Below the pieces are notes generated by a model. It did no database searches. It was not told the origin of the DNA and saw only the letters and a list, made by a program, of their open reading frames with translations. A program made the position numbers and the translations under genes. From Planctomycetia bacterium (GTDB taxonomy: Bacteria > Planctomycetota > Planctomycetia > Gemmatales > Gemmataceae): 53,635 bases of DNA. The stretch spans positions 1 through 53,635 of the forward strand of contig SYHD01000288.1 of assembly GCA_005799265.1 (NCBI GenBank), in the 5' to 3' direction. Shown here in pieces: positions 1 through 53,635 of this stretch. Positions within the stretch are counted from its first letter, which is position 1; the number at the start of each line of letters is the position of its first letter.

Positions 1-1
1 C

Positions 2-736
2 ATGCTCGACATGGGTTTTCTGCCGGACCTTAAACGGATCATCGGCCGGCTCCCCGCGCGCAAGCAAACGCTCCTGTTCTCCGCGACGATGCCGCCCGTG
101 ATCGCCAAGCTGGCCAGGGAAATCCTGCACAAGCCCACGTCGATCGAGATCGGCAGACGCAGCGCCCCGGCGGTCGGCATCACCCAGGCGGCTTATCCGG
201 TGCCGGAGAACCTCAAGACAACACTCCTGCGCCATCTCTTGCGGCACACGCAAATGCCATCGGTGCTGGTCTTCACGCGCACGAAGTCGTCGGCGCGGCG
301 GCTGGCCAAGACGATCGCCGGCGACGGTTTCGCCGTGACCGAGCTGCACAGCAACCTGACGCAAGCGCAGCGCACCCGCGCGATGGACGGTTTTCGCCGC
401 GAGGAATTCCAGGTGATGGTGGCGACCAACATCGCCGCGCGCGGCCTGGACGTGACGCACATCACGCACGTCATCAGCTTCGACGTGCCGCACGTGCCGG
501 ACGACTACGTGCACCGCATTGGCCGAACCGCGCGCGCCGAAGCAGAGGGGGACGCCTTCGTGCTGGTATCGCCGGCGGAGGAAAAATCGCTGTCACAGAT
601 CGAACGGCACATCGGCCAACGCTTGCCGCGCGTGACGCTGCCGGACTTCGATTACCGCCAGGTCGTACCCGAAAAGCCGCGCCACCAGCCTGGCGGCGGT
701 CAGCGCGGCGGCCGCAATCGGGGACGGCGCGATTGA
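2..736 (+). CDS. DEAD-box RNA helicase, C-terminal part (5' truncated by window edge)
   Basis: ATP-dependent RNA helicase of the RhlE-like DEAD-box group; it remodels RNA structure in the cytoplasm. The visible part begins just after the DEAD box (LDMGF) and contains motif III (SAT), then the helicase C domain: motif IV-like VLVFTRT, motif V (ATNIAARGLDV) and motif VI (YVHRIGRTARA). The tail is a short Gly/Arg-rich stretch (GGGQRGGRNRGRRD), common in RhlE-type proteins and likely an RNA-binding tail. Only 244 residues are present, so the RecA1 domain with the Walker A and DEAD motifs lies outside the window; the first in-frame ATG here is not the real start. The gene runs convergently toward the M20 peptidase gene. 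Confidence 0.93.
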   Translation: MLDMGFLPDLKRIIGRLPARKQTLLFSATMPPVIAKLAREILHKPTSIEIGRRSAPAVGITQAAYPVPENLKTTLLRHLLRHTQMPSVLVFTRTKSSARRLAKTIAGDGFAVTELHSNLTQAQRTRAMDGFRREEFQVMVATNIAARGLDVTHITHVISFDVPHVPDDYVHRIGRTARAEAEGDAFVLVSPAEEKSLSQIERHIGQRLPRVTLPDFDYRQVVPEKPRHQPGGGQRGGRNRGRRD

Positions 737-814
737 GCTGCTCAGCGGCCGATGAACGGATCGAATCCATTCTCTAGCATTCGGTTGAGCGGTTGCTGAA
801 CCTCCCCCCCCGGC

Positions 815-1984
815 TCAACAGAACTCCAGGGCCGTCAGCGCGTAGAGCTTGGCGACGCGCGTCAGATCGGGGATCGACACCCACTCCTGGAGCGTGTGGG
901 CGCCGCCGGCGCGCGGGCCGTGCGTGATGGCTGGCACGTTGGCGAGCGCCCAGAAGCTGTTGCCGTCATCGCAGAAGGGTTTGGCGCCGATCGGCAGCGA
1001 CTCATTCGATACCGTCTGATACACGCTCTGGAAGATCGACACGAACGGGTGGGCCGGATCGAGCAGGAACGCGTCGCGCATCAGACACAAGTCGGCGGTC
1101 ATGGTGGTGCCAGTCGCCGTCGCCACCTCGGCGATGAGCCGGCGGAATTGCTGGTCGGCATCCGTATGGAGTGTGCCCGGCAGCCAGCGGCGCGTGCCTT
1201 CGAGCCGGCACACTTGCGGATATTGATTGAAGATCTCCCCCGCGTGGATTTGCCCGATGAAGCAGCTCTCCGCGCCGGCGCGGGCGTCCTTCTTGACGCT
1301 CAGCTCCGCATCGAGCGCGCTCAGCCGACGCACCAGCTCGGCCCCCGCGGCGATGACGCTCGGCTCCTTGGGACGCATCACCTCGTGGATCGGCGCGCCG
1401 GGCCGTTTGATCTCGACCTTCCATGTGAACCCGCCGCGGCCGATGACCGGGAGCACCTCGTTGAGGTATTCGGGGATCAGCACGGCGTCGCCCACGATGC
1501 CGGCGCGGATGAGCGCATTCAGCTGTCGGCCGTCGCCCCACGGCGTCTCGTGGAGATCGTGCGCGGTCAGGAGGATGCCGCCGCGCTCCAGGGCGTCGGC
1601 GTCGCGCAAAGCGAGGAGTGCTTCGACGGCGGCGGCCGTGCCAGCCTTCATGTCGGAGGAGCCGCTGCCGCGCAGAAGATCGCCTTCGATCGCGGGCGGC
1701 ACGAACGGCAGATGCACGGTGTCGAGATGGCCGTTGAATTGCAAGGTCTTGCCCGGCTTCTGCGCGTGCCAACGCACCGCGACCGCGGGCGCCTGTGGAT
1801 AATCGCCTGTTGGACGCTCGACCGCGAAGCCCTCGGCGCTGAGGATATCGGCCAGGCCATCAAGAACGGCTTTCGCTTCGCCGGTGCGGCTCGGGATGCC
1901 GACGAGTTTGAATGCGTTGTCCAGAAGCCGGCGCGGCTTGACCGCGTCGAACACGCGCTGCCGTTGTGTTTCGTTGGTGTTCAT
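815..1984 (-). CDS. M20 family metallopeptidase (ArgE/DapE/CPG2-like)
   Basis: Zinc-dependent amidohydrolase or peptidase of the M20 family, 389 aa, within the usual 370-420 aa range. The metal-binding GHLDTVH motif (first His ligand and the following Asp) is at about residues 84-90, followed by a GSGSSDMKAG block carrying the bridging Asp. The central section carries the dimerisation (lid) domain, and a C-terminal GxxxxGAHTLQEWV segment holds the last His ligand. No signal peptide is seen, so it is probably cytoplasmic. The substrate cannot be read from sequence; acetylornithine, succinyl-diaminopimelate and dipeptides are all used by relatives. The start ATG at 1984 faces the divergent gene at 2178. 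Confidence 0.9.
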   Translation of the reverse strand: MNTNETQRQRVFDAVKPRRLLDNAFKLVGIPSRTGEAKAVLDGLADILSAEGFAVERPTGDYPQAPAVAVRWHAQKPGKTLQFNGHLDTVHLPFVPPAIEGDLLRGSGSSDMKAGTAAAVEALLALRDADALERGGILLTAHDLHETPWGDGRQLNALIRAGIVGDAVLIPEYLNEVLPVIGRGGFTWKVEIKRPGAPIHEVMRPKEPSVIAAGAELVRRLSALDAELSVKKDARAGAESCFIGQIHAGEIFNQYPQVCRLEGTRRWLPGTLHTDADQQFRRLIAEVATATGTTMTADLCLMRDAFLLDPAHPFVSIFQSVYQTVSNESLPIGAKPFCDDGNSFWALANVPAITHGPRAGGAHTLQEWVSIPDLTRVAKLYALTALEFC

Positions 1985-2030
1985 GACGAGTGATTATAAC
2001 AAGCCGTTCTGACACCGCTAATTTATTTTT

Positions 2031-2056
2031 CGTTCCCAGACGGGCGCCTGGGAACG
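2031..2056. repeat. Intergenic inverted repeat
   Basis: Perfect 9-bp arms CGTTCCCAG / CTGGGAACG around an 8-base centre, in the 193-bp divergent intergenic region between the M20 peptidase gene and the four-repeat secreted protein gene. There is no T-tract, so it is not a classical terminator. It resembles other short dispersed palindromes in this window rather than an operator. Confidence 0.7.
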
Positions 2057-2177
2057 AGCAAGCGAAATTTCGTGCCGATTGTTGGTTGCACCAGGATTCG
2101 ATATTGGGTAGCATTGCGTAGGATCCGCCCATTGCTCGCCTTGATCGAAAACTCTCCGGTACTCACGAGGAAGACCC

Positions 2178-3299
2178 ATGTCAACCAATATGCTCAGGAC
2201 GGCACTTCTGCTTGCAGCCCTATTGCTCGGCCTGGTTCAACAAGCGAACGCTCAGCGCGAGCCGGTACGATCCGAAATGCGCGGCGTCATCAAGTCGGTG
2301 GATGCCGGGGCGATCACGATCGCGATGGGCGGTGGCCGCGACGTGGCGCCGACGGAGAAGAGCTACGCCCTCGCCAAGGACGTGGAGATCGCGTTCGGCA
2401 GCGCGTTCCGCTTCGTCAGCGCGGTGCGCGAAGGCAAACTCAAGGATCTGTCCGCGGGCATCACGGTCAGCCTTTCACTGAGCGCCGATCAAAAGAATGT
2501 GGAGAGCATCCTCGCCGAGGAGCCGACGGCACGCGGGATGCTCAAAGCCGTTGACGCGAAGAAACGCACGCTGACGATCACTTCCCCGCCGACGCAGCGC
2601 GAGCAGCCGGGCGAAGACAAGACCTACACGGTTGCCGCCGATGCCGAGATCGCCATCGACGATGGCCGCGGCCGACGCTTCTCGATTCGCGAAGGCAGGC
2701 TCGAAGAACTCACGGACGGCGCCATCGTGAGCCTGCGGCTGTCGCTCGACAAGACGCAGGTGTTTGGCGTGGTCGCGGAGGGGGCCATGGTCATGGGCGT
2801 CATCAAGGCGATTGACGCCGGCAAGCGTTCGCTGACACTGACGATTCGCCCGGCGCGCGGCGATGATGCGGGCGAAGAGCGCACGTTGATCGTTGCCAAG
2901 GAGGCGTCGGTGTTCGTCGATGACGGCAAGGGGCGTCGCCTGTCGATCAAGGAAGTCAAGCTCGCGGACGTGCCGGTCGGATCGACGGTCATGGCCAAGC
3001 TCGCGGTGGACCAGAGCTTCATCATGATGCTCAAGGCCGAGGGACCGCAGGTACTCGGCTTGCTCAAGGCGGTCGATGCCGAGAAGCGTACCATCACGAT
3101 CGCGATTCCGAAGAGCCGCGAGGAAGTCGACGAGAAAACCTACACGCTCTCTAAGGACGCGCGTATCAACTACGACGGCAATGAGGCAAAACTGGCGGAC
3201 ATCAAGATCGGCGAAAATGGCCCGTTCGTGCAACTGCGGCTCACGCTCGATCAAAAAACCGTGCAATCGCTGACCGCAAGGCAGCCGGGGACCCGATAA
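2178..3299 (+). CDS. Secreted protein made of four tandem ~85-residue repeats
   Basis: Function unknown. Residues 1-26 are a clear Sec signal peptide ending ANAQ. The mature protein is four tandem copies of one domain starting near residues 36, 120, 207 and 294. Each opens with G-x-(I/L)-K-x-(V/I)-D-A followed by a (R)-(T/S)-(L/I)-T-(I/L) strand, and each closes with a V-x-L-x-L-(S/A)-x-D-x-x-x-V strand. The pattern suggests small beta-barrel or OB-like modules exported to the periplasm or cell surface. The start is supported by GAGGAAG about 8 bases upstream of the ATG. It precedes a DUF1501 gene by 39 bp on the same strand, so the two may be co-transcribed. Confidence 0.82.
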   Translation: MSTNMLRTALLLAALLLGLVQQANAQREPVRSEMRGVIKSVDAGAITIAMGGGRDVAPTEKSYALAKDVEIAFGSAFRFVSAVREGKLKDLSAGITVSLSLSADQKNVESILAEEPTARGMLKAVDAKKRTLTITSPPTQREQPGEDKTYTVAADAEIAIDDGRGRRFSIREGRLEELTDGAIVSLRLSLDKTQVFGVVAEGAMVMGVIKAIDAGKRSLTLTIRPARGDDAGEERTLIVAKEASVFVDDGKGRRLSIKEVKLADVPVGSTVMAKLAVDQSFIMMLKAEGPQVLGLLKAVDAEKRTITIAIPKSREEVDEKTYTLSKDARINYDGNEAKLADIKIGENGPFVQLRLTLDQKTVQSLTARQPGTR

Positions 3300-3338
3300 T
3301 AACTAAGCCGCAAGCGGCAAAAAGGCGGGGGGATCACC

Positions 3339-4730
3339 ATGTTCCATATCGCAAGCAAAGCGCACGGTAAACTGTGTAACGGCGTCACGCGCCGTGAATG
3401 TCTCACCGTCGGCGCCTTGAGCGTCGCCGGCCTGGCGTTGCCCGATCTTCTGCGGCTGCAAGCGCAGGGGCCGGCGCGGTCGGCGCCGAAGTCGGTCATC
3501 ATGGTCTACCTCTTCGGCGGACCGAGCCATCTCGACATGTACGATCTGAAGCCGAACGCGCCGGCCGAGTATCGCGGCGAGTTTCAGCCGATTCCGACCA
3601 ACGTGCCCGGCATGGACATCTGCGAATGGATGCCGCGGCAAGCGCAGATCGCTGACAAGTTCACGATCGTGCGCAACATGGACTTCACGCAGCCGGCGCT
3701 CGGCGCGCATTCGCCCGTCTACATCTACGGCGGCAAGCTCGCCAACGAAAAGACGGCGTCGCACCCGATCTTCGGTTCGATCCTCAGCAAGCTGTACAGC
3801 GAAGGCCGAGCCGGCGAGTTCCGTGCTCACGGCGGCTTGCCCCCCTATGTCGCTCTCGACAACTACGACGTCTACAGCGCCTTCCTCGGCAACGCGCATC
3901 GCCCGTTCGTGCCGACGCCGTTGCGCGCACTGCCCTTGCTCAACGACAACCATCCCGACATCGTCAATCCCGGCGTCATGCGCAACCTCGGCCTCGGCAG
4001 TGGCGTCACGCTCGAACGGTTGCAGGATCGTTCGGCCCTCTTGCGTTCCTTCGACACGATGAGCCGCGACCTCGATAACCCACGCGGCAGCGTGGCGGCA
4101 ATCGATGCGTATCAAGCCCGCGCCCTGGCGATGATTACCGACCCGAGCGTGCGCGACGCCTTCGACATTAGCCGCGAGTCGGCGCCCTTGCGCGACGCCT
4201 ACGGCAAAGTCCCGCATCTGTTGCTCGCACGCCGTCTGGCGGAAGCAGGCGTCCCGTTGATCCAGGTCACGATCGACGGCGCCGGGCATCAACTGCGTTC
4301 GCTCGGTAACGGTTTCGACACGCACGGCAACAACTTCGTGCAGATGCGCGGCGCCTTGCCCGAATACGATCAAGCCATCGCGACCTTCCTTAGCGACCTC
4401 TACGACCGCGGCTTGAACGATAACGTCGCCACCGTCATCTGGGGCGAGTTCGGCCGTACGCCGCGTGTCAACGGCGGCGCGGGGCGCGACCATTGGCCGC
4501 AAGCGGGCTTCACGATCATGGCCGGCGGCGGTTGGCGCACCGGGCAAGTCATCGGCGCAACCAACGCGCGTGGCGAGCGACCGACCGGCGTCCCCTACAC
4601 GCCCGACAACGTGCTGGCGTGCGTTTATCGCCATTTCGGCATCGACGCCGGCCGCACCACGATCACCGACCCGACCGGCCGGCCGCACTATCTGTTGCGC
4701 GACCCGCGGCCGATTGCGGAGTTGATGTAA
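3339..4730 (+). CDS. DUF1501 domain-containing secreted protein
   Basis: Member of the DUF1501 family, a planctomycete-expanded family with an alkaline-phosphatase/sulfatase-like fold and no established reaction. Residues 17-45 carry a Tat-like signal (TRREC plus hydrophobic stretch ending LQAQ), so it is exported. Family landmarks visible are the FGGPSHLDMYDLKP block after the signal, an internal WGEFGRTPRVNGGAGRDHWP block, and the C-terminal segment with an RPHYLL motif. Length 463 aa is normal. The start ATG follows a GGCGGGG stretch. It is one of five intact paralogues in this window and differs clearly from the 8590, 20692, 29859 and 41580 copies. No DUF1553 partner is adjacent. Confidence 0.9.
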   Translation: MFHIASKAHGKLCNGVTRRECLTVGALSVAGLALPDLLRLQAQGPARSAPKSVIMVYLFGGPSHLDMYDLKPNAPAEYRGEFQPIPTNVPGMDICEWMPRQAQIADKFTIVRNMDFTQPALGAHSPVYIYGGKLANEKTASHPIFGSILSKLYSEGRAGEFRAHGGLPPYVALDNYDVYSAFLGNAHRPFVPTPLRALPLLNDNHPDIVNPGVMRNLGLGSGVTLERLQDRSALLRSFDTMSRDLDNPRGSVAAIDAYQARALAMITDPSVRDAFDISRESAPLRDAYGKVPHLLLARRLAEAGVPLIQVTIDGAGHQLRSLGNGFDTHGNNFVQMRGALPEYDQAIATFLSDLYDRGLNDNVATVIWGEFGRTPRVNGGAGRDHWPQAGFTIMAGGGWRTGQVIGATNARGERPTGVPYTPDNVLACVYRHFGIDAGRTTITDPTGRPHYLLRDPRPIAELM

Positions 4731-4843
4731 ATGTCCTGCATTCGTTGAGCGCCCGCGCGAATGCGCCTCTTTTCATGAACCCATAAGGAACCTTCTGATA
4801 CAATCCGCCCTAGAACTGCACACCCCACGCAAAGGAGCCACCC

Positions 4844-5836
4844 ATGTCACAAATCGAAATCCCGCTCTGCCCAGAATGCACAGGCGTCGAATCGGTAGAT
4901 CGCCGCGACTTCATGCGCGTTGTAGGCGGCGGCACCGCGGCCGTGTTGGCCGGAGCGACGCTGACGCCAATCGTCGCCGCGCAGCACCGCATCCCGACGC
5001 CTGCCGCCACGCCGCGTCCGGCCGAAGCGCTCTGCCGTGAATTGTGGACAACCCTCACCGCCGAGCAGAGGCGTCAATATGTCTACGCCTGGGATCATCC
5101 CAATCGGCTGCGCACCTTCAACGCCGCGATGAATGGACGCATCAGCCAGGTCTACACGCGGCCTCAGCAAGAACTGCTGGAGCGGATCATGCGCGCCATC
5201 AGCGCCGGCGAAGACGGCTTCACCAAGCTCTCGCGCAATGGCGGCTGGGACACCGGCGGCGGCTTCGGCGGTTGTGGCGCCAATTTCTTCGGCGACGCCA
5301 GCACCAACCAGTGGTCCTGGGTCTTCTCCTGCCATCACCTCACCGTCCGCTGCGACGGCAACTCCGAGCCGGATTACGCCTTCGGCGGCCCGATGTACTA
5401 CGGCCACAGCCCCGATGGGCACAGCGTCCGCAACGTCTTCAGTTCGCAGACCCGCGCGGCCCAGAGCGTGTATGACTCGCTTAACGAACAGCAGCGCCGC
5501 CGCGCCATCATGACGACCTCCGGCGGCGGCTCGAACACGTTCCGCCAGAACGGCTACCCCGGCATCGGCGCCGCGGACCTCAGCGCCGATCAGCGCCGCC
5601 TGGTCGAGTCCGTCATGCGCGAGTTGCTCGCCCCGTACCGCCGCGAGGACGCCGACGAAGTCATGGATCTGGTGCGCCGCAACGGCGGCCTCGAACGCCT
5701 TCACCTCGGCTTCTACGGCGCCGGCGGCGGCGACAACCGCTGGAGCTACTGGCGCATCGAAGGCCCCGGCTTCGTGTGGAACTATCGCGTGTTGCCGCAC
5801 GTGCACTGCTGGGTCAACGTCGCGCTGCGAGCGTAA
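4844..5836 (+). CDS. DUF3500-like protein with Tat-type signal
   Basis: 330 aa. A twin-arginine-type signal is present at residues 16-46 (DRRDFMRVVGGG then a hydrophobic run ending VAA). The body contains W-S-W-V-F-S-C-H-H-L-T followed by a GGPMYYGHSPDG stretch, which resembles the conserved W-x-W...HHL...GxxP pattern of DUF3500; that match is from memory and was not searched. Many Cys, His and Trp residues around the HHL block could suggest metal binding, but this is inference. An AAAGGAG ribosome binding site precedes the ATG. It is followed by a strong terminator, so it probably ends its own transcript. Confidence 0.72.
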   Translation: MSQIEIPLCPECTGVESVDRRDFMRVVGGGTAAVLAGATLTPIVAAQHRIPTPAATPRPAEALCRELWTTLTAEQRRQYVYAWDHPNRLRTFNAAMNGRISQVYTRPQQELLERIMRAISAGEDGFTKLSRNGGWDTGGGFGGCGANFFGDASTNQWSWVFSCHHLTVRCDGNSEPDYAFGGPMYYGHSPDGHSVRNVFSSQTRAAQSVYDSLNEQQRRRAIMTTSGGGSNTFRQNGYPGIGAADLSADQRRLVESVMRELLAPYRREDADEVMDLVRRNGGLERLHLGFYGAGGGDNRWSYWRIEGPGFVWNYRVLPHVHCWVNVALRA

Positions 5837-5847
5837 AGTTGCAATGC

Positions 5848-5879
5848 AAAGCGGCGGGGCCTGTCCCCGCCGCTTTTTT
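5848..5879 (+). terminator. Rho-independent terminator after the DUF3500-like gene
   Basis: A perfect 12-bp GC-rich stem (AAAGCGGCGGGG pairing with CCCCGCCGCTTT) encloses a 5-base loop CCTGT and runs into six T residues. It begins 12 bases after the stop codon of the gene at 4844-5836. This is the clearest intrinsic terminator in the window. Confidence 0.93.
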
Positions 5880-5955
5880 CATCGTAGTCATCATGTTCCG
5901 CGTGATGACTACGAAGGCTCATGGAGCTGCACGCATCTGAAGAAAGGAACCCACC

Positions 5956-6462
5956 ATGAAGTATCTTGGCGCCTGCCTGCTTGGCTTTCTCAGCGTGCTG
6001 CTGGTAAACGCGGACACCGGCAACGCCAAGTGGACGCTGGACCTGAAAAAAATGGTCGCCCCTAGCACTCCCGCCGCGGGCATGGTCATGGGCGCGGCGT
6101 TCAAGCTCGACAAGACCCGTCTCGATACCACCGGGGCGCTGATCTTGCAGCAGGGCACCGGCGTTATTCCCGATGCCGCCATCATCATCTTTCTGCCTGA
6201 CAAATCCACCAGGGCGGTTGCCGGCAAGTCCTATGTGATCAGCGCCGACAAGCTCGACGGCCAGATGAAACTGCCTGTTCACGTCAAGCGCAAGCCGCCC
6301 GGCGGCGATCTCCCCAGGGGAACCGCGTTCGTCGACGGCTACGCGATGAGACTAGTTTTCGGCACGGAAAAGGGCGGCGTCGTTCCCGCGAAGATCTACA
6401 TTTGCTTGCCGGACGAGGCCAAGAGCTTTATCACGGGCAGCTTTTCGCTGGGGGCAAACTGA
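5956..6462 (+). CDS. Small secreted protein of unknown function
   Basis: 168 aa with a Sec-type signal at residues 1-24 (LGACLLGFLSVLLVNAD). I do not recognise a domain. The mature part is beta-rich by eye, contains two Cys at most, and ends with the SFSLGAN strand. The start is well supported by AAAGGAA 8 bases before the ATG. It sits alone behind the terminator at 5848-5879, and its 3' end faces the convergent YceK-like gene 30 bp away. Confidence 0.75.
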   Translation: MKYLGACLLGFLSVLLVNADTGNAKWTLDLKKMVAPSTPAAGMVMGAAFKLDKTRLDTTGALILQQGTGVIPDAAIIIFLPDKSTRAVAGKSYVISADKLDGQMKLPVHVKRKPPGGDLPRGTAFVDGYAMRLVFGTEKGGVVPAKIYICLPDEAKSFITGSFSLGAN

Positions 6463-6492
6463 CGCTCCAGCCGCCTTCCCGTTGCTCATGGC

Positions 6493-6945
6493 TCAGTTGG
6501 CATCGTTGTGTCCTTCAGATACGGGTGGCATGGGGGTGCTCAAGATTGTGATAGATTTTTCGCCCCACCACGTGGCCCACGGGTATTCCTTGGTGCGCGC
6601 GTATGCGATTGGGTAGGTCAGGATGTCGCCAGCCAGTGACAGGGGGACATCAGCGATCGCGACTAGGCCAGCCGATGTCAAGAAGATGCCGTGACCGATT
6701 TGCTGAAAGCCGGAGTCGAATTCCCCTTTAGTAATGGCGATGTTGCCGTCCATTATCCCGCTCAGTCCGCAAGGGGGTCCCATGACCGCGAGGACACCGG
6801 AACGAGTCACACCGCCAAAGGGATAACAACAGCCGGTGCCGAGGAATAACGGTCCGTTGGGTGAGTCCTTTAAGTTGTGGAAAGTACCGCAACCGGTAAG
6901 ACCAAGAAGGACTAACGCCAGGAAATTGAATTGGGACGAACGCAT
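6493..6945 (-). CDS. YceK/YidQ-like (DUF1375) lipoprotein
   Basis: 150 aa. Residues 1-19 form a lipoprotein signal with the lipobox LLGLTGC, so the mature Cys is probably lipidated and membrane-anchored. The family signature is visible: a YPFGGV block and the later (A)DVPLSLAGDILTYPIAY block, matching the D-x-P-(F/L)-S-L-x-x-D-T-x-L-x-P pattern of E. coli YceK and YidQ. It is longer than YceK because of a loop between the two blocks and a C-terminal tail. The function of the family is not established. Base composition is visibly more AT-rich than in flanking genes. Confidence 0.82.
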   Translation of the reverse strand: MRSSQFNFLALVLLGLTGCGTFHNLKDSPNGPLFLGTGCCYPFGGVTRSGVLAVMGPPCGLSGIMDGNIAITKGEFDSGFQQIGHGIFLTSAGLVAIADVPLSLAGDILTYPIAYARTKEYPWATWWGEKSITILSTPMPPVSEGHNDAN

Positions 6946-7105
6946 CGTCTCTCCATCTCACGAAGTCGCAATGGCAGATTTCCTTCAAAGGTGCAAGGCA
7001 AGGGCGTATAACAGCTTGATCCAAAAGCTGCAAGATGGTCTTGCGCGAATGGAAGCCTTGCAGGTAATCTGAAGAAGGGTATGCTGGGATTGCAAAGGGG
7101 CGGCC

Positions 7106-7384
7106 ATGGCAACCACGCGTATCGTCAGCCGTGATGCTCTCATACTCACTCGGTTGGTAAATCCGAACCGAGCGGATTTGTCGCCGGATGCGGCACGGGC
7201 GCTCCTGCAACTCGAATTTGACAAGGAAGATCGTGACCGGATGCACCTTCTGTCGGAGAAAGCTCAAGAAGGAACGCTGCTCGTCGAGGAGCAGCAAGAA
7301 ATGGAAAGTTATCGGCGCATCGGGTACTTCCTGGACCTCCTTCGATCCAAAGCGCGGAAGACGCTCAAGAAATCGAAGAGTTAG
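7106..7384 (+). CDS. Small conserved-looking protein upstream of an HNH nuclease
   Basis: 92 aa, no recognised domain. It is helical and highly charged, with an SPDAARALLQLEFDKEDRDRM segment pattern and a basic C-terminus (KARKTLKKSKS). AAAGGGG lies 8 bases ahead of the ATG. The stop is 9 bp before the HNH gene start, so the two form a two-gene unit. It could be an inhibitor, adaptor or antitoxin-like partner of the nuclease; the sequence gives no direct evidence for any of these. Confidence 0.7.
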   Translation: MATTRIVSRDALILTRLVNPNRADLSPDAARALLQLEFDKEDRDRMHLLSEKAQEGTLLVEEQQEMESYRRIGYFLDLLRSKARKTLKKSKS

Positions 7385-7393
7385 CCATTTACC

Positions 7394-7801
7394 ATGGATG
7401 CCGAACTTGCCGCGCTGGTTTGCGGACGCGCGAACAATCGCTGTGAATACTGTCAGCTTCCGCAGGCGCATTCCGTGCTTCCATTTGAACTCGACCATAT
7501 CATTGCCAAGAAACACTTGGGCGAGACGACGGCGAAAAACCTCGCCTTGGCGTGCTTCTATTGTAATTCATTCAAAGGCCCCAATATCGCGGGATTGGAC
7601 CCGAAGACAGGAAAACTCGTGCAGTTGTTCAATCCGCGGCGTCACTATTGGAATCGTTGCTTCCGTTGGCGCGGGCCGATCTTAATAGGTCGAACGCCCA
7701 TCGGTCGAGTCACAATCCAGTTGCTTTGCCTGAACAATTCCGACGCGGTTGCTCTTCGCGAAGGCCTCATTGACGAAGGCGTATTTCCGCCGTTTAAGTA
7801 A
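7394..7801 (+). CDS. HNH endonuclease
   Basis: 135 aa single-domain HNH nuclease. The first zinc-binding pair is C-E-Y-C (RCEYCQL), followed by the catalytic ELDHIIAKKHLG block (the D-H of the HNH motif) and the second pair in ACFYCNSFKG, with the Asn-containing segment in place. The C-terminal half (NPRRHYWNRCFRW onward) resembles the tail seen in short bacterial HNH proteins of cyanobacteria and planctomycetes. DNA cleavage is expected from the family. Whether it acts in defence, mobility or repair is unknown. It is coupled to the 92-aa protein upstream. Confidence 0.88.
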   Translation: MDAELAALVCGRANNRCEYCQLPQAHSVLPFELDHIIAKKHLGETTAKNLALACFYCNSFKGPNIAGLDPKTGKLVQLFNPRRHYWNRCFRWRGPILIGRTPIGRVTIQLLCLNNSDAVALREGLIDEGVFPPFK

Positions 7802-7802
7802 T

Positions 7803-7902
7803 CACGCCAGCGCCTTTTCGATCACCCTGCGATGCTCCACCCCCGTCAGCCGCTGGTCCAATCCCTGAATAGAAGATGTTGAGCCGTTCGTAATCGAGGC
7901 CC
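7803..7902 (-). pseudogene. DUF1501 3'-end fragment
   Basis: About 100 bp that align to the last 100 bp of the intact DUF1501 gene (8591-8690) in the same orientation, at roughly 85% identity by eye. Reversed, it still encodes most of the C-terminal GLDQRLTGVEH-type segment. One extra base in the CTGAATAGAAG stretch near 7868 shifts the frame relative to the intact copy. It has no upstream coding sequence: similarity stops where the Uma2 gene begins. Confidence 0.85.
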
Positions 7903-7909
7903 AGAATGC

Positions 7910-8545
7910 TCACGGAGCCTCACCCGCCTCCTCCGCAAACCGAATGCGATCATAAATGTCCGCCAGCTTCAACGTGCACGCAATCGACGCGATCACAACC
8001 GACGCTTCCAGACCGATCGCTTCCTGCATGTTCCAGGTGCCGTCCGGTTGCCGACGGTGGTGCTCAACGCGCGGCGTAGTTTGTGACACCAGCACGTAGT
8101 CCGTCAGCGACTTGTTCCAATCGCGATAACGCTGAAATTTCTCGCCGCGATCGAAGTTCTCCGTGGAGGGAGACAGTACCTCGATGATCGCGGTTGGATT
8201 CATGATGACGTCGCTCTGGTCGTCGAAGTACTCGGGTTCGCCGCAGATGACGAGGATGTCAGGGTAGGAGAACATCCCTTTGACGCTGCGCAGGGAGGCG
8301 ATGCCGAGACCGCTGCGGACCTTGGTATCTTTGGTCACAGCGAAACACGGCGTACCCTTCAATTGCATGTTGACGATGCCGACGAGATTGGACGAAATGA
8401 TTCCATGCGGGAGCTTTTCGCCCGCCATGGCGATGATCTCGCCGTCGAAATATTCGTGCCGCTCCTCGGCCGCGCGCTCGAACGCGAGATATTGCTCCAC
8501 GGTGAATCTGGTCTTCGGCCTGGGAAGTTGATGAGCGCTACTCAT
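7910..8545 (-). CDS. Uma2 family endonuclease-like protein
   Basis: 211 aa Uma2 protein with the PD-(D/E)xK nuclease-type fold. Visible are the FTVEQYLAFERAAEERHEYFDGEI block, then PDILVICGEPEY with the first acidic residue, and AIIEVLSPSTENFDRGEKF carrying the E-x-x-S-P-S-T and later Lys. These match the proposed active-site layout of the family. The cellular role of Uma2 proteins is not established despite their abundance in cyanobacteria and planctomycetes. The gene is wedged between a DUF1501 3' fragment and the intact DUF1501 gene, which suggests it was inserted or carried with a duplication. Confidence 0.9.
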   Translation of the reverse strand: MSSAHQLPRPKTRFTVEQYLAFERAAEERHEYFDGEIIAMAGEKLPHGIISSNLVGIVNMQLKGTPCFAVTKDTKVRSGLGIASLRSVKGMFSYPDILVICGEPEYFDDQSDVIMNPTAIIEVLSPSTENFDRGEKFQRYRDWNKSLTDYVLVSQTTPRVEHHRRQPDGTWNMQEAIGLEASVVIASIACTLKLADIYDRIRFAEEAGEAP

Positions 8546-8589
8546 GGTGAGTCAGCTCCTGTAGGCATCGTTGATGTAGATATGATATC

Positions 8590-9996
8590 CTACGCCAGCG
8601 CCTTTTCGATCACATGCCGGTGTTCGACGCCCGTCAGCCGTTGATCCAATCCCTGATAGAAGAAGCTGAGCCGTTCGTGGTCGAGGCCCATCAAGTGCAG
8701 GACGGTCGCGTGCAGGTCGCTGATGTGGTGGCGATCCTCGACGGCGTTGAAGCCGAGCTCGTCGGTCGCGCCGATCGTCTGCCCGCCTTTGACGCCGGCG
8801 CCGGCGAGCCACATCGAGAAGCCGAACGGGTTGTGATCGCGGCCCGGTCGTCCGACGCCCTCGCTCGTCGGCGTGCGGCCGAACTCCCCGCCCCAGATCA
8901 AGAGCGTCTCGTCCCACAGGCCCGTGCGTTTCAGATCGTTGATGAGGGCGGCGATCGGTTGATCGGTCTCGCCGGCGTGAAGCGCATGGTTGCGAATGCA
9001 ATCGCTGTGCCCGTCCCAGGTGTCCTCCAGATGACCGCCGCCGGAGTAGAGCTGCACGAAACGCACGCCTGATTCCAACAGGCGGCGCGTGATCAAGCAC
9101 TTGCGGCCAAAGTCGGCGGTGAGCGGATTGTCGAGGCCGTACATCGTGCGTGTCTGGGCGCTCTCGCGGTTGACATCGACGACCTCGGTTGCGCGCGTCT
9201 GCATGCGGTAGGCGAGCTCGTACGATTCGATACGCGCGGCCAATTCGGAGTCGCCTGGCCGCGTCTTGAGATGCTCTTGATTCAAGCGCTGCAAGAGATC
9301 GAGCGACTCGCGCTGCGTTTGCGGGCTGACGCCGGGCGGCGTGGCGAGATCGAGCAGCGGCGTGCCGGTGCTGCGGAAGAGCGTGCCCTGGTGCGAGGCC
9401 GGCATGAAGCCCGCGGTCCAGTTCGACGCGCTGCCGATTGGCCCGCCGCGCGGATCGGTCATGACGACATAGCTCGGCAAGCTGTCGTTGAGTGAGCCGA
9501 GGCCATAGCTCAGCCAGGCGCCGAGGGACGGCCGACCGATCTGCACGCTGCCGGTGTTCATCTGAATGCACCCGGACGCATGCGCTGCCGTGTCGGTGTA
9601 GAGCGAGCGGATGACGCACAGATCGTCGGCATAGCGCGCCGTGTGCGGGAAGAGGGCGCTGATCTCGAGCCCCGACTGCCCATACTTGCGAAACGTGAAC
9701 GGCGTCTGCATGAGATTGCCGATGGGCCGGCCATTGGAGCCAACGGGCGTCTCGCCGCGATAGGGTTGGTTGTGATGGCGCGTCAGAGCCGGTTTGTGAT
9801 CGAACGTATCGACCTGGCTCGGCGCCCCGTTCATGAACAGGAAGACGCAATGCTTGGCCCTGGAAAGCCCAGGGACGGCCGTCCCTGGGCTTTGCGCGAA
9901 GAACCCGTCGCGCGAAAGCAGATCGATCAGCGCGAGGCCCGCGAAGCCGGCGCCGGCGCGGGTGAAGAAGGAGCGGCGGGAACAAGGGATTGCCAT
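8590..9996 (-). CDS. DUF1501 domain-containing secreted protein
   Basis: 468 aa DUF1501 protein with a Tat-like leader (CSRRSFFTRAGAGFAGLALIDLL). Landmarks are FMNGAPSQVDTFDHKP, the GGEFGRTPTSEG and GRDHNPFGFSMWLAG blocks, and a C-terminal LGFNAVEDRHHISDLHATVLHLMGLDHERLS pattern typical of the subgroup that includes the 29859 copy. A perfect 30-bp palindrome at 9864-9893 is read in frame just after the leader and adds the peptide SPGTAVPGLSRA. Fragments of related genes lie on both sides (3' piece at 7803-7902, 5' piece at 12824-12929). The exact reaction of DUF1501 proteins is unknown. Confidence 0.92.
   Translation of the reverse strand: MAIPCSRRSFFTRAGAGFAGLALIDLLSRDGFFAQSPGTAVPGLSRAKHCVFLFMNGAPSQVDTFDHKPALTRHHNQPYRGETPVGSNGRPIGNLMQTPFTFRKYGQSGLEISALFPHTARYADDLCVIRSLYTDTAAHASGCIQMNTGSVQIGRPSLGAWLSYGLGSLNDSLPSYVVMTDPRGGPIGSASNWTAGFMPASHQGTLFRSTGTPLLDLATPPGVSPQTQRESLDLLQRLNQEHLKTRPGDSELAARIESYELAYRMQTRATEVVDVNRESAQTRTMYGLDNPLTADFGRKCLITRRLLESGVRFVQLYSGGGHLEDTWDGHSDCIRNHALHAGETDQPIAALINDLKRTGLWDETLLIWGGEFGRTPTSEGVGRPGRDHNPFGFSMWLAGAGVKGGQTIGATDELGFNAVEDRHHISDLHATVLHLMGLDHERLSFFYQGLDQRLTGVEHRHVIEKALA
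9864..9893. repeat. 30-bp perfect palindrome inside the DUF1501 coding sequence
   Basis: The half-site AAAGCCCAGGGACGG is followed immediately by its exact reverse complement. It is in frame in the DUF1501 gene at 8590-9996, at the junction between the export signal and the folded domain. Similarity to the DUF1501 5' fragment at 12824 begins at the base immediately after this palindrome (9894). Confidence 0.95.
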
Positions 9997-10603
9997 CGGT
10001 TCTCCTTTTCCTTCGATCAGGCCTCGAATTTGACCTCAAGCTATTTGGGGTGCGGTATGTTAATTCTACTGCAACATCAAAAATGGTTCCAGTTCGCCAC
10101 AGACGGTCTGGACATTGCCGGCTGAGAATGCCCAACTCCGTCTCGGCCATGTTGCGCACAAGTAATACAACAACTTGGTGTACATGGCTTAGCGGTTGTG
10201 TAGCCGTTCACCTCCCCTCTCCCTCTGTACTCAGGGGGAGAGGGGTCGGGGGTGAGGGGGAGGAACAGACAGTTGCGCGACGCCTCAACCCCTCACCCCC
10301 AGCCCCTCTCCCCTGAGTACAGGGGAGAGGGGTGAACGGTTACGCGGTTGTTTTTGGGTAACTCCAAGAGTTCAAACCACGTGCACGTTGTTCAAGTCTC
10401 CGCTCCGCTCGATTCGGATGAATCGTCAATTGCGTGCGTGGGTTTCGACTGTCCACGCTGATCCCCACGAGAACAGGAGGCGCTTACTTTCGCGTTTTCT
10501 CTGTATTCCCCGTACTCCGAGTGGTCTCAATTTTTGGTAGGAGTCGGCGCGAGGTGTCCAGGTTCCGCTCTTTTCTTTTCTTGATTCAATCGGAGTTCAC
10601 GCC
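9997..10603. other. 607-bp intergenic region without a supported gene
   Basis: Upstream of both the minus-strand DUF1501 gene and the plus-strand C92 gene, so it should contain divergent promoters. It holds the REPIN-like element at 10206-10337. I see no convincing coding sequence: short open frames here have no domain content or ribosome binding sites. A CGGAG stretch 8 bases before 10604 can serve as the ribosome binding site of the C92 gene. I could not pick a convincing -10/-35 pair. Confidence 0.6.
10206..10337. repeat. REPIN-like element, copy A (132 bp)
   Basis: Two REP-like arms of about 50 bp face each other around a roughly 30-bp unique centre containing AACAGACAGTTGCG. Each arm contains its own small palindrome centred on TGTACTCAGGGG / CCCCTGAGTACA. 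The element is repeated at 49840-49971 in the opposite orientation with only 5 differences in 132 bp by manual alignment. It has no coding capacity of its own. Confidence 0.92.
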
Positions 10604-12760
10604 ATGGAAATCGCCCAGGTCCTTCCCGGATTGCGGCGCGGACTGCACTGGCTCCTCATGGGATCGCTCAGCTTGGCCGTCGCCTGGGGCGTGACCGGCG
10701 CTCTTCTTGGCTGGCACCAGGAAATTCATGCGTTCGATCACTTCCGCGTCAAGTTCTTTCTGACGCTCATCGGTTTCGTCCTGGGGGCCTGGCTGGCGGG
10801 CATCCAGGTCGAGGCGGCCAAGATTTTTCCCCGGCTCACCATCGTCGGCCTCGCGTCCATGCTGATTTCGCAAGCCATGTTCCTGCTCCTGGTCTGGACG
10901 ACCTGGAAGTCCTCGACGCCGCTCTGGCGCATCTGGTGGATTGCCCTGGTAGGAACCGTCACCACCACCCACATCATTGTCCTCATGAGTCGGAGTGCCG
11001 AGCACGGCAAGCGCACCGCGCTGAGCACGGTCGCCTGCGCGCTGCTCGCGTGTTGCCTGCTCATCGGGCTGGCCCTGCGGAAGGACTTGCTGGCCACCCC
11101 GTCGCCGTTGGAGATCTGGATCTGGATGTTGCCCACGCTCGGCTCCGTGGTCGGCTCCGTGGTCTTGTGGTATCGAACCAACGAAACGCTCACCTTGCCG
11201 CGTTCACGCTGGTGGATGCTTCTTTGGGTGCCGATGTGTTTCATGGGAACCTTCCTGTTCGGTTTTTATGCCGGGCGCGTCACGACTCCGCCGCCGAGCA
11301 TCGTGGATCTGGTCCCCTCCAACTTGACGGAGCTTTCCCCCAAGCAGCTCGACGAGCAGGTGCGCGGCGATCTGACGCGGCTGAAGGCCGTCGCCGTAAG
11401 CGTGGACGATCTCGTGGGCAAGAACTCGGCGCTACGGGCGGACCTTCAGAAGAAGCTCGCCGACGAGAAGCGTCAATATTTCTTGCCCGAAGAAGAGAAC
11501 GATCTGAAGGCTCAATTCATGAGCTATCTCGCCTACCGGGCGGCGCTCTTGCGCATGGTGGCGACGTACAGCGGCTTCGCTTCGGTGACCGACGCGGAGG
11601 CGCGGGGCCGTTGCTTCCTGGTCGGCTTCGGCGCCGGCACGACCCTGTTTGCCGCCAGCCGGCAATTGATCCACGACTATCACGATGATCCGGTTGCCCG
11701 CAAGAAATTGAATGAGGCGGACCCCAACTGGGGCATCCCCGCCGGCATGTTCGACCGCATCCACGACAGTGCCCGCAACGAGCGGAATGCCGAGGTCTGT
11801 GATGAAATGGCCGCCTATTTCCAGACTCGGAACTCCGAGTGGCGCGTCGGCAAGGTGTTTGCCAACGAGGACTACCAGTGGCTCCAGGGGCGCATCGAGA
11901 AATCGCTCCTGGGTATGCGCACCCACGCCGTCGCCCATCATCAGGTGCAATTCGAACGCATCCTGCGGCGCGTCAAGCAAGATACCTACTCGCCCGTTTA
12001 CGCCACCCAGTCGCTGGTTTCCATCTGGATCGGCGATACGCGGCTAATGCGGCGGCCGCCGTTCATCTCGCACGAACAGATTGCCGAGATCAAGCCCAAG
12101 CTACAGGCGGGGGACATTATCCTGGAGCGGCGCAACTGGTTCCTGTCCAATTCCTTCCTGCCGGGTTTCTGGCCGCACGCCGCCCTGTACGTCGGCGAAA
12201 TCGACGACCTCGAGCGCCTGGGGATTGCGCGCCGCGACGGGGCGACCTGGACGGCCGATGACGCCGTGATCCGCGAGCGTCTGCCGGCCTATCTCAAGAA
12301 AACCAGTGACGGCCGAGCGCACAATGTGATCGAAAGCGTCAGCGAAGGCGTAATCTTCAATTCCATCTTCGAATCCCTGCACGCCGATTACGTGGCGATC
12401 CTGCGTCCGCGCCTCACGGACAAACAGAAGGCCGAGGCGATCCGGCGTGCATTCAGCCATCAGGGCAAGCCGTATGATTTCGAGTTCGATTTCGCGACGG
12501 CCGACAAGCTGGTCTGCACCGAGCTAGTTTACCGTTCGTACGAGGGCCTCTTGCATTTCGACCTGGTGCGCATCATGGGCCGGCACACGCTGCCCGCCGT
12601 GGAGATCGGCCGCACGTTTGAACGCCAGCAGGGCACCGCCAAGCAGCAACTCGATTTCGTATTGTTCCTGGATGCCGTGCCAGGCGAGGGTTGCTGCCGG
12701 GAGGCGGGCGCGGACGTGTTTATCAAATCCTGCGCGCGCTCGCGCGGCTTTAATGAATGA
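10604..12760 (+). CDS. Membrane protein with C-terminal YiiX/C92 permuted papain-like domain
   Basis: 718 aa. The N-terminal 230 residues hold about six hydrophobic membrane segments. A soluble, helical linker region follows (about residues 240-490). The C-terminal third is a YiiX/YaeF (peptidase C92) type permuted papain-fold domain: GDIILERRNWFLSN, then FWPHAALYVG with the presumed catalytic His525, and DKLVCTELVYRSY with the presumed nucleophile Cys638. The His-before-Cys order is the hallmark of the permuted NlpC/P60-type fold. Relatives act as amidases or lipid hydrolases; the substrate here is unknown. The CGGAG ribosome binding site and leader region are preceded by a REPIN-like repeat. 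Confidence 0.85.
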   Translation: MEIAQVLPGLRRGLHWLLMGSLSLAVAWGVTGALLGWHQEIHAFDHFRVKFFLTLIGFVLGAWLAGIQVEAAKIFPRLTIVGLASMLISQAMFLLLVWTTWKSSTPLWRIWWIALVGTVTTTHIIVLMSRSAEHGKRTALSTVACALLACCLLIGLALRKDLLATPSPLEIWIWMLPTLGSVVGSVVLWYRTNETLTLPRSRWWMLLWVPMCFMGTFLFGFYAGRVTTPPPSIVDLVPSNLTELSPKQLDEQVRGDLTRLKAVAVSVDDLVGKNSALRADLQKKLADEKRQYFLPEEENDLKAQFMSYLAYRAALLRMVATYSGFASVTDAEARGRCFLVGFGAGTTLFAASRQLIHDYHDDPVARKKLNEADPNWGIPAGMFDRIHDSARNERNAEVCDEMAAYFQTRNSEWRVGKVFANEDYQWLQGRIEKSLLGMRTHAVAHHQVQFERILRRVKQDTYSPVYATQSLVSIWIGDTRLMRRPPFISHEQIAEIKPKLQAGDIILERRNWFLSNSFLPGFWPHAALYVGEIDDLERLGIARRDGATWTADDAVIRERLPAYLKKTSDGRAHNVIESVSEGVIFNSIFESLHADYVAILRPRLTDKQKAEAIRRAFSHQGKPYDFEFDFATADKLVCTELVYRSYEGLLHFDLVRIMGRHTLPAVEIGRTFERQQGTAKQQLDFVLFLDAVPGEGCCREAGADVFIKSCARSRGFNE

Positions 12761-12779
12761 GGGAAGAAAAGAAGTAACC

Positions 12780-12823
12780 GTTCGCCCTTCTCCTCTGTAC
12801 TCGGGGGAGAGGGGATGAGGGGT
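12780..12823. repeat. Solo REP (single arm of the REPIN family)
   Basis: About 44 bp resembling one arm of the 132-bp elements: a CTCTGTACTCGGGGGAGAGG core followed by a GATGAGGGGTG tail. It is more degenerate than the REPIN arms. It abuts the DUF1501 5' fragment with no gap: the homology to the intact DUF1501 gene starts at 12824. Confidence 0.82.
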
Positions 12824-12929
12824 GCGCGAAGAAGCCATCGCGCGAGAGCAGGTCGATCGGCGCGAGGCCCGCGAAGCCGGCGCCGGCGCGGGCGAAGAAG
12901 GAGCGGCGGGATAGCGATGGAATCCACAT
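12824..12929 (-). pseudogene. DUF1501 5'-end fragment (leader peptide only)
   Basis: Positions 12824-12911 match 9894-9981 of the intact DUF1501 gene with 6 differences in 88 bp. A start codon at 12929 still opens a frame encoding SRRSFFARAGAGFAGLAPID and the following LLSRDGFFA, i.e. the Tat-like leader. It then runs straight into the solo REP at 12780-12823, so only about 36 family residues remain. This is a relic of a sixth DUF1501 gene. Confidence 0.87.
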
Positions 12930-12955
12930 AAGAGTGTGCCCGTATTTATCGGTCC

Positions 12956-13886
12956 TCATTCCTTAAACCGCTTTTCGCGATGGTGCGCCAGGTATTTGGC
13001 CGTTTTTGTTGATGGTTTTCTGGCCAATGAGCCTTTGCCAATACCGAGAATGCGCCGTTCCGCGTCGCTTAGTAGAGACGATAAGAGCATTGTGCCCGTT
13101 GAGGCGAAGGAAATGAGCCCTGCGTCGAAGAGTGCATCGATAGTCGCCACAAGTGCCAGTCCATTTTGGGGATCCAGTCGCTCATCATCGGTGGCTTCGC
13201 TCCACGGTTTGATATGCGAGGCTCTGATGGCATCGTGCGTATGCGATCCCGTGACAGCGCACCGACTTCCCCAAATGTCGAGTACCTGATGTTCGGAATC
13301 TCCCTTGACCAATACGTGCATTAACCAGGGTTTCCTTCGTTGTAGCATCAATGTTGCGTTTCGCTATCGAAATTAGGTCTTCCGTAAGCGAACTCTCTTC
13401 ACCATTCATCAGCGACCGAAACTTTTCCTGTGTTATCTCGTAAATCGTCGGCATAAGGAAGACCTGCGTCCGGAATGCGATATCCCGCGGGGCCTTCGCC
13501 CATTTGATGTCCAGGTGGTTGGCGAACGAGTCCTCTGGACCAAACGGTTCCGAATGGGAATTAGGATCATGATAAGCGGAACGCTTGACTGTTCCGACGG
13601 CAGCAAGTTTTTTTAATCCTCGTCGGGCAATGACCATGTGCCCTGGTTTTACCGAATGGTAGAATCTGTGCATCATTCGTGTTGCCTTTGTCACTACAGA
13701 CGATATTTCCTTTGGGTATTTGCGACGGTAAAGTTTGCGGAGTTCATCCTCACCATGGGATGAAACATCACCTAACCTTGACCAGCCGATCGAGATGACG
13801 CCATGTTTGAGGTCGTAATTCCAAACCCGCTCCCACTCGTCAGGGTAGCGGTAGTCATAAGGCGCAATTACCCAGTAACGTCCCAT
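12956..13886 (-). pseudogene. EVE-like + HNH restriction endonuclease gene, interrupted by a frameshift
   Basis: Two overlapping frames together make one nuclease. From 13886 the first frame encodes an EVE/PUA-like domain (YWVIAPYDY, GVISIGWSRLGD, VKPGHMVIARRG, AVGTVKRSAY), then a linker ending VNARIGQGRFR. In the +1 frame the protein continues HQVLDIWGSRCAVTG, RASHIKPW and ERLDPQNGLAL...DALFD, the usual C-terminal HNH domain of restriction enzymes. Removing one base of the TT at 13292-13293 joins the halves as GQGRFRHQVLDIWG, which fits the family. EVE domains read modified bases, so the intact ancestor was probably a modification-dependent nuclease. Composition is more AT-rich than in neighbours, suggesting transfer. 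A sequencing or assembly error is possible. Confidence 0.85.
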
Positions 13887-13938
13887 TTGTGGTCATCCCA
13901 ACAGAGTTCCGGTGGAGCTGCAACGAGAACTTCATTGC

Positions 13939-14673
13939 TCACGCAAGAAGTCGCCGCCGCCTGCACGCCTCCTGGTACGCCGCCTCGAAATCGACCGGTA
14001 CAAACAAATCGCCGGTCAAGCGCAACGGCAACGTCGGCAGCGTCGCCCCTAGCGTGAGAGTCCGTTTCCAGAGGTCGATCTCCTCTTGCTCGCCCCGACG
14101 CGCAGGACGATAAGCGGCGGCATAAAGATTCACGTCACCTGCAAAATCCAGATCCTGGGCGGCCTCCATGAGGCGCATTATCTCGTTGTGAAGGTTGGCG
14201 CGACGGTTGGTCACGACGTCCATCACGATCAAACTGACGCCCTGTGCAAGGTAGCTCGCGCACTTCGTGGCGAAAGCGAGGCGTTCGGCTGGGCGGTCCT
14301 TGTTGCTGGGACTGACCAACTCGATAACACCGACGAGCGTCAGCCCGGCGGTCGTGTTGAAGACGCGGACCTCGAACGTGTCCGGGAAAGCGGCCGGGAT
14401 CGTGTGATCCGGAACGGGGGGAGCATACGCCGGCGCGACGAGCGTTGCCAGCGCCGGACCGACGGCGGCAATTTCCTCAAGAGACAGTGGCCCCTGATAG
14501 GTGGCGACATCGATCTCGAAGCCTACGCCGGCGTGGGTGTGCTCCTCGACCTGATAATCCGAGGGCAGCAACGCCGCGATGCCGTCGGCGATCCGCGTCG
14601 CCCAGTTGGAATGAAACGACTCCCAGTGATGATGGGGATAAAGCGGCGGGTGAAAATGATCGAACAAGGGCAT
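13939..14673 (-). CDS. DUF4058 family protein
   Basis: 244 aa. DUF4058 signature features are the N-terminal HFHPPLYPHHHWESFHSNWA block, the central GVIELVSPSNKDRPAERLAF block and a C-terminal LPLRLTGDLFVPVDFEAAY segment. The E-L-V-S-P-S-N-K stretch recalls the acidic/Lys motif of Uma2-type PD-(D/E)xK proteins, and a distant relation is plausible, but no function is established. I chose the ATG at 14673 because the family begins at MPLFDHF; the frame stays open for 25 more codons without conserved residues. It is the last gene of a minus-strand run after PSD1, 58 bp downstream. Confidence 0.82.
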   Translation of the reverse strand: MPLFDHFHPPLYPHHHWESFHSNWATRIADGIAALLPSDYQVEEHTHAGVGFEIDVATYQGPLSLEEIAAVGPALATLVAPAYAPPVPDHTIPAAFPDTFEVRVFNTTAGLTLVGVIELVSPSNKDRPAERLAFATKCASYLAQGVSLIVMDVVTNRRANLHNEIMRLMEAAQDLDFAGDVNLYAAAYRPARRGEQEEIDLWKRTLTLGATLPTLPLRLTGDLFVPVDFEAAYQEACRRRRLLA

Positions 14674-14731
14674 GGGGCCATCCTCGCAACTTGGCGCCGG
14701 GTTCTCTCGTGTGATTATACCTGCTGATGCC

Positions 14732-16741
14732 TCAATCCGCATACGCAAACTCGTTCAGATTGTAGATCACCCGGCACATTTGCTCCAGCGATTGTCGCTT
14801 CAGAAAATCGCGCAGCGCCGCGCGTTCCGCATCGGTCGGCAATCGGCACAGCGCCAGGCGATACGCTAGCTCGATCTGGCGGTCGGCGTCGTTGCCGGCT
14901 TCCTTGCGTAAACGCTCGGCGAAGTGTCTGGCTTGCCGATTGATGAACGCGCCGTTGAAGAGCGTCAACGCTTGCGGGGCGACCGTCGTCGTCAGGCGTT
15001 TGTCGTTGGGACGCGTCGAATCGCACAGGTCGAGCGTTTCCAGCATCGGCACCACGAAGCTCCTCTTGATGTGCGCGTAGACGGTGCGGCGCGACGCTTC
15101 CTTTTCGTCGAATGGCTTCCAGATCCTGTCGGGATCGCTGTTGCCGGCAAGGGCTTCCTTCGGCACTTCGGGGTACATGCTGGGACCGAACATTCTTGGA
15201 TTGAGCTGGCCGCTGACGAGCAAGGCGGAGTCGCGGATCGCTTCGACTTCGAGGCGCTTGTACGGAAATCTCCATAGCAGGGTGTTTTCTGGATCGATCT
15301 TGGCGTAGTCCTTGTTCCAGGTCTTGGCCATGCGGTAGGTGTTGCTGGTGAGGATGAGGTGGTGGAGATGCTTGATGCTCCAACCATCCCCACGCTTGGG
15401 CGTGGGACTGGTAGGGGATACGAATTCCGCCGCCAGCCAATCGAGCAGTTCCGGATGCGTCGGCGCCTGGCCCATGATGCCGAAGTCGTTCGGCGTGCGC
15501 ACGATGCCTGCGCCGAAGTGGTAGTGCCATATGCGATTGACCATGACGCGGGCCGTCAGCGGATGCTCCGGACGCGCGAGCCATTTCGCCAATGTCAAGC
15601 GCCGCAGGCTCGTTTGTTCGCCCGGCAGTGGAAACGTAGGCTGATTGGCGACGAGCACCGCGGGCATCCCTGGCCCGACCTTCGGCCCTGGGCGCGTCGC
15701 TTTGCCGCGGATCAGTAGATACGTGTCCGGCGACTTCGGCGTCGGCTCGCGCAGGAAGTAGCCACGCGGCAAATCGGGGATGCTCTTGCGCAGTTCGTCC
15801 ACCTTGGCGGGCGTCGGTTTCCCTTTGGGCACGTCCTTCAGGAGCGCGGCGATTTGCTTGTCCCGCTCGGTTTGCCGATCGAGCTCGGTGCGCGTGCCAA
15901 CCGGCAAGTCAAGCTCGGTGCGACCGGCGCGCGGCCGAACCAGCGGATCGAAGATTGCGACCATGCGATAGTAATCGTGGATCGTCAACGCCTCGAATTT
16001 GTGGTCGTGGCAACGCGCGCAGGCAAGCGTCGTGCCCATGAAGACGAGCGAAGTCGCATTGACGAGATCGTCGAGCTGATCGAAGCGGTCTTCCTTCGGG
16101 TCGGCCGGCTCGTCGTCCCAGGGCCCGAGCCGATTGAAGCCGAGCGCGAGCTGCGTGTCGGCGTTGGCGTCGGGCAGCTCGTCGCCGGCGAGTTGCTCCA
16201 GCAGGAAGCGATCGTACGGCTTGTCGTCGTTGAACGCCTTGATGACGTAATCGCGATAGCGCCAAACGCTCGGCTTGACCGCGTCGCGCTCATAGCCGGC
16301 GGTCTCGGCGTAACGCACCACGTCGAGCCAATGGCGGCCCCAACGTTCGCCGTAGGTCGGACGAGCGAGCAGATCGCGCACGACAGCGTCCATCGCTTCC
16401 GGCGTCGGGTTTTTCAGGAACGCATCCTGCTCCGCCAAGATCGGCGGCAAACCTGTCACATCGAGATGAACGCGCCGCAGCCATGCGCTCGGCTCCGCAG
16501 GAGACGCCGGCATCCAGCCCTTCGCTTCGAGCTTCGCCAGCACGAAGGCGTCGATTGGATTGCGCACCCACCCGGCATTTTTCACCTTCGGCGACGCGGG
16601 ACGCTTCACGGGCTGATACGACCAGTGCGAGCGGTCGGCGGGCTTGATCTTGGCGTCGTACTTGGCGAGTTCTTTTGATTCGCCGGCGTGCCCGGTTGGC
16701 ACGAGGATCATCGAGCCAATGAAGATCGCACAATATCGCAT
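14732..16741 (-). CDS. DUF1549/DUF1553 (PSCyt2-PSD1) secreted protein
   Basis: 669 aa. A Sec signal sits at residues 1-19 (start chosen at 16741, giving MRYCAIFIGSMILVPTGHAG; an upstream frame extension has no signal). DUF1549 comes first (NPIDAFVLAKLEAKGW, LRRVHLDVTGLPP, YGERWGRHWLDVVRYAET), with a CARCH motif (C241, C244, H245) that could bind haem c. DUF1553 follows (LTLAKWLARPEHPLTARVMVNR onward). Unlike the paralogue at 24587 it lacks the N-terminal PSCyt1 cytochrome domain. A palindromic repeat at about 15380-15416 is read in frame as SPTSPTPKRG. The family is exported and thought to act with DUF1501 proteins; its chemistry is unknown. Confidence 0.9.
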   Translation of the reverse strand: MRYCAIFIGSMILVPTGHAGESKELAKYDAKIKPADRSHWSYQPVKRPASPKVKNAGWVRNPIDAFVLAKLEAKGWMPASPAEPSAWLRRVHLDVTGLPPILAEQDAFLKNPTPEAMDAVVRDLLARPTYGERWGRHWLDVVRYAETAGYERDAVKPSVWRYRDYVIKAFNDDKPYDRFLLEQLAGDELPDANADTQLALGFNRLGPWDDEPADPKEDRFDQLDDLVNATSLVFMGTTLACARCHDHKFEALTIHDYYRMVAIFDPLVRPRAGRTELDLPVGTRTELDRQTERDKQIAALLKDVPKGKPTPAKVDELRKSIPDLPRGYFLREPTPKSPDTYLLIRGKATRPGPKVGPGMPAVLVANQPTFPLPGEQTSLRRLTLAKWLARPEHPLTARVMVNRIWHYHFGAGIVRTPNDFGIMGQAPTHPELLDWLAAEFVSPTSPTPKRGDGWSIKHLHHLILTSNTYRMAKTWNKDYAKIDPENTLLWRFPYKRLEVEAIRDSALLVSGQLNPRMFGPSMYPEVPKEALAGNSDPDRIWKPFDEKEASRRTVYAHIKRSFVVPMLETLDLCDSTRPNDKRLTTTVAPQALTLFNGAFINRQARHFAERLRKEAGNDADRQIELAYRLALCRLPTDAERAALRDFLKRQSLEQMCRVIYNLNEFAYAD
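15380..15416. repeat. TSPTxKRG-type palindromic repeat inside PSD1
   Basis: The core is CCCACGC-TTGG-GCGTGGG with partly matching flanks, read on the minus strand as SPTSPTPKRGD. It is a short form of the element at 26399-26464 and lies at the equivalent position of the homologous gene, between the LDWLAxEF and GWxxxxLxxLxLTS motifs. Confidence 0.8.
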
Positions 16742-16847
16742 GGCAGGCCTCGGATTGGGAATGTCGTTTATGCTCTGCGCAGCCCCACGCGATGCCGGCG
16801 ACGAATTTGCCGACGCCACGATGACGCAGGCGCGTTGCCTGACGCGC

Positions 16848-18026
16848 TCAGCGCTCATAGACCGCCGCCGCCGCCGTGAAGCCCTTGACGTCCGCGGCCT
16901 TCTTGCCCGGGAAGGTCTCGACTTTCAGCTGCCGCCCCTCAAGAACTTGCACCAGGAGGACGCCCTGGACCGTCCCATCCGAGCCGGCGAACGGTTGAGC
17001 GGAGCTGGGGCTTGTAGGGTTGATCAGCTCGTACTTGACGAGCCCGGCGTCGGCGCCGATCTTCGCGGGATCGGGACCGTTGCCCTTGACGCCGAATTGT
17101 CGCGGCTTGCCGACGTAATCACCGATCGACGCGATGACCTTATCGGTGTCGAGATGGTGGTACACGATCGCCAGATGTCCCATCCAGTAGCCGCGCGGAT
17201 CGCGCGTGCCGGCGTAGCCGTTGGTCTTCTCCTTGAACCAGTTGCCGACGAGCTTGCCGTCGATGTCGTAGTCGATCTTGCCGCCGCGCGGCTCCGTTTT
17301 GCGCGGATTGAGCGCGAGCAGCTTGGCCTTGAGCGGTTCATCGAAATAGTCGAAGGGATCGACGACGTGCACGCGCCAGGCATAATGCCCGTACATCTTC
17401 GGGTTGAGGAATCCCTTGAGCTGCGTGTCGGTATTGATTACAGCCAGGTCGAGCGAGCGTCCGCCCACCTTGCCGACGACCTGCCCGGCCTTGACGGCGA
17501 TGCGTGCGTGCACGGGAGGCCCCTGGATCTTTTTGGCGAAGCGCTGCCGCGCGGATTCATCGAGCGCTTTAAGAATGGCCGGGTCGAGTTCCGTGAGAAG
17601 GTCGTAGAAGGTGTAGAAGGTGCTGGTATGCTCGATGTGGAGGGCAAAGTCATCGTAGGCGCGCTTGGCTTCGGTCGAAGCGAAAAGTTTCACGCGATGG
17701 CCGATCATGACGATCTGGCCGTCAGCCGGCGCAAAGACATCGAAGTGCGGCTGCCCTGGTTTGAGCTGCTTGGGATAGTAGTACTGATGATCGATCGGCG
17801 CCACGTGCCCGCCGACCATCAGGCCATAGGGGATGACGCGCTCGATGTCCGCCAGCCGCATGGGCGCATGGTGAAAACGCACGGGGCCTTTGCCTTCCGC
17901 CTGGCCGCGGCTCCATTGCTGTTTGAGATCGAGCAGGCCGTCCTTGAGCGCCGGGTTCTGCGCGCTCGCGGCGACGCAGAAGATCATGCCACCGATAATT
18001 GCCGAGGTTGTCATGCGCTGGTTCAT
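16848..18026 (-). CDS. Secreted protein with possible lysostaphin (M23-like) fold
   Basis: 392 aa with a Sec signal at residues 1-22 (start chosen at 18026, MNQRMTT, just before the hydrophobic stretch). The segment IPYGLMVGGHVAPIDHQYYY, then DVFAPADGQIVMIGH, a histidine pair in LHIEHTSTFYTFYDLL, and IAVKAGQVVGKVGG recall the beta-sheet core of M23/lysostaphin-like domains. The exact HxxxD...HxH metal set is not convincing, so catalytic activity is doubtful. It lies between DUF1080 and PSD1 genes on the same strand. The C-terminal region (TSPSSAQPFAGSDGTVQGVLLVQVL) looks like a separate beta domain. The assignment is by eye only. Confidence 0.7.
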   Translation of the reverse strand: MNQRMTTSAIIGGMIFCVAASAQNPALKDGLLDLKQQWSRGQAEGKGPVRFHHAPMRLADIERVIPYGLMVGGHVAPIDHQYYYPKQLKPGQPHFDVFAPADGQIVMIGHRVKLFASTEAKRAYDDFALHIEHTSTFYTFYDLLTELDPAILKALDESARQRFAKKIQGPPVHARIAVKAGQVVGKVGGRSLDLAVINTDTQLKGFLNPKMYGHYAWRVHVVDPFDYFDEPLKAKLLALNPRKTEPRGGKIDYDIDGKLVGNWFKEKTNGYAGTRDPRGYWMGHLAIVYHHLDTDKVIASIGDYVGKPRQFGVKGNGPDPAKIGADAGLVKYELINPTSPSSAQPFAGSDGTVQGVLLVQVLEGRQLKVETFPGKKAADVKGFTAAAAVYER

Positions 18027-18084
18027 TGGCACTCCAGTTTCGCGTTCGAGGGTGTAGCTCGTTCCGCTGTTCTGCGCCATCACG

Positions 18085-18711
18085 TCACTTCGTCAGCAAC
18101 TCGACGATCGTGATGTCCTTGTAATGAACCTTGGCCTTGGCGCCGCCGTGCACCTGTAGGCCGATGATTCCGCTGCGTTCGATCTTGTCGTCCTTCTCGG
18201 TGAAATCGACCGTGAGGGTGTCGTTGAGCCACAAGCGGATGCGGGCGCCCTCCGCGCGGATCTTGTAGTCGTTCCAGTCGTCGTGCTTGATGATCTTTTC
18301 GAGAAGGCCCTTGTCCGGTGACGCGAGCACCTTGTTGCGGCGTGATTCGTCATACAGCGCCCCCCAGTAATGTTGGCCGATGTCCGCTTGATAGCCGCTG
18401 ACCTCGTGATGCTTCGGGATCCGTTTCGTGCGGAACTGCACGCCAGCGTTGACCGACTTGCGATCGCCGAGCAGCTTGAACTTCACCTTCAGCTCGAAGT
18501 CGGAGTAGGTCTTGAGCGTACACAGGAACTCGTTGCGTGGCACATTCACGTCCAGCGAACCGCCGACGATCGCGCCGCCCTCGATGCGCCAGGTTTTCAG
18601 GTCGCCTTCCCAGCCGGCGAGCGATTTGCCGTCGAAGAGCGTCTTCGGCTCGCCGGCGCGCATGGAGGTGGCACACAGGATCAGGACAACGAAGGCAAAA
18701 CATCGAGGCAT
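18085..18711 (-). CDS. DUF1080 (3-keto-disaccharide hydrolase-like) secreted protein
   Basis: 208 aa with a Sec signal (residues 1-19, LILCATSMRAG). The family pattern is complete: TLFDGKSLAGWEG at the start of the mature protein, WRIEGGAIVGG, FELKVKFKLLGD, NAGVQFRTKR, a DWNDYKIRAEGARIRLWLND block and a final GIIGLQVHGGAKAKVHYKDITI. DUF1080 proteins have a concanavalin-like sandwich fold; members include 3-keto-disaccharide hydrolases. Start chosen at 18711 (MPRCFAF), since upstream codons add no signal-like residues. It is the first gene of the minus-strand run DUF1080, M23-like, PSD1, DUF4058, which points to breakdown or modification of extracellular sugars. Confidence 0.9.
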   Translation of the reverse strand: MPRCFAFVVLILCATSMRAGEPKTLFDGKSLAGWEGDLKTWRIEGGAIVGGSLDVNVPRNEFLCTLKTYSDFELKVKFKLLGDRKSVNAGVQFRTKRIPKHHEVSGYQADIGQHYWGALYDESRRNKVLASPDKGLLEKIIKHDDWNDYKIRAEGARIRLWLNDTLTVDFTEKDDKIERSGIIGLQVHGGAKAKVHYKDITIVELLTK

Positions 18712-18852
18712 GGATCTCTCCCGTTGGACATGATGATACCACAGCATGATGATCGCACGACGCGAGTCGATGCACAAGCAAAAACGAGGCGACTCATCGG
18801 CGTGAGGCTTTTTCTTGTGTCATTCTTGTCTTTGCGCGGACATAATCGACCC

Positions 18853-19980
18853 ATGAAGACTGCACGCATCGCGCAATTGCCCGCCGTCTACACACATGGC
18901 ATCGGCTCGTTGCCTCGGCCGCAGATGGTGCGCGATCTGTTGGCGCGGCCGGGACGTGATCCGCACGCGCTCGACGATTGCGTCCGTTTCGCCATCCGTC
19001 TGCAAGAACAAGCCGGTCTCGACGTCATCTCCGACGGCGAATGGCGGCGCACGCAGTATATCCGTGAGTTTCTCACGCGCGTCGGCGGCTTCGAGCGTTG
19101 CCGAAAATTCACGCACCAGGGCGAAACCAAGCTGACGGAAGTCGTCGTGCGGCGCATGTCGAAGAACGAACCTGTCTTCACGAACGATGCCCGCTTCCTC
19201 GTCAAGCATACCGAGCGCGTGACGAAGTTCGCGCTGCCGAGCCCATTCTTGATCGCGGTGCGCTACTGGCACGAGGACTACAGCAAGGACGCGTATCCGA
19301 CGTTGCCGCATTTTCTCGATCATCTCGCCGAAGTGCTGGCGCGCGAGGCCCACGCGCTGGTCGAGGCCGGCATCGACATCGTGCAGCTCGACGATCCGGC
19401 CCTCACGTATTTTTGCGATCCGCGCTTGACCTCAGGCGCGGAGATTCACGACGAGCGCTTGCGGCGAACATGGGACATCGACAAGCAATTTCCCGAGGCG
19501 CTCGCCGCCATCAATCGCGTCGCGGACGGTTTGCGCGCAGAAGTGCATTTGCACTGTTGCCATAGCGTGTACAAGCGTAGAAGTGATGTGGCCGGCGACT
19601 ACAAGCCGATTCTGCCGAGATTGGCGGATGCGAAGATCGATCGGGTCAATCTCGAGTTCGCCTATCCGCACACTGGCGACGTGAGCGACTTGAAGCTGCT
19701 GCCCGCGCACCTGTCGCTCGGCATGGGCGTCATCGACGTGCGCGGCGAACGCCTGCAGAGCGTGGACGAAATCGCGGCGCTCGCGGCAGCCGGCGCGGGC
19801 CTGGTCGGCGCGGACCGCATCGCCCTCAATCCCGATTGCGGCTTCGCGCCGGATGCCGGTGAGCCGCCCACCATCGACGAGGCGTACGAGAAGCTGGCCA
19901 GATTGACGCAAGCGGCGATGCGATTGCGAACCGCGACCGCGCAGATCACTACCACGAACCGAGCTTCGTCGTTACAATGA
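18853..19980 (+). CDS. Cobalamin-independent methionine synthase (MetE C-terminal)-like protein
   Basis: 375 aa, equal to the C-terminal catalytic barrel of MetE without the N-terminal half. An N-terminal GIGSLPRPQMVR block, DVISDGEWRR, GIDIVQLDDPAL, and the zinc-ligand segment HLHCCH (H234 and C236) followed by NLEFAYP and a Cys in NPDCGF match MetE-type zinc methyltransferases. It therefore probably moves a methyl group to a thiol, but stand-alone members need not make methionine. The ATG at 18853 begins the conserved N-terminus; the frame extends upstream with no family similarity. It is transcribed divergently from the DUF1080 gene, and a PIN toxin pair follows within 20 bp. Confidence 0.88.
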   Translation: MKTARIAQLPAVYTHGIGSLPRPQMVRDLLARPGRDPHALDDCVRFAIRLQEQAGLDVISDGEWRRTQYIREFLTRVGGFERCRKFTHQGETKLTEVVVRRMSKNEPVFTNDARFLVKHTERVTKFALPSPFLIAVRYWHEDYSKDAYPTLPHFLDHLAEVLAREAHALVEAGIDIVQLDDPALTYFCDPRLTSGAEIHDERLRRTWDIDKQFPEALAAINRVADGLRAEVHLHCCHSVYKRRSDVAGDYKPILPRLADAKIDRVNLEFAYPHTGDVSDLKLLPAHLSLGMGVIDVRGERLQSVDEIAALAAAGAGLVGADRIALNPDCGFAPDAGEPPTIDEAYEKLARLTQAAMRLRTATAQITTTNRASSLQ

Positions 19981-19999
19981 GCACAGAAAGGGGATGACC

Positions 20000-20230
20000 A
20001 TGATTACCATGCAAATCACCGTGGACATCAAGGAAGATCGCCAGGTAGTCTTGACGTTGCCGCCTGAGGTGCCGATGGGGCAGATCTCGTTGATGGTGAC
20101 CGTTGCACCTGCGGCGGAGAAGAAGAAACCTCGATCGAGCCTTGCCGCGTGGGCCGAGGAGAATGCGGAGGATTGGGGCGATAGGATCAGCTCCGAAGAC
20201 GTTGAAGGTTTCACGGGGCGGAGGTACTGA
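20000..20230 (+). CDS. Probable antitoxin of a PIN-domain toxin pair
   Basis: 76 aa. The N-terminal half is two beta strands (MQITVDIKEDRQVVLTLPPE), and the C-terminal half is charged and Trp-rich (LAAWAEENAEDWGDRIS), like antitoxins that pair with VapC-type PIN proteins. The stop is 2 bp before the toxin start. The second in-frame ATG (20000) fits the GAAAGGGG ribosome binding site better than the ATG at 19994, which is too close to it. No specific antitoxin family was recognised. It is only 19 bp after the MetE-like gene, so read-through transcription is possible. Confidence 0.75.
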   Translation: MITMQITVDIKEDRQVVLTLPPEVPMGQISLMVTVAPAAEKKKPRSSLAAWAEENAEDWGDRISSEDVEGFTGRRY

Positions 20231-20232
20231 GC

Positions 20233-20658
20233 GTGGCCCGACGCGTCGTCTTCCTTGACACAAGCTTTGTCGTCGCGCTGGAAAACACGCACGATCCGCA
20301 TCACGCATGCGCCAAGTCGCTCGACGATGAGCTGTTAAGGGAAAACGTCGTTCTGCTTTTACATCTGGGAATCGTGCTCGAGATCGGCGACGGATATGCT
20401 CGCTTTGGCCGTCGCGCTCGTGGAATAGATTTGCTGACTCGATTCGAGAGTGAGGACGGATACGTGGTGTTTCCTCTCAACGAGCCGTTGATGGAAAAAG
20501 CACAGGCGCTTTATCGTGCGCGTACCGATAAGGAATGGGGTTTGACCGATTGCATTTCGTTTGTTCTGATGAAGCAAGAAGGCGTGACCGAAGCGCTGAC
20601 GGCAGACGTGCATTTTCGTCAAGCCGGCTTCACGGCGCTGTTGCTGGACTCGCCATGA
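20233..20658 (+). CDS. PIN-domain ribonuclease toxin (VapC-like)
   Basis: 141 aa starting at GTG. The four PIN acidic residues are in place: D9 (FLDTSF), E50 (VLEIGD), D106 (GLTDCIS) and D125 (TADVHF). The overall length and the ADxHFxxAGF ending match VapC-type RNases that cut tRNA or rRNA. It directly follows the presumed antitoxin gene. All catalytic residues are present, so the toxin is probably active and held in check by its neighbour. Confidence 0.87.
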   Translation: MARRVVFLDTSFVVALENTHDPHHACAKSLDDELLRENVVLLLHLGIVLEIGDGYARFGRRARGIDLLTRFESEDGYVVFPLNEPLMEKAQALYRARTDKEWGLTDCISFVLMKQEGVTEALTADVHFRQAGFTALLLDSP

Positions 20659-20691
20659 TCGAAGTTTGCGAGACCGTGGAAAGTGCTTCCT

Positions 20692-22098
20692 ATGCTTCGT
20701 TTCCTCTGCGATGAACGGCGACCCGATGGCCGACTGACGCGCCGCGAATGGCTGCGCGTCGGCGGGTTGGGGACGTTGCTCGCGCTGGCGGGACGCTCGA
20801 ATGCGAAACCGCAAGCGACGCGTGCCCGAGCTCGGTCGGTGTTGCTCGTCTTCACAGGTGGCGGCGTAAGCCACATCGACACGTTCGACATGAAGCCCGA
20901 TGCGCCCGAAGACATTCGCGGCGAATTCCAGTCGTCCTCCACCAGCGTTCCCGGCACGCGCTGCTGCGAGCATTTGCCTCGTTTGGCCCGACAGGCGCAT
21001 CAGTACGCCGTCGTGCGCAGCGTGTCGCATGACGACGTCGATCACGGCTCCGCGAGCTATCTGGCACTGACGGGGCAGTTTCACCTGCGCAAGTCGTCGA
21101 ACCCGCCCGTGCGGCCGACGGATTTCCCGACCTATGGCGCGATCCTGCGGCGCGTGCGGCCCAGCGGTGATTTTCCCTATACGGCAGTCCATCTCAACGG
21201 TCCGCTCTTGACGCCGCGCGAAGCCGGGCCGGGACAATACGGCGGCTTCCTCGGCCGGGGCAATGAGCCGCTCATCATCGGCGACGTGACCGACGGCGCC
21301 ACGATGCCCGGTCTGGAGCCGCAGCCCGATCTGCCCAGCGTGCGCGTCGATGGCCGACGATCGCTGTTGCAATCGATCAATCGCCAGGCGTCGGCGTGGC
21401 AGAGCGACCCCAATCTACTGGAACGCGAGCAACTTTATCGTCGGGCGTTCGCGTTCCTCGATTCGCCGCGTTACGCCCAGGCGTTCGATCTGTCGCGCGA
21501 GCCGGCGAATGTGCGCGAACGCTACGGCGCCAATCGGTCCGGGCAGGCGTGCTTGCTGGCACGGCGGCTCGTCGAGATCGGCGTGCCATGGGTGACGGTG
21601 TTCTGGAACCACATGATCCGCGGCCAGGACATGACGCCGACGCCGGAGGACGAATACGGCTGGGATACGCACAACGATATTTTCCCATCGCTGAAGGACC
21701 ATCTGTTGCCGCGACTCGATCGCAGCCTGTCCGCTCTCCTGGACGACCTGGCCCAGCGCGGCCTGTTGGAGACGACGCTGGTGGTGTGCATGGGCGAGTT
21801 CGGCCGGGCGCCACGCGTGGCGCTGGAGCCGGGCTTCGCGGGCGAAATTCCGGGCCGCAAGCACTGGGCAGGCGCGTACTCGGTGTTGCTGGCGGGCGCG
21901 GGGGTGCGCGGAGGCCGCATCGTCGGCGCCTCGGACCGCATCGGCGCCTATCCAACGACGCGCCCGTACTCGCCATGCGACTTGGCCGCGACCATGTTCG
22001 ACGCGCTCGGCGTCGATCCCGCCGGACATTATCACGACCTCGCGGATCGGCCGTACGCGATCAGCCCGGGGCAGGCGATCGGCGAGTTGTGGTCGTGA
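20692..22098 (+). CDS. DUF1501 domain-containing secreted protein
   Basis: 468 aa, DUF1501. The leader holds a twin-arginine-like TRREWLRVGGLGTLLALAG, then FTGGGVSHIDTFDMKPDAPEDIRGEF, a YGWDTHNDIF block in the middle, MGEFGRAPRVA and a final DLADRPYAISPGQAIGEL block. Start at ATG 20692; an in-frame GTG at 20683 adds only three residues. It is distinct from the 8590/29859 subgroup. No DUF1553 gene adjoins it; the next gene is higA on the opposite strand. Confidence 0.9.
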   Translation: MLRFLCDERRPDGRLTRREWLRVGGLGTLLALAGRSNAKPQATRARARSVLLVFTGGGVSHIDTFDMKPDAPEDIRGEFQSSSTSVPGTRCCEHLPRLARQAHQYAVVRSVSHDDVDHGSASYLALTGQFHLRKSSNPPVRPTDFPTYGAILRRVRPSGDFPYTAVHLNGPLLTPREAGPGQYGGFLGRGNEPLIIGDVTDGATMPGLEPQPDLPSVRVDGRRSLLQSINRQASAWQSDPNLLEREQLYRRAFAFLDSPRYAQAFDLSREPANVRERYGANRSGQACLLARRLVEIGVPWVTVFWNHMIRGQDMTPTPEDEYGWDTHNDIFPSLKDHLLPRLDRSLSALLDDLAQRGLLETTLVVCMGEFGRAPRVALEPGFAGEIPGRKHWAGAYSVLLAGAGVRGGRIVGASDRIGAYPTTRPYSPCDLAATMFDALGVDPAGHYHDLADRPYAISPGQAIGELWS

Positions 22099-22122
22099 AT
22101 TTCGTCAGGCCAGCAGCACGCA

Positions 22123-22413
22123 TCATCGCCGGCGCAACTTCACCTCCAATTGACAACCAACGGCCTCGGCATATTTGCGCAAAGTCGCGATTGACGGGGA
22201 GTGGCGCTTGCTGCCGCCGCCCGCTTCCAGGCGCGCTACGGCGGGCGTTTTCGTGCCCATGCGCCGCGCGACCTCTGCTTGCGTCAAACCGGCGCGGCGG
22301 CGCGCTTTCAACAACTCATCGAGCAGCGAAAACTCCTCGCTCTGAGCGTCATAGGCTGCCTTCACGGCCGGATTTTTCAGCATCTTCTTGACGAGTTCTT
22401 CATGCGTCTTCAT
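22123..22413 (-). CDS. higA: XRE-family antitoxin (HigA-like)
   Basis: 96 aa. A helix-turn-helix of the XRE/Cro type occupies about residues 35-85 (ARRRAGLTQAEVARRMGTKTPA then SIATLRKYAEAVG). The N-terminal 30 residues are helical and probably toxin-binding. It overlaps the 3' end of the toxin gene by 14 bp and follows it, the reverse order of most toxin-antitoxin operons but normal for higBA. It likely neutralises HigB and represses the operon through an inverted repeat upstream of higB. Confidence 0.87.
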   Translation of the reverse strand: MKTHEELVKKMLKNPAVKAAYDAQSEEFSLLDELLKARRRAGLTQAEVARRMGTKTPAVARLEAGGGSKRHSPSIATLRKYAEAVGCQLEVKLRRR

Positions 22414-22744
22414 TGGCTTTTGCCTCCTTCAAGCGGGCGCGGGCGATCTTGAGTTCGTTGGCCGGCGTCTTCGCCGATTTCTTGATGAACGCGTACAACA
22501 TCATGATTCGTCGCCCGGAGAGCGTACAGAAAAAGGCGCGGGCAATACCTTCCTTGGACTTCATGCGAAGCTCAAATAGTCCGTTGCCCATGGAGCGTGT
22601 ATGGGGAATCCCAAGGTCTGGCCCGAACACGAGCATGCGATCGGTGAGATGAATGTAGCGCGCCTGAATGCCGGCTGGGAAGCCCACGATCGTGTCTTGC
22701 ACGTCTTCACGGAAATAGGCGATCTGCCAATCCATACTTCTCAT
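22400..22744 (-). CDS. higB: HigB-like toxin (phage-derived Gp49-like, RelE superfamily)
   Basis: 114 aa from the ATG at 22744. The pattern (YFREDVQDTIVGFP, DLGIPHTRSMGNGLFELRMK, then IARAFFCTLSGRRIMMLYAFIKKSAKTPANELKIARARL) is that of Gp49/HigB toxins of the RelE fold, which cleave mRNA at the ribosome. The final A-x-x-R helix region matches the family. An upstream in-frame TTG at 22771 is possible, but it would place the probable operator inside the gene. A downstream ATG at 22735 is an alternative start. Confidence 0.83.
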   Translation of the reverse strand: MRSMDWQIAYFREDVQDTIVGFPAGIQARYIHLTDRMLVFGPDLGIPHTRSMGNGLFELRMKSKEGIARAFFCTLSGRRIMMLYAFIKKSAKTPANELKIARARLKEAKANEDA

Positions 22745-22745
22745 G

Positions 22746-22761
22746 TTAACAAATGTGTTAA
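22746..22761. promoter_or_regulatory. Inverted repeat directly upstream of higB: probable operator
   Basis: TTAACA-AATG-TGTTAA, a perfect 6-bp inverted repeat with a 4-base centre, beginning 2 bp upstream of the higB start codon. Its size and position suit binding of a HigA dimer for autoregulation, as known for higBA operons. The DNA is strikingly AT-rich in a GC-rich region. HigA binding is inferred only. Confidence 0.6.
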
Positions 22762-22790
22762 TATCATTCAACGCAATTGGACGCGGCTAT

Positions 22791-22832
22791 GCGGCTTGGC
22801 GTTCGCCAGGGGTCGTGCGAACGCCAAGCCGC
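22791..22832. repeat. Inverted repeat with perfect 16-bp arms between RidA-like gene and higB
   Basis: The arm GCGGCTTGGCGTTCGC is followed after 10 bases by its exact reverse complement, then AAGCGGCAA. It sits 16 bp downstream of the RidA-like stop codon and upstream of higB, so it may also act as a transcription barrier, though no T-run follows in either direction. The flanking AAGCCGCAAGCGGCAA also occurs at 3305-3320 and belongs to a dispersed family. Confidence 0.85.
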
Positions 22833-22847
22833 AAGCGGCAATCGCCT

Positions 22848-23246
22848 TTACGCCAAAACCGCGACGAGTTCGATCTCGACCAGCCAATCCGGATGCGCGA
22901 GTTTCTCGACGCCGACCAGCGTGCTCGCGGGCGGGTTCTTGGTGTCGAAGTAACGACCGCGCACCTCGCGGAGGATCGGCAAATGTTCGGGTTTGAAGCC
23001 TGCTACGTACAGGTTCGACTTGACGACATCCTTAAACGTCGCACCCGCGGCGGTGAGCGCCGCCTTGAGGTTTTCAAACGCCTGCGTGACCTGGGCGCGC
23101 AGGTCCCCCTTGCCGACGATTTCCCCCTTCTCGTTATTGCAGACCTGGCCGGAAATGTAGATCGTTTTGCCCGCGGTGTGCGTGACGACGTGCGTCCAGC
23201 CGAAGGTCGGGCAGAGGGCGGGCGGGTTGAGAAATTGCACTTCCAT
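22848..23246 (-). CDS. RidA-family protein lacking the catalytic arginine
   Basis: 132 aa RidA/YjgF fold: IYISGQVCNN, the long AFENLKAALTAAGATFKDVVKSNLYV segment pattern and a final HPDWLVEIELVAVLA. In enamine/imine deaminases of this family the F-P-A-R-S segment supplies the catalytic Arg (Arg105 in E. coli RidA). Here the equivalent segment is N-P-P-A-S-T, with Ser in place of Arg, so the usual imine deaminase activity is not expected. It may belong to a Rid subfamily with another role. It is divergent from the molybdoenzyme gene at 23336 (89 bp apart). Confidence 0.88.
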   Translation of the reverse strand: MEVQFLNPPALCPTFGWTHVVTHTAGKTIYISGQVCNNEKGEIVGKGDLRAQVTQAFENLKAALTAAGATFKDVVKSNLYVAGFKPEHLPILREVRGRYFDTKNPPASTLVGVEKLAHPDWLVEIELVAVLA

Positions 23247-23335
23247 AATTCAGCATCCTCGATTTCAAGAAAAGGTTTCACATCGACCATTACTTGCCTT
23301 ATGATAGACGATCCTGCCAGCCAAAGGAGACGATA

Positions 23336-24451
23336 ATGGGCGCCGAACGCAGCTTCCTCACCAACCCCGCGCAGTTTCGCGATGTCAGCCGCGGCACGCC
23401 TCGACCGCATTCGCTCAAGGGGGACGACCTCGTCCGCGCCCGTCTCACGCCGGAGACCTGGCGGCTGGAGATCATGGCCGAAGGCGGCTGCACCATCGAC
23501 ACGCCGCTCACGCTCGAGAAAAAGAACGCCGTCGATTTCGCGGCCATCGAACGCCTCGGCCGACGGCACGGACGCAAGTACCTCAAGGCGATGCAGTGCC
23601 TCAATATCCCGCAGCCATTGGGTCAAGGGCTGTGGGAAGGCGTGCCGCTGCGCGAGGTGCTGAAGCTCGCCGGCCGCGTCAACAACATTCGCCGTATCTA
23701 CTACTGGGGCTTTCACAACAACGACCCGAAGCAAGTCTTCCAGTCGTCGTTGACCTACACCCAGGTGATGGACGCCGCGCCGGGGGAGTTGGGTCCGCTC
23801 GTCGCCTATCGGCTCAACGGCCACGCCATTCCGCTGGAGCGCGGCGGCCCGGTGCGCATGGTCATTCCCTGGTCGTATGGCTTCAAGTCGATCAAGTGGT
23901 TGCAGCGAATCGTCCTCACGAATGAATTTCGCGCGATGGATACCTACGCCCTTAGCAACAATGACTCGGAATCGTTCCTGAAGACGGCCGCGTACATCGA
24001 CGGCAATGACGTGACGGCGCGGGCGGGCCAGAACGTCACGATGACCGGATTGGTGATGGTCGGCCTGCCGGGGCTGAAACGCGTCGAGTACTGGCTTCGC
24101 CCGGACGCCGGCACGCATGGGCGCATCGCGGACGACGATCCGTCGTGGCGCACCGCAGTTTGGCGGCCATGCATGATCGCGGCGGCGCCAAAAGACTGGG
24201 GCGGCACCCTCCCCAACGGCGTGTTGCCGCGCGATGTCTGGGGCTTCGATCCGAAGACGGGCCAACCGCGCGAATGGCCGATGCGCTACAGTTGGGCCCA
24301 GTGGTCGGTCGGTCTCGATAAGCTGGCGGCGGGGAGCTACGAGTTTCGGGTGCGCAGCGTGGATCAGAACGATTTCGCCCAGCCGGAGCCGCGGCCCTAT
24401 GCGAAGTCGGGGCGTAATGATGTGCAGGTGAAAATGATCACGGTGATGTGA
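23336..24451 (+). CDS. Sulfite-oxidase-like molybdopterin-dependent oxidoreductase
   Basis: 371 aa. The molybdopterin domain comes first, with the expected molybdenum-coordinating cysteine C88 in AMQCLNIPQ, a YYWGFHNNDP block, and the conserved GGPVRMVIPWSYGFKSIKW. A C-terminal beta-sandwich like the sulfite oxidase dimerisation domain follows (TARAGQNVTMTGLVM, VRSVDQNDFAQPEPR). The start at 23336 has AAAGGAG 7 bases upstream. No signal peptide or haem domain is present. That is unusual: most bacterial relatives carry a Tat signal. The electron donor is not obvious; sulfite is only one possible substrate. Confidence 0.86.
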   Translation: MGAERSFLTNPAQFRDVSRGTPRPHSLKGDDLVRARLTPETWRLEIMAEGGCTIDTPLTLEKKNAVDFAAIERLGRRHGRKYLKAMQCLNIPQPLGQGLWEGVPLREVLKLAGRVNNIRRIYYWGFHNNDPKQVFQSSLTYTQVMDAAPGELGPLVAYRLNGHAIPLERGGPVRMVIPWSYGFKSIKWLQRIVLTNEFRAMDTYALSNNDSESFLKTAAYIDGNDVTARAGQNVTMTGLVMVGLPGLKRVEYWLRPDAGTHGRIADDDPSWRTAVWRPCMIAAAPKDWGGTLPNGVLPRDVWGFDPKTGQPREWPMRYSWAQWSVGLDKLAAGSYEFRVRSVDQNDFAQPEPRPYAKSGRNDVQVKMITVM

Positions 24452-24586
24452 GCCTCAGCCTTTTGCAATACGCAGGCAGCCCCGCGCCTGTGCTGGATTT
24501 TTCCTCGCAAGCGCGGCGCGCGCCTGGTAGAATAAACTACTACCCGCGATTGCGCTTTTCTTTTTCTTCATGCCACGGATTGAACC

Positions 24587-27217
24587 ATGATGCCAACAAC
24601 CCGCAACCTCATGCTTGCCGCCTTTTTCCTCACGAGCGCTGTTACCAGCGTGCGCGCCGACGATATCCAGTACAACCGCGACATCCGCCCAATTCTGACG
24701 GACGCCTGCTTCAAGTGCCATGGCCCCGCGGCGAAGAAAGGTGGTTTCCGTCTCGATGTCCGCGAGGAGGCGACCCGGCCCGCCAAGAGCAAGGCGACGC
24801 CGATCATCCCCGGTAAGCCCGGCGAGAGCGAGCTGATCAAACGCATCTTCAGCAAGGACGCCGACGAGATGATGCCGCCTCCGACTGCGCACCGGACGCT
24901 CAAGCCGGAGCAAAAGGAGTTGCTCAAGAAGTGGATCGCGGACGGCGCCACCTATCAGAAGCACTGGTCGTTTGAGCCGCCGGCTAAAGTCGCGCTGCCG
25001 AATGTTGACGCGAAGAATCCGATCGATCGCTTCATCCTCGAACGGCTCAAGCGTGAAGGCTTGACGCTGTCGCCGGAAGCGGATCGGCCTACCTTGATCC
25101 GCCGTGTCGCCTTCGCGTTGACGGGGTTGCCGCCGACCGTGAGCGAGATCGATGCATTCCGCGCCGACAAAGCGCCCGACGCCTATGAGAAGATGGTCGA
25201 TAGCTATCTCGCGTCGCCGCGCTACGGCGAAGAGATGGCGCGTCATTGGCTGGATTTCGCGCGCTATGCCGACACGCACGGGTTGCACCTCGACAACGAA
25301 CGTACGATGTGGCTCTATCGCGACTGGGTCGTGCGCGCCTTCAACGATAACATGCCGTTCGACCGCTTCACCATCGAGCAACTCGCCGGCGATCTGTTGC
25401 CGAAGGCGTCCAGCGAACAGATTGTCGCGACCGGCTTCAATCGCTGCAACGTCTCCACGAGCGAAGGGGGTTCGATCGACTCCGAATGGGTCTTCCGCAA
25501 CGCCGTCGATCGCGCTTCGACGACGATGGAAGTTTTCCTGGCGCTGACCGGCGGCTGCGCGGTTTGTCACGATCACAAGTTCGATCCGATCACGGCGAAG
25601 GACTTCTATTCGATGTATGCGTTCTTTTACTCGATCGACGGCCCCGCGATGGACGGCAACGCGCTTTTGACCGCGCCGACATTCAAGACGCTGACGCAAG
25701 CCCAGGAGAAAAAGCTCGCGGCTCTGAACGGTCAAATTGCGAAGGTGCAAGGCGATCTCGGCCAGAAAACACAGACGGTCAAATACACCGACCCCGCCGA
25801 CCTGCCGCCGGAAGCGACCAAGTTCGCGAAAGATCCGGCCCGCTCGTTCAAGGCCTGGCGCGTCAAGGTCGCCAAGGACAACAAGGGGTTGCCGAAAGAG
25901 GTCGTCGCTCTCATCAAACAGCCAAAGCTCGATCAAGCCGGCGAGACGAAACTGCGCGACTATTTCTTGCAAAACGCCTGTGCCGAGACGAAACCGATCT
26001 TCGATGCCTTGACGAAGCAACTCGCGACATTGACGAAGGAACGCGACGGGTTGAACACGGCGATTCCAGGCACGTTTATCTTCAAAGACATGGCCAAGCC
26101 GCGCGACAGTTTCGTGATGATGCGCGGGCAGTACACGAAGCCGGGCGAGAAAGTCGATCCCAATACGCCGAGCTTCCTGCCGCCGCTGACCAAGAGCGGA
26201 GCACGAGCGACTCGGCTCGATCTGGCGAAGTGGCTGACCGCGCCGGAGCACCCGATGACGGCGCGCGTGGCCGTCAATCGCTACTGGCAGCAATTCTTCG
26301 GCACGGGCCTGGTCAAATCGAGCGGCGATTTCGGCGCCCAGGGAGATTTACCTAGCCATCCCGAATTGCTTGACTGGTTGGCACTGGAGTTCATTTCTCC
26401 AACCAGCCCCACGCGCAAGCGTGGGGATAGCTCCGACCCCACGCTTGCGCGTGGGGCTGGTTGGGACGTGAATGCGCTCGTCCGCCTGATGCTCACGTCG
26501 CAAACCTTCCGCCAATCGGCAAGACTCACGCCGGACGTGTATAAGCGCGATCCCGAGAATCGCCTCTACGCGCGTGGCCCGCGTTTCCGCCTCGACGCCG
26601 AGCAGATTCGCGACAACGTCCTGTTCGTCAGCGGGCTGATCAACCTCGACATGGGCGGCCGCGGCGTGCGTCCATATCAACCGCCGCGCGTCTGGGAGCC
26701 GGTGGCGTTCTCCGGTTCCAACACGGGGAATTATGTGCAAGACAAGGGCGTCGGGCTTTATCGCCGCAGTGTGTACACGTTTCTCAAACGGACCGCGCCG
26801 CATCCGTTCATGGCGAACTTCGACGCCCCCAATCGCGAGTCGTCATGCAGCCGGCGCGAACGCAGCAACACGCCGTTGCAAGCGTTGCAGCTCATGAACG
26901 ACGTGCAGCACTTCGAGGCCGCCCGCAAGCTCGCCGAACGCATGATGGCGAACGGTGGCAATACGCCGGCGGAACGCATCGGCTACGGCTATCGTGTCGT
27001 CCTGTCGCGCGCGCCGGACGCCGTCGAGAGTGAGATTGTCGCCAAGGCATTCGAGCAATTCTTGACGCGCTATCAAAAAGACCCGGCCTCTGCCGCCACG
27101 GCGCTGCGCGTCGGCGAATCGCCCATTCGCGCGGGCCTGGCGGAGCCGGAACTGGCGGCGTACACCTTGGTCGCGAATCTGTTGTTGAATCTGGATGAGA
27201 CGGTGACGCGGAATTAA
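24587..27217 (+). CDS. PSCyt1-DUF1549-DUF1553 (cytochrome-PSD1) secreted protein
   Basis: 876 aa, secreted (Sec signal, residues 1-24). A PSCyt1 cytochrome-type domain opens with IQYNRDIRPILTDACFKCHG, with a CxxCH haem motif (C41, C44, H45). DUF1549 follows (NPIDRFILERLKREGL, LTGLPPTVSEID, YGEEMARHWLDFARYADTHG) and includes a second CAVCH motif at C324. DUF1553 follows (LAKWLTAPEHPMTARVAVNRYWQQFFG), ending SRAPDAVESEIV and a C-terminal helix. Two haem-type motifs suggest electron transfer in the periplasm, but the reaction is unknown. A 66-bp palindromic element is read in frame at 26399-26464. No DUF1501 gene is directly adjacent, unlike the usual paired arrangement. Confidence 0.92.
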   Translation: MMPTTRNLMLAAFFLTSAVTSVRADDIQYNRDIRPILTDACFKCHGPAAKKGGFRLDVREEATRPAKSKATPIIPGKPGESELIKRIFSKDADEMMPPPTAHRTLKPEQKELLKKWIADGATYQKHWSFEPPAKVALPNVDAKNPIDRFILERLKREGLTLSPEADRPTLIRRVAFALTGLPPTVSEIDAFRADKAPDAYEKMVDSYLASPRYGEEMARHWLDFARYADTHGLHLDNERTMWLYRDWVVRAFNDNMPFDRFTIEQLAGDLLPKASSEQIVATGFNRCNVSTSEGGSIDSEWVFRNAVDRASTTMEVFLALTGGCAVCHDHKFDPITAKDFYSMYAFFYSIDGPAMDGNALLTAPTFKTLTQAQEKKLAALNGQIAKVQGDLGQKTQTVKYTDPADLPPEATKFAKDPARSFKAWRVKVAKDNKGLPKEVVALIKQPKLDQAGETKLRDYFLQNACAETKPIFDALTKQLATLTKERDGLNTAIPGTFIFKDMAKPRDSFVMMRGQYTKPGEKVDPNTPSFLPPLTKSGARATRLDLAKWLTAPEHPMTARVAVNRYWQQFFGTGLVKSSGDFGAQGDLPSHPELLDWLALEFISPTSPTRKRGDSSDPTLARGAGWDVNALVRLMLTSQTFRQSARLTPDVYKRDPENRLYARGPRFRLDAEQIRDNVLFVSGLINLDMGGRGVRPYQPPRVWEPVAFSGSNTGNYVQDKGVGLYRRSVYTFLKRTAPHPFMANFDAPNRESSCSRRERSNTPLQALQLMNDVQHFEAARKLAERMMANGGNTPAERIGYGYRVVLSRAPDAVESEIVAKAFEQFLTRYQKDPASAATALRVGESPIRAGLAEPELAAYTLVANLLLNLDETVTRN
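26399..26464. repeat. TSPTRKRG-type inverted repeat (28-bp perfect arms) inside PSD1
   Basis: The left arm (26399-26426) and right arm (26437-26464) are exact reverse complements, with a 10-base centre. It is read in frame as TSPTRKRGDSSDPTLARGAG. It lies at the same relative position as the shorter repeat in the other PSD1 gene (15380-15416). Confidence 0.95.
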
Positions 27218-27253
27218 TGTGAAGGAAGGAGGTGGAACCTGAGCGCCGCAACA

Positions 27254-27868
27254 TTGCCTACGTTTGATCCGGAAATCGCACAATACTGGGTCAATAATCC
27301 GATTCAGCTGCTGCCCGTCGTTGCGATGACGCAGGAGAAGTTTTTCGACTTCTGCCAACAGAATCGCTATTTGCGCTTCGAGCGAAATGCGAAAGGAGAG
27401 TTGATCGTCATACCCCCGGCCGGAGGAGAATCGAGCGCTCAGAACCTATCCGTCGCCTCTCAACTTTACGCCTGGTTCCGACGCGTCGACATCGGCAAGG
27501 CGTTTGATTCCAGCGGCGGCTTCATCTTGGCAAACGGCGCCAATCGTTCGCCTGACGCGTCGTGGATCTCGCCCGAGCAGTTAGCTACGATCTCGCCGGA
27601 GCAGATGAAGAAGTTTCCGCCGGTTTGCCCATTCTTTCTGGTTGAGCTCTTGTCGCCCAGCGACAGTCTCATGAACACGCTGGAGAAAATGGAAGAGTAC
27701 ATCGCCAACGGCACGAAACTCGGTTGGCTCATCATTCCAGAAAAGAAACAAGTTCACGTGTATCGCCCAAGCCAACCCGTGCAAGTGCTCGACAACCCGC
27801 AGACCATCAGCGGCGATCCGGAGTTGCCGGGTTTCGTGCTCGATTTGGAACCGGTGTGGCGGCCGTGA
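27254..27868 (+). CDS. Uma2 family endonuclease-like protein
   Basis: 204 aa. Uma2 pattern: MTQEKFFDFCQQNRYLRFE, GELIVIPPAGGESS, then ANRSPDASWIS with the first acidic residue, FFLVELLSPSDSLMNTLEKM with the E-x-x-S-P-S motif, and GTKLGWLIIPEKKQVHVYRP. This is the larger of the two Uma2 proteins here and only distantly related to the one at 7910. The start is uncertain. AGGAGG at 27227-27232 lies 21 bases before the TTG at 27254; a CTG at 27239 would be better spaced but is a rare start. A later ATG in the VVAMTQEKF region is another candidate. Confidence 0.85.
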   Translation: MPTFDPEIAQYWVNNPIQLLPVVAMTQEKFFDFCQQNRYLRFERNAKGELIVIPPAGGESSAQNLSVASQLYAWFRRVDIGKAFDSSGGFILANGANRSPDASWISPEQLATISPEQMKKFPPVCPFFLVELLSPSDSLMNTLEKMEEYIANGTKLGWLIIPEKKQVHVYRPSQPVQVLDNPQTISGDPELPGFVLDLEPVWRP

Positions 27869-27949
27869 GCAGCTTTGCGTTTGGTTGACTGTCGGTCAGG
27901 GGCGATCAAGACTCCTGAGGTGGTGACCCGAAAACAAAGAGGCCGAGTC

Positions 27950-29017
27950 ATGAGCGACGCATCAACCACACCGCCGGTTCCTGGCGTGTTCGGCAAAGCA
28001 ATTGAGTTTCTGGAAACGCGGCGCACGTTCGCCATCATCGGCATTATTTGCATTGGCTTTTTTACGTGCGTGATGCCCCTTTGTTGCGGCGGCGTGATCG
28101 CTCTAAGAATGAGAGGCAATGGACAGCAAAGCGCATTGAACCCGTTCACAAGTGGCGTTGCTGGCAAATATGTTTCCGACGAAAAACCGTCAGTTTACCT
28201 CGAACTGAAACACGATGGAACCTTCTATCGTGGGACCGATTTGCGCGGCGAGCTGGGCAAGTACGAAGTCGAGGGAAACTCCATTACCTTCAAAGAAGAC
28301 CGGGAGCAAGTTGCATTCAAGGGTAAACTCGACGGGGACACCATCCTATTGCCTGAGAAACACGGATTTCACAAAGAAGGCAGCGCCTCGTTAGAAAAAG
28401 CGGTCGCGGCGAAGAAACTTGTCCGAGTAATCCGAGTCAACAACCTGAAGAAAATCGCGATGGGTGTTCACGGCTACCATGATGCGAACAAGGTGCTGCC
28501 GCATGCGGGCGACGACATAGGTCGTAGGAAGCTGAGTTGGCGTGTCGAGATTCTGCCGTATATCGATCAAAATAAGTTGTACAAGCAATTCGACTTCTCG
28601 CAGTCGTGGGATCATCCGACCAACAAGAATTTGATTCCGCAGATGCCCGCGTAATACATTGTGCCCGAAGTGAAAACGAAGGAAGGCATGACGCATTATC
28701 TCGCTCTGGCTGGCTTTAAGGCGCCAATGGCTGAAAGGAGAGCTTTGTCCGCCATCACCGACGGCACGGCGAATACGATCCTCGTTGTCGAGGCTGCGGA
28801 ACCGACGATCTGGACGCGGCCCGACGATCTGCCATTTCATCCAAACGGCCCGCTCCCGAAGTTCGGCCTCACGCCGGACGGCTTCCTGGCGGTCTTTTGT
28901 GACGCGACCGTGCGCTTTTTCCCAGCAAATTGGCCTGAGATGGAAATCCGCGAGGCCATCACTTGTCAAGGCGGGGAACTGGTACGGCTGCCGGAACCTG
29001 TGCAGACGCCGGATTGA
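27950..29017 (+). pseudogene. DUF1559-type membrane protein gene split by an in-frame TAA
   Basis: The first part (27950-28654, 234 aa) holds one membrane segment (about residues 25-50), a small beta domain, and the start of a DUF1559-like domain (NLKKIAMGVHGYHDANKVLP, GRRKLSWRVEILPYIDQNKLY). Then TAA at 28652-28654 stops it. The very next codons continue in the same frame with YIVPEVKTKEGMTHYLALAG, then TDGTANTILVVEAAE and WTRPDDLPF, the C-terminal part of the same family. Nothing else disturbs the frame. The second part has no ribosome binding site and only a GTG as possible start (28661). Either it is a recent point mutation or read-through occurs. Confidence 0.86.
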
Positions 29018-29149
29018 TGGGTCCGTAGTAGAGATTGGGCGGCTTGCACACGCCCTTTGCCGCGATATCATTAGGGAGGAAGAGATCTGCGTTGGTCTCA
29101 CCAAATGGCAAAGAGGTCAAAGCCCGTGGCACGAGAACGGAGCGGATAA

Positions 29150-29398
29150 ATGCAAATTGAGATCGAAAACAAGATTATCGATGTACTCGAGAAATTGCGG
29201 GCGCAGGCCGCGGCGCAGCAAATGCCGTTTGACACATACCTCGGGCAATTTGTCGAGGCCGATCAGGCGGCGCCCGGCGACGCAATCACGCTTGAAGAAT
29301 TCGATCGGATCCTGGATGAGGTTTCCGCCACGCCGCCGAACGCCCCGCCGCTCCCCACCGATTTTTCGCGGGCAGACATTTATACCGACCATGACTGA
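29150..29398 (+). CDS. Probable antitoxin of a second PIN-domain pair
   Basis: 82 aa, acidic and helical: a long N-terminal helix (IDVLEKLRAQAAAQQMPFDT), then an EEFDRILDEVSA helix and a Pro-rich tail ending DFSRADIYTDHD, a type of tail that binds the PIN active-site groove in other pairs. It overlaps the toxin start by one base. No DNA-binding domain was recognised. Confidence 0.76.
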   Translation: MQIEIENKIIDVLEKLRAQAAAQQMPFDTYLGQFVEADQAAPGDAITLEEFDRILDEVSATPPNAPPLPTDFSRADIYTDHD

Positions 29399-29853
29399 TG
29401 ATTGTTCTTCTTGACAGCGGTATCCTGGTTCGCTTGCTGGAGCGGAATGAGCTTCTGCATTCGACCGTGCGCGCCGCCGTGCGCGCGGTCAAGACGCGTG
29501 GAGACAATTTGGCGATGGCCCCACAAAATGTGGCTGAGTTCTGGAATGTGTGCACTCGGCCAACCTCCGCGCGAGGCGGCCTAGGACTTTCGATCAGCGA
29601 AACCAACCAGCGCCTACGAGTCCTTGAGCGAATCATTCGGATCCTACCGGACTCCCCTGCGGCATTTTCGATTTGGCGGAATTTGGTTGTCACCTTGAAT
29701 GTGAGCGGGGTGCAGGTTCATGACGCTCGGTTGGCCGCGTTGATGCAAGCACACCAGATCACGCACCTGTTGACGTTGAACGGCGCGGACTTTGCCCGAT
29801 TTCCCGGCATCACCGCCTTGGATCCGCACACCTTTGTTGCGCAAACGCCTTGA
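29398..29853 (+). CDS. PIN-domain ribonuclease toxin (VapC-like)
   Basis: 151 aa. The PIN acidic residues are visible: D6 (LLDSGI), E47 (NVAEFW), D109 (VHDARL) and D131 (GADFARF). The [13 protein letters not shown] segment is typical of this VapC subgroup. The start ATG overlaps the antitoxin stop (TGATG). It differs from the PIN protein at 20233. The 3' end meets the DUF1501 gene at 29859 almost directly. Confidence 0.88.
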
Positions 29854-29858
29854 GGAAC

Positions 29859-31340
<1,482 letters not shown>

Positions 31341-31399
31341 CGAATGGCGTTGAGTTCGAACGGCGTAGAGAGTAAGATGGGCGAGAGGAGGAACGAACC

Positions 31400-31636
31400 A
31401 TGGCACATGTCGTACGAATTGACGCCAACGAACAGTTCAAGAGAGCAATCAGTGTCCTCAATGAATTGCCGGGCATGTGGCATTCGCGCGGGGATGATAT
31501 CACGGTCGAATTGTGGCTCCTTGATTCCCACTTTGAGGCACTCGTGAAGGCGGGCGTTATTCCGGCGAACGGCACGAACGGCAAGGAGGCAAAAGTCCAT
31601 GGCAAGAAAGCCGCCAAAAAATCCAAGTCTCGATGA
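31400..31636 (+). CDS. Small protein of unknown function, overlapping the next gene
   Basis: 78 aa with no recognised domain. The compact body contains RIDANEQFKRAISVLNELPG and a TVELWLLDSHFEALVKAG segment, followed by a low-complexity basic tail (GKEAKVHGKKAAKKSKSR). AGAGGAGG lies 9 bases before the ATG, a strong ribosome binding site. Its last 38 bp overlap the start of the gene at 31599 in another frame, and the basic tail is encoded by that overlap. The two are probably translationally linked. Confidence 0.7.
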   Translation: MAHVVRIDANEQFKRAISVLNELPGMWHSRGDDITVELWLLDSHFEALVKAGVIPANGTNGKEAKVHGKKAAKKSKSR

Positions 31637-32048
31637 AGGAATCGCCTGGCTGAAGGATCGGTATGGCGGCCAGCTCAAGCCGCCCTTGGATGGTCTCGCC
31701 TACCGATTCACCATCTGGCTCCCCGTTCAATCACACGGCATGCCCGTGTTCGCCGGCGACCAACAGCACGCGCTGCTCAGACTGTTCCACGTCTGCTGCG
31801 GCGGCTGTTCGCATTCCCGCCTCGAAGGCTTTCCGCCGTGGTCTGGCTCGTGGCTGCCCGACGATGCCGAGACGCCGATCGTCGATCACCACATTCAGAT
31901 TATCGTCTACGCCCTTCAGGACGTTGAAGCAGTCACGTGCATGCGGCAACTCAAATGGCTGCTGCAACTGGAGCATGTCGCGGCACAAGAAGTTGTACTG
32001 ATCGAGCAAGTGCCGGTGCAGTTTGTTGAGGCGGCGGAGTTGACGTGA
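31599..32048 (+). CDS. Protein of unknown function, overlapping 31400-31636
   Basis: 149 aa. No domain recognised. It has a Cys-rich patch (RLFHVCCGGCSHSRLEGF) and a DHHIQIIVYALQDVEAVTCMRQLKWLLQLEHVA segment pattern. AAGGAGG lies 9 bases before the ATG, inside the preceding gene, supporting this start. The C-C-G-G-C and D-H-H residues could bind metal, but this is only a visual impression. It is followed by the convergent glycoside-hydrolase-like gene. Confidence 0.68.
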   Translation: MARKPPKNPSLDEGIAWLKDRYGGQLKPPLDGLAYRFTIWLPVQSHGMPVFAGDQQHALLRLFHVCCGGCSHSRLEGFPPWSGSWLPDDAETPIVDHHIQIIVYALQDVEAVTCMRQLKWLLQLEHVAAQEVVLIEQVPVQFVEAAELT

Positions 32049-32074
32049 ACGAGAGGCAAGCGAGGCCGCTTGCC

Positions 32075-33880
32075 CTACGGGGCAATTCGCACCACGCCGT
32101 AGACCAGAAATTCCGGAGTCGTCAATCGCAATCGTCCATCCACTGACTTGGCATCGAGTACGCGCCCGTTCGGCACCTCCGGCGTCAACCATTCGACTTT
32201 GCCGGCGCGCATCCCATTCGGCAACGCCAGATCGACCTCGACGCCCTTCACGGCGAGCGGTTTCTCGTCGATGATGCCTTTGCCGCGATTGGGCGCCTTG
32301 TCCTCGCGCGCGTAGTTGACGAAGTGCAGGACCAGCGCGTCTTTCGCCGCGGTGTGATCCAGCGCCACGCGCACGGTTTTCGGGGCCTTGAACCTGCTGA
32401 TGTTTCCTGGCAACTCCACCGGCGGCTTCGTCACGTCGATGATTTGGCCATAACGTTTGCGGAACTCCGGCGTCAACAGATCATCCGGCAGCACATCGAA
32501 GAGGACGTGCGTGTCGAGCAGGATTTTGCCGGTTTGTCGAAACATCTCCACGGCTGCGACGTCCCCCTCATGCACACGACTGCGCGGGAAGAGCAGAAGG
32601 ACTTCACCAGCGGGCCGGCTGGCGCGATACAGCGAATCATGCTTGGCGAGGAACTGGTAGTAGCGCGTGATCTCCTTGCGGGCGAGCGGGTCCTTGAAGA
32701 TCGTGTAGAAACCCATCGGCGCGCCGCCGTTGGCCGCCAGTTCGGCGATGGCGGTGCGGATACGGGTATTTTCGTATTTGCCAAGCGTGAACGGCTTGTT
32801 GTCGAAAGCGCCGCGCAGGTAGCGGGCTTGCAGCGTCCCCTCGCCGTAGTGGTCCTTCGTGAAATCGGTGTAGCTCGCGTGGTCGCCGGTCGAGTACCAG
32901 GCGTAGTCCTCGTCCTTGCCCCAGAGTTCCTTGGGCAGCATGCAGCGCTCGTCGCCGTTGATCGCGCTGAAGTTGCCGAGATGGTTCCACTGTGCGAGGA
33001 TCAAATCTTTCTTGAGCGAACGGCCATATTTCACGAAGACCTCATCAAACGCATCTTTGCACGAGATCTGCGAGAAGCGCAGCATCTCACGCTTGAACGG
33101 CGTCGATTCCTTGGGATTGTGCCAGCCGCCGATCTCGGTGAACTTGTGCTTGTCGAGATTGTCGATCTCGAATTGCTTCTTCAAATCGGCAGGTTGATAG
33201 CGATCCTTCAGATGAGCTCGGAACTTGGCCTGGCAATGTTCGCACAGGCAATTGTGGCGATAGAAGTAGTTGGCGACGTAGCCATCGACGCCGCGTTCGA
33301 TGCCGACTTTCGTCCAGGCTTTGAGGACCTTGCGCCAGTGCGGATTGTTGAGGCAGCCCCAGTATTCCTTCATGCCGCCGATCGAATAGCTCTTGCTGAC
33401 GATGGGCGTGCCATCGAGGTTCTTTTCGAGCAGGTCGAGCGGGTCCTTGACGGGGCGCGGGCCGAGCATCTTTTCGTCCCACAGTTCGCGATAGAACTTG
33501 AAGAAGCCGCGCGGGCCGTCCTTCGATTCCGGATCGCCGACGAGGAACTCGACGTTGAAATGGCCGACGACCTTGACGTTTTTCTTGTGCAGCTTGCCGT
33601 TGAGGTCTTTGAACCAGTCGCCACACTCGTCGAGGCCGCGCACAGGGAAATGCGCGGGATAGCCCTTGTACTGTGGCGTATGGGCGAGGCTCCAGAAATG
33701 TGCCCCGTAGAAGCCGACCTGCACGACCTCTGGCTGGGCCTCGCCGACGAAGTCGAGATAGTCGGGATGGGCGTAGTCGGTCCAGTGCGCGATCATGCGG
33801 CGAAATTCAAGGCGCGGTTGGGCGAGCGCGTTGCCGGCGAGGATGAGAATTAGACTTAGCGATCCGATGCGCTGCAGCAT
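32075..33880 (-). CDS. Secreted glycoside-hydrolase-like protein
   Basis: 601 aa with a Sec signal at residues 1-20 (LSLILILAGNALA). The body looks like a TIM-barrel hydrolase of the GH42/alpha-amylase-like broad group. Features include VQVGFYGAHFWS, VVGHFNVEFLVG and an RGVDGYVANYF strand followed by a CLCEHCQAKFR segment, which recalls Cys-rich blocks of GH42-type beta-galactosidase-like proteins. A later LGKYENTRIRTAIAELAANGG and a RASRPAGEVLLLFPRS domain fit a trimerisation-type second domain, and a C-terminal beta-sandwich ends the chain. Catalytic acids cannot be assigned by eye. Sugar specificity is unknown. Confidence 0.7.
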   Translation of the reverse strand: MLQRIGSLSLILILAGNALAQPRLEFRRMIAHWTDYAHPDYLDFVGEAQPEVVQVGFYGAHFWSLAHTPQYKGYPAHFPVRGLDECGDWFKDLNGKLHKKNVKVVGHFNVEFLVGDPESKDGPRGFFKFYRELWDEKMLGPRPVKDPLDLLEKNLDGTPIVSKSYSIGGMKEYWGCLNNPHWRKVLKAWTKVGIERGVDGYVANYFYRHNCLCEHCQAKFRAHLKDRYQPADLKKQFEIDNLDKHKFTEIGGWHNPKESTPFKREMLRFSQISCKDAFDEVFVKYGRSLKKDLILAQWNHLGNFSAINGDERCMLPKELWGKDEDYAWYSTGDHASYTDFTKDHYGEGTLQARYLRGAFDNKPFTLGKYENTRIRTAIAELAANGGAPMGFYTIFKDPLARKEITRYYQFLAKHDSLYRASRPAGEVLLLFPRSRVHEGDVAAVEMFRQTGKILLDTHVLFDVLPDDLLTPEFRKRYGQIIDVTKPPVELPGNISRFKAPKTVRVALDHTAAKDALVLHFVNYAREDKAPNRGKGIIDEKPLAVKGVEVDLALPNGMRAGKVEWLTPEVPNGRVLDAKSVDGRLRLTTPEFLVYGVVRIAP

Positions 33881-33967
33881 GGAAACTCCTTCGTCATTGG
33901 TCTCGACGCTCTTTCCCTTGATAATAGCGTGTTAGATTATGGCCGCCCAACTACTTTTGCCCTGTCG

Positions 33968-33998
33968 CGGATCATGCTACGTTCGGTATAATGATCCG
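33968..33998. promoter_or_regulatory. Inverted repeat spanning the -10 box of hicBA: probable operator
   Basis: Perfect 8-bp arms CGGATCAT (33968-33975) and ATGATCCG (33991-33998) are separated by 15 bases. The right arm overlaps the TATAAT at 33987-33992, so a protein bound here would block the promoter. It is 40 bp upstream of the hicB start. This placement is what an autorepressed toxin-antitoxin operon needs; protein binding is inferred. Confidence 0.65.
33987..33992 (+). promoter_or_regulatory. -10 box (TATAAT) for hicBA
   Basis: An exact TATAAT lies 45 bases upstream of the hicB start. No good TTGACA-like hexamer sits 16-18 bases ahead of it; the nearest resemblance (TTGCCC) is 24 bases away. 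It is therefore a probable but incomplete promoter. Confidence 0.5.
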
Positions 33999-34037
33999 AA
34001 GTTTGACGATTGCGGCATCATCGACAAGGAGAACGTC

Positions 34038-34238
34038 ATGAAGTTGAAAGTACTCATCTATGAGGCCGAAGAGGGAGGCTTTTGGGCCAAGGTGCCAGCG
34101 ATTCCCGGTTGCGTTAGCCAAGGCGAGACGCTCGAGGAGGTCAAGGCGAACATCCTCGATGCGCTCGAAGGTTGCCTGGCCGTGCGTGAAGAAGCGGCGA
34201 CCCAGGAAGCTCAGGCGGTCGAGGAATTGGAGGTATGA
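34038..34238 (+). CDS. hicB: HicB-like antitoxin (short form)
   Basis: 66 aa. The family pattern KVLIYEAEEGGFWAKVPAIPGCVSQGETLEEVKANILDAL is the partial RNase H-like fold of HicB. The C-terminal DNA-binding domain present in longer HicB proteins is absent; the chain ends shortly after the fold with an acidic tail. AAGGAG lies 9 bases upstream of the ATG. The 3' end overlaps hicA by 4 bases (ATGA), and the antitoxin comes first. Confidence 0.88.
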   Translation: MKLKVLIYEAEEGGFWAKVPAIPGCVSQGETLEEVKANILDALEGCLAVREEAATQEAQAVEELEV

Positions 34239-34444
34239 AAGCCATCTCCGGCAAGCGATTTTGCAAAATCCTTGAGAGGCATGGTTGGATCCTAAAACGC
34301 ACTACCAAGAGCAGTCATTTCATTTACGAGAAGCCGGGCAATCCCGCGACGATCTCCGTGCCCGTTCACGGGAACAAGGACATGAAGAAGGGATTGCAAG
34401 CGGACCTGATGAAACAAGCGGGATTGACGGAAGACGATCTGTAA
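34235..34444 (+). CDS. hicA: HicA-like mRNA interferase toxin
   Basis: 69 aa. It has the double-stranded-RNA-binding-like fold of HicA: the K-I-L-E-R-H-G-W motif near the N-terminus and the catalytic His28 in [10 protein letters not shown], followed by [15 protein letters not shown]. HicA toxins cleave mRNA and tmRNA. Catalytic residues are intact, so it is likely functional and neutralised by the overlapping hicB product. Confidence 0.9.
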
Positions 34445-34496
34445 ACCGCTACAGATTGTGCAAACCAATGAGACGACGCCCTCAAGGAGGTCACTC

Positions 34497-36125
34497 ATGT
34501 TCGGCATCGGGATTGTCCTCTCGACTCTTGTTCTCCCCATCGACACCGTCGAACTGCCATCAGATGTCACAGTCGTGGACAGGCGGATTTTCCAGCTTCC
34601 GGTCATGACGAGGCCTGAATCAAGAAACCTGCTCGAGGGAATCCGAGTTTCGGTTTCCAATGATCAAGGAAAAACCTGGGCGCTGGTCGAACTCGCCAAA
34701 CCGACCGTATATGCTGTGAGCTTCGAATCGACTCGAGATGGAATGTATTGGTTTGCTGTTCAAACGGTTGGAAAGAATGGCAAGATCCTCCCTGCCAATC
34801 CGCAGCCTGATCTCAAAGTGTTCATCAACAGTGCGGGAAGAAAAATCAAGACCACGCCCGTTTTAGCGAGCGAAGTCAATTGGCGCCGAGTCCGCGAACA
34901 GCTGAAAATTCTTGAGCTCCGGCAAGGATTGGTCGTGCCCATCGACGATTACAAACTCGGCCCCGGCTCCAATTGCCAAGCCAACGTCCCGCCGGACAAG
35001 CTCGCCAAGCAGCCGGCCGCACAGACGGATGCCGTCTATGAGATGAAAACCCGCTTCTTTCTGGTTCCCCTCCTGGTTGACGACCCGACGAAGAGCAACT
35101 TCGAGATCGTCACCGTATTCGTCTCGCGCGATCAGGGCCAGACCTGGAAATGGTGGATCGATTGCGGGCTGCGCGATGATGCATTTCACTTCCGTGCTCA
35201 CGAGGACGGTAGCTACTGGTTCGCGCTGCAGGCCGTCGGCAATGGGGGCAAACGCGCTCCGGCCGACCTGAAGGACCTCGCCGTCGCCTTGAAAGTCAAC
35301 GTCGTCACCGAACCGCAACCAGCCAAGAAAGACAACCAACTCGGTCAAGATTCGCTGCGGCAGCCGGGCGTTCCCGCCGGCAAGGTCACGAAGATGCCCC
35401 CCTGGAAGAGCGACATCTTCCCCGGCACCGTGCGCGACTGGTGGATCTACGTCCCCGCGCAGTACGACGAAAAGAAACCCGCCTGCGTCATGATTTTCCA
35501 GGACGGTCAATGGTATCAGAGCGAGAAGGACAGCTTCCGCGTGCCGATCGTTTTCGACAATCTCATTCACAAGAAGGAGATGCCCGTCACCATCGGCGTC
35601 TTCCTCCAGCCAGGCACCGTCCCCGGCAGCGACAAGGGCAAAAAGGCCCGCAGCAATCGCAGCTTCGAATACGATCGACTCTCCGATCAATATGCGATCT
35701 TTCTGGAGAAAGAGATCCTGCCCGCGGTCGGCAAGCAGTACAACCTGCGCCAGGACGCCAATGGCCGGGCGATCTGCGGCATCTCCTCGGGAGGCATCTG
35801 CGCTTTCACCGCGGCATGGGAACGACCGGACCTCTTCTCGAAAGTCCTTTCGCACGTCGGCAGCTTCACCAACATCCGCGGCGGCGATGTCTATCCGAGC
35901 CTGATCCGCAAGACCGAAAAGAAACCGATCCGTGTCTTCCTGCAAGACGGCTCCAAAGACCTCAACAATCTGCACGGGAGCTGGCCGCTCGCCAACCAAG
36001 CGATGGCGTCCGCGCTCAAGCTCATGAACTACGATTACCGCTTTGAATACGGCGACGGCGGCCACGACGGCAAACACGGCGGCGCGATCTTGCCCGATTC
36101 GCTGCGCTGGTTGTGGCGCGAGTAG
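34497..36125 (+). CDS. Two-repeat beta domain plus esterase (enterochelin esterase/esterase D-like)
   Basis: 542 aa. The N-terminal 300 residues hold two similar modules, each with a (S)-x-D-Q-G-(K/Q)-T-W turn and a G-x-Y-W-F-A-(L/V)-Q-x-V-G strand (near residues 55-100 and 220-265). The C-terminal 200 residues are an alpha/beta-hydrolase of the esterase D/enterochelin esterase type: [21 protein letters not shown], nucleophile S430 in GISSGG, and a terminal GGHDGKHGG with the likely His. The start at 34497 follows AAGGAGG at 34484-34490; a GTG at 34458 opens the frame but is poorly placed. The signal segment is weak, so export is uncertain. Confidence 0.8.
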
Positions 36126-36187
36126 TCCGTGGTCCGTCGTGAAATGCGCTTGCAGTTTCGCGCACCGCCCCCTTTGGAGATTCGATC

Positions 36188-38719
36188 ATGCTTCAGCGCT
36201 GGCTCCTTCTCTTCCTGACCGCGACCGTCTCCTGCTCCGCCGCCCGCGCTCAACCCGCGCTCCCCGAGCCGCGCAAGATCCAGACGCCGGCCGCCGTGTT
36301 CTCCCTGGCCCTCAGCGGCGACGGCAAGACGCTCGTCACGCTCGATCAAACCAAGTCCGTGCGCGTCTGGGACGTCGCCAAGGGCACGCATGACGTGCTG
36401 GATTTCGTCGCCGCCAATGCCGCCGTTCGCCTGGACGCCCTCGCCCTGCGCCCCGATGGCAAGCGCCTGACAGCACTTGATATTGGCGGCGTCCACATAT
36501 TCGACCTGCCCGCCAAGAAGAAGATGGGGACGCTCCCGGGCAATGCCGCCGTCTTCAGCCCCGACGGCAAATGGCTCGCCGTGAGCCGTGGGTCCGAGGC
36601 CGAAATCTATGACGCCGACACCCTGGAGAGCGTCCATCGCTTTTACGGCTACCAGGTAAAGATCGATCAGGTCGCGTTCCGGCCGCCTCTCAAGAAGGAT
36701 GACGCGAGCCTGACGCTGGCCACCCTTGGCGCTGGCTCGCAAAAGGCACAGCTCTGGGACGTGACCGGCAAGAAGCGCGCGATGTTCCTGCATTCGCGCA
36801 ATTACGAGCCGCTCGGCCGGCAGATGGCCTTTCGCTCCGACGGTGCCGTGCTGGCGTGCAGTTGCGCCAGCAGCGATGTGCTGCTCTGGGATTTCAGCGG
36901 TGACATGCCCGCGGCCGACCTTCTCCGCAAGGGCATCATCACCGGGCTGGCGTTTCGGCCCAACAGCAACCATCTGGCCGTCGCACACTTGACCGTCGAG
37001 ATCTGGGATGTCGGCACGCAAAAGCGCGTCGCCCAGACCAGCCAGACCGGTATCGCCGTAACCCCCTGGTTGGCAATGGCGTTCTCGGCCGACGGCAACA
37101 CCCTCGTGGCATCGACCCTGTCGAAGTCGATCAGCGTTTGGGATTTGAGCAAGCTGCCCGCCTCGCCCATGGGCCCGATCGCCAAGAACCCGGCCGGGAA
37201 CATGCCGGAGACCAAGGGGTCGTACCAGGCCTACCTCGAGAACTTGCTCCACGATGAGGACAAAGCGGAGTTGCCGGAATTCGTGCTCCAGACTTACGCC
37301 AAGACGTATCTGACGCACGGTCCGGTCATCTCCATCGGGGGAAAGTCGAACGTTGACCCGAAGACGATGAAAGAGATCACGGTGCAGAAGCGTGTTTCCC
37401 CCACGGCGACCGACATGCGTCTGATGAAGGACAAGCAGACCGCGAACCTGAAGCAGTTCCGGCTCGGGGATCTCGTCGAGGTCTCGTATTCGTCGCGGCG
37501 ATTCCCGTCGACGGAGATTCGCCTGGCGGAGCATGACGCGGAACGGACGCGTCGGCAAGAGGCGTTTGTCGAGGCGCTGAAGGGGGTGGAGGCCGCGCAG
37601 CCCAAGCTGCCGCCGCGTTTCAAGCTGCCGCCGGGTTTCAAGCTGTCGCCGCAATTGATTGACAACGAGCTTGATTTGCTGAGGCGACCCGTCGGCAATG
37701 CGAATATCAAGGCGGCGGAGGACAAGGCTGCCGCGGTGATTTTCAAGCTGGTCGAGGAGAAGCCCGGGGATCGGCAGTCGTTCAACTTTCTGCGTGAGCT
37801 GATGTCGATGGCGAGTCCGGAGGTGCACAAGAAGGCTGCGGAGCTGATGGTGAAGCATCAGGTCAAGAACGAGTCGCTCGGGCTGTATTTGTTTTCGCTG
37901 CCGGTGCGGGCCAAGGCGCCTGATGAGTTGTTCGAACGATTGCTGGAGCAGAAGGAAGTTCCCGAATACCGCGCCGACGCCTGCATGCTGCTCGCCAATC
38001 GCTCGTATTATCGCGCCAAGCAGAGCCAGGACAAGGAGACCAAAAAGGTGCACGACAAGGACGCCGTCGCCGCGGCCGTCAAGTATCACGAGTTACTCAA
38101 GAAGGAGTTCGCCAAGGAGACCATGACCGAAATGGAGCGCTTCGTCACGGCCTTTCCGTCCCGAAAACTTGCCGGCGTCATGGCCGACGAACGCCTGGCC
38201 GAAATGCGCGGCGTTTGGGCCGGCCTGCCCAAGATCGTGCTTGCGGGCGAACCGGCGCCGGAGCTGATGGGCCTCGACCTGGACGGCAAAAAGATCAAGC
38301 TGAGCGACTTCAAGGGGAAGGTCGTGTTGCTGCGGATTCAGGGCTACAGTTCGCCGAAGTCCGAGGTTCCCGTGAATCCCATAGGCAAGAAGAAATCGAA
38401 TACTCCCACGCCAGGTCCGTTTGACCTGGAGAAGTCCATGATCGAGAAATTCCGCGACAAGCCGTTCGTGTGCGTCCTCGTCCGCTGGGACCCCTCGGGC
38501 GCCGCGACACGTGAGTTGCTCAAGAAGGAAAATATCGACTGGCCCGTCATCATGATGCGAGGCTATAGCGGCGACTATTCGAAGAATATCATGAAGGATT
38601 GGCGCTCGCGCTCCCAGTATTTCATCATCGATGCGCAGGGGAACGTGCGCTTGCGCGAGTACACATTCCCAAGGGAAATCGGCGAGACCCTGGAAGGAAT
38701 TTTCAACGAGAAGAAATGA
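36188..38719 (+). CDS. Secreted WD40-type propeller fused to a redox-inactive thioredoxin-like domain
   Basis: 843 aa with a Sec signal at residues 1-21 (VSCSAARAQ). Residues 30-325 are WD40-like repeats (SLALSGDGKTLVTLD...VRVWDVAKG, HIFDLPAKK, LWDVTGKKR, IWDVGTQKR, ISVWDLSKL). A helical middle part follows, including a small tandem FKLPP/FKLSP repeat near residue 480. The last 160 residues have the AhpC/TlpA frame (GEPAPELMGLDLDGKKIKLSDFKGKVVLL, then IIDAQGNVRLREY), but the W-C-x-x-C active site is replaced by GYSSPKS, so no thiol-disulfide chemistry is expected. It probably acts as a binding scaffold in the periplasm. Confidence 0.85.
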   Translation: MLQRWLLLFLTATVSCSAARAQPALPEPRKIQTPAAVFSLALSGDGKTLVTLDQTKSVRVWDVAKGTHDVLDFVAANAAVRLDALALRPDGKRLTALDIGGVHIFDLPAKKKMGTLPGNAAVFSPDGKWLAVSRGSEAEIYDADTLESVHRFYGYQVKIDQVAFRPPLKKDDASLTLATLGAGSQKAQLWDVTGKKRAMFLHSRNYEPLGRQMAFRSDGAVLACSCASSDVLLWDFSGDMPAADLLRKGIITGLAFRPNSNHLAVAHLTVEIWDVGTQKRVAQTSQTGIAVTPWLAMAFSADGNTLVASTLSKSISVWDLSKLPASPMGPIAKNPAGNMPETKGSYQAYLENLLHDEDKAELPEFVLQTYAKTYLTHGPVISIGGKSNVDPKTMKEITVQKRVSPTATDMRLMKDKQTANLKQFRLGDLVEVSYSSRRFPSTEIRLAEHDAERTRRQEAFVEALKGVEAAQPKLPPRFKLPPGFKLSPQLIDNELDLLRRPVGNANIKAAEDKAAAVIFKLVEEKPGDRQSFNFLRELMSMASPEVHKKAAELMVKHQVKNESLGLYLFSLPVRAKAPDELFERLLEQKEVPEYRADACMLLANRSYYRAKQSQDKETKKVHDKDAVAAAVKYHELLKKEFAKETMTEMERFVTAFPSRKLAGVMADERLAEMRGVWAGLPKIVLAGEPAPELMGLDLDGKKIKLSDFKGKVVLLRIQGYSSPKSEVPVNPIGKKKSNTPTPGPFDLEKSMIEKFRDKPFVCVLVRWDPSGAATRELLKKENIDWPVIMMRGYSGDYSKNIMKDWRSRSQYFIIDAQGNVRLREYTFPREIGETLEGIFNEKK

Positions 38720-38768
38720 TCACGGCGAGCCGAGCCGTCGTCTCTTACCATGTGAAAGGAACTTGCCC

Positions 38769-39599
38769 TTGTTGCCGCGCCTGATTGCATGGGTGTCGTG
38801 CTTCGCCGCGATGTCGCTGGCTGGCGTTGCGGGCGAGCCGCTAAAACCAAAAGACGGCCCGCTCGGCATGAAGTTCGTGCGGGTGCCGAAGGGAACATTC
38901 TACATGGGGTGGAATGGGACGAAGAATTCCGCCAAAAAGACGGAGATCAAGGAGGACTTCGAACTCGCGATCCACACGGTGACGCAGGGCCAATGGCAAG
39001 CGGTGATGGGGACGAACCCGAGCTTCTTTTCGCGCGGCGGCAAAGGGAGAGACAAGGTCATGGAATTCAAGCTCGAGGAGTTGAGGCAATTCCCGGTCGA
39101 GCAGGTGTCGTGGAACGCTGCCCAGGAGTTCATCAAGAAGCTGAACGAGCAGGAAAAAGGCAATGGCTTTCGGTATCGCCTGCCGAGCTCCGCGGAATGG
39201 GAATACGCGTGTCGGGGCGGCGCCACGACGGAGGACGAGTGTTCGTACCTATTCTATGCCGACAAGCCGACCAATGAGTTGTCGTCAACACAAGCGAACT
39301 TCGACGGCAACAAGCGGTTCGGCAAGGCAGACAAGGCGGACAAGCCTAAGAAAGAGCCGTACTTGGAGCGGACGACAAAGGTCGGCTCGTATCCGCCGAA
39401 CAAGCTGGGGCTGTACGACATGCACGGCAACGTCTGGCAATGGTGCGAAGATTTCGGCGGTCAGAGTCCGTCGTTTCGGATCATCCGCGGCGGCAGCTGG
39501 ATCAATCCCGCCACGCCGACCTTCGTCCGCTTCGGGACCACACCCGCGGGCGGAGAATATGTCCACGGCTTCCGGCTGGCTCGATCCGCCGTTCCGTGA
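38769..39599 (+). CDS. Secreted FGE-sulfatase (SUMF1-like) domain protein
   Basis: 276 aa. A TTG start at 38769 is chosen because AAAGGAA lies 8 bases upstream and the chain then begins with a signal peptide (RLIAWVSCFAAMSLAGVAG). The FGE-type C-lectin-like domain is complete: FVRVPKGTFYMGWNG, TQGQWQAVMGTNPSFF, PVEQVSWNAAQEFIKKLN, RLPSSAEWEYACRGGATT, GLYDMHGNVWQWCED, RIIRGGSW and GFRLARS. These bacterial proteins rarely act on sulfatases; many serve as binding or signalling modules. The two catalytic cysteines of true formylglycine-generating enzymes are not evident, so catalysis is doubtful. It directly follows the WD40/thioredoxin-like gene and may share its transcript. Confidence 0.83.
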   Translation: MLPRLIAWVSCFAAMSLAGVAGEPLKPKDGPLGMKFVRVPKGTFYMGWNGTKNSAKKTEIKEDFELAIHTVTQGQWQAVMGTNPSFFSRGGKGRDKVMEFKLEELRQFPVEQVSWNAAQEFIKKLNEQEKGNGFRYRLPSSAEWEYACRGGATTEDECSYLFYADKPTNELSSTQANFDGNKRFGKADKADKPKKEPYLERTTKVGSYPPNKLGLYDMHGNVWQWCEDFGGQSPSFRIIRGGSWINPATPTFVRFGTTPAGGEYVHGFRLARSAVP

Positions 39600-39612
39600 G
39601 CCCGTAATCCAA

Positions 39613-39630
39613 GTACTGAGTACTCAGTAC
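39613..39630. repeat. 18-bp perfect palindrome between FGE and propeller genes
   Basis: GTACTGAGTACTCAGTAC is self-complementary over all 18 bases and is followed 2 bases later by CATGTACT. It is in the 55-bp intergenic gap, upstream of the ribosome binding region of the gene at 39655. It could be an operator or a small repeat; no T-run follows. Confidence 0.7.
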
Positions 39631-39654
39631 CATGTACTCCCCGGAGACCTGATC

Positions 39655-40419
39655 ATGCCACGTGCGTCGCTATCTGCCCTGCTGATCGCCTTTGCTTCAC
39701 CATTGCTGTTCGCCCAGGACATCCCGCTGTCGAAGATCCTCGTCGAAAAAGAAGGCTGGCGCGTCGCGACTGGGCCGATGGATCCCGTCACGTATTTGCA
39801 AGGGGGCCCCGATGGCGGCATCGCCATCAACCGGGGGGGCGCCCACGGTACGCTCACCGCCAAGGGGGATTACCTGCCTGGTCCCCTCATTCTCATGGTC
39901 CGCACGGCACGAGTCGCCTCAACAACCATGAAAGGGAGCTACGTCATCGACGATGAGGGGAAGATCGCCTCCTTCAAGGACGGCAAGCGCACCGATGCCC
40001 TGAAACTCACGGGACTCAAGGCCCCCACCTGCCTGTTCGTCTGGCCCGACGAAGGTCATCTTGTCATCGGCGAAGCGGACGGCGCCTACCTCTGGGCCGT
40101 GCGCATCGAAAAGGACGGCAAGTTCGGCCCCGGCGATCGCTACTACTCGCTGCGCACGCGTCCCAACGAGAAGATGCACGTAACCGCCATGACGATGGAC
40201 GCCGGCTACCTGCTCTACGCCTGCACGCCGCTCGGCATCCAGGTGTTCGACCCGACCGGCCGACTTTCGGGCGTGATCCCCAATCCCGCGAAGGAGCCGA
40301 TGACCGCAATCACGATAGGCGGCGCCAAGGCGGACGAACTGTTCGTCGCTGCGGGGGACAAGATCTACGCGCGGCGCATCCAGGGGAAGGCGAGTTACAC
40401 GCTGAAGAAGGAGAAGTGA
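39655..40419 (+). CDS. Secreted beta-propeller protein (SMP-30/gluconolactonase-like)
   Basis: 254 aa with a Sec signal (residues 1-20, LIAFASPLLFAQ). The ATG at 39655 lies just after GGAGACC and begins the signal; the frame extends upstream without meaningful similarity. The chain shows repeated propeller-like strands (GPDGGIAINRGG, YVIDDEGKIASFKDGKR, LVIGEADGAYLWAVRIEKDGK, TPLGIQVFDPTGRLSGVIP, ADELFVAAGDKIYARRI), like the C-terminal half of SMP-30/gluconolactonase propellers. Catalytic residues cannot be assigned. It is the fourth of four codirectional secreted-protein genes (34497 onward). Confidence 0.75.
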   Translation: MPRASLSALLIAFASPLLFAQDIPLSKILVEKEGWRVATGPMDPVTYLQGGPDGGIAINRGGAHGTLTAKGDYLPGPLILMVRTARVASTTMKGSYVIDDEGKIASFKDGKRTDALKLTGLKAPTCLFVWPDEGHLVIGEADGAYLWAVRIEKDGKFGPGDRYYSLRTRPNEKMHVTAMTMDAGYLLYACTPLGIQVFDPTGRLSGVIPNPAKEPMTAITIGGAKADELFVAAGDKIYARRIQGKASYTLKKEK

Positions 40420-40426
40420 CCGATTT

Positions 40427-40484
40427 CGTTTAGCGCTTGCGGAAAACGAGGAGCGGCTTGGCGCTTCTCAGCGAGCGCTAAACG
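40427..40484. repeat. CGTTTAGCG-family inverted repeat, copy 1
   Basis: Arms CGTTTAGCGCT and AGCGCTAAACG (11 bp, perfect) lie around a 36-base centre that contains GGAGCGGCTTGGCGCTTC, followed by GGCAA. It lies just after the propeller gene, with the cyclase-like gene on the other side. It is the same family as the element at 41514-41571. Confidence 0.85.
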
Positions 40485-40492
40485 GCAACCGA

Positions 40493-41491
40493 CTATTTGC
40501 ACGCCAGCACCAGTGCCGTCGCCGCCCAGCTCGATCCCGCGCAGGAAATCCACTGATCTTTCGTGTGCGGGAATCCGCTCTCGAAATAAAGCTGAAACGG
40601 CTTCGAGCGCGACTTGATGTACCACGAGCCGTCGTCTTTCTGCGAATCAACGAGGAATTTGACGCCGCGCTGATAGGCGCCCCCCTTTACGTCCAGTCCG
40701 CCCGCCTGATGCAAGGCGACGAGCACTGACCCGGTGGCGTAGGCGTCACTCTCAAGCTTGTCGAGTTGGGCCCAGCCGCCGTCCTTGCGTTGCAGCTTCA
40801 CGAGTTCATCGGCCGCGGCTTGCACGTCTTTCTTGATCGCGCCGACCAGCTTCAATGCGCGCAACTGGAAGACGCGATCCTCCGTGTCCTTCGGCTTCGT
40901 CGACAGCAGCCATTTGCGCGTTTTTTCGATGCGGGCGTCGATCGCTTCTTTTTTCGATTCAGGAGCGAAGTTCTTGAGGGCGGCCAGCGCCAGATAGGTC
41001 GTCGTAAAGGTGCTGGCTTCGGAAGGCGGACGCTGCGAGGTCGTCCGCCAGTGATCGCGATCCGTGTCGCGCTGCAATAGATATTCGACGACGGCTGCGG
41101 TCGTGTCATCCGCTTTCCAGCCGCCGGCGTGCAGCGTCAGCATTGCGTAGCCCGCGGTGTCGGCCTGGCCGCCTTGCCCTTTGCCTTTCGTATAGTTATC
41201 ACGATTCTTCGTCAGGAAGTCGGCGGTGTGCTTCAGTTGATGGGCGATCACTTTTTCATCCACGTCGAAGCCGTGCTCCTTCGCCGTCGTGAATGCGAGC
41301 GTCGGCAGCGCCTGATGATGGCACGAAAAGCACTGGCGATGCTCGGTGTATTTCGCCGCGCTTTTTTGCAGGAGCGCGAGGCTCTTGGTCGCGGCGGCGC
41401 GGACTTGCTCCGGTGACGGCGGGTCGGCGGACACATTGGAGGCGAGTGCCGCCGTGATGAATAGCGAGTAAGAAAAGTGGTGTGCGCGCAT
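40493..41491 (-). CDS. Secreted prenyltransferase/squalene-cyclase-fold protein with CxxCH motif
   Basis: 332 aa, Sec signal at residues 1-22. Near the mature N-terminus is CFSCHH (C54, C57, H58), a haem c-type CxxCH motif. The rest is an alpha/alpha toroid typical of prenyltransferase and squalene oxidase repeats: TAGYAMLTLHAGGWKADD, TTTYLALAALKNF, LVKLQRKDGGWAQLDKLESDAYATG, and KFLVDSQKDDGSW, each with QW-like G-G-W endings. The acidic DxDD motif of cyclases is not seen, so it need not make terpenes. It is flanked on both sides by members of one repeat family (40427-40484 and 41514-41571). Confidence 0.84.
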   Translation of the reverse strand: MRAHHFSYSLFITAALASNVSADPPSPEQVRAAATKSLALLQKSAAKYTEHRQCFSCHHQALPTLAFTTAKEHGFDVDEKVIAHQLKHTADFLTKNRDNYTKGKGQGGQADTAGYAMLTLHAGGWKADDTTAAVVEYLLQRDTDRDHWRTTSQRPPSEASTFTTTYLALAALKNFAPESKKEAIDARIEKTRKWLLSTKPKDTEDRVFQLRALKLVGAIKKDVQAAADELVKLQRKDGGWAQLDKLESDAYATGSVLVALHQAGGLDVKGGAYQRGVKFLVDSQKDDGSWYIKSRSKPFQLYFESGFPHTKDQWISCAGSSWAATALVLACK

Positions 41492-41513
41492 GATTGGGGT
41501 CCATGCGCTTGTC

Positions 41514-41571
41514 GTTTAGCGTTCGCGTGAAAGCGCAGGGAAATTGGCGCTTCCACGCGAACGCTAAACGG
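41514..41571. repeat. CGTTTAGCG-family inverted repeat, copy 2
   Basis: Perfect 17-bp arms (CGTTTAGCGTTCGCGTG and its reverse complement) with a 24-base centre; with one mismatch the arms extend outward into CGCTTG/CAAGCGG. It lies between the cyclase-like gene and the DUF1501 gene, both on the minus strand. It may limit transcription between them, but no T-run is present. Confidence 0.9.
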
Positions 41572-41579
41572 CAAGCGGA

Positions 41580-42890
41580 TTAGATCACTTCCTCGATCGC
41601 CCGCGCATCCTCGATCATGTACACGGGTCGGCCGCTCGGATGCGTGAATTGAACGCGCGGATCCAGCCCGAGCACATGGAAGCATGTCGCGAAAAGCTCG
41701 TCGGGCGAAATCGGGCGCGAACGCACATAGGCGCCGCGCGTATCGGTATCGCCGACCACTCGGCCCATGCGCAGACCGCCGCCGATCAGCAGCGCGTCGT
41801 TGACCGGAGCCCAATGATCTCGCCCGGGGCCGCCGTTGATTCTGGGCGTGCGGCCGAATTCGCCGGTGACGATCAGCAGAATGTCGTTCTCGAGGCCGCG
41901 CGAACGGACGTCGTCGAGGAAGATGGACACCGCGTGATCGAGCGGGGGGCACAGGCTATTGCAGCCAGGGATGATGCCGCCGTGGAAGTCCCAATAGCCG
42001 TTGTTGAGCGTAACGAAACCGGCGCCTGCTTCGCACAGCCGGCGCGCGAACAAGAGCTCCTGGCCCAGCCCCGAGCCGTAGCGATCGCGCACCGAGGCCG
42101 GCTCGCGGGCAAGATCGAACGCTTCGCGGGCTCGGCCGAGCAGCACGTCCACCGCTTGCTGCTGGAAGCCGTCCATCGCGGTTGCGGTTCCGTTGACGTC
42201 GAGCGCGCGGTTGAAGGTGTCGAACTGCTGCAAGAGCGCACGGCGATCGTTGAGCTCTTCGCGGCTGACGCGCAGGCTCATGTTTGACAGCATCGGATTT
42301 TCGCGCGACTGCCCGACGCGGAACGGCGAATACGCCCGGCCCAGCCAGACCGCGTCATCGCCCGGATAGCCGCCGTGATTGGAGAGGACGCGCACGAAGG
42401 TCGGCACGCCGGTGTTCGCATTGACGGCGCCGCGGACGCGCGCCACCATCGAACCAACCGACGGATGCTGCTGCGGGATGATCGGCGCCTTGCCGAGAAA
42501 CTCCGGCGGCCAGGCCCGGCCGGTCTTCATCCAGTGCGTTGCGCCGCCGTGATCGCCGTCCTCGTGCGTGATGGTGCGCAGGATCGACATGCGGTCGGCC
42601 TGCTCGGCGAGGCGCGGGAAATGGCTGCCGAAGCGGACGCCGGAGAGCCGTGTCGGGATGGTCCCGAAGATGCTGCGATATTCAGCGGGCGCGTCTGGCT
42701 TGGGATCAAACGTTTCGTGTTGCGGCGCGCCGCCGTCGAGGAAGAGCAAGATGATCGACGTGTTGCGCGGCGTCCGTCCCGCGTCGGCAGCGGCGGCTCG
42801 CGCTTGCAAGAGTTGCGCGAGTGTCAAGCCGCCGACGCCCAAGGCGCCGACTTGAATAAATTGCCTACGATGGATCTTGGTCGATCGCAT
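41580..42890 (-). CDS. DUF1501 domain-containing secreted protein
   Basis: 436 aa. The leader MRSTKIHRRQFIQVGALGVG carries a Tat-like signal (HRRQF). Landmarks: FLDGGAPQHETFDPKPDAPAEYRS, THEDGDHGGATHWMKTGR, RDRYGSGLGQELLFARRLCEAG, TGEFGRTPRINGGPGRDHW and a DPRVQFTHPSGRPVYMIEDARAIEEV ending. The start at 42890 is chosen because the leader begins there; the frame stays open for 73 more codons without family features. Closest in layout to the 3339 copy (both have GRTPR(V/I)NGGxGRDHW). The repeat at 41514-41571 lies just after its stop codon. Confidence 0.91.
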   Translation of the reverse strand: MRSTKIHRRQFIQVGALGVGGLTLAQLLQARAAAADAGRTPRNTSIILLFLDGGAPQHETFDPKPDAPAEYRSIFGTIPTRLSGVRFGSHFPRLAEQADRMSILRTITHEDGDHGGATHWMKTGRAWPPEFLGKAPIIPQQHPSVGSMVARVRGAVNANTGVPTFVRVLSNHGGYPGDDAVWLGRAYSPFRVGQSRENPMLSNMSLRVSREELNDRRALLQQFDTFNRALDVNGTATAMDGFQQQAVDVLLGRAREAFDLAREPASVRDRYGSGLGQELLFARRLCEAGAGFVTLNNGYWDFHGGIIPGCNSLCPPLDHAVSIFLDDVRSRGLENDILLIVTGEFGRTPRINGGPGRDHWAPVNDALLIGGGLRMGRVVGDTDTRGAYVRSRPISPDELFATCFHVLGLDPRVQFTHPSGRPVYMIEDARAIEEVI

Positions 42891-42994
42891 GCTCAAAATC
42901 CCCCCAATTGAAGATGATTGAAGTTTACACGGCGGCGGACCTGGACGCCAGTGAAAATAGACGAACGTTTCCAAGCCGCAAGCAGTTGATGGAG

Positions 42995-43987
42995 CTACCT
43001 GCGGATGAACTCGACGATGGCGCGCCCAATCGGATCGCCCGGCTCGGCGGCCTTGAAGAAGAGGGAATTGTGGTTGCGATTTTCGATGGTGGCATGCACG
43101 GAAGCGCAACCATGTTTGCGAAGCGTCTCGTGCATCTCCTCGGCCATGCCCGGCAGGAGCGGCAGCTCCTTCTGGGGGTTGAAGAGAAGGAAAGGCGGCA
43201 ACCCCGGCCTGATGTGATGGACGGGCGAGGCGGCCAGGCGCGTGTGCGGATCGTCGCCGAACGCGGGACCGAAGATGTTGATACTGATGGGCCGACCGGG
43301 CAAGTGCTCCGGTCCGTGGCGCATGCCGTTGCCGCGCATGGGGAACATCTCGTCGAGCCGCAGTGCAAGCTCGGAGGAGCCGCCGAGCAGAACCTCCGCG
43401 TTGCCGTTGGGGATGCGATAGACGCCGCTGACGCCGACCACGCCTTTGATGTCGTCGATCGTACAGCCTTCCGCGCGCAAGTACGATTCATCAGTGGCAA
43501 GCAGGGCGACGAGATGTCCGCCGGCGGAATGACCGACGAGATAGAGCCGCCGCGGATCGCCGCCCTGTTTGGCGATGTTGTTCTTGGTCCAGGCGACGGC
43601 GCGGGCCACATCCTTGGCGTGTTCGGGATGCTTGACTCCTGGCGAGAGGCGGTAGTTGGGCAGCACGGCGCCGATGCCTTGGCGGGCCAGCGCTTCGCCG
43701 ACGGAGGAGTAGAGGCCGCAGCAGCGGTTGTCGCCCAGGATCCACGCGCCGCCATGAACGACGACGGCGACGGGATAGTCCTTCTTGCCCTGCGGTATGT
43801 AGAGGTCGAGCCGATGCTTGAGCGGATGCGCCTGAGGGCCGTCGTAATAGGTAATATCACGTATATAAGCAACCGCGCAGGCGTCCGCATCCGGTTTGCC
43901 GACGGGGCCCCACAAACGCATGTCCGTGACCCGGCAGGCGCTCACCGCAAGCAGACAGATCGCAAAAGCAAGACCGCGGCGCATCAA
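42995..43987 (-). CDS. Lipoprotein alpha/beta-hydrolase (BD-FAE/carboxylesterase-like)
   Basis: 330 aa. Residues 1-18 are a lipoprotein signal ending LLAVSAC, so it is probably membrane-anchored. The oxyanion-hole motif HGGAWILGD and nucleophile elbow GHSAGGH identify an alpha/beta-hydrolase of the HSL/BD-FAE type (HGG plus GxSxG). A DDPHTRLAASPVHHIRPGLPPFLLF stretch brings the acid, and the NRNHNSLFF segment the His. The substrate is likely an ester on a sugar or small molecule; not determinable. Two ATGs in tandem at the start make the exact first residue ambiguous by one codon. Confidence 0.87.
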   Translation of the reverse strand: MMRRGLAFAICLLAVSACRVTDMRLWGPVGKPDADACAVAYIRDITYYDGPQAHPLKHRLDLYIPQGKKDYPVAVVVHGGAWILGDNRCCGLYSSVGEALARQGIGAVLPNYRLSPGVKHPEHAKDVARAVAWTKNNIAKQGGDPRRLYLVGHSAGGHLVALLATDESYLRAEGCTIDDIKGVVGVSGVYRIPNGNAEVLLGGSSELALRLDEMFPMRGNGMRHGPEHLPGRPISINIFGPAFGDDPHTRLAASPVHHIRPGLPPFLLFNPQKELPLLPGMAEEMHETLRKHGCASVHATIENRNHNSLFFKAAEPGDPIGRAIVEFIRR

Positions 43988-44031
43988 TCGCTTCCCGTAA
44001 GGCGAGCGGCAGAATTAAATATACCCGTTCA

Positions 44032-44076
44032 CGACGCGGAGCGTCGTGCCACAATGTGGTGCGACGCTCCGCGTCG
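44032..44076. repeat. Long hairpin repeat between the esterase and PQQ-propeller genes
   Basis: Arms CGACGCGGAGCGTCG and CGACGCTCCGCGTCG (15 bp, exact) surround a centre that itself pairs (CCACA-A-TGTGG). The whole 45 bp can fold into one long hairpin. It is in the 232-bp gap 43988-44219, which otherwise shows nothing I can support. Confidence 0.87.
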
Positions 44077-44219
44077 CATCGGCTACGGGTAGCTTTTCAA
44101 CTGCCCGTCGCCTAAAGACAAAGTCGGCTGTCCTATCGGCTATTTCTCGCCAAAACGCAAGAGCAGACATCGTCAAAATGGGAAAGCATGGCGCTCGTAG
44201 TGCAAGTGAGATACTTGCT

Positions 44220-46172
44220 CTACGGAGTCTGCGACGCTTTCCAAAGCAGCAGAGCCTGGGCACTCCAGAAAAACGCGGCAAACGCCAGCGACGTCCAGGC
44301 GGCGACGATCCATCTGGCCTGCCCTTTCAACGCGGCGTGAACCGCCAGGAGCGTCAGCGGAAACGCGAACGGGAAGCCGACCAGGAAGCTCCAGGCGATG
44401 AACATGCCGACGAGATTACACAGTTGGTAGTAGCTCCAGCCCACCAGCAGAAAGCCGGCGCCGAGGCTCCGCGCCAGCCACCGGGCGCGGACTTTGGTTT
44501 CTGGTCCTTCGGCCCAACAGCACGCATAGAGCGCGGCATGGAACGCAGCGTACAAGCACACGGGCCAGGTGAAGATCGTTTGATCCAAAAGTGTGCTGAC
44601 CACGTTGGGCCCGAGAAAGCCGAGCAGCATCGTGATCAGAAAGAACAAGAGCGCCGTCGCAATTTGTCGCTTGATGAATCGTTGCATGGCAAGCACGCTC
44701 AACCCCGCGGCGCCGAGTGCGAGGAGACCGCACGCGAACCAGAGCGACATTTCGGCCCACGTCGGCGCGTCGTTGGGGAATTCGCGTTCGCGAGTCAATA
44801 GCCAGGAAGAATCGAACCGCCACCCGCGCGCTGCCGGCACGGGCGTGTGCGCGGCCGGCTCCTGGTCCGGGCGACCGACGTACAGGCACACGGCCCGTGA
44901 TGGACTGCGCACGAACAGCTTGCCGCGCCATAGCGTCGGCTGCGTCCAGCAGATCTCGTCGTCGAAAAGCTGCACGCGCCCGAGTTCGCGGTATTCCGTC
45001 GCATCGGCACGCGCGAGAATGAGGCTGCCCGTGTCGTTGAGCAGCAACAGCTTGCCGTCGGCGCTCATGAGCGAGGCATGCCCGACCGTGTCAGTCGTCC
45101 AGCACACTTTGCCGGTGTCCCAGTCGAGACATTTGAAGCTGCCGCGCGAGGCGCGATGCTTGCTCGCTTGCAATTGCCTGAGATCAAATCCGTACAGATG
45201 TTTCCCGTAGAGGACGCACGAGGCGACATCGTTGGCCATGTCCTTCGCCAGCCATTGCGTCTTGCAGGCAAGTGCTCCGTTCGGTTCTGCTGTCAATTCA
45301 AAGCGCGTGGCCGGCACGCGAAACGGCGCCGCGAGCAGGAGGTGCGGTTCACGCCAGATCGGCCAGGCGGAATGCTCGTCATACCCGGACGACAGCGCTT
45401 GCCGGCAGAGGAGCTTGCCGGTCGCCAGCTCAACGATGATCATCGCGTTTTGCAGATAGCCGACGACGCAGCGTTTGCCCGCGAACGTGATTGGGAAGGC
45501 GGGGCAATAGCTCGCCGGATCGGAGCCGACCGTCCAGGCGGTTCGTCCATCGTCCACGTGCAGCGCGACGAGGCTCGCGTCCGGCCCGCCGACGGGGAGG
45601 ATCACCTTGTCGTCCTCGAGCAACGGCGTCGCCGCGTAGCCGAAGCCGAAGCCCTTGCCGGCAAACTTGGCGCGCACGTTGAGCGACCAGATGGGCGCTC
45701 CCGAGTTCGCATCGACGCAGCCGACGACGCCCGACGTGGAGGCGAAGAATACCTTGCCGTGCGCATACGTCGGCGTGGCGTAGGGCCCTGGATAGGCGCC
45801 CTTGGGTTGCCAGGCCCAGTCGCAGCGAGTTTCCCAGATCGTGGCGCCGGTGTCGGGATCGAGACAAAGTAGATATTGTCCGCCGAGCGTTTGCCGCTGC
45901 GTGAAGAGTTTTCCCTGCGCGACGATGAAGCCGGAGTAGCCCTGGCCGAGCTCGCGCGACCACAGGCGCGGCGGTCCGTCCGCGGGCCAGGCGTCGGCGA
46001 GTTCGCGTTCGGTGGAGACGCCGTCGTAGGTGGGGCCGCGCAGGTGGGGCCAGTCGGCGTGAGCGGCAACGCAATACCAGAGAAATGACGAGACACAGGA
46101 AAGGATGTGAACAACGATGCGAACGCAGGTTCGACGGCAGGCGACAGCAGATCGCGCATCGGCAGCGTTCAT
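44220..46172 (-). CDS. PQQ-type beta-propeller protein with C-terminal membrane domain
   Basis: 650 aa. A Sec-type signal (about residues 18-40) is followed by a PQQ/outer-membrane-like propeller: WPHLRGPTYDGVS, GQYLLCLDPDTGATIWETRC, VVGCVDANSGAPIWSL, LVALHVDDGRTAWTV, GSFKCLDWDTGKVCWTT and SLILARADATEY blades. From about residue 475 there are six or so hydrophobic segments (SLWFACGLLALGAAGLSVLAM, TALLFFLITMLLGF, and others), so the propeller is tethered to the membrane. The start overlaps the upstream CPBP stop by 4 bases (ATGA), showing translational coupling. Binding of PQQ or catalysis is not shown by sequence. Confidence 0.82.
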   Translation of the reverse strand: MNAADARSAVACRRTCVRIVVHILSCVSSFLWYCVAAHADWPHLRGPTYDGVSTERELADAWPADGPPRLWSRELGQGYSGFIVAQGKLFTQRQTLGGQYLLCLDPDTGATIWETRCDWAWQPKGAYPGPYATPTYAHGKVFFASTSGVVGCVDANSGAPIWSLNVRAKFAGKGFGFGYAATPLLEDDKVILPVGGPDASLVALHVDDGRTAWTVGSDPASYCPAFPITFAGKRCVVGYLQNAMIIVELATGKLLCRQALSSGYDEHSAWPIWREPHLLLAAPFRVPATRFELTAEPNGALACKTQWLAKDMANDVASCVLYGKHLYGFDLRQLQASKHRASRGSFKCLDWDTGKVCWTTDTVGHASLMSADGKLLLLNDTGSLILARADATEYRELGRVQLFDDEICWTQPTLWRGKLFVRSPSRAVCLYVGRPDQEPAAHTPVPAARGWRFDSSWLLTREREFPNDAPTWAEMSLWFACGLLALGAAGLSVLAMQRFIKRQIATALLFFLITMLLGFLGPNVVSTLLDQTIFTWPVCLYAAFHAALYACCWAEGPETKVRARWLARSLGAGFLLVGWSYYQLCNLVGMFIAWSFLVGFPFAFPLTLLAVHAALKGQARWIVAAWTSLAFAAFFWSAQALLLWKASQTP

Positions 46173-47164
46173 CCCATGATCCTATCATCCGGATCCACGC
46201 GTTCTGGTCGGAATCCGTCTGGATCGCCCGCATCCTCAAACGCCGGCGCGGATTCAAGCTTTGCGCGCCAGAGCAGCCAGACCGAACCGGTAAATCCGCC
46301 CGTGATCGCCACACCCAACGCAATACAACCGATCAGCGGTGGAACCTCCGGCCAACCCAGGAGGCGGATGCCAACTTCATGAGCACATATAGATGCGTTC
46401 ACGAATACATGACAGACAATGCCCGGCCACACCGAGCCGGTGCGCCAGGCGATCACCCCCAGCCAAATCCCGGCCGGGAAAGCGAACAGTATCGTATGCG
46501 GCAACAGGTGCAAGACTGCGAACAAGGACGAACTGACCAGGATCGCGAGCCAGGGGGACCAGCGCGCCAGCAGCCGGCGTTGAATGTAGCCGCGGCACAA
46601 CAACTCCTCCATGAATCCCGGCCCAAGCGAAATCAGCAACAGGAACGGCCCAACGATCGGCCAGGTGATTTTCGTGTAGAAGATTTCCAACGAATCGTCC
46701 GGTTTCGTCACCAGCGCCAGAGCTTGATAGAGCCCTAAACCCAACGCCACCGCAACCCCGGAGCCGAGCATCAGGAACGGGTATCCCCAGATCGGTAGAG
46801 CGGGCGTCGTCAGCCCCAGCCGTGACAGGGTCGGCTCGCGCGAGAGAAGCGCCGGCACGATTGCCGACGCCGCGACGACAGCCATGGTCAACGCGAAACT
46901 TCCCAGGAACACCGCCGGTTCGGTGACCAGCCCCAGCGCTTCTTGCTCGAGGCGTTCCATGCCCACCCCAGTCGCCAGCAGCCAGACGGCAAGCACGACA
47001 CCGAGGACAAGCTGTAGCCCAAGGATGGCAAACACCGCGAGACCAAACGCGGCGAAGACCGTCCACACGCGCGGACGAGTTGCCACCTCCCGCGCCGGCT
47101 CGCGCCATGGATCGTTGCGCTCCTTGTCGAAGCGGTCGTAGTCCGATTCGTGGTCAAATGTCAT
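46169..47164 (-). CDS. CPBP (Rce1-like) intramembrane metalloprotease
   Basis: 331 aa with about eight membrane segments. The CPBP motifs are EELLCRGYIQRRL (E-E-x-x-x-R), SLFAVLHLLPH (F-x-x-x-H) and HVFVNAS (H-x-x-x-N), in order. CPBP proteases act on membrane or lipidated proteins. I chose the ATG at 47164 (MTFDHESDYDRF), as the open frame before it codes only for shadow sequence of the next gene. It is the first gene of a pair with the PQQ-propeller gene, overlapping it by 4 bases, so both are probably made together. Confidence 0.87.
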   Translation of the reverse strand: MTFDHESDYDRFDKERNDPWREPAREVATRPRVWTVFAAFGLAVFAILGLQLVLGVVLAVWLLATGVGMERLEQEALGLVTEPAVFLGSFALTMAVVAASAIVPALLSREPTLSRLGLTTPALPIWGYPFLMLGSGVAVALGLGLYQALALVTKPDDSLEIFYTKITWPIVGPFLLLISLGPGFMEELLCRGYIQRRLLARWSPWLAILVSSSLFAVLHLLPHTILFAFPAGIWLGVIAWRTGSVWPGIVCHVFVNASICAHEVGIRLLGWPEVPPLIGCIALGVAITGGFTGSVWLLWRAKLESAPAFEDAGDPDGFRPERVDPDDRIMG

Positions 47165-47193
47165 CTTGAAGCCCCACCAGGCCAAATCGCGCA

Positions 47194-49734
47194 CTACCGT
47201 ATGGTTATCTTGAACGAATAGAAAATCTCCTGCTTCGACGCATCGTTCACCGCGATCAGCACGTCCGCCTCGCCGGCGTTTGCGGTCGGCGATACCTGCC
47301 ACGCGACCTGGCCCGTCGGCGACACGGTCATGCCCGCGGGGCCGTTGAGCAGCTTGCACAAGACGCCGCCGCGCTTCGATTTGACGTTGAGCACGTGCGT
47401 CATCAGCTCGCCCTTGCGGGCCGATGTCGGCGGCGTCGAGGCGACGAACAGGTAATCGAAGTTCGCGTTGTTCAGGGCCGCGTCCATGTCGAAGCGGTGC
47501 AAGATGAGCTTGTCGTTGCTGCCGGGCAAGACGACGATCACCTTCGCGTCGGGGATGAAGTGGAAACGCTTATCGACCGTCAACGCGGATCGGCCCCAGT
47601 GATCGAGATCGTCATGCACCTCGCTGACGTGCGGCAACGACGCGATCACGCGACTGTCGCCCATGACGTGGACGGTCAAGCCCTTGCCCGGATCGCTGCC
47701 GGGGCGTGTGCTATCGGCGACGCGCATGCTGAGGTGGTAGGGGTAGCCGTGAGCCGGCACACTGCACGTACGCGCGCTGCGCTTGGTTCCGTCGATCTCC
47801 TTGGCTTGCCACGTGAAGAAACCGCCGCGGCTCGTCAGCAGCGTCAAGCCGTCGTGGCTGGGCATGATGGAGCCGGCCGTCTCGCCGTTGGCGTGAATCT
47901 TCGCGTCGGGGCCATCGACGACAATCGCCTGCACCTGCGAAGGCGAGCCGTGACCCCAGTTGGTGAAGACGCGGCCGTTGGCCGACGCGCGCACCGGGCA
48001 CGTCGCGTACTTGTAGCCGATCACGTGGCGATCCTTGATGCTGGTCGGCAGCACGTGCAGCTCCATGTCGAGGAACGTCACGTAGACCGACGTGTCGTCG
48101 CCGGGGCCGCGCGGACCGCCGACGAAAATCGGCCCGCGCGACGCCGAGCCGATCGCCAGCGTTTGAATTTTTTCCTTGAACTCGAGCGGCTTGACCAGAT
48201 CGCGCTCGAAGCTGGTCAGGTCATAGCGCGAAAAGATGTTCGAGTTGGGATAGGCGACGACTAGTTTGTTCATGCCGGCCGCAAAACGAGCGCTGTCCTC
48301 CGACAGATTCAGCGTATGGACGATGCGCGCCAGACTCACGTCGAAGATGCCGAGCGTGCGCGTCTTCGGAAAGTGCAGGATCAGGAAGCGTCCGTTGCCG
48401 CCGACGGCGACGTCCGCGACCGTCGAGGGGAGATTGATGGTCGTCGCATCGCGTTCGAGCACGGGCGGCGCGATGCCGATCTTGACCGTGTCGCCCGTGT
48501 TCGGCAGCGTCGGCGCGGAGGGTACATCGCGGAACGGCAGCGTGCTTTCCAGTCGGGCGAGCTCTTTGCCCCCCTTGCGCACGATGACGGCATACGCGAC
48601 GCTCGTTTCCTCCGCATTGGCGTGGATGGTAAGCTCCAGCGCTTTCGCGGGATTGAGCTTGATCGAATCGGTGCCGACGTTGACGTTGACGGCGTCAAGT
48701 CCAGTGAGTGAGCCGGTCGCGATTTTGCCGTTGCCGAGGATCGCGGTCGTTTCCTTGGCGAAGCGCAGACTGCGGATGTCGCTGAGCTTGAGGTCGTCCT
48801 TGCCGACGGTGATCGCCTGATCGATGAGCTGCCCCTGCACGTTGCCGCCAGGATACGTCAAGGTGACGCGCAAGTTCTTCGGCCCCGGCGCTTGCTTCAA
48901 AGCCTCGGCAATCGCGCGATAGGCGTCACCGTCGCGCGTCATCGGATAGGAGCGCCCGCCTAGGATGAGCTCGATCTTGTATTCGTCCATCGTCGGCACC
49001 AGCGTCAACGTCTTCACCTGGAATACCGCGGGCTTGTAGCGGTCCGCGAAGGCAATCGTCGGAAAAATCGTCTCCAGCTCCGGCGTGGCCACGAACTTGT
49101 GCACATGGCCGACTGGAATCGCGAAGTTGACGGTCGCGCCGGGCACGCCGCTGACGGTGACGCCGATGACCTTCCCCTTGCCGTCGAGCACCGGGCCGCC
49201 GGAGTTGCCCGGATTGACGACGGCGTCCATCTGAATGCGTTCGAGCTCGCCCTTCTTCAAGCGCAGGGCCGTGATGCGCCCCTGGTTGACGCTGACGGCC
49301 GGGTACTCGCCTTTCTCAGCGAGAGCTTTGCCGAACGGAAAGCCGAGCGCGATCACCTCGGCCAACTCTACGAGATCATCCGACGAACCGAGCGGCAATG
49401 CGGTGAGATCGAGCTTGTCGTGAATGCGCAAGAGGGCGAGGTCGGTGAGCTTGTCTTGACGAATGACGCGCGCCTTGACGATTTGTTGATTCGTGAGTCC
49501 CGGATGCAGGATGAGCTTGACCTCGGCCGCGCCGCGCACGACGTGTTCGTTGGTGAGGAACAGCCCGGATTCGTGAACGCAAAACGCGGAGCCGTGCTTG
49601 AAACCGCCGGCGACTTCGACCAGCACGGTGGCCGCCTTCGCTTTCCTGGCAATCTCGACGCGATCCTGCGCAGCAAGGGACGGAGCGAAGAACGTCAACG
49701 CGATGAGCATGAGCGGGCTTCGATGACGGCGCAT
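47194..49734 (-). CDS. Secreted trypsin-like serine protease with C-terminal propeller/Ig-like regions
   Basis: 846 aa with a Sec signal (LIALTFFAPSLAAQ). The first 230 residues form an S1-type protease with a complete triad: H64 (NEHVV), D98 (LTDLALL) and S178 (GNSGGP). No PDZ domain follows. A C-terminal region of about 600 residues holds propeller-like repeats (VAVGGNGRFLILHFPKTRTLGIFDVS, GMNKLVVAYPNSN, VIVVLPGSNDKL) and ends with a cadherin/Ig-like GPAGMTVSPTGQVAWQVSP segment. The start at 49734 begins the signal; an upstream extension is non-conserved. It is likely a cell-surface protease. Confidence 0.87.
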   Translation of the reverse strand: MRRHRSPLMLIALTFFAPSLAAQDRVEIARKAKAATVLVEVAGGFKHGSAFCVHESGLFLTNEHVVRGAAEVKLILHPGLTNQQIVKARVIRQDKLTDLALLRIHDKLDLTALPLGSSDDLVELAEVIALGFPFGKALAEKGEYPAVSVNQGRITALRLKKGELERIQMDAVVNPGNSGGPVLDGKGKVIGVTVSGVPGATVNFAIPVGHVHKFVATPELETIFPTIAFADRYKPAVFQVKTLTLVPTMDEYKIELILGGRSYPMTRDGDAYRAIAEALKQAPGPKNLRVTLTYPGGNVQGQLIDQAITVGKDDLKLSDIRSLRFAKETTAILGNGKIATGSLTGLDAVNVNVGTDSIKLNPAKALELTIHANAEETSVAYAVIVRKGGKELARLESTLPFRDVPSAPTLPNTGDTVKIGIAPPVLERDATTINLPSTVADVAVGGNGRFLILHFPKTRTLGIFDVSLARIVHTLNLSEDSARFAAGMNKLVVAYPNSNIFSRYDLTSFERDLVKPLEFKEKIQTLAIGSASRGPIFVGGPRGPGDDTSVYVTFLDMELHVLPTSIKDRHVIGYKYATCPVRASANGRVFTNWGHGSPSQVQAIVVDGPDAKIHANGETAGSIMPSHDGLTLLTSRGGFFTWQAKEIDGTKRSARTCSVPAHGYPYHLSMRVADSTRPGSDPGKGLTVHVMGDSRVIASLPHVSEVHDDLDHWGRSALTVDKRFHFIPDAKVIVVLPGSNDKLILHRFDMDAALNNANFDYLFVASTPPTSARKGELMTHVLNVKSKRGGVLCKLLNGPAGMTVSPTGQVAWQVSPTANAGEADVLIAVNDASKQEIFYSFKITIR

Positions 49735-49839
49735 GGGCTCACTCCTCTTGAAGCAGACGTGGATCGATGGTGAGAGTGTAACGGACAGCATTGCGTAGTG
49801 CAAGCGCGACGGTCGTCCTACGGTGTCGCCAGCTTAACT

Positions 49840-49971
49840 GTTCACCCCTCTCCCCTGTACTCAGGGGAGAGGGGCTGGGGGTGAGGGGTTGAGCCGTCAC
49901 GCAACTGTCTGTTCCTCCCCCTCACCCCCGGCCCCTCTCCCCCTGAGTACAGGGGGAGAGGGGAGGAGAAC
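49840..49971. repeat. REPIN-like element, copy B (132 bp)
   Basis: Reverse-complement copy of the element at 10206-10337 with 127 of 132 bases equal (manual alignment). It overlaps the 3' end of the FAD/Fe-S oxidase gene, whose last residues (SSPPLSPCTQGERGRG) and stop codon it provides. The two copies are 39.6 kb apart in opposite orientation. Confidence 0.93.
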
Positions 49972-52900
49972 TGTTATTCGTCAGCAGCGATTGCAAAAGC
50001 GTCGCCGGATGGACAGCCTTGCGTCCCGTGAAGTGCTCGATCTGCATGCGGCATGAGAAGCCGGGCGCGACGATCACGGTGTCGGCGTCGGCCTGCCGGA
50101 TCAATGGGAAGAGCCGTTGTTCGCCGACCATACGTGAAATATCGTAGTGTTCGATTTCATAGCCGAACGAGCCCGCCATGCCGCAGCAGCCGGCGTCGAC
50201 GTCGATGACTTCCGCGCCGGGGATGCGTTTGAGCAAATCGATCGTCGCTCCCATGCCGACGAGGGAACGCTGATGGCAATGCCCCTGCACGAGGATGCGC
50301 TTCGGACCGGGCCGGAAGGTCAAGCGCTCGTTAGCCGGACGCGCCAGCGACGAGCCCGACCGTCCGTCGCTTGCGCGTCCGGCTAACTGCTGTTCGAGGA
50401 ATTCCTCGAACGTAAAGCAGCGTGCGGCAACTGCCTTCGCCTTCTCGCGCAGCTCGCCGCGCAGCAGGGCCGGGTAGTCGTCTTTCATCGTCAAAATGCA
50501 ACTCGGCTCGCAGGCGATGATCGGCAGGCCCTGCGCCGCCCACGGGAAAAGCCGTTCGACGTTGTGCGTGGCGTTGGCGACCGCCTGATCGAGCATGCCA
50601 TTGGAGATCATCGGCCGACCGCAGCAGCGCAGGTTGTCGGGCCATACGTGTCCGGCCGGCGTCGCGCGTCTGGTCGAATGCGGCAAACCGGCGATGACGA
50701 GGTTCTTCAAACCGAGCATGAGCACCAGCGTTGCGACGCCGAGTTCCGGTTCATGGTAGTTCATGAAGGTATCGGGAAACAGCAGCACCTCCGGCAGCGA
50801 CGCGGCGGGCGAGGTCGCATAGAGCGGCCCGCTTGTGAACGGCAAGGCGGCGAACGCCGGCGGCGTGCGTCCGCGTTCGATGCCGAGCGTCTTCTCGTTC
50901 AGCCATCGACCTGCGCCACTGCGCGCCCACCAGTTGGACCACGGCGTCAATCGGCAGCCCCACTTGCTCAGGGTTGCCACATTGCCGAACAGCCAGTTTC
51001 GCCAGGGCAGGCCGTGTTTCTTGTGATGCTGATCGAGCACCTCCGCTTTCAAGCGAGCCATGTCGACGTTCGTCGGGCATTCGCTCTTGCACGCTTTGCA
51101 CTCCAGGCACAGGTCGAGCGCTGCGAGGACGGCGGGGTCGGTTAATCCCTCACCCCCAGCCCCTCTCCCAGAAGGAGAGGGGAGCAAATCAAGTTGGCCG
51201 GTCAATGCCAGCCGCAGCGTGTTGGCCCGGCCGCGCGTCGAGTGCAGTTCGTCGCACGTCGCCTGGTACGACGGACACATCGTCCCGCCGCGCTTTTTAC
51301 GGCACTCGCCGACACCGGCGCATAATTCGGTCGCGCGCGTCAGGCCGCCCTCGCTCGAGAAGTCGAACGTCGTCGGCACGTCGGGCGTCTGATACGCGGG
51401 GCCGTAACGCAGACTCGACGCGAGCGGAGGCGCGTCCACGATCTTGCCGGGATTGAGCAGGTATTGCGGATCGAAAGTGTGTTTGATCTCGCGAAAGGCT
51501 TGATAGAGCGTCGGCCCGTACATCTTCTCTTGATAAGGACTGCGCACCAGCCCGTCGCCGTGCTCGCCCGACAAGGCGCCGCCGTACTTCAGCACGAGGT
51601 CCGCGACGTCGTCGGCAATCCGTTGGAAGCGCTCGACGCCCTCGACCGTTTTCAGATTGACGATCGGCCGCACATGCAGACAGCCGACCGACGCATGCGC
51701 GTAGACGCCGGCTTTGGTGCCATGGCGGGCAATGATTTGCAGGAACTCGTCGATGTAATCGCGCAGGCGCTGCGGATCGACGGCGGTGTCCTCGACAAAG
51801 GAGATCGCCTTGGCGTCGCCTTTCTCCGCCATCGACAGGCCGAGCGCGAGCGTGCGCAGCTTCCAGATGCGCGCCTGCGCGGCGGCCTCCGTGGCGCGAT
51901 GCAGATGCAGAATTCCGTCTAGCGCTCGCAGTGGACCTTCCAGGGCGTCCAGTCGCGGCAACAACTCCTGTACCGTTTCACCATAAAACTCGATGATGAG
52001 GATTGCCCCCGGATCACCGACGATGAAGTCGCGCAGTCGCGTCGCTTCCGCGTTCAGTTTCGTGCAATCGAGAATGAAGCGATCCATGACCTCGACCGCC
52101 GCCGGCTTATGCTTGAGTATAGGCGGTGTCGCCGCGAGCGCATCGAGCAAGTCGCGAAACTGGACGACAAGCAGCGCTTTCGCCTTGGGGAGTTCGACGA
52201 GGCGCAATTTCGCTTCGAGGACGATGCCGAGCGTGCCTTCGGAGCCCACGAAGAGATTCGCGAGATTAACAGGATTACTAGCCCGCAGCGCAAGCAAGGG
52301 CAGCCCTTGCTTGCGCTGCGGGCTAGTATTCGGTACGAAACAATCGAGATTATATCCGCCGACTCGGCGCAGGATCTTCGGATAGCGGCGTCCGATCTCG
52401 TCGGCATTCTCCGCCGCGAGCCGGCGCACGACGCGGTAGCCGGCGCCTTCTGGGTCTTGCTGAGTGCACTTCGCCTCCACGTCCGCATCATCCAGCGGTC
52501 GGGCGTGCATGACGCTGCCGTCGGTGAGCAGCACTTTCAGCTCCAGGACGTGATCGATGGTCTTGCCGTAGATGAGCGAGCGTGTACCGGAGGAGTTGTT
52601 CGCGACCATGCCGCCGATGGTGGCGCGATTGGCGGTCGAGATGTCCGGCGCAAATTGCAGCTTGTGCGTTTTCACCTGCTGATTGAGTTCGTCGAGCACA
52701 CAGCCCGGCTCAACGCGCACCCAGCGTTCGGCCGCGTTGATTTCGAGCACGCGATTGAGATACTTCGAGAAATCGAGGATGACCCCCGGCCCGATCGACT
52801 GCCCCGCTTGCGAGGTCCCACCGCCGCGCGCGGTGATGGGCACACCGAGCCGAGAGCAAATCTTCAGGGTTGCCAAGACATCGTCCAGCGTTTTCGGGAT

Positions 52901-53068
52901 GACGACGCCGACGGGTACGATCTGATAGACACTGGCGTCGGTGGAGTAGAGGGCGCGATCGAGTCGATCGAAGCGCACCTCGCCGGCGATGGCGCGCGTG
53001 AGTTCCGCGCGCAGGGCGACGACGTCGACCGTGGGCTTCGAGACCAGAGGCAGCGAGGCGAGAGTCAT
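49922..53068 (-). CDS. FAD-binding and Fe-S oxidase (YdiJ-type 2-hydroxyacid dehydrogenase-like)
   Basis: 1048 aa. A GlcD-type FAD domain comes first (VVIPKTLDDVLATLKICSRL, ARGGGTSQAGQSIGPGVILDFS, TIGGMVANNSSGTRSLIYGK), then the FAD-oxidase C domain (GVYAHASVGCLHVRP, SGEHGDGLVRS). A 4Fe-4S ferredoxin-like part follows (GECRKKRGGTMCPSY, LCLECKACKSECPTN), then two CCG-type blocks (CCGRPM, CCGMAGS) near the end. Relatives oxidise D-lactate or D-2-hydroxyglutarate. The gene carries palindromic repeats read in frame at 50330-50387, 51147-51184 and 52277-52327, and its 3' end lies within REPIN copy B. The start at 53068 avoids an upstream inverted repeat. Confidence 0.92.
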   Translation of the reverse strand: MTLASLPLVSKPTVDVVALRAELTRAIAGEVRFDRLDRALYSTDASVYQIVPVGVVIPKTLDDVLATLKICSRLGVPITARGGGTSQAGQSIGPGVILDFSKYLNRVLEINAAERWVRVEPGCVLDELNQQVKTHKLQFAPDISTANRATIGGMVANNSSGTRSLIYGKTIDHVLELKVLLTDGSVMHARPLDDADVEAKCTQQDPEGAGYRVVRRLAAENADEIGRRYPKILRRVGGYNLDCFVPNTSPQRKQGLPLLALRASNPVNLANLFVGSEGTLGIVLEAKLRLVELPKAKALLVVQFRDLLDALAATPPILKHKPAAVEVMDRFILDCTKLNAEATRLRDFIVGDPGAILIIEFYGETVQELLPRLDALEGPLRALDGILHLHRATEAAAQARIWKLRTLALGLSMAEKGDAKAISFVEDTAVDPQRLRDYIDEFLQIIARHGTKAGVYAHASVGCLHVRPIVNLKTVEGVERFQRIADDVADLVLKYGGALSGEHGDGLVRSPYQEKMYGPTLYQAFREIKHTFDPQYLLNPGKIVDAPPLASSLRYGPAYQTPDVPTTFDFSSEGGLTRATELCAGVGECRKKRGGTMCPSYQATCDELHSTRGRANTLRLALTGQLDLLPSPSGRGAGGEGLTDPAVLAALDLCLECKACKSECPTNVDMARLKAEVLDQHHKKHGLPWRNWLFGNVATLSKWGCRLTPWSNWWARSGAGRWLNEKTLGIERGRTPPAFAALPFTSGPLYATSPAASLPEVLLFPDTFMNYHEPELGVATLVLMLGLKNLVIAGLPHSTRRATPAGHVWPDNLRCCGRPMISNGMLDQAVANATHNVERLFPWAAQGLPIIACEPSCILTMKDDYPALLRGELREKAKAVAARCFTFEEFLEQQLAGRASDGRSGSSLARPANERLTFRPGPKRILVQGHCHQRSLVGMGATIDLLKRIPGAEVIDVDAGCCGMAGSFGYEIEHYDISRMVGEQRLFPLIRQADADTVIVAPGFSCRMQIEHFTGRKAVHPATLLQSLLTNNSSPPLSPCTQGERGRG
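50330..50387. repeat. In-frame inverted repeat in the FAD/Fe-S oxidase gene
   Basis: Arms of 23 bp (50330-50352 and 50365-50387, one mismatch) with a 12-base centre. The left arm begins GTTAGCCGGACGCGCC. Read on the minus strand as LAGRASDGRSGSSLARPAN, between the ferredoxin part and the final CCG block. Confidence 0.9.
51147..51184. repeat. REP-type variant inside the FAD/Fe-S oxidase gene
   Basis: CCCTCACCCCCAGCCCCTCT followed by CCCAGAAGGAGAGGGGAG. It shares the CCCCTCTCC...GGAGAGGGG palindrome with the REPIN arms but has AGAA at the centre instead of GTACTCA. Read in frame as LPSPSGRGAGGEG. Confidence 0.88.
52277..52327. repeat. TSPQRKQG-type inverted repeat in the FAD/Fe-S oxidase gene
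   Basis: Perfect 24-bp arms (52277-52300 and 52304-52327) with only CAG between them. The left arm begins ACTAGCCCGCAGCGCAAGC. Read on the minus strand as NTSPQRKQGLPLLALRASNP within the FAD-binding domain. It belongs to the wider TSPxRKxG family also present in the PSD1 genes. Confidence 0.95.
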
Positions 53069-53079
53069 GCAAAATCCTT

Positions 53080-53198
53080 GGCGAACGGCCGGCGTAAGCC
53101 GGCTGGTGCGTGCGTGTGCCATCGGAAGTAATCATCAGCCAGCAGCTCTTCAACCTACCAGGCGCAGCGCACCAGCCGGCTTACGCCGGCCGTTCGCC
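53080..53198. repeat. 31-bp perfect inverted repeat flanking a 57-bp spacer
   Basis: Left arm 53080-53110 (begins GGCGAACGGCCGGCGTAAGC) and right arm 53168-53198 are exact reverse complements. Each arm also contains the small palindrome CCGGCGTAAGCCGG or its near-mirror. It fills the gap between the FAD/Fe-S oxidase start and the aminotransferase stop; the right arm supplies the aminotransferase's final residues ERPA and its stop codon. Confidence 0.93.
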
Positions 53199-53635
53199 TA
53201 ACTGTTTAAGCCCAGCGCGCAACCTCTGCAGTCCCTGTTCGAGCGTCTTGCCACCCCCCGCGAACGAGACGCGCAAGGTTCCTTCGCCGCCGTCGCCGTA
53301 CGCGGAGCCGTGGATGAGGACGACGCCCGCTTCCCGCAAGAGCCAGCGGCGCACGTCGTCGGACGTTCTGCCCAGGCCGCGCACGTCGAGCATCACGAAC
53401 AGGCCGCCTTCGGGCACGAGCGGCCGGACGCCCGGCAATCCGCTGAGTTCTTTCACCGCACGATCCCGGCGGCCCTGATACTCCGCCGTCATGGTGCGGA
53501 CGCACGATTGATCGCCCGACAGCGCCGCTGCCGCCGCATGCTGCACGAACATCGCCGGCCCGCGGCTGAACTGTTGCCAGACCAGCAGCATCGCTTTGAT
53601 AAGCTCAGCCGGCCCCGCGCAATAGCCGACGCGCC
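53181..53635 (-). CDS. PLP-dependent class I/II aminotransferase, C-terminal part (truncated by window edge)
   Basis: C-terminal part of a fold-type I aminotransferase. It continues past the window edge: the last bases encode RVGYCAGPAELIKAM, the typical RxGYxxGP segment just after the PLP Lys. The visible portion includes LSGLPGVRPLVPEGGLFVMLDVRGLG, LLREAGVVLIHGSAYGDGGEGTLRVSFAGG and a C-terminal helix. The Lys that binds PLP lies outside. The chain ends within an inverted repeat arm, so its last residues are repeat-derived. Its direction matches the oxidase gene downstream, 112 bp away. Confidence 0.88.
   Translation of the reverse strand, partial: RVGYCAGPAELIKAMLLVWQQFSRGPAMFVQHAAAAALSGDQSCVRTMTAEYQGRRDRAVKELSGLPGVRPLVPEGGLFVMLDVRGLGRTSDDVRRWLLREAGVVLIHGSAYGDGGEGTLRVSFAGGGKTLEQGLQRLRAGLKQLGERPA

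What the first reader, a model, noticed from the sequence alone, without database searches (positions are those of the whole stretch)
10206..10337. 132-bp REPIN-like element, two near-identical inverted copies 39.6 kb apart
Seen: 10206-10337 and 49840-49971 are reverse complements with 5 differences in 132 bp. Each is built of two inverted ~50-bp REP-like arms around a ~30-bp centre. The centre (AACAGACAGTTGCG and neighbours) is conserved too, so the whole 132 bp behaves as one mobile unit. Known: REPINs are paired inverted REPs moved by RAYT (TnpA_REP) transposases in gamma-proteobacteria. Inference: this genome hosts a comparable non-autonomous element. No RAYT gene is in this window.
Basis: partly seen in the sequence, partly recalled or inferred. 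Interest (0 to 1): 0.75.

Follow-up and report, generated by a model that had tools for sequence, protein, structure and literature searches.

The report
Jumping DNA carrying paired triplex hairpins
A short non-coding piece of DNA that occurs dozens of times in this planctomycete genome is not a REPIN but a miniature transposon with the ends and the 8-base target copies of an IS66 insertion sequence, wrapped round two copies of a widespread triplex-type hairpin; related genomes carry the same hairpins between other transposon ends, which suggests one way such hairpins can spread.

Summary
In detail: 10206-10337 and 49840-49971 are reverse complements with 5 differences in 132 bp. The REPIN reading is wrong. 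The true unit is 144 bp (10200-10343; 49834-49977), with terminal inverted repeats GTAACCGTTCACC...GGTGAACGGTTAC and 8-bp flanking direct repeats (GCGGTTGT twice at copy 1; 7 of 8 at copy 2). About 40 places in the genome match it; 24 long and 12 one-arm elements with both tips readable show the 8-bp duplication statistically. An IS66 transposase piece in this genome has the same tip; IS66 elements of ~1.46 kb in relatives have nearly the same tips, four with perfect 8-bp duplications. So it is an IS66-type MITE. The exact arm core was not seen within 0.9 kb of any of 20 Y1 (RAYT-type) matches in four genomes. The arms are an extended form of a published intrastrand triplex motif (>260 bacterial genomes, spread unexplained). 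In two other planctomycete MAGs the same arms lie between different ends: one kind with a clear 4-bp YTAR duplication, one with a weakly supported 3-bp duplication. The hairpin pair therefore looks like a module taken up by different transposon ends. How, and whether the MITE still moves, is not shown.

The parts
10200..10343 (+). MITE copy 1, whole element, 144 bp
   Evidence: TIR GTAGCCGTTCACC / GGTGAACGGTTAC; flanked by a perfect 8-bp repeat
10192..10199 (.). target duplication of copy 1, left: GCGGTTGT
10344..10351 (.). target duplication of copy 1, right: GCGGTTGT
10215..10258 (+). triplex-motif-like arm 1 (hairpin plus third G-rich strand)
   Evidence: relaxed triplex pattern; 0 hits in 200 mononucleotide shuffles
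10259..10289 (+). centre between the arms, conserved in the long copies of this genome, different (by eye) in elements with other ends
10290..10331 (-). triplex-motif-like arm 2, inverted
49834..49977 (-). MITE copy 2, whole element, 144 bp (10 differences from copy 1)
49826..49833 (.). target duplication of copy 2, low side: TCGCCAGC
   Evidence: 7 of 8 identical to the other side
49978..49985 (.). target duplication of copy 2, high side: TCGTCAGC
12774..12822 (+). partial third copy: tip GTAACCGTTCGCC and one arm, other end lost
   Evidence: tip listed, sequence; right limit approximate, by eye
51146..51181 (-). TIR-less arm of the same hairpin family, read in frame in the FAD-oxidase gene (PSPSGRGAGGEG)

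Best explanation
The element is an IS66-type MITE: 13-bp terminal inverted repeats of an IS66 (single-ORF, ISBst12-like) insertion sequence enclosing an inverted pair of triplex-motif hairpins and a centre, with no gene. An IS66 transposase made elsewhere in the genome would bind the tips and insert the unit at new sites, copying 8 bp of target each time. Shown: the TIRs, the 8-bp duplications, the copy number, the tip shared with IS66 genes. Inferred: that IS66 transposase moves it in trans. The ~55-bp one-arm form keeps the tips and duplications and is probably a deletion between the arms. The arms are not IS66-derived as far as can be seen: beyond the tip the MITE shares nothing obvious with IS66 ends, and the same arms sit between other transposon ends in other planctomycetes. 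So the hairpin pair is inferred to be a pre-existing repeat that acquired IS66 tips in this lineage.
For: Tip GTAACCGTTCACC: 92 places at <=1 mismatch against 5 for the reversed control. 38 distinct paired-tip loci; 8-bp flank identity 0.78 (24 long; shuffled 0.33 +- 0.04, max 0.47) and 0.72 (12 short; shuffled 0.28 +- 0.07, max 0.50), other widths at or near background; 12 of 38 loci 8/8 and 20 of 38 at least 7/8. In this genome the exact tip lies beside an IS66 transposase C-terminus at C182 (tip 41915-41927, PF03050 match 42058-42312, contig ends 42366). Of 29 IS66 loci fetched from relatives, 25 carry the tip at <=2 mismatches somewhere in the locus (reversed control 1 of 29), and 4 of 12 two-ended candidates (L380, L383, L397, L399; 1459-1466 bp) have perfect 8-bp duplications; the tip is exact at both ends of L383; L383 and L399 hold an ORF of 464 and 466 aa between the tips. 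The gene end next to copy 2 lacks the MITE in the 3 genus relatives where it was found, of 6 searched. Exact tip+arm pattern: 27 places in the own genome, none in the other 396 of 397 class genomes. ISDge4, an ISBst12-group IS66 element, has an 8-bp repeat and GTGAC/GTAAC tips (PMC12898284, passages).
Against: Of four PF03050 matches in this MAG only the C182 piece has the tip; C67 (the best match), C356 and C22 do not at <=1 mismatch. A further tip (1 mismatch) at C94 precedes a piece judged IS66-like by eye only. No complete IS66 element with these tips was found in the MAG; C182 and C94 end at contig edges. Only about 13 bp is shared with the parent, so IS66 descent rests on tip plus duplication length. 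Base-exact empty sites were not obtained. 6 of 24 long and 6 of 12 short elements have 5 or fewer of 8 flank matches. Current movement is not tested.
Confidence: 0.88

Rival explanations
1. REPIN: two inverted REPs moved by a RAYT.
For: Inverted palindromic arms with conserved centre in about 40 places; 11 Y1_Tnp matches in the genome.
Against: TIRs and 8-bp duplications; L035, L039 and L041 have the same or nearly the same other palindrome on both sides; exact arm core in 2 of 11 own Y1 loci, at 0.93 and 1.4 kb, and in 0 of 9 Y1 loci of three other arm-rich genomes (only the exact 10-base core was looked for and some loci are short); the arms do not begin with GTAG (by reading).
Confidence: 0.03
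2. Composite: an ordinary IS66 MITE into which a separately mobile hairpin pair jumped, after which the composite amplified.
For: Arms without tips are common in this genome (about 20 of the 30 loci read, by eye; 266 pattern matches at <=2 mismatches, but the reversed control also gives 188).
Against: No IS66 sub-terminal sequence was recognised next to the arms, and the arms start within a few bases of the tip in both size classes, which would need insertion at both tip borders; the same tight fit recurs with two other kinds of ends.
Confidence: 0.12
3. A different DDE transposase with the same tip and 8-bp duplication moves it.
For: Several IS families make 8-bp duplications (recalled; no call tested this).
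Against: The tip was found at <=2 mismatches in 25 of 29 IS66 loci; but no other transposase family was searched for with this tip.
Confidence: 0.06

Closest known systems
IS66 family, ISBst12-like single-ORF elements (e.g. ISDge4, PMC12898284, passages)
   Same: GTAA-type tips, 8-bp duplication, one transposase ORF of ~450-470 aa in the two relatives' elements read
   Different: The MITE keeps only the 13-bp tips, no gene and no recognised sub-terminal IS66 sequence
Intrastrand triplex motif TM/TMECO (Holder 2015, PMC4666352; outline, abstract and passages seen)
   Same: C-rich strand, loop, G-rich strand, 3-nt loop, second G-rich strand; also as inverted pairs (five in E. coli MG1655)
   Different: Strands 11 nt instead of 9 and a longer first loop, so the strict published pattern does not match in the window; here inside transposon ends, whereas the authors found no mobility genes or mobile elements with it in E. 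coli
REPINs / RAYT REPs (PMC3116915, search listing only; PMC3733652, passages)
   Same: Inverted palindromic pairs at high copy
   Different: TIR + 8-bp duplication, no RAYT link seen, no GTAG tag
Other bacterial MITEs (review PMC10969869, passages; IS66 has no occurrence in its main text)
   Same: Short, non-coding, TIR + duplication, size variants
   Different: Interior not recognisably derived from the parent IS and shared by elements with other ends

Membership tests
MITE | short non-coding unit with terminal inverted repeats | tested here: met
   52-58 bp and 130-145 bp classes with 13-bp TIR
MITE | fixed-length target duplication | tested here: met
   8 bp, both classes
MITE | many copies, absent at orthologous sites in relatives | tested here: met
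   about 40 places; gene end without it in 3 of 3 relatives where found, one site only, not base-exact
IS66-derived | tip shared with IS66 elements | tested here: met
   25 of 29 loci of relatives, control 1 of 29; 1 of 4 PF03050 places in own genome
IS66-derived | 8-bp duplication in the parent | tested here: met
   perfect in 4 of 12 two-ended candidates
IS66-derived | sub-terminal sequence shared with the parent | tested here: not met
   similarity stops after ~13 bp (by reading)
IS66-derived | moved by the transposase in trans | not testable with these tools
   needs an assay
REPIN | no target duplication (recalled) | tested here: not met
   8-bp duplication
REPIN | RAYT gene flanked by the same repeat | tested here: not met
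   exact arm core in 2 of 20 Y1 loci, both more than 0.9 kb away
REPIN | paired inverted palindromes with conserved centre | tested here: met
Triplex motif TM | published consensus, strict | tested here: not met
   0 strict hits in the window; 4 hits when the loops are relaxed
Triplex motif TM | forms an intrastrand triplex | not testable with these tools
   reported in vitro for the E. coli version by the authors (PMC4666352)

The most novel reading that the evidence does not exclude
Inverted triplex-motif pairs are recurrent seeds of MITEs: different insertion sequences (IS66; a YTAR-targeting one; probably a TNA-targeting one) have independently provided minimal tips to the same hairpin pair, perhaps because replication template switching across the long palindrome copies a tip from one side to the other. 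This would turn a dispersed hairpin next to one IS end into a transposable unit, and would be one way in which this motif, known from >260 bacterial genomes, spreads.
Probability: 0.3. Interest if true: 0.82.

Novelty: new variant of a known kind. Interest (0 to 1): 0.6.

Why it matters
Triplex-motif repeats are known from more than 260 bacterial genomes, and the authors who described them wrote that they never found mobility activities near them in E. coli and left their spread open (PMC4666352, abstract and passages). Here the motif pair is found inside elements with transposon ends and target duplications, in one genome with IS66 ends and in two other planctomycete MAGs with other ends. That makes the spread of the motif, and the birth of MITEs from a foreign interior, directly testable by synthetic tip-arm-tip constructs. 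My literature searches (capped listings) showed no paper on an IS66 MITE, on planctomycete MITEs of this kind, or on one interior shared between MITEs with different ends; the library lacks most subscription journals.

Tried and rejected
REPIN/RAYT: rejected on duplications, TIRs and Y1 neighbourhoods. Larger duplicated block: rejected, flanks differ between copies. Base-exact empty site of copy 2: only absence at the orthologous gene end could be shown. Duplication of the GAGTCTGT-ended type: inconclusive (equal 3-bp flanks in 5 of 14 distinct pairs; on a smaller set of 10 the shuffles reach the observed value). A third type (GAGACTATCCGCAAAGCC): only 2 arm-bearing pairs, not used. G017 arm pairs: no TIR recognised. 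No autonomous IS with the CAGTACAG or GAGTCTGT ends was seen in the 30 and 30 loci read, of 41 and 55 sites. E. coli triplex-motif pairs: three MG1655 pairs read and one site compared between four strains; no TIR or duplication seen by eye. Terminator and promoter scan round copy 1: nothing found.

Full report
What was checked first. The two 132-bp stretches are reverse complements with exactly 5 differences, 39.5 kb apart, and the arm core is far above chance. The window is contig C259 of a fragmented assembly (6.47 Mb, 372 contigs, 87% complete). A relative in the same family (G022) matches in contig lengths the Planctomycetota MAG ZJ7.bin48, so the genome is taken to be a planctomycete.

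True limits. Reading 30 genome copies with flanks showed that similarity runs 6 bp further on each side to GTAACC...GGTTAC and stops there, and that in many copies the next 8 bases are repeated on the other side. The element in the window is therefore 10200-10343 (GCGGTTGT on both sides) and 49834-49977 (TCGCCAGC / TCGTCAGC). A third, partial copy begins at 12774.

Statistics of the ends. The 13-bp tip occurs 92 times at <=1 mismatch against 5 for the reversed pattern. A script paired tips in the fetched loci: 40 rows, 38 distinct loci. Copies with worn tips (for example copy 2 itself, L005, L019, L020, L022) did not pass its limits and are not in this set. Two size classes were tested, 24 elements of 130-145 bp and 12 of 52-58 bp; four rows fall outside. 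Flank identity at width 8 is 0.78 for the long class (shuffled pairing 0.33, sd 0.04, maximum 0.47) and 0.72 for the short class (0.28, sd 0.07, maximum 0.50). Widths 3-7 and 9-13 are at or near background, with small excesses at 7 and 12 (long) and 10 (short). The spread of matches is wide: 8 of 24 long and 4 of 12 short are perfect, and 6 of 24 and 6 of 12 have five or fewer.

The enzyme. PF03050 gives four IS66 matches in the genome. One, at the edge of contig C182, has the exact tip about 130 bp from the matched stretch (Pfam 4e-6); the other three have no tip at <=1 mismatch. A piece at C94 has the tip (1 mismatch) before an N-terminal part that I recognised as IS66-like by eye only. With the C182 fragment as query, 34 of 149 genomes (own included) have matches at E <= 1e-20. 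Of the 29 loci of relatives fetched, 25 carry the tip at <=2 mismatches, against 1 for the reversed control; 12 two-ended candidates were listed and 4 of them have perfect 8-bp duplications. Two of these hold an ORF of 464 and 466 aa between the tips. The literature agrees in kind: ISDge4, ISBst12 group of IS66, has one ORF, GTGAC/GTAAC tips and an 8-bp repeat, and its authors call it copy-and-paste (PMC12898284, passages).

Against REPIN. Y1 genes exist (11 matches, 9 over the cut-off). L035, L039 and L041 have the same or nearly the same palindrome on both sides, some others have a palindrome on one side, and in several none was found within the 700 bp looked at; none of those found is the arm. 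The exact arm core lies in 2 of 11 own Y1 loci (0.93 and 1.4 kb away) and 0 of 9 in three other arm-rich genomes. The palindrome near L036 resembles the window hairpin 26399-26464, and that of L041 resembles 41503-41580, by eye.

The arms. Each arm is CCCCTCTCCCC, loop, GGGGAGAGGGG, 3 bases, GGGGTGAGGGG, give or take a base. This is an extended form of the triplex motif of Holder et al. (PMC4666352; outline, abstract and passages seen). The strict published pattern does not match in the window; with relaxed loops the four arms of the two whole copies do (0 hits in 200 mononucleotide shuffles), and 28 of 30 genome copies have at least one such arm. The single strand folds far better than shuffles (z -12.8), as any long palindrome would.

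The same arms between other ends. The 144-bp query finds 24 of 59 genomes (own included), but among the listed matches only the own genome over the full length; in other genomes the matches cover the arms and mostly stop short of the tips. In BP6.bin110 the end CAGTACAGCGCTACT occurs 41 times (reversed control 0); of the 30 loci read, 29 have an arm beside it and the other a degenerate one. Among 29 paired elements of this kind in the loci of these MAGs (a few loci from records whose title was not listed), 24 have TA on both sides; the two variable positions of YTAR agree in 21 of 24 and 23 of 24, which 0 of 2000 shuffles reach. In ZJ7.bin48 the end GAGTCTGTYYCNNAAG occurs 55 times (control 0); of 30 distinct sites in the loci read, 27 have an arm motif beside them by script and the other 3 arm-like remnants by eye; equal 3-bp flanks (TGA, TAA, TTA) in 5 of 14 distinct pairs, and a shuffle test on a smaller set was not significant. 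Centres differ between these types, by eye. The exact tip+arm combination of this window was found in no other of 397 class genomes. I infer that the arms are the constant part and the ends the variable part.

One arm and two arms. One-arm elements occur with all three kinds of ends. In E. coli the pair between hrpB and mrcB is whole in MG1655, absent in two strains read, and reduced to one arm in strain 2313 (3521 of 5426 genomes have a match covering at least 80% of the query). This supports deletion between arms as the origin of the one-arm form. No TIR or duplication was seen by eye at the E. coli pairs, so the transposon explanation is not shown for E. coli.

What is inferred. That IS66 enzyme moves the MITE; that the arms were captured rather than inherited from IS66; that capture happened more than once. 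The template-switch idea for how a second tip arises has no direct evidence here.

Verdict. A real, well-supported MITE family with an unusual, shared, triplex-type interior: a new variant of a known kind. The link between a widespread orphan repeat and transposon ends is what makes it worth following.

Noticed in passing
window 49925-53122 (-), inserts at 52280-52327, 51146-51181, 50330-50380: One FAD-oxidase/Fe-S gene carries three in-frame palindromic repeats of different families (TSPQRKQGLPLLALRA, PSPSGRGAGGEG, GRASDGRSGSSLARPAN), and MITE copy 2 extends its C-terminus. In three genus relatives the third insert is absent, the second is also present in two (G006, G002), and the first linker has other residues.
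   Followed up: partly
window 26399-26464, 41503-41580 and 40458-40491, 52273-52331, 53080-53198: Other strong palindromic repeats; two of them resemble, by eye, the palindromes found beside Y1 genes L036 and L041 and are better REP candidates than the element given.
   Followed up: partly
L042-L071 (own genome): Arms without tips, single or paired with varying centres, often with the tail AGAA after the hairpin (8 of 30 loci strictly, 5 not callable); the E. coli pair in L425 has TTTTCT at the matching end.
   Followed up: no
G017 loci L148, L171, L175-L183: Eleven arm pairs, most with a right edge near GACCGG and no inverted tip: a further kind of boundary, unexplained.
   Followed up: no
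window 9893-9981 and 12823-12911; 7804-7868 and 8592-8656: Direct repeats of 93% and 85% identity around a DUF1501 gene (Pfam), looking like a partial gene duplication.
   Followed up: no
L425, L428-L430 (E. coli hrpB-mrcB): A triplex-motif pair is present, absent or reduced to one arm in different E. coli strains, a ready natural series for studying its gain and loss.
   Followed up: partly
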